A stretch of DNA of 64,000 bases, taken from contig JAYKXP010000087.1 of the NCBI GenBank assembly GCA_037176845.1, positions 62,001-126,000 of the forward strand, read 5' to 3'. The position numbers and the translations under genes were made by a program. The notes beneath the pieces were generated by a model. The model did no database searches and was not told the origin of the DNA. It saw nothing but the letters and a program-made list of their open reading frames with translations. The DNA is from Paramarasmius palmivorus. Taxonomy: Eukaryota > Basidiomycota > Agaricomycetes > Agaricales > Marasmiaceae. Shown piece after piece: positions 1-64,000 of the stretch. Numbering within the stretch: the first letter of the stretch is position 1; each line of letters opens with the position of its first letter.

Positions 1-1640
1 CCAAATCCATGCTTCCAGGTTCGGGTTCTGCGCTTTCCTAGTGACCTAGGTGACTGAGGATTCGCTTTTGGACAGGATAGTAGTGTTTCCCTAGGTTCCA
101 GCACGCCTGCGATCCAGCAAATTGATGACAATATCCTTCACGTCCTTTGGCTCCTGGGTACGCGTATCAGGCCCAGGTATCGAAGCGTATGCCGAGGGTC
201 AGAAAGAGAGTCTCAGAACGTTTGGGATGGGATTGAGCTTCGTGCCTGGTAGCGATTCGCTGATGTTAGCGAATCAGCATCCTTGCTGCACAAGGTTACT
301 CTCTTATTTGACAAGGCGCCGTACCTACCAACGAACGTGCTGATGGTTCGAGCCAAGGCCTGGCCACAAGGCTAAGCAGAGATGAATGTTCACAAGATGC
401 GCAAGCTTTGAACACGGCCACTTGTACGTCCGCTCCTCTCGTTACAGCTCAGCTTTCCTCACTAATATCTCGCTGTCCCAACTAGCGCAGCATCCGATGT
501 CATGGGTTGGATTGGAAGGCTAGGACGAGCATAGTTGAGTTTTGTTACCTGGAAACTATGCGTACAGATGCTGATGAAGTACGCCCAGTTGATGTAGCGA
601 GGGGTAACAGGAAGTAGAAAGCCTGGCGGTGCAACTTGAAGGCGGAGCGCTAATCCTGAACACTCGTCGCAGCTAAAAGGAATCCTCGCAAGATCGCCCT
701 CGAAGGCCTAGTGGTAGAAAACCCGAGTCTGTATTGCATAGTATGAATGACAGAACACTTCGAGTATGAGCTATGTTGGCGCGGAGCATTCAATACTCAA
801 GTATCTCTGAATTTGGTATCAACGTAGGGAATACAGGTATAAGACGTAGAGCGTAACTTTACTTAGTTATGTATTGTAGTCCCCTTCACAGAGAATCTCT
901 CAATCTAGCTTGATCTTGATATCGTTGGAACCTTGAGCCGTAAACCTCAAGCGTAATCGGAGGTAGACCTGAAACAATGGGATATCGACCTTGAAACGAA
1001 TACGACTTGGATCCCAGAGAGTCTATCGAGTACTTGACAATTAACCAAGACCTGTAGATACGGTAAGAGGATCAGAAACGCGTCGAAGTGTCGGGAATTG
1101 GTCGGGAACGTACATCTCATCAACATGGAATGTTGAGTGTTTTACTCTGAGAGATCTGGGATCAACCGTACTGCGAGGAATGTAAAAATATGTAGACATA
1201 CCTGCTAAGACGCACATGGAAGGCTAGAGCACTTTGAGAAAAAGGGACATGGTAGTCAAAGCGAAACCGTTCGCCGCGGCACTTGGCTTACTCTCAAACC
1301 ACCTCCTTCAACGCGTTCATGTACGTGCAACTACTATTTCTTACTCACCTTTTCATTCTCATACCTTCCAATAGTGAAACAAAATCGACTTCAATCACCA
1401 CCCGAGACGCTGCACGATTTGTGGGTTTTGCTATGTACGCTACTCAGTCAACGTTTTTTCGTTGTCGCTCATTCCTCCTCTTACGCAAGTACATGCCCAA
1501 TTCATCGGTTGATTTAGCTGCACACTGTGGACGTCGGGGATGTAGTATTTTTGTTGAATGCCTGTGCGACTGTAAAACATGTAAATAGTTTGGCTCATTC
1601 GCTCAAGAGACCGCATCGAGTGTCTGGTATTCATGACTCG
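1..1640. repeat. Decayed paralogous module, left copy (related to 35.1-36.7 kb)
   Basis: No intact gene was recognised. Blocks near 60-300 (spliced-looking peptide like SSTPAIQQIDDN), 840-1,240 and 1,250-1,440 recur in the same order at about 35,130-36,680. Partial copies lie at 33,040-33,660 and 39,830-40,560. The block at 1,170-1,440 (ending in an exon-like segment followed by GTACGC-type sequence) also recurs at 9,860-10,130. All copies contain stops in every frame. I read this as the remains of a duplicated gene family of unknown function. Confidence 0.5.
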
Positions 1641-3779
1641 TGATGATAGCACATCTGCGCACTCGGTAATTCTGGCAAACGATGGGCATGCGAGAGAGAC
1701 GAGGCAATATAGGTGGTGGTGTTACTGAACGAGCCTGAGATCTGGCGTAACTGTAAAATACGAGCGAATGGTTGTCATGTGCATCTTCATACGTATACTA
1801 TCACCACCGAAATGGCTACATATGGAGCATAGGTTTGCATAGGAAATCAAGCCCTTTATACACTCTCCCAGAAGAATGACCTGTTCCCCGCGTCGTACTT
1901 GATCCGCAACCATCGAGCCTAACCATCCGAGCCATCAGCACCTTAACAAGCCAAGTTCAACAAAACACCACTCACGTTGTATCGACTGCTCCACACTCGG
2001 TAAAACCACCATTCCCTTCTCCTTGTTCTTCGTATCCTTCAACCTCTCCAACACTCTCTTCGGATCCATCCATTTTCCAACGATCTCTTCCGCATCTCGT
2101 TTATGCATCTCCTCGTTATCGAGAGAAGACACGCATTCGTTCAACTCCTTGCACTAGTTTCGGTGAACGTCCCACCAGTGTTTGTAGACACGGGTTTTGC
2201 ATGCGTGACAAAGAACTTTGGCTTGGGGTGGTGTGGGTTTCCGCCTAGTTATGGTATACTTCTGGGGCCTGGCAGAAGCAGTGTGTTTGGTGGAGCCCAT
2301 GGTTGATATGACGGGAGTGGTGTTGGTTCTTGAGCGTTATAAAGGGCGTCAGCTTTGCCCGAAGTTTGTGGAATGTAGCAGTCAAGGTGGCCAACGTCGC
2401 TTTGACTGTTGAAAAGCTATTGTCTTCGGCGATATGAATGCCGCGAAAACCTAGAAAAAGAAAAGTATTAGCCTTATTTATGATATGAAAACGGTATTGT
2501 TACACAGCTGCTCCGCCTGACGCTTGAGCCGTCCATGAGTTCCATAACTTCATGATTTGGGTAAGAGTCTGACGCATTGACCGTCGAACTGACGGTACAC
2601 TGGCATACTGTAGATGTTCAACTCCGCCAGAACAAGCAAACGGAACATAGTGGTTCACGTCGTCTTGACATCGATGTTCAACTTCCCTTGCGCTGCTGTT
2701 CTTCAGGACCGGTGATGCCTGTAGGATATCGGTGGTATGAGACACGAACAATCAAAAATGGCGACGAATACTAACCCAGTCAACTTCCAAGGAACGGCAC
2801 CAGCGTTCGTGATGAATCCACTAGGACAATGCCAATACCAGAACCCGATTCTGTGGCTCCCGCGTTAGATCTTGAGAGTCGGACTAGGCATGATGCATGA
2901 TCCAGGACCAACACCTAGCACCAATCCGATCTCGCATGTCGTGCCCAAGACCTCTACATCCACAGCAATATTGACGATATACCGGCCACTAAATGACTCT
3001 CGAACCTAGTGCAAGAGATTGGAATGGTCGGTGAGTGGGATGTCGCGCTCTCAAGCCGATTTTGGCCGAGCAGCTTGTGTTTTTGGTGCTGCAATGTGAG
3101 AGGTGCTGCTCAGGAAGGGCTGTGGGGTTCGTTGATCTGGCTGAGAGGTAGAAGCTGACGATGCCGCTGTAGAAAAATGTCTGTCAGCAAACGCGCTGAA
3201 AAAGGTGAAAAACGGCCAGTGCTTACCGAGAGTATAGCGCTGTGAGCCCCAGTGTCCACCAATAAAAGTCAATTCCAACGTATCCTGGTACTCGTAAAAT
3301 CTCTTTCACTGAGGTTGGAATGCACGAGGAAAGATTGGCGGCCAAACAGAATAGCGGTATAGTAATCGATGCGCGATGCCAAACGCGGTGGTAAGATGGA
3401 TATTTTTAGGCCAAGGCTTGGCGGAAGCGGTATGGAGGTGATCCAGCGGGATCTTACACAACGGGGCTTTGAGTGTGCATGTTGCCATTGAGAATGAATC
3501 GTGGGCTATAGATGTGTTGGGCGCAGGAGTGAAGCTGCAACCCAAGTTGAATGTATTCGTGCTTATGTCGTCGAGCATTGGCTACTTGAGGTGGCTAGGA
3601 GTGAGGTTGTAGCCGTGTCGCATAATATGATAGAGAGCAGGGATCGGGTTGTTGATGCAGCGGAAAAAGGTGTAAGCGTGGATTTGGACCTGTATCTGTG
3701 CAGGAGGAGGGATGGGAAGGAACACGTTCCTGTTACATTAGAAAAGATGTTTACAACCCAATTACAGTCTTTGGAGGCG

Positions 3780-4690
3780 TAGCATCTGATGGAGAAGGAA
3801 AAGGGTGATGGTGGTCGAGGTGCAAGCGCGTTCACCGCCGGCGCTTCCTTGCCTCAAAACGACCACCACCTTCGACGGCGTTCATTTCTGTGGGCACAGC
3901 AAGGTGCGTTCAAACGTTCTCTGCGTATCATTCCTGGAAGTAATATACCTTCCAGCAACTCAGCAAAGTCAAGTTCAAGAAACACCTCAAGATAGAATTA
4001 TCCAAGCCATGGCTATCGGTATGTACGCTACTCTCGCCATTTTTCACCGTCACTCATAGCTCCTCCAACCCAAATATGCTATCTAAACCTTCGAAGATGT
4101 ATTCTTCTTCATGGATAACCCAACATCTTTCTGTCATCTTCTCAAACGTACTCCCCGACACCACCGCGACCCGTTCCCAATCACTCCAAGCTCAGCCATC
4201 CGTGACTCAACCTCAACCTCAACCTCAACCAACTCGACATAGGCTGCAATCTCCCTTCCTACGCGTCTCTATGATGAGACTCTTGGCCTTCAAGGTTCTC
4301 GTATATGACTCCTGCGACCGCAACTGTGGATCCCCAAGCACGACACAATCATGCCCGCTTGAGCTCCGAGTTCCTTTGCTCACGCCATCCATCGGCTCTG
4401 ACTTCGACATTCCACCAAGTTGCGAGCACGCTCATGGTGCTTTATGGCGTAATGTTAGGGTTGGGGATATTCAAAATGTCGTGGTGAAAAGGACGGTTGG
4501 GCTGGGTATAGCACGCAGGGTGAGCACTCACTGTCCCCCCACTTTCTTAACGCGTCCGAGTCTTACTGAGATCGGATCATCTACAGTAGCAATGAATCGC
4601 TGAAGCCCAGCCCTAGCATTTTGGTCAAAACGAGATGCTTGTAAAGAACGTTCTTTCCTGTCGCCTTACTATGGTCGACACCGCTGCACC
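3780..4690. repeat. Decayed module with a two-sided exon-like core
   Basis: The core at 3,800-4,060 is homologous to segments at 31,690-31,920 and 38,560-38,820 and more weakly to 34,640-34,740. On the minus strand these read as variants of an APAAKRLHLDHH-like peptide. On the plus strand they read as short exons ended by GTATGTACGCTACTCT-like donors. The 3' part (4,080-4,690) is proline/glutamine-rich and ends in a splice-like block shared with 28,680-28,900, 32,560-32,760 and 39,390-39,560. No intact reading frame; function unknown. Confidence 0.4.
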
Positions 4691-4929
4691 CTTCCTCCTC
4701 GTTAACTCTGCCCTCTTACCACCTCAGAGCCCCACGCCTCTCAATCCTATACTCCAAAATCCCTGAGCTGTACGAGACCTCGCAGGTTTCTCTACCAACC
4801 AACGCGGCCGCCTCCGTTTCCTCTTCTTCGGCTCCACACATCTACGCCCCCAGCTCCATCCGAACTCGGGCTCTGGCACTTTCCTTCGTTTGCTCAACGG
4901 CCTGCTCAGAAAATGAGATCGTTTAGTCG

Positions 4930-7560
4930 TTTGGGTCACCTTCTCGAAGTAAAACTAGCAGCCGGCAGCTTGACAGCATGACAGGACGTGGGGGTAATTA
5001 TTCGAATGTGCAATGGAAATCCGCTACACTCATATAGGTTGCAATGGGGGTATGGGTATGGGGGAACGGTGTGTTGGGCTTGCATGAGGAGAAGGCGGCG
5101 GATAGTCGATAATGGGCTACGAGCAAGGCTCGGTGGGTACTCTTCCCTTTTTCTCTCTCTCATTTGGTATTGATTTGTTTTATGTGCAGAATTGGTCCAC
5201 ATAGAACGATCAGCGGCTCGAAGGTTTCTCCGCAACAGCTCTTGAAAACACTCACTACCTTCGGGTATTGCATGCAACTCGAAATCGGGGATTTGCCTTT
5301 TTTGTCACCGAATAGGACTACGTATACGAGTATGATGCCATTCCGTATCCGGATATCATGGTACATGTCCATTCAATAACTACGTATCTTGCATGTACAT
5401 GCGATACTTCCCCCTGGTCGACTCCGAATCACATTACTTCTACCTGATACACCCCGTTGCACGATCCTTCAGTATACAAGTTCAAGTCGGGTGACGGCGA
5501 TTCTTTGACTGTGGCGAGACCCTTGATACTAATAGCTTGTAAAGTAGTTGATACAGTGATATCGTCTCCATTGTTTTGCTGATGTCCATATACAGTAAGG
5601 GTCCTTCCCAAAATGGAAAGACCTCAGAAAAGGTATATTTCTAGAATAAAATCAGCATATTAAGAGCAACCAATTGGTAGATCGATATGCTACTTACCGA
5701 GCTCGTCGACTGCTGCCTTCGGGGGTCCTTCGAGTCTTTATCTTCATCTTCAACCGATCAAAGATCAACTTGATGCCCATCCCAGCTAAACTCCTAGTCG
5801 AACGCTGGTATGGTACCAAGGGCTCCGCTACTTGATACCCCAAAACCGCCTCTGCATCCAAGCCGAGATTTCTACTTCTGTAAATCGTAGAAAGTCGCAG
5901 GGCAGTTGGTGATCGTCGAGATACGAAAATGCAAGAACGTGCACCGCAGCGGGGGCGGAGTGTGTTGGCATTCGTGTAGACATGCGGAATCTCGGGATCT
6001 AGGCTAGCGTGTAGAGTGAGCAAAAGTCGCAAATGCAGAAGAATGGTGTTTTACCTTGTTCAAGCCCCGCATCCCGGCTGACAGAGTGCACTAGCCGTCT
6101 ACTGTGCGTCATACGTGAAGTTTGGGTGACAATAAACCTAGAACTGGACTATCGAGGCCTCGGGGTGTGTGTTTGGGGTGTTGGTATCGGTCGGGCGCGT
6201 GTAGAGTTTCATCGGTTCCATGACGTGACGATTCTTCTGGCAATAGCAAGCTGGGCGTAGAAGAAGGGTATAGCAGGCGGGGAGCGCGGTAGGGCTGAGG
6301 TTACAGGAGTGCGTGAGGGTGTTCTTGGTTGTAGTTTCGAGGTTGGACATGGAAGGGTGCGTTGAGGGCTTAGCACTTCAAGGTCATGTCCTATGTGGGA
6401 GCTGAGGTTATGAGAGCGGAAAATGGGGCAAAGGGTTGGAAACACAGCTTTTTGTAATCATTCGCGTAGCAAAATCCAAACTTTGAGTGACGAAAGAGTC
6501 CGGAATGTCGAGGTCGGCGGGCATGACGCGTACTAGTTTTGCCCTGATCAGAGAGACGATTTGAGAAAGCTACCAGGGATGTAGGGGGAGAAAAATGCAC
6601 CTATTGCAACGTTGGAAAAGAGGCAGATAATCCTTGGAGGTGCATGGTTGGGTAAGGAAAGAGGTGGTGGTGGTAAAGGGCTACACACCTGTATCAGGGC
6701 TATGTTCGGCAACGAGAGATATGAGAATCGCGTAGGCAACATCCATGGAACCAAGAACGGAAGATTGAATGAAAGGTATGAGCCCTGTTTATGTTGCTGG
6801 GGGTTGTCCAACTATTGTCACGTCTGATACCATTTGAACCTCGAGGAGTCTTGGTAGTGCCTGAGACTATCCAAGGTGAGTGAGGGCTCGGGAAACAAGG
6901 CCATTGACATACAGAAGTTGTAGTTTTCGCCTCGAAGCCGAACAAGGACCGTTTGTCTGCATAAGGAGTGAGCACAACCAGAGCGAGAAATTTTCGCCGA
7001 TAATTGACCGGTGACAACGCAAATCATCCCTTGACCTAGTTCCATTCGGTTCCTCTTCCTTCTTCAACTTCCAGTCATCCTCCAAGCCATCTCGTCGACA
7101 GTCCTGCGGACAGAAACTCTCGAATGAACCACACCAGCCATGGCTCTACACTACTCAAATCGGTTTTGACCTAGATTAAAAAAACAATCGCCCATATCTT
7201 ACGCGTTAGTCCAGCCTACAATCCCTATTTCAACAAGCTAATAACTGGCATTACCTCTAGACTTGTAGAATGAGACTCAAGTGCTCGTCACGTCGGGTTT
7301 TTGTTGTTTTTCTCGAGCAGGATCACCGGCTGGGACAAAGGTTCAACTCCTGGCTTGGGTTTCCTGTAACTTGTGTGCCCAAGAGTATCTCAGGTTGCTG
7401 TATAGCAGAAACACCACCGTATCTCTTGTCCTCAAACATTCTGATACTAGTGTGGTTTCTGCCTGGGAAGAGAGCGGATATCGTATGTTGGCTTCTCTCA
7501 TCCTACACCTTTCATCCTGGCTCACACCTCCCATCCCAGCATAGGTCCAAGTTATCATTT
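4930..7560. repeat. Large duplicated block, copy 1 (copy 2 at 11.3-13.4 kb)
   Basis: This block and 11,330-13,400 run in the same order. Shared landmarks are an AATTGACCGGTGACAA stretch near 6,998 and 12,939, a CTCGAG-containing block near 7,310 and 13,230, and a minus-strand APPRIICLFSNV-like peptide near 6,620 and 12,510. The minus-strand peptide around 5,700-6,000 (containing GLDAEAVLG) is also related to one at 30,800-31,050 (GADAEAILR). Both copies carry stops. An ancient minus-strand gene family is likely; its function is not recognised. Confidence 0.5.
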
Positions 7561-8718
7561 ACACCTCCGGCAATGTAATCCGCTCCATGGCCAATGCATT
7601 GCCAACACCTCCGTGTACTCTTCCTCAACCTACTTCCCGACACAACCTCGACACTGCGCTCTCAATCACCTCAACCTCAGTCGCCGCTGAACAGGATACA
7701 CGGCTACACATAGCTCTCAACTATTCTCAGCAAAACTTGAATTGTCCTTTTTCATTACCCCACTGTGTTCGGCTGCAGCTCTACTTCTGCACCCGATGCG
7801 TCCCCGTCCAAATGCTGCACATGGCCTGATCCCACCTCTCAGACCTTCGCCGAACAGTATCACTCCTCCTTCAACCATCATGCAGCATGTATCCGAATCC
7901 CTCGTATACATTGCCACGTCTGGAAATCCGAGATCCTACAATGTCAACGCACTCCGATAATCGCGTCACTCAGCTTCTCTCCTCACCTTTTGTGCTCGCA
8001 GGAACGGTTGCGATGAATTGTTGGGTGATGATAGGTTCGGATACTCAGGCTGATACGGGTGGAAACAACTCTTGGGAGGTGGATTCATTGGCTGTATTAC
8101 CGCATACCATAGGGCAAGTAATTTTCATCTTGCCTTTTCAGTACGTTTTACTGACAATTATCTGCAGCAGTAGCGGGAACCTTCTTCGTTCTTCCCATCA
8201 ATATACCTCCCAATCGACTCAGTACTCCTCGCTCCAAGCTAGATAGAAAACCGGCTTGTTCAGGCAACATGGACACGAACCGCGCACGAGCACCCTGACC
8301 AGCAGCCCCGCTCTTTTCCAAACAACTCATTACGCAGAACCCAAACTCTAAGCCATTTTTCGTTCGCGCTTCCAGGAATCCAAACTCTTTTTTGAGTTTT
8401 GAAACGCTCGGTGGTCGTATCATCGACGCCTCGGGTATAGAGAGACGGGAATGCCATTGAGCAACGGGTTGCGTTGCGTCACGGTGCGTGACGGGATGCT
8501 GCACAAAGCTTATCTGAATCAACGAACAAGTCAGCTGGTATGTTTTACTCGTCTGAATGCATCATCTTTACCTGATAGTCGTTTTTAGCGCAATAAAAAA
8601 TTCCTCTCTCGACGAAAGGATTCTCTTTTGAACCTTAGCTTTGGGGATGAGATGAAGAAGATATGCAGAGGTTAGACCTCCTGTATTGTCCACCGTAGTT
8701 CTCCGGTTACTAACGTTT
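7560..8718. other. Gene-poor stretch with a weak module copy
   Basis: The part at 7,580-8,060 is a diverged copy of the proline-rich module at 31,980-32,420 and 38,820-39,300; for example a CAACGCACTC block is shared by 7,948 and about 32,380. From 8,060 to 8,718 I recognise no gene, only short open frames without family resemblance. Confidence 0.35.
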
Positions 8719-9138
8719 GCCCTAGCTGTCTCAGATCCAAGTGCCACCGACACGAAGTCCAGACTGGAAGACAGCGTCTCGAGGTACAGAGAGAGGAAGA
8801 ACAAAGAACAATACATGATCCGCCGATTAGAGTTCGATGCCAGCTATACCGAATTCAACCAGACGTAATCGTGCATGGTGATCGATCCGCTGTAAGAAGC
8901 GCGTCAAGTTCGCTTCACAGTTGGCCCTAGCTGTCTCAGATCCAAGTGCCACCGACACGAAGTCCAGACTAGAAGACAGCGTCTCGAGGTGCATAGAGAG
9001 GAAGAACAACCAAAGAACAATGCATGATCCGCCGATTAGAGTTCGATGCCAGCTATACACTAGCTATACCGAATTCAACCAGACGTAATCGTGCATGGAT
9101 CGATCCGCTGTCAGAAGCGCGTCAAACTCGCTTCTCAG
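8719..9138 (+). repeat. Tandem duplication of about 205 bases
   Basis: A unit at 8,719-8,923 is repeated directly at 8,924-9,138 with few substitutions and small indels, including an internal 9-10 base duplication in the second copy. Each unit begins GCCCTAGCTGTCTCAG and contains an exon-like segment reading SRLEDSVSRYRERKN. The joint is seamless, which fits a local tandem duplication rather than transposition. Confidence 0.85.
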
Positions 9139-9239
9139 ACGTCCTTGTTGGCTGGTCCTCGGAAACGAATAACCTGAGCATGTCTTGCTCAAGGTTGAAC
9201 CGGGAGGTTTAGTGAGTTTTCGTTGTATTGTAATGGGTA

Positions 9240-9830
9240 GCGCCAGTTCATGCTCATCGTTCTCTTGATAGAGCTGTATCAGAACCCAGGCGGAAGAGCT
9301 TGGTATTTGGTTTGGCTAACCTGCCCTGATCTTACAGCTATATAAAGCTTTACTACTCGATACGGTGAAACCAGCTCCCCACAGTCGAGACCCAATACCG
9401 AGACGAACAGGCCTGACGAGCTTGAGTGTGGTTTCGGAGGTCATATCAGATTGGAATGCATGAGTATGTTAGGCCTCGTCTTGAGCCTTTCAGAGTCTGA
9501 CTAACAGTCCTTTAGCTTGCAAGTATGCCCGAAGATACGGACGGTGGTGTTCGGTTTGTTAAGTACGATAAAAGAGCGCCTGGTCGATATATGGGAGACT
9601 TCGTATATTGCTCGAGACCTAGCTGTTGTACATATGGACTCTTGATGCTACCGGTATCCTGGCTTTTGTTTGCCTGCGTGTCCCAAGCAGTTCAGAGTCC
9701 GATTCTTCTGGTTCTGAAATGAGGTTAGGTATACTTAGAAATCGACACCTTTGAATAGCTGTATCGTTTCTTCTGGAGCCGCAAGTGTCTCGCCGGTCAC
9801 TATTCCAATCGGGGCGGAACACTGGGGGAC
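9240..9830. repeat. Decayed module related to 40.76-41.4 kb
   Basis: A shared AACCCAGGCGGAAGA stretch and flanking sequence recur near 40,785, and the general layout of short exon-like pieces is alike. No intact reading frame or recognisable domain. Confidence 0.35.
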
Positions 9831-11330
9831 GGCATGCATTTTACTGTGAGCAATAGATCAAATGCACTGCTAGTAATGTAGAAATGTGTAGACGTACCTA
9901 CTAAGATGTGCATGGAAGGCTAGAGAAGCAAAGTGACATGGTGATCAACGCGTAAAGCGTTCGCCGCGGCACTTGGCTTGCTCTCAAACCATAACCTCCT
10001 TCAACGCGTTCAGGTGTGTACAACCGTTCCCTCCGAACCTTTAACATTTTCATACCCTCCAATAGAACAGTAAAACCAACTTCAAGTACTACCCGAGGCA
10101 TTACTGGATTTTCTGGACTTTTGGTATGTACGCTACCTTTTATCTCTATGTTTTTCGTCGTTGCTCATTGTTCCTCTTACGCAAGTACACGCTCAATTCA
10201 TCATGTACACCCCCAAAGATGTATTCCGCCGCATATCCAACCCAGTGACACCCTATTCCCCTCGCAAACACGCGTCCAGCCCATGAATAGACATGACATT
10301 GTGTCCATCACACCCAATGCCAGCCTGGCCGCTTTTCGCACTCGGAATGAGCCCACATATCCTCCACAATCACTGGAGCAAGACCTCGCACTCCTTAGGA
10401 ATCCGTATTCCGCTGGAATGCAACCGCTCCACGACTTCCTCATTTCGTGCAGCCCTTCGGATCGTCTAGCCCATTCCAAGGCCCATTCTCTTGCCCCCGG
10501 ATCGATGCGCTCCACCTAAAAACCTGACCTAACCACGATTGGGTTCCTTATCGACGAGGAGCTAGCATCAAGGCAAAAAAAAAAGATCGTCAGTGAGGGG
10601 TACTAGTCTTTACAGTAACGCCCAAGGTGTGTCCTTTTTTTTACTCTTTTTCTACCCGTTTGCTGACCTTTGCACCTTTACCTTTAAGTCAAACCGATAC
10701 ATGCGAAGTCTTCGGGTCTTCCCCAACCAAATAACCCCTGCTTTATCGATACGGCACCCGAACAGAGTATTGGGGATGTCTACCTACCTGAACTACCCCC
10801 TTCTCAATTCGGATCCCTCACCCTAATCACCTAGAGCGCACGGGGATTCTTTCGAGATTGTTCCGCCAAGACACATGCGGGGGTGTAGCCAAAGTTCAAT
10901 CTCGTAGCTGCGTTTTACCCCCATCTCCACCCGCAACTCCGAAACTGGGTGTTTCTTTCTTCGAGTTTAGGTTCGTTACGGGATGGGGACGTTGGCCATA
11001 GAGGTTCAGATGATGTGGGTTTGGCTATGGAAGTTAAGGTGGAGAGGTACCATGGGCGTACGTAGGAGTGAAGGATTGGGCGTACATTCGCACATGCCTT
11101 GCACCGTGTGTACAGACACCAGTTAAGGCATATGCCTCTCCAACTGGGGGTGTGGCGAGGAGTAAGGAGGTGTGGGTTCTGGATGAACCGCGCAAGCGCT
11201 GGCAGCCGGTTTTGCTTCGTGGCGATGGATGATAATGACGATCAGCGTTCTACGTTGGCAACACTCGTACGTCCTTCTTTGTCCGAGTCTCGCTGGCTGA
11301 TTCTCGCGTTCTTTACAGGCTCAAAGTTAT
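9830..11330. repeat. Decayed module, copy of 36.3-37.74 kb
   Basis: The order is the same in both places: an AGGAATGTAGAAATGTGTAGACG-like start, an exon-like block ending TTTTCTGGACTTTTGGTATGTA, a proline/serine-rich stretch, a pyrimidine-rich TTTTTTTTACTCTTTTT tract, and a block near 11,150 related to 37,600-37,680. The copies differ by many substitutions and indels and neither keeps a long open frame. This is evidence of a segmental duplication rather than of two active genes. Confidence 0.5.
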
Positions 11331-13400
11331 GGGTGTCCTCGTCCCTTCGGTTACTGTCCGAATAAGGATTTGGACGTGTAATGGCATTGGTAGAGCTTTA
11401 TTTTCGCTCCCGGTTCAGCAGGACTATGTGTACGAGTGCCTAGTCTATCTCGTATCCGGAGTTCATGCGACATGTTCATTGAACTATGTACTACGTATCC
11501 TGTACGTACACGGGGTACACATTCCTCGTCAATCCGGAATTACAATAGTTACACATAATAACACCCTGTTGGCACGTCCTTTGGACACGTTCAAGAGAGA
11601 AAGGTGACGCTTTGATTGCAGCAAGTATGTAGTCGATAGCAACGTCGAGTCGAGTTGATTCCACATGTGGTAAGCACCCTTCCCTAAATGGAAGGAGCTC
11701 TCGACGAGCTTCCTATAGAACAGCGTCAGCATTTTGAGAGCAACTAGCTCATAGATTGAGATGCTACTTACAGTGCTATTTGACCTCTTCCTCCAAGAAT
11801 CTTTCGCGAAACCTCGGCGGCCATCTCCTAACGTCCCAGCCGAACATTGGTATCCCAAAAACTCTGCATCCAACGTAGGAGAATGGCCGAGATCCCCACG
11901 TAGAAGCTCAGTAGGCGTTTATTGAAATGCGGGAATGGATGGACATTCACCGCAAAGGGTGATATGTGTTCGTCTTCGTATCCGCGTAATCGTCGGGGCT
12001 TGAGATGTGCTATAGTGGAGTGATGCCTTGTGGGTGTAGTGGTGTCTACCTTGGTATGTCCTGCCTGGACACTCCTTCCAAAGCTAAGATTGAGTGGGAT
12101 ACGGGTTGTGGAGTGGGGGTGTTGGTGTCGGTCAGGTGCGTGAAGAGATTGGATCATCGACTTGGAGACGATCCTTCTGGCAAGAGCGAGTTGAGCGAGT
12201 TGAGCGTATAGGCGGGGTATAATCGGTTGGGAGGATGGTAGGGCTGAAGCCAGGGGGTATGCGCGAGGGTGTTAAAATACGCGTTGAGTGCTCGTGAGTG
12301 CTCCGAAGTTATGTCCTAGGTGAACGTCGAACCTATTAGAGCAGGAAATCAACTGGAGTGTTGGAAACGTACCTTTCATGGTTATCCAGCACCCTCAAAG
12401 CAATGCAAAAATCCGGACTGTCGATCTTGGAGGCATAACGCGTGGTTTTGTACTGAGATTGGTTGAGAGCCTTGCCAGGAATAGAGGAGGAGAAACACAT
12501 AACTATTGTAACGTTGGAAAACAGGCAGATAATCCTTGGAGGTACATGGTTGGGTGAGGAAAGAGGTTGTGGTGGTAAAGGGCACACACCTGTATCAGGG
12601 TTATGTTGGGCAGCGAGTGATATGAGAATCGCGTAGCCTGCATCCATGGAACCAAGAACGGAAGAGTGAACGAAAGGTCTAAGCCTGTTTACGTTGCTGG
12701 AGGTTTGTCGCGTCGTCTGATATCATCGTAGGTTTGAACCTCGAGGAGTCTTGGTGCTTGGGATTATCCAAGGTGAGTGAGAGCTTGAGAAATCAGGCCA
12801 TTGACATACAGTAGTGGTAGTTTTCACTTTGAATCCGAACAACTTGCCTGGACAAGGAGTGAGTAGGACTAGTCTTGAAACGCGACTCTATCCATGCTCC
12901 AGGTATTCACTGTAGATAGACGAGAAATTTTCACCGATAATTGACCGGTGACAAAGTGAATCTCCTCGGTTCCACTTCCTTCTTCAACGTCAACTTCCGG
13001 TTGTCCTCCAAGCCATCTCGTCGACGTGCCTATGGACAGAAACTTTCGAATGAACAATACCATGGCTCTATGCTACCCAAATCGTTGTGACCTAGCTTAA
13101 AAAATAGTCGCCCATATCTTACGCGTTAGTCCAACCTATACTCTCCAATCCGACAAGCTAATAATTGACATTATCTCTAGGACGAAACTCCAGTTCCCAG
13201 TGTTCGTCACCTCAGGCTTTCGTTGTTTTTTTCTCGAGGAGGATCACCATTCCATTTCAACCAGTACAAATTACGTAGACTGGGTTGGATTTGGGAACAC
13301 TAGCAGGGGATAGAAGGCTTAGTTTGGGAGATTGGCTTTGCCGTATTTGGTTGAAAAGTATCTCATCTATATGTCCAGGTGAGTACTTCGGTAGTTCTGA
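11330..13400. repeat. Large duplicated block, copy 2 (copy 1 at 4.9-7.6 kb)
   Basis: See copy 1 for the landmarks. The order of landmarks is kept, but this copy is shorter, with many indels. No intact coding region recognised. Confidence 0.5.
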
Positions 13401-13936
13401 TCTGTTTCTTTCTAAATCAGAATGTTTTGCTGACTCGGACCTTGTGTCGTCAACAGCGACCGATTTAAATAATATAAACCCTGGTTCTCCTACAAGCTTC
13501 TACTGGCACCTAGAAGCCAGCTTCGTGCTTTCTTTCTGTCCGTTTTGGGCTCTTACATCCGGCGTCTGCACCTACCTCATCCGGCCCTTGCTAGGATTTT
13601 GAAGCTTCAAGCTGTTATACCAACACGCGAATCATTGAACAGAGCAAGCCCAGCATCGTTGGTTGGCCCTTCCTTCACCTGGCGCCCACGATACTCACAC
13701 CCTAAACCTACATCGCACGGCGCTCTTTCGAAGCTGCCCCCATGTCATCCACAAGCGCTGTGAATGCCATTTTTCCTGTTCGCCATGCGGCATGACACAC
13801 AGCAATACAATCGATATCGATATCATTCGTTCACGCGCTCAATGTCCGACTGCTGCATGGTCGGGACAGCCTTAAGGTGAACATGTGTTCCACACGCTCA
13901 CACACACACCTTGTCCTTCAACCACCACCATTGCCC

Positions 13937-16187
13937 ATGGCCTTCTTCGAGGGATCTTCCAACTTTACGATCAATGGTGGGACGTTCTCGCTTGTCGCGG
14001 GTAATCAGCACAACAACCATGGTCTAGGCACTGGAAGTGACCTGGTGCGTCTTGTGGATCCAAGTGAAGGTCAGTCGTCAGTTTTGGATCAGGTATGTCG
14101 ATAGATTGTGACTCTCATCTTACCTGTCTGACCTTAGACGCTCCAGTACCACAAACTCATGACCGCAAATATCCGGCTGAGGAGGAAGATAGCAGATACT
14201 CCAGTCAAGAGATATGATGCAGAAGGCCGGAAAAGAGGCTGGGGAAACCTGGATGCTCGCCGAATCATCCATGCTGCTACCATTCATGGTGAAAATAAAG
14301 ACGAGGAGTTTCTGTATGTTCAGTACAAGGGTCCAGATGCCTCGCGAGTGAGGTTGCCTTTCCTTCCGAAGTTGGTGTTGCTGACTGTTCTCCAGGCCTA
14401 TCAACAAGACTTCCAAGCATTTTCTACCATCAGGTGAGCAGCTCGTCGTCCTGGCCCTGGGCTATGCGTATTAACAGTCTATCAGAGATTCCATTTCGTT
14501 GGAGCTCTTTGGTTATGTCAATTATAACACATTACCGGCTCTTGTTTTTTATGACGGTGAGGCTGAGGATTCTGTCTGTGATATAAACATGCTTATCTCC
14601 ATCTGTGGTATACAGTGCTTGTACCGGTGTCACATGTATTAGAAAGAAACGGCTTCTCGTGTATGTTATACACATATTTCTGTAATGTGTGTTCAAACAC
14701 TTTGTTCTTATTCATCACAATAACTGGTTTATAGAAAGCACTTGTGCAGGGTTTAGCTAAAGGAATGGTACATTGCATCTTCCAGCTGATCTATCTGACA
14801 CTAATAAACTGAGTTAATAGTCACTTCAAAATCTATGGGTTGACCCCAGGACTGGATTACTACGCACAGGCATGTTTGTCAAACATTCCTCTAATGTCAA
14901 TTATGCGGTCCGGACTGGAACAGATCTTGTACCTTCCAATAGTGACCAGCCTGCTCTGAACCTCCAGACCTACAACAACACCAGCACTCTTTTCCAATAC
15001 CTCACTGGAATTCTTCCTGTACGCAATATCATCGAAGGAATCCGCCTGTCAAACAGACTATCCCCCGAGTGGCCCAACAACGAAGATGCTAAACTCATCC
15101 TCTCATCTCTCCCTGGCACAATTTACCACAGAACAACTCAAGAGGTTATTGCTTGCTACCCAGGAGACAAAGATCAATGGTATTACTACCCCTGGAAGGA
15201 GCAGTTTCACGTACCAGATGCTATGCGAGAAAACACACTTGTGATGGATGATAAATCTGTGAGGTGCATTTGAAATGGTGTTGAAGTGGTTATTTGGGCT
15301 GATTGGGGATATAGGTTTATGTTGACACCAGCAGACATTGCCAATGTTAAGTTGTTTAGGTTATATTATGATTTGCAGCCTGGGTGGTGGAATTCCTTTG
15401 TGGATTCGTGGGTGTCGCAGGCACATGGGATTTTCAGCCAGCTTGGGATTGAAGAGGGTGAATGGGGGAAGTATTGTGAGTTTATTGTGGTTCTTGTTAG
15501 AGGACTGGTACTAATTGATACCCACTAGCTATCCTGCAAGACTTTTACCTTCAGTTTAAATGTGAATGGGACAAAGGATCACATACACCCACCAACACCC
15601 CTATTAACACCCTGATATACCTCTTCATCCGACCTGTCCCTCACCCCTCCAATGACAAGAACGAGTGGGATGATTGGCTGGGAGGGAGGAGCTACTATTG
15701 GTCATACAACTCCACTGGGAAAGGGGAGATGTCAGAGGATGAGTGGCAGAGGTTGGGCCTTCCATCATTCAGGACTGACATCCGAGTGTGGCATGATTGG
15801 TGGGATCATGATGCCCACAATGCCATTGAAATGGTCAATCGTCATCAAGGCTTTGATCCCTTGTCGTTGGATCTGGCCCAATCTCTTGGGCATACAATTC
15901 TTGAAGTTGTTGGTCGTAACACACGATTTGAGGAGGTTGAAGATGAAGGTGAGCATTCTGCACTTCTTCTGATACACCACTCTTACATAGAACATTCTCT
16001 AGATGATGAGCCCTTGGCTATCAATACCAGCAATGAGTCAACCCAGCCATCTACTCTCCCAATGGAATTCAAGGAGAGGATGCAATGGATCCGCACATAC
16101 CACTCATTGTTTTTGGGTCATGCAAGGACATCATCAAGCCAGGATAGCCTGTGCCCAGAGTCACCAGATATTGCAGATGTTGATTGA
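13937..16187 (+). CDS. Agaricomycete multi-copy family protein, copy A (probably decayed)
   Basis: The start at 13,937 is chosen because copy B begins identically (MAF, then N/H-F/V-T-I-N/Y-GG). An N-terminal NFTINGGTFSLVAGNQ-like motif is followed by exons giving DARRIIHA, ELFGYVNYNTLPALVFYD and ALVPVSH-type segments, then SSLPGTIYHRTT, WDDWLGGRSYYWS and GFDPLSLDLAQSLGH. I recall this order from mushroom-specific hypothetical proteins of unknown function. Donors and acceptors at 14,093/14,146, 14,348/14,395, 14,434/14,485 and 14,557/14,615 join in frame. An in-frame TGA at 15,271 interrupts the frame, yet the same frame continues recognisably to about 15,493 and then splices on to a stop at 16,187. 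The 3' half is CpG-poor compared with copy B. It is either a pseudogene or two shorter products. Confidence 0.65.
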
Positions 16188-17919
16188 GGTGGTGCACTGA
16201 AATGTTACATAGTTCAACATTCTTGTTTACATTCCTATAATGTTCTGTGTTGCATTAATCTGTTTTGATTGGCCTAATTATCATGCATACACCTTCTAAG
16301 CAGTGTAAAAACAGTTTGTATACCTGCTGGCACAGCAGATGAAAATTGTGAATGGCATTCAACATGACTGGTACCCATGCTGAGGTGGTGTAGTTGTTCC
16401 CATCTGTGCATGCAAATCCAAGCTGTCACCCTTTGGTCAAGACCCACATCCCCAGAAGCTCCAATAGCCTGTAATCCATCTTTATTGACACCCCAACTTG
16501 GATACCTGTGTGTGTAATTGTTTTTTGAGTTTTTGGGGCTTGGGTTTAGGTTTGGTAATAGGTGTAGGTGTGAAGTTGTTGGCAGTAGTGGCAGAGTGTG
16601 CTGGGTCAGATGGGCAGGAGCTGTGATTATGCCTAGTGTGTGGGTATGGGTATGGGATGCTGAGTTTGGCAGGGGTTACAGGGTGTAGTAGTTTTGAGGT
16701 AGTGCTGAAAATAGCAGGAACAGAGAGGCAGTGTGGGCTCTGGAGTGGGACTGCAATGTAGGTTTCAGTTCTAGTGCATATAGAGAGGGAGTAGAGGGAT
16801 ACATACTGTCAAAGACTGAGGATTTTGACGTCATAGGATGATCAAGGCTGAGGGATGCGCATCTGGATCCTGATATTGAGGCAGGTCAAGGTCTAGGTGG
16901 TGATGACATTGTGAGAGCAAGAAATGAAACAAAGGAATAAAAACACACCTTTTCTTTATTTACTCAGCCTATGAAATCCCACTCTAAGCACTGAAAGAAG
17001 TTGGGGCATTGAGGTGAAAGGCATGCTGCATGGTGTTGCTCTGAGAGATGAACTGAGCATGTTTCTAGGGATGTAGATTGAGAGAGGTACCTGTGGTGAG
17101 GTTGGATAAGATGAGTGGATGGACAAGAGGTGGTGGTCAAAGTGGGAGCATCCTGCCGCTGGTGCTTCTCTTCTCACAATGACCATCGCCTTGCTCAAGC
17201 ATGTTAGCAGCCCTAGAAAAGTATGCTCAGCTGTTTTCTGTTTTCTGTGTACCTTTCTATAACTGACGTACATCTCAAGAAGCCCAACTTCAAGACAATA
17301 CAGAGCCCACTATCTGGAAAATAGCATGTTACAATGTACACTATACTCACCTCCTGGCTTTAAATGTTGTTGCTCATCTCTCCTACCGCACAGAGCCTCA
17401 TGAATAAATCACAGCAATGTATCCACTCTCGAACACAATCTCAACATGGTCTCAACCCCATCCTCATCACCTTGACCTCTGGAAACCATAGCATCCTATT
17501 ATACTCCATATGATTATGCATCTCCGACTTTTGGAAGATAAAGCCAACTAAACAACCTGCCTTTTGGAATTAGCTGATCTGATGCCAGACATTAGGAGAT
17601 AACACCAAATTGGGCAACAGAATCAGGATATTTCTGAATGTCTTCCTTGTAAGTGGCTTCTTGAATTAGTATACTGTAAATGTAGGCATGATTTTTAAGT
17701 CAAGTAATAGCTATATGTTTTATTTGGTGAATCAGTATGTGGAAAATTGGCTACACTGCTTGAGTTTGAGTAAATGTACTGCCGGCACTAAATTATGATG
17801 CAGCACGGTATCTCTGTGGTATTGTGCTCAGCCTACAGGCCTCTGGCTCCCTCAATGGACAATTTGAAAAATTTCACATTCATTTTCCTCTCCAATGCCT
17901 GGTCCTCACAACTCCCCAG
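16188..17919. other. CpG-depleted intergenic stretch
   Basis: From about 16,191 to 16,827 I find no CG dinucleotide at all, and few up to 17,900. The first part aligns with the flank of copy B at 44,380-44,720, where CG stands at several positions that read TG or CA here. A minus-strand block at about 16,960-17,200 (REAPAAGCSHFDHH) is another decayed copy of the APAAKRLHLDHH-like module. No intact gene seen. Confidence 0.6.
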
Positions 17920-18413
17920 CTAAAAATGCATCTTTAAGGCTAGATCTTCCATTTCGCGCTGAGATCGACGATAGATGTCACTATCTGGGGTGCGACAAGA
18001 ATGGACATTGGGGCACTTATCCTCCCAGAACTGGCGTGCCTCTTGTAGGGTATGAAAACCCTTATACATGAAAGTACTGGAGTGGGCTTGATGTTGGGCC
18101 ACCTGCACACGTATCTCCCTGATCAGATAAGTATCAGCTGGAGGAGCATTGCGAATGACGATTAAACTCACGAAAAGTCCCTGTAGATCCCTTCTCGCAA
18201 CTGTGTGGGCGCCAGGGGAGAATTTGGAGTAGAGAAGACCATCAAGATATAATAGTTGTATTTCGAAGGATCATTTTTGAAGCGCATAGAAGGATAATCG
18301 AACACTGCGGGAGTGCAAGAGGGGACGAAGGCGGGAGGAGGACAGGCTGTGGTGGTGCTGGCAGCATCACAAAGGGCATCAATGTCCCAGGTGATTGTCG
18401 AGTGGGAAGACAT
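17920..18413 (-). CDS. Small protein with RNase H1 N-terminal (viroplasmin-like) domain
   Basis: Two exons (18,413-18,172 and 18,118-17,920) join in frame through a 53-base GTGAGT...CAG intron to give 146 codons. After a proline-rich N-terminus the protein has YNYYILM, then EGIYRDFSEIRVQV, then YKGFHTLQEARQFW. This matches the layout of the hybrid-binding N-terminal domain of RNase H1 and of caulimovirus viroplasmin (YYV, GIY.SW.E....V, FK.F.T.EEA..F). No catalytic RNase H domain follows, so nuclease activity is not expected; nucleic-acid binding is inferred. It is divergent from the gene starting at 18,576. I am fairly sure of the domain; the role is unknown. Confidence 0.7.
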
Positions 18414-18575
18414 GGTAAGATAGGTGAAGGGAAGAGGTGAAGATAGCGGTTGTGGTTCAAGAGCCCTGGAAACTGTCGGACCCTTGATTGACCGGTTTAC
18501 GGGGTCATGACATAATCACCACTTTTCCACTACCACCACCAGCTCTCGACAAAACAATACCACTATCATCTCACC
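18414..18575. promoter_or_regulatory. Shared divergent promoter region
   Basis: Only 162 bases separate the start codons of two oppositely transcribed genes, so their 5' untranslated regions and promoters must lie here or overlap. No clear TATA box was identified. This is inference from spacing. Confidence 0.4.
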
Positions 18576-21500
18576 ATGTATATGGCTTGCTTCGACCCTG
18601 AAAAAATTGCAGCGTTTCGAAAACGCTGCAGACTCGACATTTATGGAGACGAGGAGAGAGAATTTTTCGTTACTTGTGGTTTTGAGGATCCAGACGTGCT
18701 GATAGAGGCTCGCAAGGGATTCAGACGTACCCTGCGCAAAAAAGAAACCTCTCATTTCAACTATATGAAGTAAGTTCAAGTCTCCTGCAAAATTGTGGAT
18801 GAGTATTGACGCTATCGTTGTTCAGAAATCGTGATAAACGACTTGCCAAGGCATGGGAGAACAATGCAAAGTAAGGAATAGCACGGGTATGGCGGGTTTG
18901 ATCCAGGTGGCGGGATTTCCCATGTATGGGTGTGGGTGCGGGTCGCACTGTTCAAATTTGGAAACATCCCGCCATACCCGCCTGACGAAATCCAGTGGAG
19001 TCAGCCACATGGTGTGACGCTGGGCCTATCAAGCAATCAGGGACTATCCAAAGTCATTCAACATCAAGTAGCGCAGGTTTTGGCCAGTAGTATAAAGCTT
19101 ATTTAAATTTGTACATAGGGCCTAGGCAGCTTATATCTACAAAGTCGATAGTCCTCAGTTGTCCTATACGTTCTGTGCAATTGCACCAGAATTTGAAACC
19201 TCAATGGAAAATGTTTAGGCCCCTGATCGAGCGGCCCAAAAATTTGCCTTATATACCGGATCCCAACAACCAAATACTCCTTGTCCTTTCCTATTCTTCC
19301 TACTAGCCATGCCTCCCAAGCAGTCTACCTCAACGAGCAAACCTGCATCCACTGCATCTACGGCCTCAGACGCATCAGCAAATGGCAGTGACAATGAAGC
19401 AAGCTCAAGTCATCGACATGGTCCACAACGCAAGCGGAAGATGACGGCGGTTGCGATTGCGAGTCGAGCTGATGCACCTGCTGTGTATGCCAAAGGGATG
19501 AGGGGCACACTGCTCAAAAAAGGTGTTGATATTTCTGCCAAGCAACGTGAGTTAATGACTTCAGGGTTGAATGCCTACTTACCTTGAACGATAACAGCTC
19601 CATCAAAAGGGAAGAAAAAGGTGGCCAGCAACAACGACATCGTGAGCGATGATGACGAGTCCCAGCCGCCACATAAGAAGAAGAGGATGGATCGAGAGTC
19701 GAATCCTGCAAATTGTAAGTGAACATTTGTCTCGAGCACATGAATTTGTACTAACGTACCTTTTATTACTGTAGCTCAGGCAAAACAAAAGGCTCCAATG
19801 GTCCATAGCGATGATGTCGACACTGATGATGAATCCCCACCCTGTAAGAAGCCTAAACAACCAGCAGCTTCTTCACGGAAGGTCGACAACACGGAAGGTT
19901 CAAAGTCATGCTCCTCAAACTCCAAACCATCAACGTCAACTGCTGCGTCTTCCGAGATCGATGATGATGATATTGAGGAGATTGATCCCCCACCAAAGAA
20001 GAAGGTGGGATCAAAAGCCACTCAAATTGTTGAGATCGACGATGAGGAGGAGACTGATCAACAGGAACTAGGTCAGTTGTCGAGTTCTCATCTAGCAGCA
20101 TCAGAGCACTCACAACAGATGCCCAGAACGTAAGATGAAAGGATGGTACTCCCCGATATATGGTTTCTTCAAGAAGCCATATGTGGAGTACATCGGCAAA
20201 CGCAAAGTTCATACATTCGGATGCCTGTTTTGCAAGGTCAAGGTCCGACGATATCAGGATACTAGTGATAGAAACTCACCTAGTGGTCTCAAACGTCATG
20301 CTCAAACCTGTATTGGCGAAGAAGAAGTGAAGAATGCGATGGAGTCGGGAAAGAAGCCTGATGAAGTAAGAGAGATGTTAGCGGGAAAGGCGAAGGGCGG
20401 GAACAAGAACATACGTGGTATGTTTGATGGGATGCGCAAAGCTGGCATTCGATGCTACTCTGCAGTGCAACACCGCCCTGAAGAAACACGGTGAGTAGCC
20501 ACGTCTATCAAGTACACGTTCACTCTAATTACTCACATTTGCAGAGCCGAAATCGTCCGATGGGTAACTGAGAATTGCCGTCCGTTCGAAATTGTAGCCG
20601 ACCGAGGCTTCCAATCTTTGATGAAGACCGGTCGTCCGCATTATTGGATACCACACCCGACCACCGTTTCTCGTGATGTCAAAAAAGCTTTTGCGGCAAC
20701 TAGGGCTCGTATTTCCAAGCTGCTGAGAGTGAGTATCTGCAAAATATCAGACAGATGTATGACTTACACTTCTCCTAGGAATACGATGGCGATATCAGCT
20801 TTGCCACCGATGCATGGACCTCCCCCAATCATATGGCATTCATTGCCATCACTGCACATCTAATCCATGAGGAGGAAACCTATGCTGTTCTATTAGACTT
20901 CTTCGAGGTTCCAGAGGTGAGACCCACGTACATCGTACTTGGCTTCGACTCATAGTTTTCTTCAGTCCCATAATGGCGATACCTTGGCTCGAGAGTTTGC
21001 ACGAGTGCTGGAAGAGTTTGGTATTGAAGATAAAGTCAGTATTTAAATGGTTCCTTACATTCCACAATGCTCACCTGTTTCAATGCCCAGATCCTTTGCA
21101 TTACCGGTGACAATGCGACTAATAATGACACGATGATTCAATGCTTATGCCAACTTCTCCCTGCCTTTCCTGGGGAGCAGCACCGTGTCCGTTGTTTTGC
21201 CCACTCCCTCAACTTGATCGCCAAATCCTTCCTACGCCTGTTCGATCCACCCAAGCGCAACAATAGCGACACATTTGAAGATGTTCAAGATGAGCTACAA
21301 CAGCTAGCAAACGGTGAAGAGATTGATATTGAATTAGACGAGACTAAGCTCGCGGCTCTTCGAAAGGAGTTGGCGGATTTTGAGAATGCAGGTGATGTGT
21401 TATTGGAGATGAACGTCAAGGGAAAGAAATGGAATGCAGCATCCAAAAATCAGGAGGCCGATGCAGCTGACATTGAAACCGACGAGGACGGGCTATTGGA

Positions 21501-23399
21501 TGCCCAAGAAGACATGGACCCACACGAGGCCGCGGACTTAGAAGCAGAGACGCAACCAATCCGAGGTGCGCTGGCAAAGGTACGTCAACACGCTCACCTA
21601 ATCGTCCTCAGAGCCTCATGTTCTCAGATACGTGCCCTTGCCTTCAAGACTATCCACTCAACAACGCTTCTTCTCCCTGCATGGCGAGCTACTCTTGCTA
21701 AATCCAACCTCCCTATTCGAATCATCCCTCGAGATGTTCGTACCCGCTGGAATTCAACCTATCTGATGCTCACCTTTGCTCTTGAGTACCGGGCTGCTAT
21801 CAGGGAGTTTACTGCCGACGCAGAGAATGGGCTTCGCAACTGGGAGCTTTCGTCAAAGGAGTGGGAAATACTTGAGAGTCTACAAGACTGTCTTAAGGTG
21901 AGTAATGATCAGTACAGCATTGGCAATTGTGTATTTGACACATCGAAACAGGTTCTTTACAATGCAACCAACATATTCTCGTCTCAGCAGCCAACTATTG
22001 CCGACGTCATCCCCGTTATGGACCAGATCGACACCTTTTTCGCTACCCGCATCATTGAGACACCCACTGAGACTGGTACTCAACGTGTCGAAGTGTCAGA
22101 GGCCCTGAAAACAAGCTTGATACTGGCAAAGCGCACCCTCAACAAATACTACACGCTCACAGATGCGTCAAGCGTATATCAAATTGCTATGGGTACGTTG
22201 TTACCTCTATTATCTTTGACACACCACTGATACCTCATATTAGTCCTACACCCCCAGAAGAAGCTCGAGTACTTCCGTGAGCAAAACTGGCCACCCAGTT
22301 GGGTTGACGAAGCACACAAGATTACAAAGGACACCTACATGGACAAGTATCACATTCGGACAGACTTATTGGACACTGAAAAGACTGTTCCGGGTCCAGC
22401 TAGGAGCAAGACAGCCACAAAACCAAACAAAAAGGGACCGGATGAGGCTTTAGTGCGTACGCTCCCGACTTGATCCCTATCTGTTCACTTCTGACTATCC
22501 TGTCTAGAAAAAAAACAATCTCTTTGCACACCAGAAACAATCACGACCCCCTTCTGAGCGTAACGAGCTCGATCGCTTCCTTGGAACTGATACAGAAGAT
22601 TGCGACGACATCATTCAGTGGTGGTTGGATCACGCAAAGACTTTTCCTCGGCTTTCACGGATGGCACTGGACTACTTTACGATTCCAGGTATGTGACCTT
22701 AATTCACCATGTCATGCATCCTAGTATACTGATGCACATTTAGCGACTTCTGTTGAAGTCGAACGACAATTTAGCCGCGCCCGTCACAACCTTACATGGG
22801 AGCGTAATCGGTTGAGTGCTCAATCAACCCTGTGCCATCATGTGCGTTGGGAACTGGAGCCGTCTAGGGCTGGTGCATGATGATATTTTTGAGAAGATCA
22901 TGAAAGGTGGTGCTGTTGCGCCGTTACCTGAAGAAAAAGATCTTGTGGACATTGATCTCCCCTCTGACTTTGATGTTATTGATATTTCAGAGGATGACAT
23001 GGACTCAGATGTGTAGAGTATTAATATGCCATCATGTATTGACCATTAGATACAACTAATAGGTAACTTATAGTCTCCCATCTAAATATACCCGCGGGTT
23101 AGGCGGGTTTGCCCCACACCCACGTAGCATGGGGTGGGTATGTGCCCATGGCGGGTACGGGTGTGGGAAAGGTCTGAGATGCCCGCGGGAACACCCGTGC
23201 TATTCCTTAACATTGCAAAGTAAGTAGCGCCATCGTCAAAGCAATCAAATCAATGCAACTCAATGTCATATTTTGCAGGCATGCAGAGAGGATAAAGAAC
23301 ATGTCGCCACAGGAACGTGAAGCCGTGCGAGCAGCTCATCAACTCGCTCAGCAAGACTATTATCGTCATCGTCAACAAGAAAGTCGCCAGCGTAAATGA
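18576..23399 (+). CDS. 119-residue protein of unknown function, split by a hAT transposon
   Basis: Exon 1 (18,576-18,769), exon 2 (18,826-18,870) and exon 3 (23,279-23,399) join to 120 codons without a stop. The protein is basic and charged, with segments FRKRCRLDIYGDEE, RDKRLAKAWEN and MSPQEREAVRAAHQLAQQ; the C-terminal half should be helical. The 4,338-base hAT element sits exactly at the end of exon 2. The target repeat restores a donor on both sides (GTAAGG on the left, GTAAGT on the right), so splicing from 18,871 to 23,278 could still remove the element as part of a 4.4 kb intron. I do not recognise the family. Confidence 0.6.
18872..18888 (+). repeat. Left terminal inverted repeat of hAT element 1
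   Basis: The 17 bases are the exact reverse complement of 23,193-23,209. Confidence 0.95.
19309..23016 (+). pseudogene. hAT transposase, frameshifted
   Basis: ATG at 19,309 opens a serine/charged N-terminal region. A BED zinc finger follows around 20,150-20,320 (aromatic start GWYSPIYGFF, CLFC, then H-x4-C in RHAQTC). Then come HYWIPHPTTVS, the catalytic-domain block SFATDAWTSPNH (first D), CITGDNATNNDTM (second D), RCFAHSLNLIAK and a TRWNSTYLM block. The C-terminal dimerisation region starts SVEVERQFSRARH. Several GT-AG introns join in frame. Two defects: no splice choice I found links 20,060 to the BED finger in frame, and a one-base shift near 22,827-22,835 puts the conserved GNWSRLGL tail (to 23,016) in another frame. 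Probably not autonomous. Confidence 0.85.
23193..23209 (-). repeat. Right terminal inverted repeat of hAT element 1
   Basis: The 17 bases are the exact reverse complement of 18,872-18,888. Confidence 0.95.
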
Positions 23400-23761
23400 A
23401 ATTCCGGTAGGTGCTTTAAAACAAGATTTATTGGTGAGAGTCGTTAACTCGTTGGGTAGGTGTAATGTAGTACTCCGGTGATCCTGAATAGGCTTAGTAT
23501 GTGTGTAGTAGGCATAAAAATTGTTGCTTAAATAAAACTTCACTTAGATGCCTTTGCATTGGCAGCTTCAAGGCGGTTTCTGAACGTTGGAGATCTGTTG
23601 ATCGCTGCCCGTCGGCACCCGATCCCTCAGGTTATCAATTGGGCAGGGGGAAATGGTTTTGGCGCATTTGCCAGCTACATGGGGAGACGCATCAGTCCAC
23701 CCAAAACATTGAGCCTTCGTTTCGGTCCTTTCACTTACAGAAATCTCCTGCCCACCTTTAC
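23400..23761. other. Intergenic region between the split gene and the next gene
   Basis: About 360 bases with no recognised coding region. It should hold the terminator of the upstream gene and the promoter of the gene starting at 23,762. Nothing specific is visible. Confidence 0.4.
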
Positions 23762-26700
23762 ATGTCCTCTAGTCACAAAGAAAACACCTCCCAGCCTCCA
23801 AACAACCTGCTGCCAGAGTTTCAACTAGGGTCGTCGACTGTGAGTACCTCAGCCACGATCAAAGCACCCGAGACTGATGATCAAGGACATAACATGGACG
23901 CAACAAATGGGAAGAGCGACATCCGAGATGGAAAGCAGGCCGAGGATGACGGTGAGGAAGACGAGGAAGATGATGAGGATGAGGAAGATGAGGAAGATGA
24001 TGAGGATGAGGAAGACGAGGAGTCTGGTGGATCAAAAAAGCGCCACAGGGGGAATCCTGGCAATTTTCCGCCGGAGATCGTAGCTTTCCTAGAGGCCGCC
24101 CTCCACAGATACATGAAGCTGAAGAAAGGCAGCAAGGACAAAGAGTTATTCTTTTGTAATTTTCTGCCTGAATTCTTCAAGAAGTTTCCTCTGGACAAGT
24201 ATCCGCCGCATGAGGGTCAACCTTTGGATCCACTTCCGGAATATACACCACAGGAATGGAAGGCACTCATGCCGGATGAGAGGAAGTCTTACAAGAGGAA
24301 GGCAGAGGTTCGATCACGAACACCAGAAGCGAGGCAGAGTAATGTAAGTCAATGGTTCTGTAGATGAGGAGGCTGCTAAAAATTTCGTAGTCCGTCAAGC
24401 AGTGGTTCTACTGGCGAGTCAGTTCGAACAAGCACAAGGGAACGGTCTCCATGAACAAGTTCTTGGAAAACGTCAAGTCCGCCATCAAGGGTCCGCGTCG
24501 TCGTTCAGAAATCAATGTGGTGGCCACCCATCCAGATTACAAGGTCGATGTTTTGGCGTTGTCTAAAGAGACCGGTCGGGAAGATCGTTTGAGGTGTTGA
24601 CAAAAGGCCGCAGAGTGTCTTGAAAGGTTTGGATAAGGATGAGAGGCAGAAGATCAAGGACTTCATTGAGGAAGATATCACGTCAAAAGTAGGCAAGCCA
24701 GGACCGAGCAAAGATAACTATAGGTATGGTTTTTATGAGTTTCTGGCATGGACAGAACTGACGGATTCGGCGCAGGTATCGGCAGAGTTTTAGCCATATT
24801 ATGCAGTGTGTCATCAAGGCGATGGAAGAGAGAACAGGGCTGAAGATCGTGGTATTGGCGGGTGGAGATATGGATGGGGAGAAAACGTTTGATACCGTAC
24901 TGTAAGTGATGTCTCTGAGTGTCAGATACGAGCGGAGAACTGATTTTTCTTTCTAGATTGAGCGCTGGCGGTCCTCACGCTACCAAGATTGATGAGTTTG
25001 ACGTCGACAAACATCAAGATTTCATTAGGTACTTCTATCAATGGCTCAGAGACATCCGTGTGAAGACCATAGAAGCTGGTGGATCTGTTCCCGGCATTGA
25101 GCGTCAGAACGCTGAAGGTTCTAGCCCTGGCGAATCTGGCGCTCAAAATTCTGGCGCTCTCGGAACATCTGATGCCAGTGGGAGCGATGGCAGTGCAAAT
25201 AACGCCGACGAGCCTACGTCACATGAACCTCAGACCAATTCGTCCTTGCAGTCGTCTCTCAACCAGAAGAAATCCAAAGCCAAGAAGTTGCAGAAGGGCA
25301 AAGAGAGGGAGGAGCCAGATCCAGTCCAGGCGGTAGGGGATGAAGAGACAGTTGTGGAGAGGAAGAATGACGGAGAGAGAGCTGGGAAGGCTGGAGATGG
25401 AGATAAGAATGGTGGAGTGATTACTCTGGAAGAGGGTTTATGTCATCTTGAGTCAGGTAGTGAGCTGAATGAAGTGGAATGGTTGCAACTGCCATACGGG
25501 GATTGAAGGGTATATCAAATGACGAAGAACAAGAAAATGCTAGAAGAGTTGGGCCTCAAGAGCGCGATAGCCGACCTACTGGGAACTAAGAAGGGCAGTT
25601 GACCACAGGCAAGGAAGATTGTCAAGCCCAGGGACGAACAATCAGTTCCCGTTAGGCACTCATCCCACATGAGCAAACAGACAGAGGTATGCAGTTCCTT
25701 TATAAGCTGATATATTGAGGTGACTCACCTCTTCTATAGCACGCAGTCGCCATCAATGATGAAAACTCCACCTCGACATCGAATCCTACTCTTTCCTCAT
25801 CCACCAATGTGCTGTACCATGCGACCCCACCTTCAGAACCGTCAGATGCCTCTGACAGCATTGGCGATGACTTCATCGATGTTGTGAACCATCTGGTAGC
25901 TGAACGACTCAAATTCCTGACGACGGATGCACTTCTGCCAGTGTTCATGGACGAAATCAATGCGGTAACCAGAGAAGGGTCTCAAGCACGCATTGTGTGG
26001 TCCAATCACGCTTCACAGTTGTCTGAAATGTGCTTGGAGGAAGACACATCCGCTGGGTCCAATAAATGGCCTGAGATATGTGCTGTACGTTATCTGATAC
26101 CGTCTCAAGGACTGACAACTGACCGATAGCCTCCACTGCACCTATCCCGAGATGATGGATTTATTTTTCGGGCTCAGGCGTCAAGAAAGGTCGGGTGCCT
26201 GACACATCTTCGAACGAGGGTCCTGATACCTCCCAGGAAGTAACAGTGATGAACGAGCCTTCTAATGGCAATAGCAGAAAACAACAAGAAGAGGATGACA
26301 CAACGATGGAAGAGGCAGTCGACACTGGGACCAACCTTTCACCCGCAGTTGTCGCTGCCTACCATGAGGTTTCAGTTCCTATTGCAACTGTCGACTTCAG
26401 CGCCGGCGGCTTTGACGTCCAGTACATCAATGACTTCACGGCCTTCCTTCTCCATGTATCTGATGGAGCTCCACCTCGTCCCCCGTGGTGGTCAGCTGTA
26501 GTTTATCGGTGGGTGGACCAGGAGGAGACCTGGGAGCTGGCAAGAGTGCCAAAAAAAGTGAGTGACCTATGCTTTTAGACATACAGAATAATTCTAACCC
26601 CTCTGAATAGCCCGTCTGCAAAAAACCTCGTTGTGCCGGTATACAGGAGTGGAACCAATCCGGAAGATTCAGACCTACCTCATTGAAGCCCCCTAAAACT

Positions 26701-27127
26701 GCTACGCTCACCGACCTTTGCGACACCTGGTGGATATGGTGGAGCACATCGAATCCGGATTGGCGTACGTATGTGGATGACTTTGTTGTCTCAGGGGGAG
26801 ATGGGGACTGGTCGGATATGGAGCTGGCAGGAAAGGATGGATTGGTTCTTCATTTGGTAGCGCTACGGTGGTGGCACGATTGTGGTGGAGAGAGTGACAA
26901 CGCCGGTATGTGGTTGGAAGCAGTGAAGAGCTTTTACGATACCTTGGGGTGTTTGCATACACACACGTAAGCAGAGCCATTTACTAGACTGTAGGCATCT
27001 CACTCATTGGTGACCCAGAACTACCAAGTACCGGGAGGCGCTCACCGACGCAAGGAAAAAGAAGGGACTGAAGAGGAAACCAGAACCGTTGGAGAACAGT
27101 ACCAAGAAAAAGAAATGTGCCTGCTAG
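23762..27127 (+). pseudogene. Large Agaricomycete-family protein gene, decayed
   Basis: ATG at 23,762 gives MSSSHKENTS, a long Asp/Glu run (23,947-24,030), then PDERKSYKRKAE and, after a 47-base intron, SVKQWFYWR, INVVATHPDYKVD, VLKGLDKDERQKIKDF, LSAGGPHATKIDEFD, MLEELGL, PPWWSAVVYRWVDQEETWE and a tryptophan-rich WWIWWSTSNPDW block, ending in a lysine-rich tail at 27,127. I recall this order from a large mushroom-specific family of unknown function. Exon borders at 24,344/24,390, 24,903/about 24,957 and 26,560/about 26,611 are clean. The frame breaks near 24,587 (indel and TGA), at 25,504 (TGA) and at about 25,600 (TGA, probably from TGG). A recently inactivated copy is likely. Confidence 0.6.
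23947..24030 (+). repeat. Acidic microsatellite-like repeat in coding sequence
   Basis: About 85 bases of GA(G/T)/GAC triplets organised as repeats of a GATGAGGATGAGGAA-like unit. They encode an uninterrupted Asp/Glu stretch and are prone to length change by slippage. Confidence 0.85.
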
Positions 27128-29850
27128 GACGTCGTGTATACTGTATTGTTCATTGTGTACAGTAATTCTAAGATTGTTAGTATTTGTAATGGGCTGCGGC
27201 GTTCATGTGCCTTCTAGTGTGTGAGTTGGACTTGTACAAAACAAGAGATGTCCATTTGCAAAGTCACCGTTACCAATGAATGTGTGGGACTTCGGCATTG
27301 TCACAGAGATTGTTTTGGAGACGGAATGGTGAGCGCAGGTTTATTACAAGTACCAAGATGTATAATGTACTTGTAATATTCATACATCATTCATGTATTG
27401 GCTTTAAAGTGTTTCATTGTAAAAGGATATTGAGGGGCACACTTTTGGCCATTGATGCTGCCGTTGCGGCAATGTCCCAACAACAGCCAAATCAGGATTA
27501 ATTGGTGACCCTTTAAAGCCGATTTCCTCAAGACGGAAGGATCACCCCTTTTGGAATTTTCTCGGAGGATGTTTCGGGGGTCGCAAAGCTGTGGAAGGCC
27601 TGAAATCAGCAATGTTTGGTTCGCGACAATAATTGCAAAGGACCCGGCGCTTGGTTAACCTGGGGTTTGGCAAAGGACCAACAAGGTCGGCTGGGTTAGT
27701 GAGTGCTTGTCTTCAATAGAGGTTCCGTACCAAGTTCTTGGTCATATTCTTCTGTATGTTGTCCTTTGGGAATCACATTTGAGTCTTCCCACTCAAACAA
27801 CACTCTTCTTGAAGTTGCTTTTGATGGTTGCAAGCTCTTGTTGCAGTAGATGTCTGTTGCCGAGTGAAATATGAAGAGATTGCAAGGACAGGTAAGGGAT
27901 GTAACTTGTAGTGAGTGAAAAATGTCAGAGAAGGTGGGGGTGAAAGGTGAGGAAAGGTAGTGCCCATGTGACAGTCGCTGTGACCCCTGACATTGCCCGG
28001 ACCAGTGAATGTTCTACAACGTTCCACAGTGTTCAGCATTGTTTGCTGGTGGTATGTAGGTATCTCTATCACACTTACAACTTGCAACTCCTTTGCAATA
28101 CAATGAGCTCTTGGAGCATTGCAAACATTGTCGCTATGAGGCTTATAAGGAGGCCAAGAAGAACATGGATAGAAATGTTGATATCAATGGTATAAACACA
28201 GGCTCCAACATTGGTAAAAATATGTCGAAGTCATCATAATTGAAGGGCTAACGTTAGTAAATTGTGCCAAATTCTCAAAATCTTACCAACTCTGTGAAAT
28301 TAGACGTTTTGGAGCGTTGGCATCAATTTCTGATATTTTCGCGTAATTTACATTTTGGGTTTTTCCTGATGAGGTTGATCACGAATCCACAGAGAATCTA
28401 GACAATGGTTATGACTCGGATTGACGGACTATTCAAATATTGTACATTTAACGTTTACTGTAACACTTATACTGGGACTGTGTAGATTCAATATACTTCA
28501 ATATCCAATACTCATACCAAATGGTGAGCCAGTTGGTAGGCCAGCGCAGCCGGTGCTTCCCTAGTCGTGTATTCCACCAAATCGCAAACAGGCTCATGGT
28601 GGTACATGGGATGATGATGTGCTTGCGGATACAGGAATGGGCAGGGTAGAATTGGTGGTGGAGTTGACTTGTTGGGATGACACCATTGGGTAAGTGCACA
28701 CTATCTCCCACTTTTTCGACATGTCTTACTGACTGTATTGTTTCCAGCAGCAAAGAAACTTCGCTAAAGTACAGTTGTAGCTCTTTGATCAAACCAGTGA
28801 ACTTGAAAAGAACGTTTTTCCCTGTCGCAATTGCTATGGTGTCTGGGCCCACAGGTCCTTCCTCCTCGATATCCAAATGTAGACACCCTGCCTTTCTACC
28901 CCCTCATAGTGGGTACCAGCAATGATGGGGGTAGCTGCAGCAGATGACTAAGCACATTGCCCTTCAAATCACGACTAATCTGGTGCATCTGCAAGACTTC
29001 TTTACCAACGTGTATTCATCCCAGATTATCCTATTTCTTCTGTAAGTACCAAAGGTTTAGATGTATCCAAAGGCTCAGATCAATTTTTTAGGCAGATAGC
29101 ACGGTGTAAAATTGAGTTTTTTGTATGATACTGAGAGCGTGACAAAGGAAATATTTCCCCTTGACACTCTGTACTTATAGTCCACTATAGACAGTCATCC
29201 GGCATGGCATGTTCCCCATATGAGTGCTAAGCAACATATTCAAGACCTTCAATCACCAGTGACCACTACTTCACTATAATAGCTACGGAATACGCTGTTG
29301 ATACGCTGGGAGAGCTTCTCAAGAGCTTCAAGTCATACTCCTTCATGATTTCTTGCTGCGATTGAATATAGGCTGCCTAAGGACTCAATTCAGGCCATGT
29401 AAACTGCATTTTCAACATGTGGGTGTGAGTAAAAGGCGGAAGAAGCTTGTTTTCGACGATGAAGGAGCCGGGCGCGTGAATCAGACGCGCGATGTCACAT
29501 CAATGTCACACCTACGCACATCATTTTTGCGCCAAAAACTAAAGCAAAATTATAACACTGTCCCTCCCTTTTATGTCGAGATTTTTGTGCCAAACATCAT
29601 ATTTTGTTTGTCTCCAGGGTGTCTAATCTTTCTTTTGCAATAATTGGGATGACTTAGGCCAGAACCACACGCCAAAACGTGTCGCGGGCGATTAACTTAC
29701 AAAATAAAGATTACACGACCTGCGCATAGCTAATAAATATGAATCCCGATACTCAGAATGGTAGGAGATAGAGAATTGTAAGAAAGAAATTGATTAGGAT
29801 TGTTTGAGGTGTTTTGGGCTAATTTGACAACATGTACAAATAAAAGCCCA
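27128..29850. other. Gene-poor intergenic stretch
   Basis: No family-like reading frame was recognised. Around 28,680-28,900 lies a decayed copy of the splice-like block shared with 4,500-4,690, 32,560-32,760 and 39,390-39,560. A minus-strand frame at 28,448-28,876 (142 codons) overlaps it but resembles nothing I know and is probably accidental. Confidence 0.4.
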
Positions 29851-29999
29851 CGCGCGGCAATTGCTGGTACCCACTCATAGCCAACCTCCTCCCAGTCCCA
29901 TACCCCGAGATCGTGAAGGTTCAATCTTTCTGTGATACACGGGCGTCGCTGCTTGTTTCACCAACCGACGCCTACTTTTCACCTTCTTCGGCTCCACCT

Positions 30000-31760
30000 A
30001 CCTTGAAGGATGCAAGCCCCCAGCTTCATCTCCAACCTTCCTTCGCTCAAAGAATGAGGCTGTTTAGCCTTGCCTGCATCAACTTTACAGAAAGATGCCG
30101 GGGGTTGTTAGCGTAATACATTGCAGGATATCGGTACGCGATAGAAACCTGCTATACCCACGTAGGCTGTCGTTGGAGGAGATGGGGTATGGGGACGATA
30201 CGCCTGGTTGGGCTTGGATGAGGGAAAGGCGGCGGATAATTGGCCGTGGATCAAGCTTCGGTGGGTACTCTTCCCTTTCTTCTGTTATCAACTGATATTG
30301 ATGTTTCATGTACAGCAGCAGTCAGCGTAAATCGCCCAGAACGGCCAGCGGCGCGAAAGATTCCCCACGACCGTTCTTGGAGACACCTGCCACCTCCGCG
30401 GTATTGCATGCAACTCGAGCTTGGAAATGTACCTCTACCTAATCATACGCCGCTGCACCAGGACAATCCTTTGGTATACATGCTCAAGTCGAACGTTCTC
30501 TCTTTGACTGCGAAACCTTTTACTCCTATAGCTTGTAGAGTAGCCGATACCAATGTTATATTTATTACATTGTCGATGTCCATATACAGTAAGGGTCCTT
30601 CCCAAAATGGAAGGAACCCCAGAAGGTACATTTGTGCCTCGAGGTGCAAGTTTTCTACGTTACTATAGAATAAAATCAGCATCTCGAGAGCCAGCTGGTC
30701 CATGGAGATACTACTCACCGAGCTCGTTGACCTTTTCTTCGAAGGATCTTTTGGGCTTCAATCTCAACCCTCAACCAACCAAGGCCCAACCCGATGCCCA
30801 TCCCAGTCAAACATAGGGACAATTATACCCAGAGCTCGATAACCCGACACCCTCAGAATCGCCTCTGCATCCGCGCCGAGATCTCTACCTCTGGAAGTTG
30901 TAGAAAGTCGCGGGGGCAGTTGATAGTCGCTGAGATGCGGGAATACGAGGACATTCGCTGCAGCGGGGGGCGGGGTGTGTTGATATTGGCGTAATCGTTC
31001 GCGTTTGAGGAGTGTTGGGATCTGGGCTACGGTACAGAGTGAGTAAAACCATGCCACAGCGCGAATATGGGAGTACTATATTCACCTGTAAAAAGTTCAA
31101 GCTCTAATTAGCCTGGCTAATAGACTCCATCAGGCATCTATTCTCTGCGCCATCAACCATTTCGTTTGAGTGATGATAAATCCAAGGCCGGGCTATCGAA
31201 GCCTTGGGTTGTGGATGGTGTCGGTCGGGTGCATGTGGAGCTTCATCTATTTCGTGATGATTCTTCTGGCAAGCGCGAATTTGGAGCGGAGGCAGGGTAT
31301 AGTTGGCAGGGTGAACGGTAGGGCTGGAACTACGGAAGTATAGGCAAGGGTGTTGTTGGTTGCAGTTCCGATGGAAGGCCCAGGACCAGGAAGGGCGTGT
31401 TGAGCTTCGAGATCTTGACCTAGGCAGGAGTTGAGGTTATGAGAGCGGGAGCTGAGTTGAGGACTTGAAGACGCACCTTTGCTAGCCATCCAGCCCGCTC
31501 AGAGCAATGAAAGAAGCCGGAGTGACGTTGAGGTCGGAGACATAATGCACGTGGTTTTGCCCTAAGAAATAATTTGAGAGTGCGGCAAAGGATGTGGTCT
31601 GAAAAACAAGTACCTTTCATGATGTTGGAAAAGGAGCGTGTATGTTGAATTGGCATCCTTGGAGGAGCATTGGATGAGTGAGTAAAAGGGTCGTGATGGT
31701 CAAGGTGTAAGCGTTTTGCCGCCGGCGCTTCTCTTTCCAAAACGCTCACCTCGTCCATGG
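30000..31760. repeat. Decayed module related to 4.9-6.6 kb
   Basis: 30,060-30,300 matches 4,990-5,170 (GGGTACTCTTCCCTTT), 30,590-30,620 matches 5,595-5,620 (TAAGGGTCCTTCCCAAAATGGAA), and 30,800-31,080 matches 5,700-6,030. On the minus strand 31,758-31,420 reads an APAAKRLHLDHHDPF peptide followed by HNLNSCLGQDLE, which also has relatives at 38,400-38,632 and 6,209-6,445. The pieces are colinear, and minus-strand coding ancestry looks most likely. Confidence 0.45.
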
Positions 31761-33660
31761 ACCATGTACATCCATTCGCAGTGCTATAAAGGTATGCTGA
31801 ACGATTCTCTATAGACCGTTCTCAGACTTAAATACCTTTTCAGTATCCCAGTAGGAATCAACTTCAAGTCCGAATCATACAAGACATGACATCGAGTTTC
31901 TGGTATGTACGCTACTCTACAATTTTCCACTGTCACTCATAGCTTCTCCTAGGCAAATGCAAGCCCAGAGCATCATCAATACCTTCAAAGAGCTATTATT
32001 AATTATTCCCCATCACTAATCCAACACCTTTGTATTACCTTCCCAAACTCGCTTTTTCGACACCACCTCAACCCCATTCCCAATTCCAGACTCAAACCGT
32101 TACAGTACACTCAATGCAACCCCAGCCAAGGATATCACGCCTCAGTTGCGCTACCCACGCGACATGCACTTTGAACTACTCTTTCATACATCCCACTACC
32201 ATCACAATGCATCCATTGTCCTCTGCTCTACTGCCCACGTCCTGTAGTCCTCATCCTGCACGTTTCCTGCACCCACCTCTCAAGACTCTGCTGGATAAAC
32301 GCCTCCACGAGTCCCCCAGCCTCATTCCTCACATATCGACCCTCCCACCGCAGCCATGAACATTCCCAATGCCAACGCACTCAGAATAACTGATCCCAAT
32401 TCCACCTGCTCGTTTTCTCCGCGTAACTATCGAGCCCGACTGTCTCGTGTATTGCAACAAGCCGCAAAGCTGCTTGTTGTGGTGGCGAAAGGCTTGTAAA
32501 TACAACTTTCATGGTGGAAAAGGCGGTTTAGATCGGTTTGTCGGTGTCCTACCGTATAAAACAGTAAGTGCGTGTACCCCACTTTTTTCAACGCGTCTCA
32601 CTGATTATCATCAGCAGAAGCAACAATTACCTTGTAGCCGCAGAGTCCCAGCTTCATACTCTCAGTCAACGGCGAACTTGGGAACAGTGTTCTTTTTCCT
32701 CGCTATCGCCACTATACCACACATAGCAATACCTCCTGGATACATGACCATCCCAATCTAGCGCGAACATCAACTCTTTGCCCTCATCTCGCTTCGCAGC
32801 CCTACTCTTCCAATCCCATCCTGGATCCATACACCGAGCTTCCCAGCTCCCTGAGCTGCATCAAGCTACAAACCAAGACTCGGATGTAGATGTGGATCTA
32901 TGTCGTCGAAGGATCAAGCTGGAAGCAGGCAGTTCCGGGAGCTGTGCCTTCACCATGTCCCATTGCACAAGCCCGAGATCTTCGTTTTCCGTGGCGGTGT
33001 TCTCGTGCCTTTTCGCCAAGATCTGGATTCTTCCTAGGTGTCGTCTTTCCCCGCGCTGTTGAGTGTTGAAGCCTCAATGAGTCTTGAGGAGATGATAGGT
33101 ACCTATATCCCGAACTTTCTGGACAGGACAGCAGGTGTCGCCCTGACGTCCCGACACACCTGCAGTCCAGCAAATCGATGCTACTCCGTTTCCTCTGGCT
33201 CCATGGCATCTGGGTATGGTGTTGAGTCTGTGACAGATGGTGTATTGGGTGCAGGCAAGGGTTAGAAAGAGTGGCTCAGGACGTTTGGGATGAATCTGGT
33301 TGCTGGTAGCGACTCGCTGATATCAGCAAATGGATGTCTTTACAGGCGGAGGTACGTCTTGATACTTCTCCGTATGATGCTTCCTTTTCGCTGATCTTTG
33401 TGTTCAGCGCAAGGCCATAGAAAGGTCAATAACTCCCGCCGTTGACTAGGTGCCATATTGACGAAGGCATCTTCTTTCGGGCATTCACCTCTGCTCGAAC
33501 TCGTCGGTATTGATCGGCCAATACTCGAACTCGAGACATAAGAAACGAAATAATCAACATGGCCATTGGTGCGTCTGTTCCTTTCGTTATCGTTCTTCCT
33601 TCACTGATATCTTGTTGCAACTAGCACAGCATCCGCCACCGACAACCATCGACGCAAAGC
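31760..33660 (+). repeat. Decayed plus-strand module, copy related to 38.6-40.5 kb
   Basis: The same succession is seen here and at 38,640-40,560: a short exon with a GGTATGTACGCTACTCTAC donor, a proline-rich stretch, a GTAAGT...CAG splice-like block (32,571 and 39,391), a pyrimidine-rich block, and the SGQDSS/SSTPAIQQI-like block (33,110 here, 39,960 there). Both copies have frame breaks. I infer duplicated members of one multi-exon gene family, function not recognised. Confidence 0.45.
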
Positions 33661-35109
33661 GAGGGTAACTGAACAAAGAGTCATGTTCATATTGAACGAG
33701 ATAGACCAGCATCGGATTGGATTGATGGTATAGGCTATACTACACCGAGAGACCACATTGCTGCCGAACGCAAACATCCATTCCTTGAACTCACCTGTGG
33801 TGGTGGTGGTAAAGGCGGAAGAGTGTTTGCTCACCCTAAAACGGTACGTTTGGCCGCTACACCTTCGTGGTTTTGGGGCTCTAACAGATCTAAAATGGCT
33901 CGGTAGCATAGACTTCAATATACCACTACCAAGGCCATGACACGACCATTCAACCTTCATCAAAATCGTATTATTCACGCAAGATTGATTTGGAGAATGA
34001 CTAGCTTCCACACGCCGATGCCTGTCAAAGAATCGCAAAGACACTACACCGTGGCCAAGCGTGTATCTGGTGTTCAACGCCTAGCTCCATCTTGTTCTTC
34101 GAGTCAACATTCCGAGTCATCCCTTGATATTCTGGCGGTGTGCTGTGAGCAGGGTTTTGGAGTTATCATCCTGCCTGCAGTCTAGGCCTGGCTCGCTCTC
34201 AGTCGTTCTCGGATCCGGAGCATGCTTCTCTCATTGCAGTAAAAGTAATCACTTCTTCCTGTGGACACGACGTCGAAGCGGCGTCTTTGCAATGCGGCTT
34301 CGGAAGTTCTCTGACGTTCTCTTCGCCTCCACTATTCCTATCTTCGAAAGAAGGGAGAAGGCTGGTTGAATTCCCGATATCGGCAGTTCTAATTCGGGCT
34401 TCTATTCGCTTCGAAGTTGCTTCGAAGTTGCTGGACATGGTTCAGTGAGGTATGTACATGGTTCGAGGTCTTGATTGATGACTGACTCGGGCTTAGAACT
34501 TGAAGCTTCTTTGGAGATGTTGCAGTTTTTCTTTCCGAAGCTAGCTCGACGAAGGACGATCAAACATCGGATTGCGAGAGATCTGGGCTGTATATGGCCT
34601 TTTCCTTGGGCTGTAGACACGAAAGTATAGTTTGTTTTGAGGTTCTGTGGGCATACAAAGATACACGTCAAGATAGAATCATTCGAGGTATGACAATGAC
34701 TGTTTGTATATGTGCTACTTTCCACGTTTTTCATCGTCACCCATTACTCTTCCTAGGCAACTATGTGCCCAAACCGCCGTCTAATCACATTCTCAAACGC
34801 GCTCCCCGCAAAGCGACCACCTCGTTCAACTATGTATGTCCGTCTATTCGTACATGTATCTTTCCTGGATCTAATATATATTCTAGAGTAACTCAGCAAA
34901 TTCCACACCAAGCCAGAACCGGGTTCAAGGCATGAACCAGGATTTCGGTATGTACCTTACTCTCACCGTTTTTTTGCTGTCGCTCATAGCTTCTCTTACC
35001 AAGTACGAGCCAAAAAAAATGCCGCCTCCTAGGGCGTATCATCCTTCACCGGCATTGCTCACCCAACACCTTTCTATTGCTGCTAAACATCAAACTCTCG
35101 ACAAGCCTC

Positions 35110-37740
35110 AAGGGTTCGATACATATCGTTTATCTCGAACTTTCCGGACAGGACAGTAGCGTTTGCCTAGGTTCCAGCACGCCTACAATCCAGAAAATTG
35201 ACGACAATCCCCTTCGTCACCTTTGTGGCCCCTGGGTTTTGTGTTTAGTCCGCGGAGGATGGTGTATCAGGCGCAGGTGCCAAAGAGTACGGCAAAGGTT
35301 AGAATGGAAAGAGAACCTCAGAACCTTTAGGATGGCGTCGAACGTCGTGGCTGGTAGCGGTTCATTGACGTTAGCGAATCGATATCCTCGCTAGTATGTC
35401 TTGAATTTACGCATAGCGCTTCGCCACGCTAATACCTGTGTTTAGCACGAGTTTGCTCTCTGATTTGGCAAGGCGCCGTACCTTCCAATAAACATATTGA
35501 TTGTTCAAGCTCCAGGGCTTGGCCGCGAGGCCAAGCGGAGATGAATATCCACAAGAAGAGCTAAAGACGCGCAAGGTTTCAACACAGTTACCAGTACGTC
35601 TGTTCCTTTCGTTACAACTCTTTCCTCACTGATATCTCGCTGTCCCGACTAGCGCGGCCCCCAATATCAAGGGTTGGATTGGAAGGTTAAGGCGAGCATA
35701 GCTGAGTTTGTCAACTGGGAGCTACGCACAGATACCGATGGAGTACGGGCTATGGTACTCAGCCATGGGGTGTAACAAGGCAGCAACGACTCGTGGCAGG
35801 ACGACCTGAAGCCAGAGCGTTGATCGTAGACATTCTTCGCAGTTTGAAGGAATCGTACTCGAGGGTTTCATAGCAGAAAACCAAGTTTGTATTGTAGCTG
35901 CTAGCGTAAATGACAGGGACTTTGAGTGCTATCAGTGATGCGAAGGATTTTATACTGAAGCTCAAGTTTATCCCTGAATTCGGTATCAACATGGGGAGTA
36001 GAGGCATAAGACGTGGAGCGCACATTTGCCTAGTATAGTATGATAGTCTTCTTCCCCGAGAACATCTCAACCTAGCTTGACATCGTTGGAACTTTGGGCC
36101 ATGAGCCTCGAGCGTAATCGGCGGCGGTTGCGGTATAGAAGAAGCAGCTGGTTATAGGCGTGGGTTTGAATATCGAGTTACAAGAGCTTGTCGAGTGCTC
36201 GATGGTGAATCAAGACCTGTAGATACGGTATGAGAATAGAAAATGCGTTAAAGTATCGGGAATGTACATTTTCCTCGTCAGGGCGGAATGTTGAGTGTAT
36301 TTTACTCTGAGGGATAAATCAACCGTACTGCTAGGAATGTAGAAATGTGTAGACGTACCTACGATGTGGATGGGCTAAGTAGAGCACTTTGAGAAGGAAG
36401 GTGACATGGTGGTCAACGCGTAAAGGCCGCGGCGCTTGGCTTTCTCTCAAACCATCACCTCCTTCAACGCGTTTAGGTGTGTTCAACTCATCCCTACTCA
36501 CGTTTTCCAAACTCATACCTTCCAATAGTGTAACAAAATCGAATTCAAGTATCACCCGAGCCGTTACACGATTTTCTGGACTTTTGGTATGTATGCTACC
36601 TCTTGTCTCTATGTTTTTCGTCGTTGCTCATTGCTCCTCCTACGCAAGCAGCTCCCAATTCATCATTTACACCCCTGTCAATGGATTACGCCGCATATCC
36701 GAGTAACACCCTATCTCCCTCGCAAAAACGCGTTCAAGCCATGAACAGACACATTGTCGCCAACACCAGGATGATCGCCTTTCGCATTTGAAATGAGCCT
36801 GCTATATCCTCTACGACTACTGGACCAAGACCTCACAGGCCTCACATGCCTCACACGTCTGAGGGATCTGTGTTCCACCGGAAGGCAGTCTTTACACGAC
36901 TTCCTCGACCTCGTCCCTCGCGCATCCCATCAAATCGTCCAACCTATCCTGCTATCCCCTTGGGTCATTTTGCCCCACCCAACCAAGAATGGGTTCCTTG
37001 CCGACGAAGAGCAGGTAGCAAGGCAAAAAAACCGTCACGGAAGAATACTACTTAGTCTTACACTAACGCCCAAGGTTGGTACCTTTTTTTTACTCTTTTT
37101 ACGCCCGTTTTGCTGACCCTAGAACCTGTAGCCCTCTTTCAAACCGATAAATGCGAATCTTTTGGGCCCTCCATACACGAATAATCCCCGCTACATCGAT
37201 TTGGCACCCGAAAAGAATCCCCGGGACATCCACCTGTACTACCCCCTCTTAAATCCGGGTTCCCCATCCTAAACACCTAGAGCGCACAGATATTCCTTCA
37301 AATTCGTCCTACCAAGAAGCGATGCAGGTGTAGACGATGTCTCGGTATCGATACACCCGCCGCTGAACCTTGCCCCCATATCACCCCCAACTCCGAAACT
37401 GGGTGTTCTCTCTTCGAGTTTGGGTTTGCTACGGGGTATGATTGAGATGTTGAGGTCATGTGGGCTGGGCTGGGGGTGGGGGTATGGATTGGGACGGGGG
37501 TGAAGAGGTAGCGTGGGCGTAAAGGGGAGACGATGAATTCATGAGCGTACACCCGCACCACCTGTTTTGCGCTACGTACATGCACGTCAGCTGTGGCCTA
37601 AACTGGGGGTGTAGCGAGGAGGAAGGAGGAGTGGGTACTAGGTGAACCGCAACAACACTGGCAGCCGGTTTCGCTCAATGGTGGTGAACGATAGCTTTAG
37701 TCTCAGTCTGTATCGACGGTATGTTGTTTGTTTTCTCGTT
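35110..37740. repeat. Decayed module copy (related to 1-1.6 kb and 9.8-11.3 kb)
   Basis: 35,130-36,680 follows 60-1,500, and 36,300-37,740 follows 9,830-11,330. The left mosaic has these two parts 8 kb apart, so other modules were inserted or rearranged there, or the present order formed later. No intact gene. Confidence 0.5.
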
Positions 37741-38329
37741 CGATTGATTTGCTGGCTGACCTCCGTGTTCCTTGTAGCTCAAAGACATGATGGACAAGGT
37801 TAATGCCTGTTCTTGCTGTCAGAAGCAGGGGTTGCATCACGGCTTTCGTATAGCTCACGAAACCACCAGTTAGAACGATTTGCTCAAGAAACCACGTTTA
37901 TATTATACCGGATACCATGAATAACACAAGATATTGAACGCTATCTATGTCGCGGGAGCAATAAATCATGTTGTGGCCAATATGTTCGAGTAGTACCCTA
38001 AAACGACACTTCCTTGTCCTCCAAACGCTCTGTGCGCCTCTACTACTCCCCGCTCTTGATGTAGATATTCTGAAACTATGAAATTAGATGGTGAGATTGG
38101 GAACAACACTGGTAGAAAGGGCGTACCTTCAGTTTTCGAGGTATCGTCGTTGGCCGAATGATCCTTGTCTTAATCGAAGAGCACCAGTACCGAGCGTAGC
38201 TTCAAGCATAGTTGACGAGAAGCATGGTAGATTTGGGACTATGCGAGTACGCGTGAGGGGGCGTGTTGAGTACTGTGAGTGTAAGGCCTAGACGGTGTGG
38301 AGGCTATGAGAGTGGGATATGAGCTGGAG

Positions 38330-40560
38330 CGTTTGAAGTGTACCTTTTCACAGTCATTCATGCTGCGAGATCTCTCTTGTGAGCACCGAAACAGGTTAGA
38401 GTATCGAGGTCGAAGACATGATGTATAGTTTTGTCCTGCGCAATGGATTGAGTGTGCTGCTGGGGATGTAGAACGAAGAGTACGTACCTATTGTGACATG
38501 GGAAAAGAGTAGGATATGTTGGATCGAAATCCTTAGAGAAACATGAGATGCGTGAGGAAAAGGGTCAAGGTGGTCGAGATGGAGGCGTTTCGCCGCCGGC
38601 ACTTTTCTTTCCAAAACGACCACCTCGTTCAAACGGTGTTCGTCTCTGCAAGCCTATAGAGGTATGTTCGACTGTTTATTTACGTCGTTATTTGATCTGA
38701 TATACTTTCCAGCATTCCAGAAGGATCGACTGCAAGTCCAAATCATCAAAGGTGTGTCATCGAGATTCTGGTATGTACGCTACTCTACATTTTTTCATCT
38801 TCACTCATGGCTCCTCCTAGGCAATAACAAGCTCAGAACGTCATTTATACCTCCTAATATGTGTTATCCTCCATCACCCTCCTCAAACGCGCCTCTCGAC
38901 ACCTTCCCGACCTGTTTTTAGTTTCTTAGCACTCAAACCGCTACAGTAGCCTCCACACAACCCCAGCCAACAAGACTAGCTTCCAGTTGCGTTACTCACG
39001 CGACGTAGGCTCTACACTTCCCGTTCCTACTTCTCACTCCTAATACAACGCGTCCAGTCGCCTACGCTCTGCCGCCTGCATCCTATAGTCCTCACGGTGC
39101 ACGTTTCCCGTCCCTACCTCTCCGGACTCTGCAGGACAAGCTTCTTCACGACACCCCCAACATCCTTTCTCGTATATTGCCCTCGTACTGCAGCCATGGA
39201 CTCCTCCAAGCACTACGAGTTCTGGCCGCTCCCTTTGCTCGTACCCACTATCGGCTCTTGCGTCGTCCCTTTTACGAGGTCTTGAACGTGCTCATAGCGA
39301 TAATGCCGCGACGATAGGCCTATATGAAAAGACCAGCGTGGTGGAGTAGATGGCTGATCTGGGTTTTGTTAGTTCTACTGTGCAACACCCAGGGTAAGTA
39401 CTCGCCGTTCCTCGATCTCTGAACGCGCCTTACTGATACCATATCAGCTATAACAGCGTCTACAACCTCTCAGTAGCCCAGCCTTAGACTTTCAGTCGAC
39501 TCGGCAAAACCAGGAACAACGTTTTTCGTTACCATGCTGCTGTCATGCCGCACCTGCTTCCTCCTCGAGACGCAACTATCTCGGCCTGGCAGCAACAGCA
39601 AACCGTTCACTCTCATCCTATCTCGCAATCCGACCCTTTCTCATATCCTCTCAGTTCATACCTTCAAGCTGAGAGCTTGGGCTAGCTTTTAGAGCCATCC
39701 TAGCCATCTAGGTCGCATGAAGAGCCCTGGATGTCGATGTGGGTATTTGCCTTACTACGTCGTCGAGGAATCGGGCCTAAAAGTGGTAGTTGTAGGAGTT
39801 ATGTCCGAATTCACGAGCCCAAGCGTCTGGTTTCCGCGCCGGTGTTCTCGTGGAAGGATTTGACCTTTCACCGAGAACCTAGATTCCTCCCAGGTGCCGT
39901 TGTTCCTCCTAGGGCTGTCGAACGTCGAAACCTCAACTAGCCTCGAGGTGGCGATATCTATCACGTATCTGGAACTTGGCTCCCAGAACGGCAGGTTTCG
40001 TCAAGGTTTCGACACGGCGACAATCCAGCAAATCGCTGCTTCCTTTGGCCTGATGGGATCTGGTTATCGTGTTCAATCTGTGAAGGATGGCATGGGTGCA
40101 TGTCAGGGTTAGAAAGAGCGGCTCGGAACGTTTGGAATGAACCTCGTTGCTGGTAGCGACTCGCTGATATCAGCGAATGAATGTTTTTACTGGCGGTGGT
40201 ATATCTTGACACTTTTCCGTATGATGATTCTTCTTCATTGATCTTTGTGTTTAGCACGAGGTTATAGAACGATCAACAACTCCCATCGACGACCGAGTGC
40301 CATATCAACAAACGTAATGTTCGAGAGGCTCTAGGTCTTGGCCAGGAGACACCACCTAGCTCGAGTAGAGGCCAAAGCTCAAGAGGAGAATCTGAAGATG
40401 TGCAGCATTTCAACGCGAAATTGGTACATCTGCTCCTCTCGTTGTATCCCTTCCGTTACTGATACCTCGTTGTTTCAACCAGCATGGTACTAGACAGCAA
40501 TCTTCATCAACGCAAAGCGAAGACATCGGATTTGGAACTCATGCGCGTATCTAACAATGT
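38330..40560. repeat. Decayed module copy (related to 31.4-33.7 kb)
   Basis: See the 31,760-33,660 entry. The minus-strand APAAKRLHLDHLDPF peptide at 38,632-38,540 marks the same two-sided core as at 31,690-31,760 and 3,800-3,870. Confidence 0.45.
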
Positions 40561-40759
40561 GGGATCGGGTCGGTGATGTAGGCTACACTACGCGCTCTTG
40601 AAGGTAAACATGTGTGGTAGCCTATTTCGAAAGCCGCGCTGAGCTCACTCCTCAGGATGCTGAACTTTCATTACTGGGAACGATTAGTATGCCGCGAGGC
40701 TCAAGCGTTCAATCTGGTCGGCGGGTCCTTGTCATCTACTTCTGATCTGCGGCTCATAC

Positions 40760-42000
40760 TGTTTTTCTAGCTCGCAAGGTAGCAGGAACCCAGGCGGAAG
40801 ACTTCCATTATCGGGTTGAACCATGGAACAGCGCGATGTTGATCCTTCAACGTCCACGCCTTGAACAATATCGTTTGCCTTGATTGTGCCGTGTCGGAAT
40901 GAGATTTGTAGGCGTTATCTTGCTCAAGCCTTTCATGATCTGACTCTTGTGTTCTTCTAGATATATCTGGTAAGGTGTTCGACGGTTTAGGTGCCCTCTG
41001 TCGCACTCGAGACATTGATCGATTGATAGAATTTACGAAGCATAACAGAACCACTCGATATAAGACCACTGTATCGTCGCTCGCCCCAGCTATCAACACA
41101 GGTTCAAGCTCGCGAAATCGTGAAGATAGGTTTCGGAGACAACGGGAGAACTCGGGATCCCTAATAGCGCTTTGGATTCATATCCAAGGTTGGCTTGGGA
41201 ACGACAGAAGATGGTAAGCAAGTCTCATGTTAGCAGGGCTAGAATGCTGACATTTTGGCTCATCCTAGTTTCAATACCGCCGGAAAATATACAGCCCGCT
41301 CCATTCGCCGATTTCAGGGTTGAGACTTCGCACAAAAGGTTGCCTATGGCCTGTTATCGTCCAGCAGTGCATCCTTATCTAGCCTGAGCGACTGCTCGGG
41401 GGAATCTGCAGTCGAGATAGACTGAGTCAAGGCGTCGCCTCACTGATATCTGGATATCAATCACATACCTAACCAACCGTTATCCCAACGAAAAAACGTA
41501 CCCATTGCAAGCCGGGATATCTAAATGATCCAAGGTGTCCCAGCTGGGCGTTCAAGAGCGCCGTGAGCTTTGGTAATTGAAAGTCTGGTTAGACGGAGAA
41601 GCTAGGTTGCTTTGGATGGTGCTCAAATTTTCAGTTTGAGCAAAATCGCGAGGTGAGGATTCTGATTACATACCTTTTCTCCAGACCGTTCACTAACGGT
41701 GTCCTGTCCATAGCAGCAGTGGTTCCAGTCTGACCAGGAGCACCTCCTTTACGTCCTTATACCGATCTGCGATTACCTCTACGCCATCGGATTCAGAGCT
41801 ATGATATCCCAGGCAAGGTGTTCCCGCCACTCCTTTGCTTTACCTTCACCTGGCGACCAAGACACCCAGGAACGCGATTGCGCGCATTCCGCAGCACCGT
41901 GATTGTTTATCATAATCTCAAGGCGCTTGTTCGAAGCTGTCCACAGACGCTGTGAGTGACATTTTTCATGTTCGCCGTGCGGCATGACTCACTCCCATTC
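40760..42000. repeat. Decayed sequence upstream of family copy B
   Basis: Contains the AACCCAGGCGGAAGA block shared with 9,280 and, near 41,950-42,000, a CATTTTTC(A/C)TGTTCGCC stretch shared with 13,768. The homology with copy A therefore starts upstream of the coding region and includes its promoter. No intact gene recognised. Confidence 0.4.
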
Positions 42001-42119
42001 AGTTCCACTCGATATCATTCTCATTCACGCGCTCAACGTCCGACTGCTGTGTGGGTACAGCTTTGAGGTGAACATGTGTTTTACACGCACACATCTTAAC
42101 CCTTAACCACCATCTCCCC

Positions 42120-44379
42120 ATGGCGTTCACAGGCTGCTCCCATGTTACTATCTATGGTGGAGTCTCTTCAGCCGTCGGAGGTGATCAACACAACAACAAC
42201 TATAGCCAAGGAAACGTAGTGCGGGTGACAGAGGGACAGTCGACGGCTTTGGCTCAGGTATGTTGATATGTTGCTGGCGTCCGACCCATGTTTCTGACCG
42301 TGAAATGCTACAGTTTCATGAACTTAAGGTGGCAAACATCCGTCTCAAGCGCAAGATTGCAGAGAGTCCAGTGATAAGACTGGATTCAGCAGGCTGGATA
42401 AGGGAAACCCTTGATGCTCGTCGTATCATTCACGCCGTCAGCATCCGCGGAGAGGATAAAGACGAAGAATTTTTACATGTTCAGTATAGCGGCTCTGACG
42501 CTATTCGAGTAAGGATACCCTCATTTTCAATTCTAACATCGCTGATCACCCTGCATCTGTATAGGCTTACGAGCACGATCTCAAAACTTTTTCTACTGTC
42601 AAGTGAGTAGTCCATATCCCTGTCCTCGAGTCTTCCATGTACTGATAAAGATGCAGAGACGTAAACTGGGTGGAGCTTTTTGGATATATTGCCTACAACG
42701 CGTTGCCGGCACTCGTCTTTTATGATGGTGAGGCCAATAATTTCTGTGATAGAAGGATGCTTATCTGCATCCGCCCCAGCGCTTGTACCGGTATCGCACA
42801 TATTTGAACGAAATGGCTTCTCGTCCATGTTACAAATATATCTTTGCTATGTGCGGTGAAACTCGTTATCTGCTCCATTTTCTCTATTCTAACCTTCTTC
42901 TTTACTCAGTCAGCAATAACACAAGGAGTGGATGCGCAAACGGTATGTAAACTCCTTGAAATACCAACTTGATTCTCATAATCTAGCTTTTAGCGGTTTC
43001 GTGAACTATGGACCAACCCCCGAAATGGCACGTTTCACCAAGGGCCCTATGTGGCTGATTCATCCGATCTAAATTACAATGTCTGGCCTTGGCCAGGTCT
43101 TGCACTTCCCAGTAGCGAGCATCCTTCCCTTGATCTCCAGACCTACAACAACACCACCCTTCTTTTCCAATACCTCATCGGAATTCTTCCTGTACACAAC
43201 ATCATTGACGGAATCAGCCGGTCCAACAGATTAACCTCAGAGTGGCTTGACAACAAAGACGCCAAACTCATCCTCTCATCTCTCCCTGGCACAATTTACC
43301 ACAGAACAACTCGAGAGGTTATCACTCGCTACCCGGGAGACAAAGATCAATGGTTTTACTACCCCTGGAAGGAGCGGTTTCACGTACCAGAGGCTATGCG
43401 AGAAAACATGCTTGTGATGGATGATGGATCAGTGAGGTGCATTTAAAATGGTGTTGAAGTGGTTATTTGGGCTGATTAGGGGTATAGGTTTATGTTGATG
43501 CCAGCGGACATTGCCAATGTCAAGTGGTTTATGTTACGTTACGATTTGCAGCCTGGGGGTGTGCGGGATTCCTTTTTGGATTCATGGGTGTCGCAGGCAC
43601 ATGGGATTTTCAGCCAGCTTGGGGTTGAAGAGGGTGAATGGGGGGAGTATTGTGAGTTTATTGTGGTTGTTGTCAGAGTGCTGGTACTGATTGATGAACA
43701 GCTATTTTCAGTCACTTTTACCTTCGGTTTGAATGTGAATGGGACAAAGGATCACATACACCCACTGACACCCCCACTGACACCCCGATATACCTCTTTA
43801 TCCGACCTGTCCCCTGCCCCTCCGATGACGAGAACGATTGGGATGATTGGCTGGGAGGGAGGAGCTACTATTGGTCGTACAACTCCGCTGGGAAAGGGGA
43901 GATGCCGGAGGATGAGCGGCGGAGGTTGGGCCTTCTGTCGTTCACGACTGACATCCAAGTATGGCATGGTTGGTGGGATCGTGACGCCCATGATGCAATT
44001 GAAATGCTCAATCATCACCAAGGCTTTGATCCCATGTCGATGGATTTAGCCCGATCTCTGGGGCATGCGATTCTCGAGGTGGTTGGTCGTAACACACGAT
44101 TTGAGGAGCTTCAGAATCACGGTAAGTTCCCCTGTCCTTCTGTTGATGTATAACTCTAATATATTTCATTTGCAAGATGAGGAAGTGGAAGATGTGGTTA
44201 ACATTATGAGTAATGGTGAGAGCGGGAGCATTGATGTTGAAACTCCCATGGACACCCAGCTCAGCCCTACAGTGGACGTGCATTCAAAGCCCCCTTACAC
44301 CTTCAGGAAATCATGGGTTCGACAGATGACGGCCAAGGTCGCTCAGCGCTTTGGGCATCGAAAGCAAAGGCCATATTAA
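42120..44379 (+). CDS. Agaricomycete multi-copy family protein, copy B
   Basis: This is the paralogue of the 13.9 kb gene. ATG at 42,120 gives MAFTGCSHVTIYGG, then (after a GTATGT intron at 42,258) FHELKVANIRLKRKI, DARRIIHAVSIRGED, ELFGYIAYNALPALVFYD, ALVPVSHIFERNGF, LQTYNNTTLLFQYLIGILPVHNI-type sequence, PGTIYHRTTREV, and after the break DWLGGRSYYWSYNSAG and GFDPMSMDLARSLGH, with a stop at 44,377-44,379. The in-frame stop after SVRCI is TAA here (43,444) where copy A has TGA; a second stop TAG follows about 40 bases on. Sequence between and after the stops stays similar to copy A. CpG content is higher than in copy A. Function unknown; one broken gene or two shorter ones. Confidence 0.65.
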
Positions 44380-44730
44380 ATGTTCTTGTCTGCGTTCCTA
44401 TCATATTCTGTGTCACATTACTCTGTTTTTATTTGCCTGACTATCCTAAGTACACTTTCTGAGAGTGCTAGTATAAATTAATATAATTTTTATGTCTGCG
44501 AGTGATGAAGATTATGAATGGCATTCAAGGTCACTGGTACCAGCGCCGAGGTGTAGTTGCTCCCATGAGCACGCGCAAATCCAATCTCTTACCCTTTCGT
44601 CACCACCTACACCCCCAGAAGCTCCAATGGCCCATAACCCATCTTTATCAACGCCCCTGGCTTGGATACCTGCTAGCGTAATCGTTCCTCGAGTATTCAG
44701 AGCTTGGGTTTGGGTTTGATAATAGGCGTA
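44380..44730. other. 3' flank of copy B up to the retrotransposon
   Basis: Homologous to 16,190-16,570 downstream of copy A; for example TAATAGGCGTA here matches TAATAGGTGTA there. The homology stops exactly where the LTR begins at 44,731, so the retrotransposon landed in the duplicated flank. Confidence 0.6.
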
Positions 44731-45175
44731 TGTGAGGGCGAACCAACTACCTCTCTACAGATAGCGGCGCTGAGCGATGATGATAAGGGAAAAAGGGGTG
44801 ATCCGGCGCAGGCACAAGGCTCTATACGACGTTGAGCAGGCAGACACAAGTCAGATACTAGCCCAAATGACCAAGTTAGCATAACTAAAGGAATAAAATA
44901 CAAGATGACTTGCCTAGCCCAAATGACCAAGAGGTCAAGATGAGGAACTAGGCATCTACAGCTACGGTTTATATGTGAAGAGTCTGTCTCGGCGAGAATT
45001 GTACAAGTAAGCAATCAGAATGATACGGAAAGATGTAGAACAATGGAAGAATGATGTGGAATGTTCCGGTGGATGAGAGGCTGTACGCGATATAAGTGGA
45101 AAATGATAAGATGAAAATAAGAAAATAGATAAGGGGACTTAGAGAAATGAAAGGAAAAAGCTATGCTCCATCACA
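44731..45175 (-). repeat. 3' long terminal repeat of the chromovirus
   Basis: On the minus strand a purine tract (AGGAGGGGGG) after the pol frame is followed within a few bases by TGTGATGG at 45,175, and the matching end CCCTCACA lies at 44,731, giving 445 bases bounded by TGTGA/TCACA. The left flank is GCGTA, a candidate 5-base target duplication whose partner lies outside the window. The second LTR is not available, so the borders are inferred. Confidence 0.7.
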
Positions 45176-47469
45176 TTACCCCCCTCCTAATGCCTATCGT
45201 CCGCGATAGGCTAGAACCTGCAATCCGTCCCTCCTCCCATTCTAGATCCGTGGACTGTCCTTCAGTCAGATTTTCCAGTTTGCGCCAGGGTAGTGAGCTG
45301 AAGATGGCTGCTGCTATCTTCTTTGGTGCATTGGGATGCTTTTGGTGGAATTCCTCTATCTTCTCACCCGCATTCTTGATGTTGGCTGCTGGTTCCCAAC
45401 TGTTGTCTTCCTCTCCAAAGCCTTCCCATTGCACCAAATACTGCAACCCCCTTCGGTATATCCTGCTGTCCAGAATCTGCTCAACCTCAAACTCCTCTTC
45501 TCCTTCTACTTCTACTGCTTCAGGTGGTGGTGGTCGTGATCCATTGACATCGTTGCCCTTCCAGGGTGAGAGCCAGTTGACGTGGAAGACATTGTGTACC
45601 TTCATAGCCGGAGGAAGCTTAAGCCGGTAGTCCAGTTCACCAACCTTTTCAATGACTTTGTAGGGTCCTAGTTGCCGTGGTCCCAGCTTCTGGTTTGCCT
45701 GGTGGATTCTGATGTCTTTTGCTGACAGCCACACCTTGTCTCCTACTTCAAACACATGTGCCTTCTTCTTTCCTGCCTCGTATGTCTCTTTCATCCGCTC
45801 CTTGCCCATGCGCAATGCTGCTTCTGCCTCTTTGCACACCTCCCTTAGGTTCTCTAGCCGGGTGTTCAATGCTGGGAATCGGGTTGGGCGTCCTACTGGG
45901 ATGGTGAAGTCAGGTGTGTAGCCGTACATGACTTCGAATGGGCTACGGTCGTGTGCTGTGTGGACTCGGGAGTTTAGTACAAACTCTGCTGTTGGGAGCC
46001 AGTCTGACCAGTCGTCCTGACGTTTATCCACGAATAGGCGTAAGAACCGTTCCACCTCTTGGTTGGCTCTTTCGGTCTGGCCATTGGCAGCAGGGTGGTA
46101 GGCAGTAGTTAGTCCTGGCTGTAGCCCTAGTCGCTTGTACAGAGCTCGGGTTACTTGTGCTGCAAATTGCGGACCTCGGTCAGATACGAACTTGTGGGGA
46201 ATCCCATGCAGACGGAAGATCTCCCGGTAATGAAGGTCAGCGACTCCTTTGGCATCAAGGGTAGTGGTGGTGGGGAGAATGTGGACTTGCTTGCTGTACA
46301 GGTCGATGTAGGTGATGATGGCATCGTAACCATTGCTGAGGGGGAGTCCTGTGATAAGGTCAACTCCTACTACACACCAAGGTCCTTCTGGCACTTCCAT
46401 GGGTTGGAGTGTTGCGTCAGGATGAACAGCTGGTTTGGTGCGTTGGCAGCGCTCACACCCTTGAACATACTTCTCTATGAAAGAGGACATGTTAGGCCAC
46501 CAGTAGTAACGTTTCACCTGTTCTAGTGTCCCGTGTTTTCCCAGGTGCTCTGCTGTAGACGCATCGTGGCACTGCTTTAGGATCTCCTTCCTCAAATCTT
46601 CATCTGCTGGAATGTACAGCTTCCCCTTATAGTACACCAGGCCGTCGTCTTCTTCCCACTCCACTAGACCGTTGGCCAACTTCCTCGCCCCGTCCTTCTC
46701 CAGCGCCTCTACTGCCTGCAGTACCTCCACTTCTCTCTCTACTCCCTTGGGTATTCTTTCCTCTAGGGCATCTCCTCCTACTCGCGCAGCTCCAATCTTC
46801 GCAAACATCTCTGGCTTCAGAACTACCTGCTCACGATTGTCCTCAGCATCCAACACCTGCAGCTCTGAGATTCGCGACAGGGGGTCTGCCTGAGTGTTCG
46901 TTTTGCCAGGTTTGTGTGTCAGACGGAAGTCAAATCGTGACAGCCAAAGCGCCCATCGGGCTTGACGACGAGTCAGGTCCTGAGCTGTCCTCCAGTACTC
47001 CAGGTTTCGGTGGTCGGTGATTATCTCGAACGACTGAGGGAGTCCTTCCAAGTAGTGGCGCCAGTCCTCAAGGGCTCGGATGATGGCTAACATCTCACGG
47101 TCGTAGATCTCGTAGTTCCTCTCAGCTGGTGCCATGCTCTCTGATCAATATGCCACTGGGTGCCATAATCCATCATCCTGCTGTTGAAGGATAACTCCGC
47201 CAGTAGCGTAGCCCGAGGCGTCCACTTCCACTCGGGTTGGCCGTTCCGGATCCCACATCACCAGTATTGGCTCCTCAGTGAAAGCCTTCTTCAGGGTATC
47301 AAAGGCTTCCTGATGTCGCCTTCCCCAGTCCCACCGTTGCTCTTTCTTGGTGAGGTCGTGCAGGGGTCGAGCGATCTTGGATAAGTCTTTGATGAATCGT
47401 CGGTAGAAGTTGGCGAAGCCGATGAACCCACGAAGCTCACGAAGGTTGCGGGGTGTGCTCCACTCTTTG
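45171..47469 (-). pseudogene. Chromovirus pol, 3' half: RNase H, integrase, chromodomain
   Basis: From the hAT border the frame reads the RT thumb and tether (RELRGFIGFANFYRRF), then RNase H (VEVDASGYATGGV, YEIYDREMLAI, TDHRNLEYW). An in-frame TGA at 47,147-47,145 splits RNase H where relatives have a sense codon (probably CGA to TGA). After it, 654 codons stay open: the integrase zinc finger (H...H, CERC), the catalytic core with three acidic residues (GVDLITGLP, VSDRGPQF, NGQTERANQEVE), a GPY motif (QLGPYKVIEKVG) and a C-terminal chromodomain (YLVQWEGFGEEDNSWEP). The chromodomain would target histone marks in known chromoviruses. The stop at 45,171 lies in the first bases of the LTR. Confidence 0.95.
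47462..47469. repeat. Target site duplication of hAT element 2, left copy
   Basis: ACTCTTTG, identical to 61,871-61,878; 8 bases is the hAT hallmark. Confidence 0.95.
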
Positions 47470-47489
47470 TAGGGGTGCCAACAGGTCGG
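47470..47489 (+). repeat. Left terminal inverted repeat of hAT element 2
   Basis: Matches the complement of 61,851-61,870 at 18 of 20 bases, starting TAGGG(G/A)TGCCAAC. Confidence 0.92.
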
Positions 47490-47664
47490 CTGGCCCCCCG
47501 GCTAAGCAGGTCAATACCCGCTGAGGACCGGACCGGGTTGCGGTAACGGATGCGGTTGACCCGGTTCCGTGTAACCGGTACAACCAGGTCAAAGCGGGTA
47601 CGTTGGTCTCGAGCCGCGCATTTTTCAGGGAGTCAAGGACGCGTTATTTATTGATATTTGGAAC

Positions 47665-47770
47665 TACAATACAACGTACTAGAGATACAACAATGTAAGT
47701 ACTAAAAATACAAGATGTAACTGGCTAAAAATACAACGATGTAACTACTAAAAATACATGAGAGATGTGT
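47665..47770 (+). repeat. Short tandem repeats near the left end of hAT element 2
   Basis: Three to four imperfect copies of a 22-24 base unit with core CTAAAAATACAA(G/C)(A/G)ATGTAACT. They lie in the non-coding stretch between the left terminus and the first cargo gene. Confidence 0.75.
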
Positions 47771-47946
47771 ACTACGTATCTAGATGTAAAGTAAAGAGCG
47801 TGAAGTCCGTACTACAGTTTTTCCGTAGTCTATACGAATACATAAACGATACAGTAAAATTTATATTAGTAGTAAGGAGCTGGAATGAAAAATCGAAATG
47901 ATATTTTGATACAAAGCCCCAAGCACAAAAACAATGTTCATTTACA

Positions 47947-48430
47947 TCACATCTTCCCCTCCATATCCCTGATCATATCCTCCAAAACCTTCGGGGTGTC
48001 CTGGTAAGAGTAGGGGCTCCAAAAGAGCTCCCTATGACGCTTCCCGCCTTCCACAGCGTTAGAAAAAAAGAGATAGAAAAGAAAGGAACTCACATCCGGT
48101 GCAACGCCCAATGTGGCGTACAAATCCCAGCTCCAGCATCCTCAGGTGCACGCAGCGCTCTAGGACGCGTTAGTACGACAAACGATATTGAAAAGAAAAC
48201 ATACCTGTCTTAGTTGCCCAGCGCGCCTGGACCGACTTCCTGCGGTAATAGCTATGCCCTTTGCATAGACGATTCCATTCCCGGACCCTTCTCGCTACAC
48301 ATCTCGATCTTCCAACCTTCCACAGAGTCCTTTTCCCTACCGGCCTCTCCAGAACGTAAATCGCGCCCGGCCGATCCGATTTCGACGGTTTCTCCTTGAT
48401 CTTCTTGGTGAGCAACGATGTTCTTGGCAT
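47947..48430 (-). CDS. T5orf172/MUG113-like (GIY-YIG superfamily) small protein
   Basis: Three exons (48,430-48,205; 48,159-48,094; 48,047-47,947) with 45 and 46 base introns join to exactly 131 codons including the stop. The protein has GAIYVLERP (the GIY-like strand), LWKVGRSRCVARRVREW (the YIG-like strand plus the arginine helix), then TERCVHLRMLELG and a CTGC...HRELFW cysteine/histidine cluster. This order matches fungal T5orf172-domain proteins (Pfam T5orf172, meiotically up-regulated gene 113), a branch of the GIY-YIG endonuclease fold. Start chosen at the first ATG; extra 5' exons are possible. The upstream 600 bases (minus strand) are pyrimidine-rich. Nuclease activity is not established for this family. 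Confidence 0.7.
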
Positions 48431-49031
48431 TGAAGACGTCGACGATGATGGTGGTGAGTGAAGAGGGCGGTGAGGACGATGGTGGCGGATGAGGACGACG
48501 GTGATAGATGAGGAAGACGATGAGGGATGAAGACGACGTTGACGACTGAGAGTAAGCTGAAGGGATTGTCAAATGAGTACAAAGTCACAGCGCGAGAGAA
48601 AACAAACAGAAAATCAGTAACTGACAAACGATCTAAAGCAAAGTGAGTACTCACAAAGGTAAATGGGGAGGATTGAGTTGGTGTGAAGGTGAAGAAGGGT
48701 GAGTGAATGAAAAGAGTAAGTAAGGTAATCGATTCAAAGGAAAAAAACGATTACTCACAGTAGGTAGATGAGAAGGTACAGGGTTGAAGGCAGTAAGAGA
48801 ATATCTAAGAGGGAAAATTGTCAGCAACTCAACGACTTTGACGACCGGAATACTCACAATTGGCTTGAACGTTGCCAAGAGCACAAGTAGGGACAGCTTT
48901 GACGTTTGTCCGGCGCCAAAGCGCACACCGGGGTGATGACGCGCTGTGACCTATCGAAACAGCCGCGTTTTCGCGGAGAGCGTGGGGATTTGGGGTGAAA
49001 TAGTATAGGAATGAGTCGTGAGATACATAGA
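48431..49031 (-). promoter_or_regulatory. Pyrimidine-rich upstream region of the T5orf172-like gene
   Basis: On the minus strand the stretch is CT-rich with imperfect GACGACG/TCATCGTC repeats (48,430-48,550) and several TACTCAC blocks (48,650, 48,755, 48,855). CT-rich leaders are common upstream of fungal genes. No TATA box was pinned down. Confidence 0.35.
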
Positions 49032-49520
49032 TTATGCTTGAGGATGCTTGGGACAGACAGTCAAAAGACTGAGAAGGTTGGGGTTACTGTTGTTGATGAA
49101 CGGCTCAAGAGCCATACCAAGACCTTGTGTAAGCCCGGATAATAGGTCGAGAGCGACGACCAGGAAAGATTTGTCGGGTTCGTCGCGGTCAGGATTCTGT
49201 TGGAATGCTTGGTAATGTAGGAATGAGTTGTGGATGATGCTGGCGCAGCGCTTGAAGACTGGGCCAGCATATGGAAGGAATGAGGGCCCCATAGCGATCG
49301 TCACCGAGGCAAGACACTGAGAGGAGCCTATTAGCATGCGGCTTCAAAAAACGAAATGGTGGTGTCCAACTGTACCTCGAGTAAAGGAATGAGATCGACA
49401 GCTTTGACCACCTGTTGGTCAACGGTAGCATGAGGATCTTGACGTACGTCGGATTCGAAAGTTCACAGCCAAGATCAGCAAGAGTGCCGACCGCATCATC
49501 AACATGTCGAAGGTCCTGAT
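49032..49520 (-). pseudogene. Captured fragment of transportin (karyopherin-beta 2)
   Basis: On the minus strand, 49,485-49,410 reads AVGTLAD, CELSNPTYVKILM and PLTNRW; a frameshift leads to DLIPLLE; a 59-base GTACAG...CAG intron (49,375-49,317) follows; then [27 protein letters not shown] and [21 protein letters not shown]. The succession equals the mid-region of transportin-1/Kap104 HEAT repeats ([48 protein letters not shown]). Only about 150 of the roughly 900 residues are present and the frame is broken, so this is a gene fragment. The retained intron shows it was copied from genomic DNA, not mRNA. Confidence 0.8.
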
Positions 49521-49610
49521 GCTATTATATGATCTGTACTTCGAATAGAGCGACGAGCGAACATAAAGAATGTGCGGAAATCGTAGAGCAGAAGGGAGAG
49601 ATGATGAGGG

Positions 49611-49740
49611 TAAGAATGCTATTATATGAGGTACTCATGTACCAATAGCGAATGCGGAGGACGACCCGTATCAGGTAAGGATCCTATTATACGAGGTACT
49701 CGTGTACCAATAGCGAATGCGGAGGACGGTGCAGGTCGAA
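49611..49740 (+). repeat. Two tandem copies of a 65-base unit with a hairpin
   Basis: 49,611-49,675 and 49,676-49,740 differ at few positions (TAAG(A/G)AT, then CTATTATA(T/C)GAGGTACTC(A/G)TG, then TACCAATAGCGAATGCGGA). Each unit holds a GGTAC-(4 bases)-GTACC inverted repeat. It lies between the two captured gene fragments. Confidence 0.85.
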
Positions 49741-49859
49741 TGTGGTTCTGAGTCTTCTCGCTACTCCCTACCACGCTCTCTTTATTTTTCGTTCCTTCCT
49801 TCTCCTTGTACCGTTCACCAGAAGAGCTGTGGGGAGCTGTGGGCAATCCCGGCCAGTAA

Positions 49860-50393
49860 AGGAGGCACGAGATGCCCAAGTCTTATGCGACTTATGAGCG
49901 TTGTCTTTCCGCTTGTCACCAGCGGCAGGGTTTCAAACGTCCTGAAAGACCAGTCAGCAAGTGGCCGTGAATCATAAGATAAACACTTACATCTTAAAAT
50001 AGAAGACCTTGAATTCTGCTGATGCGGCAGAGGGGATAAGGTGCTCGTCGGCGATATCGGGGATATCCTAGCAGATTTTGACGAGTTTAGACTCGATCTC
50101 TTCTCTGTACCCCTTGACCGTCGACACCTAGTCCTCATTACCATTCAATCCAACTCTTGATCGGGGTTTTCCGCGAAGCATGGCAAGATTAAGAGCAAGT
50201 TGCGCTCAGCGGTGAGTTCTTGGTCTGACGAGGCGAGATGTTGTTACGGAGAAGTTGTATGATAAGAGTCGAGTTCTTGGAGTTCCATTCCCTCTTCTGA
50301 GCGATGAAGCTGGCAATAGCATCATCGGAGGCTTGTGCTTGCCAAGTTGTAGGTACGGTTGGTATCGAGGATCCCGTAGAAAGTTGGTACTGT
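49860..50393 (-). pseudogene. Captured 14-3-3 gene in circularly permuted order
   Basis: Reading down the minus strand: after an acceptor (CTACAG) at 50,394, FYGILDTNRTYNLA and (shifted frame) SDDAIA, then STLIIQLLRNNI. This is the C-terminal part of a 14-3-3 protein (FYYEIL, NLAKQAFDDAIAEL, STLIMQLLRDNLT). Directly after it, at about 50,235, SSDQELTAERNLL begins the N-terminal part, followed by GNED, VKGYREEIESKLVKIC, a TAG, and HLIPSAASAEFKVFYFKM to 49,991. After an intron-like stretch, GDKRKDNAHKS (near 49,900) is the middle part. Normal order is N-middle-C; here it is C-N-middle. Stops and shifts show it is not functional. It would normally be a phosphoserine-binding adaptor. Confidence 0.75.
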
Positions 50394-50672
50394 CTGTAGA
50401 TAATTGATTAGATCCAGTCCTTCAGCGACAGTCACAAGAAGAAACACAAACTTTCATGGCACCCAGGTTCTTGAGCAGAGCTCCTAGTCGAGGTAGTTGC
50501 ACATCTCGCGCTCTGTTTAGTCAATAGGTTTAGATGAAGGGGCTGTTCTTTGATTTGAATGGGATAGACGGTAGTCATGATTATAGATGAGAAGGCTAGA
50601 GCACTTGTTAGATAAACCCCTAGCGCGTATTGCAGAAAGGCTTACCGTTCAAGCATGAAGATTGACCGATAG

Positions 50673-50735
50673 ATGTCTGTTAGCTTCACCGCTAAGGCGG
50701 TTACTAGTCCCTTGAGCCGCGAAGAGGCCAGACAT
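50673..50735 (+). repeat. Structured 63-base motif, copy 1
   Basis: Starts ATGTCTG and ends CAGACAT (outer stem). An inner hairpin CCGC/GCGG is extended by A-T at 50,688-50,701. The linkers GTTAGCTTCACC, GGTTACTAGTC and AGAGGCCAGACA are shared with the other two copies. See the findings for the compensatory changes. Confidence 0.85.
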
Positions 50736-50881
50736 ATTCAAGGGGTAAGTGTAGCATGGCGGTGGGTGACACAGAGCATTCGTCGAATTGGAAAAATGTT
50801 CAGGGCCAGTCACCAAACATGGTTCCAAAAGTATCAAGAAATTAAATACAACGATTCGCTGCTAAATGTTTCTATTGATGA

Positions 50882-51502
50882 CTAGTTGCCACCCCGACCA
50901 CTTGCACCCCTTCCCCGACCACGAGAAACAAATAGTCCTCTACGAGAAACAAATACTCCTCTACGAGAATTACTTCTTTGACCACGACTGCCAGCAAGTC
51001 CTCTACCTTGACCGCGAATCCCAGCTCGTCCTCCACCTTGACCGCGAATCCCAGCACGTCCTCCACCTTGACCACGACTGCCCAAATGACCACCAGTTCC
51101 ACGACCACCAGCTTGACCAGGTAGAGCTGTTGCTCGAACAGGAAGAGCTGTTGCTCGAACAGGAAGAGCTGTTGCTCGCGCAGGAAGAGCTATGGCTCGA
51201 GCAGGAGCACCCCTGTGAATCCGAGCAAGTGTATGTCCACGAGCTAATCCACGAACAGCTCCAGCTCGACTTCCTCGAAGAACACCATCTACTCGGTGGA
51301 GTTCTGTTCCGTCAGAAAACAATGGGTGCGATGTTCGCTCAGAAAAAGGATTGCGATTTATCCATGGGTGGAAATCGGCTGAGGCTACAGGGGCTGTGTT
51401 GCTTTCGATAGAAGTATCGGCGTCAGCGTTGTTAATATCAGCCATTCCTGTATCTAAAAGATGAGCAAAGATCAACGGATAGCCAGACGAAAGTACCTGC
51501 AA
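50882..51502 (-). CDS. RGG/glycine-arginine repeat protein ORF
   Basis: 206 codons, open throughout. A likely internal start (MADINNADADTSIES) precedes a short non-repetitive part (WINRNPFSERTSHPLF). Then come alanine/arginine repeats (LPVRATA units, 21 bases each) and GQGGGRAGIR units (30 bases each), ending SRGRGRGASGRGGN. RGG-type tails usually bind RNA. The repeat units are multiples of three, so the opposite strand is also open (50,866-51,411), and coding strand choice rests on composition only. It lies between motif copies 1 and 2. Whether it is expressed is unknown. Confidence 0.4.
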   Translation of the reverse strand: MQVLSSGYPLIFAHLLDTGMADINNADADTSIESNTAPVASADFHPWINRNPFSERTSHPLFSDGTELHRVDGVLRGSRAGAVRGLARGHTLARIHRGAPARAIALPARATALPVRATALPVRATALPGQAGGRGTGGHLGSRGQGGGRAGIRGQGGGRAGIRGQGRGLAGSRGQRSNSRRGVFVSRRGLFVSRGRGRGASGRGGN

Positions 51503-51738
51503 CGTTGCTTGTCATTGATGGGGGTGGCAGGTAGGTTAACCCGTTATCAATGCCATTTAAGTGTTCTATACCTAAAACCCTGAACGGTAACCGACAAGCC
51601 ATGATGTAAACGATGCGGCATTGAAGAAAACTCATGCTGATGTTGTTCCCGATTTCGCGAGACCTAAAATCATGAATTAGCCCACAAGAGTACGTCAAAG
51701 ATGCGAAGATACGAACACATGGTACGAAGAGTAAAGTA

Positions 51739-51801
51739 ATGTCTGTTAGCTTCACCGTCAAGACGGTTACTAGTCCCTTGAGCCGCGTAGAGGCCAGACA
51801 T
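51739..51801 (+). repeat. Structured 63-base motif, copy 2
   Basis: Same layout as copy 1. The inner hairpin is CCGT/ACGG and the outer stem ATGTCTG/CAGACAT. Direct orientation relative to copy 1, which lies 1,066 bases to the left; the RGG-repeat ORF lies between them. Confidence 0.85.
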
Positions 51802-51928
51802 TGTTCAAGGGTTGTGTTGAGGAATAATTCTAATTATAGGATTGCGCATTATATTCATCTATATTGCAGTTTATAAGACTTAGAGCTAACATTACAATGT
51901 TCTATACGCTAGCAATACAGTATTAATT

Positions 51929-54900
51929 CTATGAAGTTCGACGTTTCTTAATACTCTTACGCTGCACTCCTGTACGTTCCTTTACCTCCTGCGCCTCCTT
52001 TTCCACCCGAGTGAAAATATGTTTCCCAAGCTCAATCTGACACGCATCTCTAGATCGCAACTCGTATTGTACATCTGGATTGAGTGCTCCTGTTTCGACG
52101 TTGACAGAACAACACGCGAATACGGCCTCGCTTTGACCCATCAACGTTGGGGGAACAGTAGCGATGCGGACAGCATATTCTCCTGCATAATTACCCCTCA
52201 GCACATATAAGGCCTTCTTCGTTTTTGTGGTAATCCCCCGAGTCTCGATTTTCATGGTATTAGGCATGATGCGGTCGTGTCTCTCGTGCTTGTAAAAAAT
52301 GCAGCGATCTCCGAGTTCGGTATAGCCCACCTTAACGATCTTTTCCTGACCCTTGAATGTGTATTCGAGCTGGTCGTCTTGGCCAAAGAGCTGTACACAA
52401 AACAATTGTCTTGCCGGTTTCCCTTGAAGCTCGTAAAGCCAACGCTGGCTTGGATGAGCATCATCAGACCACATCTTGCGACACTGGATATTGATGGGAG
52501 ATTCGAGAAACTTCAGCATTTTTTCGATGCTTTCTTGAGTGACTACTGGCAATGGTACGGTCACTGGCTGTTCGGATGGTACGGTCGCTGGCTGTTCGAA
52601 TGCATCTGATAGCTGTACATGTCGCGGATTGTCACTGATGACCCTATCTCTGAGACCTTGATCGTTGGCGACGTCGTCAAAAGCTCTGTCTCTTTGGCAG
52701 GTCCAGGACGAAACTGGGGTCTTGGACAAACCAGGGATGTAAGAATCTTTAGGGAGGTAACGAGACGACGACGAAGGGCCGTAATATGTCGTAGGGTTGT
52801 ACTTTGGATGAAAGTATCCAACTCGAACCACAAACGGTGGTCTGGGCGCTTCAACGACATGTAGGGGCATCTTCGTTCTAAGTCAAGTTGATCAGTATCT
52901 GCTATGTGGCGGGAAACAATCACGTACCCAAAGTCGAGGACATGGTCATAGTCCACCTCGAACCTTCCCCCTACAGACCCATGCGCAGTCCATTCCACTT
53001 GAACCGATAAACCACTGGCCGTTTCGCACCCGTATCTGACATCTGTGACCCGAGCTCTACCTCTAATACCGTTGGCAAAGAGGTCGACCTCCCTGTACAT
53101 CCAAGGAATCTCAGAGGTGCGGCTATTGCGTATCTCTCGGTCGATCTGAGTTGGTGTGAGTAATCCGGGGTGTTTTTCCGCCAACAAACGTTGGACGTCT
53201 GCTGAGTTCTCCTTGAGGTGCGTTGTCCGATAGTCAGCAGCTTCCATCCAAGGAATGTTGGGCTGGGGTCGAGAAAAGATGCTGCGCTGTGGTGGGGTGT
53301 ACTGGACCAGAAAGTTCGGCTCCACCAACACCTCAACATGATCTCTCTCATTCAGAGTACCGTAGCTGCGTTCAACATTGGAGTCGTTCCTGGTGTGGAC
53401 GAGAGTTTGTTCATGTCCACCACCATGGTACTCTCCCTGCCCTAGCACGAAACCATCCCATCCATGGATTGTATGCTGCACTAAATCACCAGTTTTCCAA
53501 GACTTTTGAACACCCCAGCCGACATGCCTTCGAATCTTCTCCTGGTCCAAGGTGTGCAGTCCATCTTGTTCCACTGCTACAACATCTCCCATGATACCAG
53601 ATGACTTGGTTACGACCCTATCACCCACTTGAAACTCCCAGCCAGACACACGGGGAAAGTACTCGTTGAGAAGAGGGTGTTTGGAAGAGAAGAAGAGTAG
53701 GCCTTCCCGTGGTGTAAGTGGACGATGGAGAGGTTTAACGAATTCGGTGGAGATTTTTTCGACACGAAGACCATGTTCGACATCGTATCTGCAAGAGGAC
53801 AGGAACTCTGTATTCAGAGTCTCCGGATCGTAAAGGCATTGGATAACTTCGCTATGCAAGTCAACCTGGCAAGCTTGGTGCAGCCGTATTGCCTTCGCCA
53901 GCACACGGGGAAGCATCAACACCTTGATTTCCTTACGCCCAGAGGATATGATCAATGCAGCATCGCCATGATAATGCCTCAGGCTATCGCATCGTTTGAG
54001 TATCTCCGGTGGTATCGCTGGCTTGTGGCGCTTGGATGAAGTGAAGGGTTTATCGGTGCGTGGTTCTGGTTCTGGCGTAGCTGACTCTTTTGAAGAGTGA
54101 CTGGCTAGTTCGTCTTGTGATATGAGCCATTCAGGATCAAGGAGGTCAGGTTGGGATGGGGGTGGAGGTGTTTGGTACCGACGTTCGTCCTTTTTCGGTG
54201 CATGAGGTGGGTCGGTATATAGCCATACCCAGCTACCAACCGAATGCTCAAAGGACGTCCTCTCGAAGTTCTGGATGAGCAGGTCTAAGGACAAGGGTGC
54301 TTCGAATACGTCCATCTGGACCATCTTGATACCATTCGGACCAGCTGGGTTCCGAACGACGTGAGGACACATTCTAAAGGCCACCGCTGTCAGCCCAGGT
54401 TTCTGGGTTTCTACGTAAAGAAAGTTGTCCTTTGCTCGTCTGGAGTATATCTTGACGTCGCAATCAGCTGGCCGCTTGTCCTTGAAGGTCTTACAGAAAT
54501 CCTTCCACCAACGAATCACATCGCGCTGGCGTCTGTGCTAGATGGTGGTCAGTTGTGAATTAGGACCAGTGTTTTTCACGACTTACATGGACATAGAGCA
54601 GCCATATTGACCGTAACCCAAGTTGGTGGCGCTTTTTCTCTCTACGCTCTATGCTCTCTTTGTTTTCGTCGCCATAGAGTGCCAACATCACCTTGGATGC
54701 ATACTGAAATGTCCTCTTGTCGGATGTGCCTTTTGCAAAGTCTAAAATGCTTGTATCGATGTCGGGTTGTGATAATTCGTCCTCGTGTAACTCTGTCCTC
54801 ATCGAAATAGCGTGATAATTGATTGGAGGGCCTCTAACCTCTTCATCCTCGTCATCTCTAGCAATAAAATCACCTATTCAAAGGATTAGCATGAGCAGCA

Positions 54901-55524
54901 GATAGAATGTCAGAACATACCCAAGTCATCCTCGTCTTCCTCATCCTCTTCGTCATGGCTAACCTCTGCTTCGAGATCTAAGAATCCCGACACCCCATCC
55001 ACATCCCTTCCATTGCGCTTTCGCTTCTTTGACATTCGCTGAGAGGGTGATGCTTCTTCACCTGCTGACTCTGCGACAGGTTCGTGTCCATTTCCCGAAT
55101 ATCCTCCAGAAGATATCTTATCCGCATTCATTGGCCCCTCAGGCTCTGTTAAATGCGGAGGCGGATGTGGAGAATGTGAGGGAAGGCGAGTCGAATGAGT
55201 TGAGGGAATCTCGACATCCTGCATTGGCTGACTGCAAGATGGAGACTCATCCTCGATACGTTGAGGGCTTCTAATGTATTCTGGTGTTTTGACGGTCATT
55301 GACACGTCTGAAGGACGGAATGGACGTGGTGAAATGGATTTGAATGGGTAGGTTTCGCCTTCGATATACTCTGGCGTTTGCACCCCTTGAAAACGTGTAG
55401 ATTCTAGCTCTGCGACCGTTATCTCTCCGCAAGTCGTGCTGTTACTCGTCTCGCCTCCGGTGTGAGCATTCCCATTGCACTCGTATTCGTGTATCGTGTT
55501 CTGGCTATAGCCATCCAAAGTCAT
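51929..55524 (-). CDS. Spt5-like transcription elongation factor (transposon cargo)
   Basis: Four exons (55,524-54,921; 54,873-54,587; 54,537-52,928; 52,877-51,929) with canonical introns of 47, 49 and 50 bases sum to 3,450 bases, 1,149 residues plus stop, with no internal stop. The N-terminus ends in a basic KKRKRN, GFLDLEAEV and a long acidic run, as in Spt5. Residues about 300-390 (WWKDFCKTF, NFLYVETQKPG, VQMDVFEAPLSL) fit an NGN-like domain. Around 600-670 two KOW-like segments occur (FQVGDRVVTKSSGIMGDVV; GDLVQHTIHGWDGFVLGQ). The usual C-terminal CTR repeats are not evident; the tail is basic (RKSIKKRRTS). Spt5 with Spt4 clamps RNA polymerase II in the nucleus. It is strongly diverged, so it is unlikely to be the host housekeeping copy. 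Confidence 0.65.
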
Positions 55525-56913
55525 CGTATTTTCTTGCTGTGCATGTAATTGATGAGTCGAGCTAAATTGTTTCGTTCTCCTGGGTGGGTTCGAGATACAC
55601 CCTGCCCTATCCTAGCAAAAAAACGTGCTTCAGCATCCAAGCTCATCATTTCATTCGAGGTAGAAGAAGACGAATGTTTTTCATGAACTTAGAGTTCAAA
55701 TTGTTTGATTATGGTTTAATCTTTTATTTCATTATGTTTAATCTACTCTAATCTACGAATGAAAAGAAACCTTATTACCTTGGGGCCAAAATACCCAACG
55801 TAGAGTCGTAGACGCTAGCCTGCGGCAGTGGTTTGATGCAAGGAGCGTTGTTACGTACCCTTGTCCAGAACGCCGAGGCATGAGGCATGACATGAGGCCT
55901 CACTTAGGGAGGAAACTGCTCACGTGTGCAGTTTCCCGGCTAACTTGCAAGCAAAATCGTGTGACAAGTTAGCGCTCTGAGCGGACTTTGAAACCATTTG
56001 CTCCTTGTCTGCTACACCCATCATCTGTCCCTCTGCCAGTGCCCCGTCCCTTCGTAGTACAATAATTCATTCATGTATATTAGTAGCGTTCATAAATTAA
56101 CAGTAGAGTACTAATCGTAATACAAACCATACAAGAATTAAGGAAACTAACTACTGAGATACTGTAAGGAAAGGGATGGTCATCCCATCTTATTTTTTCC
56201 GCATGAAAACAATGCGCCGCTTACTGATACCGTTCGTAGAAACGATGTTCAGACGCCCTCGTTGCTGGATTCGGTGTATCGGAAGTCAAAGGAACCATGA
56301 AATGGAAGATATCATATCGTGGAGTCATAGTTGCCTCTGGCGAGCAACGTGTAGCGGGATTAGGAAGGTCGGATAGCGATGGCACCATGGCCATGAGCCG
56401 CAGTGAGTAACAGACCCTTTTTTTTGGTCGTTTGACTCACCTCCGTGTTTTCGATAGATCTCATTGATGGGGAAGATATGTCGTACTTAGCGATACTCTT
56501 TTTGCGGTAGTATCTCAATGTCGCGTATCATTGCAGGTACAGACCTTCGGTCGCGCACGTAACAGGCCTGAACGCGTTCTCCACAGCAATGGCTGCTATG
56601 TCCATATCCGTGAACCGATCATAACAACGTCCTATGCTAAGTCCTAATCCGAATTTCCTTGTTAATGGTAATTATTTCACTGATCCGATTGGTTCTGACA
56701 AACGAATACCTTTACCACTTCGTCCACTTCGATGGAAGCGATGTGATCCCAGTCTGTCGGGTATTAACTCTTTCTTTCCAGCACGTCCCAATCGCCTACC
56801 GAATCGGAATTTGCAGCACAAACACTCACTCTTTCGTTCCAGCATCTCCAGTCGCCTACCGGCATTTGTCGCGTATAAATAGCAGGTGTTGCACTCACTG
56901 GCCCAGCATCCTG
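55525..56913. other. Non-coding stretch upstream of the Spt5-like gene
   Basis: About 1.4 kb without a recognised gene. It should contain the minus-strand promoter of the Spt5-like gene (a CCTATCC block near 55,605 and an AT-rich stretch at 55,690-55,770) and the plus-strand promoter of the small gene at 56,914. Short open frames at 56,634-56,880 resemble nothing known. Confidence 0.4.
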
Positions 56914-57282
56914 ATGGCCATGGCCAAGTACCGCTATCAACGAGGAAAAAAGCTGAGAGTCCGCCTCAAAGTTGGTAAAAGGCTTCGGAAAATCCCCGAA
57001 AACCCATTATTGTTCCCTGGTTAGTTGCACATCTTCTTTCCAATCGCGTCGTCGTTAATAAGCTTGTAGACCGGCTGGGTCTTCCAGTACCATCAAGAGT
57101 TGGTCGTGGTACGGCCTGGCTCGCTTATAATTTTTGGGCAAAGTGAGTTCAGGGTCTTTCTTCACGTAAAATCGTCCTCAACGGTCATTAGCTTGTCCGT
57201 TAAACCCAGCAAGAAGCTTGCGCTCCAGTGGGAGCATTTTGTCTGCTCAATGATGGCGGCGATTTATATCGATACGCATTGA
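56914..57282 (+). CDS. Small basic protein of unknown function (89 residues)
   Basis: Three exons (56,914-57,019; 57,070-57,142; 57,192-57,282) with GT-AG introns of 50 and 49 bases join to 90 codons including the stop. The N-terminal third is very basic (KYRYQRGKKLRVRLKVGKRL), followed by PENPLLFPDRLGLPVPSRVG and WLAYNFWANLSV. An in-frame join of three exons by short canonical introns supports a real gene. The stop falls about 60 bases before motif copy 3. I do not recognise the family; a longer 5' part is possible. Confidence 0.45.
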
Positions 57283-57340
57283 TTGTTATACGTTGAATGA
57301 ATATCCATTTATGAGTTAGTAGATGTAGTACCTCCCGATC

Positions 57341-57401
57341 GTGTCTGGCCTCTTCGTGGCTCGGGAGACTAGTAACCCATTTGGGTGAAGCTAACAGACA
57401 C
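57341..57401 (-). repeat. Structured 61-base motif, copy 3 (inverted)
   Basis: Reads GTGTCTG...CAGACAC on the minus strand with inner hairpin CCCA/TGGG. It is inverted relative to copies 1 and 2, so copies 2 and 3 bracket the Spt5-like gene and the small gene as an inverted pair. Confidence 0.85.
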
Positions 57402-57791
57402 ATGAAAGGTTTCCGAAACGATTCCCAACGTGTTTCCAATGTCCGTCGCGTACTCCTTATGTCACAAATATTGTTTGACTAGTTTTTAGAATTTTTGTAT
57501 CTATTCATCGATATACCCAACCTAGTAACCCTGAATGGCGTCTCGAATACGTGTCGTTCTCATGTCATTGCCCCCGGTACGGAATTAAAACTTTTCACGT
57601 CTGAATCTCATTGACATTTCCTTTCAGAGTGAATGTGGGTGGAACGTGTACCAACAGCCTTAGATTAGCACCTTCGCTTTGGTACGTCTTCCAGAAATCG
57701 ATTCAAACAGCCTTGGCTTACGTCGTTGTTCATTACAGGATATAAGAACAGGATTACTCCACGAAATCACCACTTCAACTTGCGCAGAAAC

Positions 57792-60700
57792 ATGGCTGGA
57801 CCCAAGAAGAAGGCAAACAGGAGAGGTATGCATGATGTCTCTGTGTCGTCTTCTGGTACTAATGTGTTCGTTACAGTAAAAGATACGAACCCTTCAGCAA
57901 CAACAACGAATGCGAATCCCCCAGCAACAACAGTTCATGTGATGCTTGAGCCTCAAGATACGGCTTTGGAAGATCCTGCACGGCCGCCTAGTAACTCTCA
58001 GACTGGTGCGTCATGTCCATATATTCAATAACTTCATGGTTGCTAACACGCCTGTTTAGTTCCTGTATTGGCCGCTCCTAGCGCTGCTCAAGAACTCTCT
58101 GTAGCCAACAATGGTGTGTCTCACTTATGCCTTTCTCAACTCCAGTCTCATCCAGTTAGAAGACACTCGTGGACGGTCACCAGTTACTACACAACGTGTT
58201 ACTCGTTCCTCGACTCGTACACGAACGCCAAGCAAGCCTCCAGTGCCTCAAACCGTGACCCCCCAACCTACAGGCAATCCTCGACGTCGGCGCTCCAAGA
58301 AGAAGGATGGCGGGCAAGGTACAGAGGATGAAGTTCAAGGAGTTAGTGCACAACCTCTCTGTGAGTTCTAGTTCTTTTAGTATCTGTACCTATACCTGAT
58401 CTCTATCGACAGACGCGGACGACCCTCAAGAAGCTGCGTTTTTCAATCACCCGATTGCTCAGTCGACGCCATTGGTTTCCGCAATGCGAAGGGCTGGATC
58501 TCGAAGCCGTGAACGCACCAATGTTCGCTTTGATGTCTCTTCTTCGGGAGAGTACATCAATGTTGATCACATCTCTATCAATACGGATGACGACATATCT
58601 ACATCCCTCTCGGTTGCAGCTGTGCCAGCCAGGAACCGCGCTAACAAGAACATGGGAAGTAAGTTGTCGACTTCCCTTCAAACCTTCGTAATGCTCACCG
58701 CGTTTATCTCAGAGGCCGTAGACAAGCTTAACAGGGCCAAAACTCGAGGCCGCAAGAACACTTCGCGTCGGGACAGTATCTCACGTCGCCAGCGAGACTT
58801 TGACGCCGCTGTCCAGAGGCCTGTCGTCGACTTCACCACCTCGCCGCCAACAAGGAAGGCTGGCACTGGGGCACAGCGCTCCAAGCGCGCCGCTGACGTT
58901 CATGAATTCTTCACCTATGAAGGTGGCTACTACAGATGTAAGTATTGCTTACGGTAAGTTTCATTCCTGCTTGGTGTGACGTGCTATTGATCAGATCTAC
59001 AAATAGGAAAAGGGAAGAGTCGGCGATCCCAGAAGCCATCCATGTTCACCCATATTCACCTGGCACCGGCAACACAAACATGCGAAGGCATTTAGTTGGT
59101 GCACATTTTCCTGAATGGATAGACGACTGCGACGCTCGCGGTATCCCAGTAACTGCTGATTGCGCCATCGAAAAAGCCAAACTATATCGAGATCAACACG
59201 ATCGCCCAGATCCCACTGTTGCCCTCGAGTTCGCTGCATTCAGTATAGAAGGCTTAGTCGATTGTTTGATGGAGCTAATCGTCAAGGATGACCTCGTAAG
59301 TTTATATGCTCCCCACTCTGTTTGACAACGTTCAATACTCACCTCCAATCTTAGCCGATCAGTTTTGTTGAGTCGGAAAGTTTTGTCCGGCTGATACTCT
59401 ACCTGAAACGAGACCTTCGAGAGAAAGATATACTCGGGCGCACGACGATGAGGAAGGTCATCATCCAAGCGTGGTACCTTCACATGCACGAACTCGCCAA
59501 AGAATTTCAGGTCAGTTCTACCTTTTCCCCCAATATGGGCTGTTGTATTGATTTACTCCTACTAGAATGCGATCAGCAGAATATCCTTTACGACTGATTG
59601 CTGGACAGACTCCACTCTTTATCCCTTCCTTGCCCTCACTGCCCACTGGGTGTCTGAAACCTTGGTTACTGAGAAGGCGTCGAACGGCACTGTAACAACT
59701 CGCAGCGTCTTGAAGATGCGCTCAGAGGTAATAGGCTTCCATGAGGTTCCAGTGTCACACACTGGTGTGCATCTCGCGCAGGCCATTAAGTACCTACTTC
59801 GTAGGCTTGGTATCGAGAAGGATGTGCGTATGCACCGTACACACCATTCAGATTGACTAACAATTGGCATTACTAGGTCGGCTATTTCACGACCGATAAC
59901 GCTTCTAACAATGACACTATGCTCGAACATCTTGCTTCACACTTTAAGGCTATTGATGTCCAGTTTCACGCACATAAAAGTCACATGCGGTACGTCCAGT
60001 TGTTGCCGTAGTCGTACCTAAACCTGAACCTGTCTTTAGGTGCTTCGCACACATTCTCCATCTGGCGGTGACACCTATACTGGAAGAGATGGATAATGTA
60101 GATATTGCATCTTTGGTCGCCGCTGAAGAGGGGGAGACAGTCCGGTCAGAAGAAGGAATTCTCACAAGAACTCGAGGCATGGTTCGCGAGGTGTGTTCCT
60201 TATCTCTCGGTTCAAATAATAAGTCTGATCATGCTGGCAGTGTCGCGCTTCTAGTCAGAGACGAGTCACCTTCGAAGAGATGGTCAAGGCTGCGAGGAAG
60301 GGAAGGGAACTCTTACTGACAAGGGATATCCCTAATCGTTGGAGTTCCGCACATTTAATGGTCCACAGGGCCGTGATACTACGTCCAGTAAATGTTCAAT
60401 AATATTCCCCAGTAGTACGTGCTAAACTTTGCTCAGCAATTAGATGCGTTCCGTGTGCATTCCGCTCATGGAAATGACATGACGCCGCACATCTTAAACA
60501 AGTACGAGTTCAGAGGCTTGATACAGTGCGAGGAGATCCTTAGGGTAAGTCATAATCAACACTCGCCCTTTACTCGTTCATCATTCTTTACAGGTACCTC
60601 ACGCATTCCAACATTTCCTATCCCAGGAAGATACACCATGCCTTGCCTATGCCATCCCTGCATTCTACGCTGTCGTCGACCAATGGATCGCACTCCAGAC

Positions 60701-61613
60701 CAAGTACCCAAACCTTTATGATGTTATCGAACCAGGGATCATGAAGCTGCAGGATTATCTGGCAAAAATCGACGACATTCCGGCATATCTATTATCCATG
60801 AGTAAGTTGTTCCTCGTCTTAAGCGCTAAGTGCCATTCCGAACTGAGCGCTTTTCAGTTATCAATCCCCTCGTCAAAATGCGGTGTATTGATCAGAGAAT
60901 GCCCCGGCGCAGGAACGAGATACTCGAGATGCTTTACAAAGAGGTACAGTGTCCTTGTTAATCTCTTGCTTAATTCTAATGACGATTTCTAGATGCGTGC
61001 ATACCAAGACGATATGTCTTCCCAGTCTTCGGGATCTGCAGATACGCCAGCACCCTTCGAGTTAGGCGCCAATTGGGCGACTCAGACACTGGCGATGGAC
61101 ACCAACGTGAAGCATACTCGTGGAAGCGTGGAAGAAGAGGTGTCCATGTATCTCAAGGACAACACCCCAGTTCCTCCTGGTAAAGATGGACTACTGCGAT
61201 ATTGGGAGGTGAGACTACCAGCCTTTCTTCACATTTACCTTTTCTCATCTTAGTTCTAGGCCGCACACACAAAATATCCGAATCTCTTTTGGGTGGCCAT
61301 TGATCTCCTTCCCGTTCAAGGAACATCTGTACCCTGCGAGCGACTATTTTCCTCTTCACGGCGGACAAAAACCGATCTACGAACTCGTTTGGGGAACGAA
61401 CTGATGGAGGCTATCCAGATTTTGAAGAACACTCTCAAGAAGAAAGGCCCCCTCCAGTTCACACGGCACCTCAACTTCGAACGAGAGGCTCAGGAATTTG
61501 AAGCCTGGCTGGACGAAGAGGATGACCACGTATTGGAAACCGATGATCCATATCTATTCGCTGCGAACTTGTCGAAGGTATCGTTTGTAGAGTCTGCACC
61601 AGTCTTGGCATAG
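57792..61613 (+). CDS. hAT-family transposase, apparently intact
   Basis: ATG at 57,792 (MAGPKKKANRRG). After a long basic, low-complexity N-terminal region comes a BED zinc finger (YRCKYCL, then NMRRHLVGAH; C-x2-C...H-x4-H). The catalytic region has SFTTDCWTDSTLYPF (first D), GYFTTDNASNNDTM (second D), CFAHILHLAV and IPNRWSSAHLM. The end is the hAT dimerisation domain YPNLFWVAIDLLPVQGTS, VPCERLFSSSRR and LMEAIQILKN, stop at 61,613. About fifteen short introns join in frame at every border I followed. No stop or shift was found, in contrast to hAT element 1. The protein would act in the nucleus, binding the subterminal repeats and cutting at the terminal inverted repeats. Confidence 0.88.
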
Positions 61614-61850
61614 TATCGTGTATTAAATCTTTGTCTTGTCTTCTTGAAATTGTATTATCTACGACTATTATACATGTTTGCGATTGATTTTCATCGCCTG
61701 AAAACGTTCAGCTATTAGTGAAAAAAAAAAGGGCGGCAAGCCGACGGCTTAGCCGCTTCAACCCGGTAAGATGCCGAGCGGCTCACTGCTTATCGGCTCC
61801 GACCCGTTAGCCATGCCGAGGCTCGGGGCTAGGACCGGTAGCGACCCGAC

Positions 61851-61870
61851 CCGACCCGTTGGCATCCCTA
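61851..61870 (-). repeat. Right terminal inverted repeat of hAT element 2
   Basis: Complement of the left end. It is preceded by several GGGTCG-type repeats (on the complement) that probably bind transposase. Confidence 0.92.
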
Positions 61871-61878
61871 ACTCTTTG
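61871..61878. repeat. Target site duplication of hAT element 2, right copy
   Basis: ACTCTTTG, identical to 47,462-47,469. Removing the element plus one copy restores the retrotransposon pol frame. Confidence 0.95.
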
Positions 61879-63365
61879 ACTGCTCGTACTTTGACTGGGT
61901 CCATGGTGACTTGGCCTTCCCGTATTACCATACCGAGATATTCCACCTGCTGTTGGTCGAATTCACACTTCTCTGGCCGAAGGTAGAGGTCGTACTCCTG
62001 AAGTCTTTTCAGCACTTCGTGGGTTGTGGCACGATGCTCCTCCATGGTCGCACTGTAGATGAGGATGTCATCCAGGTATACTGCTACCTTGCCCTTGGCA
62101 ATGAGGTCTGCGAAGATGGAATTCATGAGGGCCTGGAATGTTGCTGGGGAATTGGTGAGGCCAAAGAACATGACTTGTGGTTTGAATAGGCCTCGACTGG
62201 TGGTGAATGCTGCTTTCCACTCATCTCCTTCCTTGATGCGCACGTTGTTGTATCCCCACCGAACATCCAGCTTGGTGAAGTACTTGGCACCTTTCAGGCG
62301 GTTGATGATGTCGGTAGCTAAAGGAAGGGGGTATCGATTCTTGACGGTGAATTCATTGAGCTTGCAGTAGTCCTGTACGAACCGGAGTTTCCCATCCTTC
62401 TTCTTGACAAAGAAGACTGGAGAGGCGAGGGGCGACTTGGATGGAACTATGTATCCCTTGCGCAGGTTTTCTTCCAGAAAGGTATCCAGCTCGGTTTGCT
62501 CATTGACCGACATGGGGTATACTTTGGATCGGATAGTCTCTGGGGCATCGGGCTTGAGGTCGATGGTGTGGTCCCAGGGTTTGTGCTCAGGCAGTCGATG
62601 GGACTCTTCCTCCGAAAACACCTTGCGGTATTGGTGGTACTCCTCAGGCACGATCTCCTCCATGCTCTTCTTCTCCTTCCTTTTTGACTCCTCAAATGCC
62701 AGCTCTGCTGCATACGTCACTCCTGCTGCCACCCATAGTTCGTCGCTTGCATGCTCCAACACCCCATCTTTCTGCCACTGCCTACGCTGTCTTCTGTTGC
62801 CTTTGATCTGCTCCCACCGCTTTGTCTCCTCTATCTGGCACTCTTCTTCTTGCTCTTCCTCTATTTTGATTTTCATCACGCCTTTAGCCCAGTTGATGGC
62901 AGGGTTCACCTTTCTCAGCCAAGGTAGCCCTAGCACCACGTCCTCGGGGCCCAGGTCAGTGATCAGCAACTCTACTTCCTCCTCGTGCTCTCCGATCTTC
63001 ATCCTCAATCTAGCAAACTCCTCAATACTCCCTGCACGATTCCGACTCCCATCGATATTGTAGAGTGGAATCTGCCTTCGCAGGCAGTATCTTTCAACAC
63101 GTTGCTCTTCCACCCATCTCCTTCCAATGAACAGCCCAGTAGCTCCACTGTCAATCATGGCTACTACATCCTTTTCTCGATTGTGTCCTTTCAAGCGCGC
63201 GCGTATGTGAAAATGGTTTTCATTTTTGTTGACAACTGGGATAGATATTGTACATGATGAAACAGAATCATACGACGACGGCGAGGTGGAGATAAAAGAT
63301 GTATTTGGGGGTGCGACTCTTGTAGCCTTAGGAGACACCCCTTCTAAAAACGCTGCTCGGCACAA
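61871..63365 (-). pseudogene. Chromovirus pol, 5' half: protease and reverse transcriptase
   Basis: After an N-terminal spacer, VVAMIDSGATGLFIG is the aspartic protease active site (D-S-G variant). After an acidic linker, the reverse transcriptase begins KGYIVPSKSPLASPVFFVKK, continues NRYPLPLATDI and FTKLDVRWGYNNVRI (first catalytic D), and has the YLDD box in VAVYLDDILIYS. The frame ends in VRAVKE at the hAT target duplication and resumes at 47,469. It overlaps the gag frame by a few codons, so pol is probably made by frameshifting or from a fused precursor. Confidence 0.93.
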
Positions 63366-63871
63366 ATGGTGGCGATCTGCATCTGGAGCTGCTCCATTTG
63401 CGCAATGAGAGCGTCCAGACCCGTTGATGGTGCAGTCTGAGCTGGAGTTGGGGTCGTTGGGGCTGCAGCAGGTGGAGCCGGTAGCGCCTGTTCGGTGGTA
63501 GGTGTTTCAGTGGCGGCAACACGCTGTCCACTCGTCCCACGAGGTCTTCCTAGCCACTTGTTGAAACAGACTGCTTCCCGGTGTCCATTTCTGCGGCACC
63601 AGCTGCAGATCTCCCTCTCATGGCCCCCATCACGTTGCCGGTGCTCTGTCGAACCACAGCCAAAGCACTTGCCATTCATCAGGCGAAGCCAGTCTGCACA
63701 GGTACGGTTAGCGTCGATGTCCATGGCATTGGGGTCACGTGTTGGAAATGTTGGTGCTGGCACAGCGGCAGGAAAGGGCGATGATATGGTCCAAAATATA
63801 AATCGCGTATCTAGACAAATATTCTTGCCTTCAACAAGTTTTAATACACTTGATAAGGGAAACAAGAGCAC
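63344..63871 (-). CDS. Chromovirus gag, C-terminal nucleocapsid part
   Basis: PTRDPNAMDIDANRTCADWLR-like sequence is followed by two cysteine clusters. The first, CFGCGSTEH, is imperfect; the second, CSWCRRNGHREAVC, is a perfect C-x2-C-x4-H-x4-C zinc knuckle that binds RNA. A proline/threonine-rich tail and a short QMEQLQMQI helix follow. The usual start at an upstream ATG is not convincing; upstream of about 63,790 the frame no longer looks like gag. Confidence 0.8.
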   Translation of the reverse strand: MLLFPLSSVLKLVEGKNICLDTRFIFWTISSPFPAAVPAPTFPTRDPNAMDIDANRTCADWLRLMNGKCFGCGSTEHRQRDGGHEREICSWCRRNGHREAVCFNKWLGRPRGTSGQRVAATETPTTEQALPAPPAAAPTTPTPAQTAPSTGLDALIAQMEQLQMQIATICAEQRF

Positions 63872-64000
63872 TAGTGTGAGCCCGAGCAGCTAGTGAAAGC
63901 AGACTTAGGCTCTAAGAAAGAGTAGCTAGTTGTCTATACGCTTGTTCATGGATCGTATGATCAGGCTATGGTAGCTGGGGACTTAGCCATGCATGCTAGA
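63790..64000. other. Right edge: non-gag sequence upstream of nucleocapsid
   Basis: AT-rich sequence where gag capsid would be expected. It may be another insertion, a deletion junction, or a very diverged leader. The window ends before this can be decided. Confidence 0.3.

Follow-up and report, generated by a model that had tools for sequence, protein, structure and literature searches.

Members of the hAT superfamily of DNA transposons have short inverted ends, make 8-bp target-site duplications and encode a transposase with a C-terminal hAT dimerisation domain; to our knowledge, autonomous elements carry little besides the transposase. HDV ribozymes are self-cleaving RNAs with the helix order P1–P2–P3–P1–P4–P2, which forms a nested double pseudoknot, and R2-type retrotransposons are reported to carry an HDV-like ribozyme at the 5′ end. 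Bacterial NusG paralogues read an RNA structure, and LoaP, a member of the NusG/Spt5 group, recognises RNA. ToxhAT, a 14-kb hAT transposon, has been linked to ToxA transfer (PMC9594970). Fungal HDV variants typically have a C–G pair at the cleavage site, an extra nucleotide between P2 and P3 and a loop E in place of part of P4; their gene associations vary widely, and two of them cleave (Li and Breaker 2017, PMC5640933).

Here we describe a 14.4-kb hAT DNA transposon from Paramarasmius palmivorus and its relatives in the same genome. The element has the ends, duplication and dimerisation domain of its superfamily, but differs in its size (21.6 kb in the C145 copy and 23.2 kb in the C167 copy), its conserved extra genes and its repeated ribozyme-like RNAs. 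Like ToxhAT, it is a hAT element of this size with a non-transposase gene; whereas ToxhAT is described with a host virulence gene, the present family carries a multi-copy, selected module that includes a transcription-factor gene. The RNAs resemble the fungal HDV variants in helix order, in the C–G cleavage-site pair and in strands at the base of P4 that look like loop E, but they lack an extra nucleotide between P2 and P3 and are associated with one gene family and a DNA transposon. As in R2-type elements, a mobile element appears to carry this self-cleaving class, but here in up to three candidate copies, two of them 3′ of genes, within a DNA element. As with LoaP-like paralogues, an extra Spt5/NusG protein is genetically linked to an RNA structure, but here the system is eukaryotic and transposon-borne, the RNA lies 3′ of the gene, and the link is one of genetic position. 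In the titles and abstract openings of the open-licence literature, we found neither hAT elements paired with Spt5 nor HDV-like ribozymes paired with a cut-and-paste transposon; the pairing of a transposon, an elongation factor and a likely ribozyme is unusual.

The element lies within a 64,000-nucleotide stretch of DNA (hereafter the window), in which we assigned the following features:

47462–47469, no strand: left target-site duplication copy, ACTCTTTG, with letters identical to the right copy
47470–47489, + strand: left terminal inverted repeat, TAGGGGTGCCAACAGGTCGG (end comparison and genome motif count)
47950–48526, − strand: T5orf172-domain gene (PF10544); blocks 48185–48526 and 47950–48169 are conserved in other copies
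49034–49521, − strand: incomplete, host-captured transportin (karyopherin beta-2) piece, 91% identical to C51, with transportin-1 matches
49508–49608, no strand: conserved block of about 100 bp
50673–50744, − strand: site 2 of the predicted HDV-type ribozyme; the arginine/glycine-rich (RG-rich) ORF ends 138 nt upstream
50882–51445, − strand: arginine/glycine-rich protein gene with a conserved N-terminal motif
51739–51811, − strand: site 1 of the predicted HDV-type ribozyme; the Spt5-like stop codon lies 118 nt upstream
51929–55524, − strand: Spt5-like gene; four exons, 1149 aa in NCBI model P0001; NGN and KOW1 by fold comparison
57332–57401, + strand: site 3 of the predicted HDV-type ribozyme, preceding the transposase gene in the same sense
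57792–61613, + strand: hAT transposase gene; about 14–15 exons, the first two uncertain (Pfam and spliced reading frame)
61851–61870, − strand: right terminal inverted repeat; its reverse complement is TAGGGATGCCAACGGGTCGG
61871–61878, no strand: right target-site duplication copy, ACTCTTTG; the site is uninterrupted in other target copies

The element spans 14,401 bp (47470–61870). The left end and the reverse complement of the right end agree at 18 of 20 positions, and the 8-bp duplication is exact on both flanks, as the sequence-only reading had stated. By simple binomial arithmetic, the chance for one given pair of ends is 1.6e-9 for 18/20 and 1.5e-5 for 8/8; moreover, the end motif has 40 genome matches with at most one mismatch, against one for the reversed control, which excludes a chance origin of the ends. 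The element sits cleanly inside a retrotransposon, uninterrupted copies of which occur elsewhere in the genome. The transposase contains Dimer_Tnp_hAT (PF05699; E = 3.4e-10), and its frame, described in that reading as undamaged, is indeed open across GT–AG introns, with the first ~115 residues of the model uncertain. At 60801–60992, where the automatic model was mis-spliced, frames read directly show GT–AG introns. Candidate motif stretches for the DDE and BED zinc-finger regions occur in the transposase model, and a scan of exon pieces gave no PF02892 match. The nearest transposases are from Moniliophthora roreri (42–49%) and Collybiopsis confluens (34%), relatives named as hAT.

The remaining genes partly bear out the same reading. 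The T5orf172 domain scores above its Pfam cut-off (23.8 bits versus 20; E = 6.6e-5), in agreement with the gene type proposed. An Spt5-like gene was also correctly recognised, but the small unknown gene listed beside it is not separate: its exons belong to the same spliced gene, and the NCBI protein P0001 covers both. Two host-gene fragments had been reported, one of which is a dead piece of transportin in which two ORF pieces match transportin-1 (E = 2.6e-17 and 1.3e-3). The RG-rich gene is 35–38% identical to its counterparts in C79 and C167, the two copies with which the window was compared. The Spt5-like protein has an NGN domain followed by KOW1–linker1 in a fold comparison that covered the first of two low-confidence models (pLDDT 40 and 52). 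Spt5_N (PF11942) lies at the expected position in all three full-length proteins, under the Pfam cut-off (E = 0.021–1.9), and a phmmer search of the PDB with a single Spt5-like protein gave no match at E ≤ 1. By this fold comparison, the protein is of the Spt5 type.

Five loci, which represent four diverged subfamilies, share one gene order: the left end is followed by the T5orf172 gene, then by the Spt5-like gene and then by the transposase gene. C167 holds a complete copy of 23.2 kb (42418–65627) with CTTGGTAT on both flanks, the kind of copy that the earlier reading had proposed searching for, with the same ends and internal genes and another duplication. C145 (21.6 kb), C9 and C250 each contain the transposase, Spt5-like and T5orf172 genes; in C9 and C250, the T5orf172 gene again adjoins the left end, and no right end was found in the contig sequence examined. 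Elsewhere, C1 has both ends with differing flanking 8-mers, and C97 is a 6.7-kb element with a matching duplication, ATGTGTGG, within which no transposase or Spt5-like match was found. Copies with the same ends thus hold the same cargo elsewhere: we rejected the idea that the cargo is unique to the window locus, or that other copies contain the transposase only, and the proposal of a mobile, cargo-carrying element stands. Because C79 and C167, at different insertion sites, are about 98% identical, the data support fairly recent movement of the family; recent activity had been proposed from the perfect duplication, for which this identity is better evidence. C79 and C145 are 99.8% identical, which may partly reflect an assembly mis-join.

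The window copy also contains, at three sites, a structured RNA of ~72 nt that the sequence-only reading does not mention. The 12 sequences analysed are all compatible with the HDV helix order and nested double pseudoknot, with 17 of 17 P1–P3 pairs formed in every sequence, and compensatory changes occur in P1, P2 and P4, those in P1 coming from one diverged copy (57332). All 12 have a GC[UC]AA strand, a C–G pair where P1 adjoins the expected cleavage site and AGUA opposite GAA at the base of P4, strands that we take to resemble a loop E motif; none has an extra nucleotide between P2 and P3. Alignments to RF02682 (HDV-F-prausnitzii) place CCUCUnCGUGG in register in both sequences scored and GCUAA in the window copy, at scores that are themselves at chance level (10.1 and 10.6 bits versus a curated 44; E = 7 and 5.9, with an unrelated family ranking first both times and RF02682 next), and the RNA is not a member of that Rfam family. 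An Rfam scan of the whole element gave nothing at E ≤ 0.1, and the scans rejected a tRNA or a known Rfam RNA at that threshold as its identity. Plain folding clearly beat shuffled controls for one of four sequences, giving another fold. From its conserved pairing and core strands, we predict that the RNA is an HDV-type self-cleaving ribozyme.

A genome-wide search located the RNA at 26 places, the main set. A check pattern matched 29 places, against three for the control; 26 of these are the main set, and the other three, C19, C31:342003 and C103, are at control level. A second check pattern was mostly noise (81 versus 75 in the control), and its 23 places with 0–1 mismatches all belong to the main set. 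All but two of the 26 places lie inside hAT-family elements or downstream of Spt5-like genes, the exceptions without a known gene or element being C179 and C24; we therefore rejected a dispersed repeat unrelated to genes. The spacing between the RNA and the Spt5-like gene is nearly constant, even at 25–27% protein identity. Within 1.5 kb downstream of 13 of the 27 Spt5-like loci or fragments, there is no RNA match, and the B stretches that we inspected showed no site 3.

Both this spacing and the chance-level Rfam score would also suit a protein-binding or stabilising 3′-UTR element, such as a docking site for the Spt5-like or RG-rich protein, rather than a ribozyme. An HDV ribozyme, however, fits the helix order, the GC[UC]AA strand and the CCUCUnCGUGG core, and the fungal variants, of which two were shown to cleave (PMC5640933), typically have the C–G cleavage-site pair as well; we regard the 3′-UTR alternative as rather improbable. 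A further concern is that the common cargo arose by mis-joining of near-identical copies between contigs. C145, whose flanks do not match and which contains an internal repeat, may be mis-assembled. The 8-mer on its left flank is the one found to the right of C114, as would be expected of two halves of one insertion, but C145 lacks an insertion that C114 and C167 share. Similarly, C79 and C219 hold two halves of an element with TTTCGGGG common to both, yet their overlap is only 95.7% identical, which bears on whether the halves represent a single insertion. For the window and C167 copies, by contrast, a single contig carries the entire element and the duplications match, and the divergence of C9 and C250 from either copy is too great for mis-joining; for the family as a whole, this refutes an assembly artefact, which we rate as extremely unlikely.

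It is also conceivable, though unlikely, that an ordinary hAT element caught these genes once and that they have since been inherited by common ancestry as inert passengers. Host cargo has been described in hAT elements, among them the 14-kb ToxhAT (PMC9594970), and since the window copy carries a dead transportin fragment, capture does happen in this family. Individual copies also decay: the dN/dS of the Spt5-like gene is 0.87 between C79 and the decayed C167, dN/dS is likewise 0.87 between C145 and C167, and that of the transposase is 0.38 between the window and C1, all as expected of decaying copies. Inert passengers should, however, decay throughout, whereas the gene order is constant across four subfamilies and, between subfamilies, the Spt5-like gene has a dN/dS of 0.11–0.16 at dS above 1.2 and the transposase one of about 0.11–0.16, values that indicate purifying selection and were obtained after dropping columns with local identity below 40% or adjoining gaps or stops, which biases dN downward. 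The term cargo is an understatement for these additional genes, which are fixed in the family and under selection.

Our preferred reading is that this hAT family, with its Spt5-type and T5orf172 genes and predicted HDV-type ribozymes, probably controls its own transcripts: because it carries both an Spt5 relative and predicted self-cutting RNAs, it is likely to direct how its own genes are read. The transposase would cut and paste the whole unit via its ends. The RNA would cleave the transcript on the immediate 5′ side of helix P1, at a point past the stop codon. The resulting message would lack a poly(A) tail and the remaining stub would lack a cap, and this could favour termination or reduce the message level. 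The Spt5 paralogue might ride RNA polymerase II and alter how often transcripts undergo ribozyme cleavage rather than normal 3′-end formation, providing feedback on the element's own genes, and the RG-rich and T5orf172 proteins could perhaps act as RNA- or DNA-binding helpers. A stricter version, drawn by analogy and in our estimate doubtful, is a private circuit in which the element's Spt5 acts only on ribozyme-marked transcripts, deciding whether they are cut and discarded or finished, with the unit also spread outside hAT elements; it would be the eukaryotic counterpart of the bacterial NusG paralogues mentioned above. If the preferred reading is correct, a selected Spt5 paralogue beside HDV-like RNAs would mean that transposons are able to supply a transcription elongation factor of their own, and candidate catalytic RNAs 3′ of genes would gain a partner protein, which bears on the role of cellular HDV-like ribozymes in 3′ regions.

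Finally, neither a tRNA nor any Rfam family at E ≤ 0.1 matched the block at 49508–49608; it is 92–93% identical between subfamilies, against about 70% in its surroundings.

The window element spans positions 47470 to 61870 (14,401 bp) and has 20-bp ends matching at 18 of 20 positions, with ACTCTTTG present on either side. Allowing at most one mismatch, the end motif gave 40 matches in the 68.3-Mb genome and one for the reversed control. When the two flanks were joined into a query of 311 nt, 29 genome matches resulted, 18 of which run uninterrupted across the whole query (within 2 bases) at 94–99% identity. The element thus sits cleanly within one copy of a multi-copy retrotransposon that is abundant and little diverged. 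By three settled defining features, the duplication, the ends and the dimerisation domain, the element is a hAT transposon, and it is of an unusual multi-gene kind.

The transposase, Spt5-like and T5orf172 genes form a conserved module, found together on five contigs of this genome (that of the window, C145, C167, C250 and C9), and C79 and C219 carry two halves of the set. Cargo-bearing copies therefore form a family at several loci, beyond a one-off, and the sequence-only reading of a cargo-carrying hAT element is supported and strengthened. The C167 copy is 23.2 kb long, has matching CTTGGTAT duplications and includes a 5-kb insertion (C167:53110–58109; also in C114) with a 1242-residue open frame, presumably Copia-like; two B-subfamily copies have their Spt5-like gene split by this insertion. 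T5orf172 lies 587 nt (C9) and 677 nt (C250) inside the left end; the right ends of these two elements were looked for and not found. The flanks of the C145 copy do not match each other, the copy contains an internal repeat, and this contig may be mis-joined in the assembly. The C1 and C296 copies are decayed. Short MITE-like relatives also occur, with the same terminal repeats paired 0.5–1.2 kb apart (C33, C52 and C102, of 483 bp each, and C59, C80, C4 and C167:87974), and are possibly mobilised by the same transposase.

The Spt5-like gene and the transposase are under purifying selection, with dN/dS of 0.16 (dS 1.25) for the Spt5-like gene between the window and C79, and 0.13 (dS 0.63) for the transposase between the window and C145; low-identity, gap- and stop-adjacent columns were dropped, which biases dN downward. 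Judged by these dS values, the subfamilies are old. Between the window and C79, C145 and C167, synonymous sites have diverged about half as much in the transposase as in the Spt5-like gene, which suggests exchange between subfamilies. The C79 and C167 copies, at different sites, are ~98% identical (Spt5-like dS 0.015), indicating that the family's movement was fairly recent; the recent activity proposed earlier is supported on this basis. C79 and the possibly mis-joined C145 are 99.8% identical across 9,321 bp, and the Spt5-like gene of C167 is decaying (dN/dS 0.87 versus C79). The Spt5-like protein has an Spt5 fold by comparison; its best database match, VNI00_014806 of Paramarasmius palmivorus, a species of Marasmiaceae, Agaricales (100%, rounded), differs from our exon model at splice junctions.

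The element also contains three copies of a structured RNA.

RNA repeats of the element, each of which can pair P1a-P2a-P3-P1b-P4-P2b
50673–50744, minus strand: site 2, downstream of the RG-rich ORF
51739–51811, minus strand: site 1, downstream of the Spt5-like gene
57332–57401, plus strand: site 3, upstream of the transposase

In an alignment of 12 sequences (10 distinct), all P1, P2 and P3 pairs are formed in 12 of 12, with both-sided changes at three of seven P1 pairs (all from the 57332 copy) and three of seven P2 pairs. P3 is invariant; P4 is variable, its outermost pair being kept in 11 of 12. Plain folding, which is blind to pseudoknots, left three of four RNAs unremarkable (z −0.6 to −1.1); the fourth reached z −2.8 in a different fold. 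An Rfam scan of the whole element returned nothing at E ≤ 0.1. With short RNA stretches, Rfam aligned the whole F. prausnitzii HDV ribozyme in the correct orientation and ranked it second both times, with scores of 10.1 and 10.6 bits against a cut-off of 44 (E 7 and 5.9). CCUCUnCGUGG fell in register in both alignments, and GCUAA did so in the window copy; we treat this as a pointer rather than a hit. A C-G pair at the site of cleavage and a loop E in P4 are typical of fungal HDV variants, of which two have been shown to cleave (excerpts of PMC5640933). The element RNAs likewise have a C-G pair at this position (12 of 12), and AGUA/GAA strands flank P4; unlike the variants in those excerpts, they have no extra nucleotide between P2 and P3. 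The element is predicted to hold an HDV-type ribozyme; the literature searched yielded no report of an HDV-class ribozyme in a cut-and-paste transposon.

A 32-nt pattern (≤3 mismatches) located the RNA at 26 places in the genome, with 0 and 0 for controls. By coordinates, 14 come first downstream of an Spt5-like locus and on its strand, seven come second downstream (site 2), three precede a transposase (window, C9 and C250), and two, C179:12244 and C24:469736 (the latter with three mismatches), have no known neighbour, Spt5-like genes included. The last aligned Spt5-like residue precedes the RNA by 126–149 nt at 11 loci, a spacing that holds for paralogues of 25–27% identity (C246, C45 and C270) on contigs lacking a hAT or T5orf172 match. 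The RNA had no match within 1.5 kb downstream of 13 of 27 Spt5-like loci or fragments, and the site-3 core (15 of 20 matches required) was not found in the examined stretches of C219, C114 and C145.

We propose that the transposase would move the element by cut-and-paste, and that the predicted ribozyme would self-cleave 5′ of P1; cleavage within the 3′ UTR would cut the poly(A) tail off the message. The Spt5 paralogue may act on the polymerase transcribing the element's genes, and could tune whether ribozyme cleavage or poly(A) processing prevails. Bacterial NusG paralogues control a few targets (excerpts of PMC6391919), which offers an analogy and not evidence.

Between subfamilies, ~100 bp at 49508–49608 are 92–93% identical, and the surroundings ~70%; the block showed neither a long coding frame in common nor a tRNA, and Rfam gave nothing for it at E ≤ 0.1. 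Distant Spt5-like genes on C246, C270, C45, C106, C31 and C7 are followed by the same RNA, and these contigs show no match to T5orf172 or to a hAT transposase; the genes may be part of another type of element. The loci on C106, C31 and C7 lie <14 kb from the contig start.
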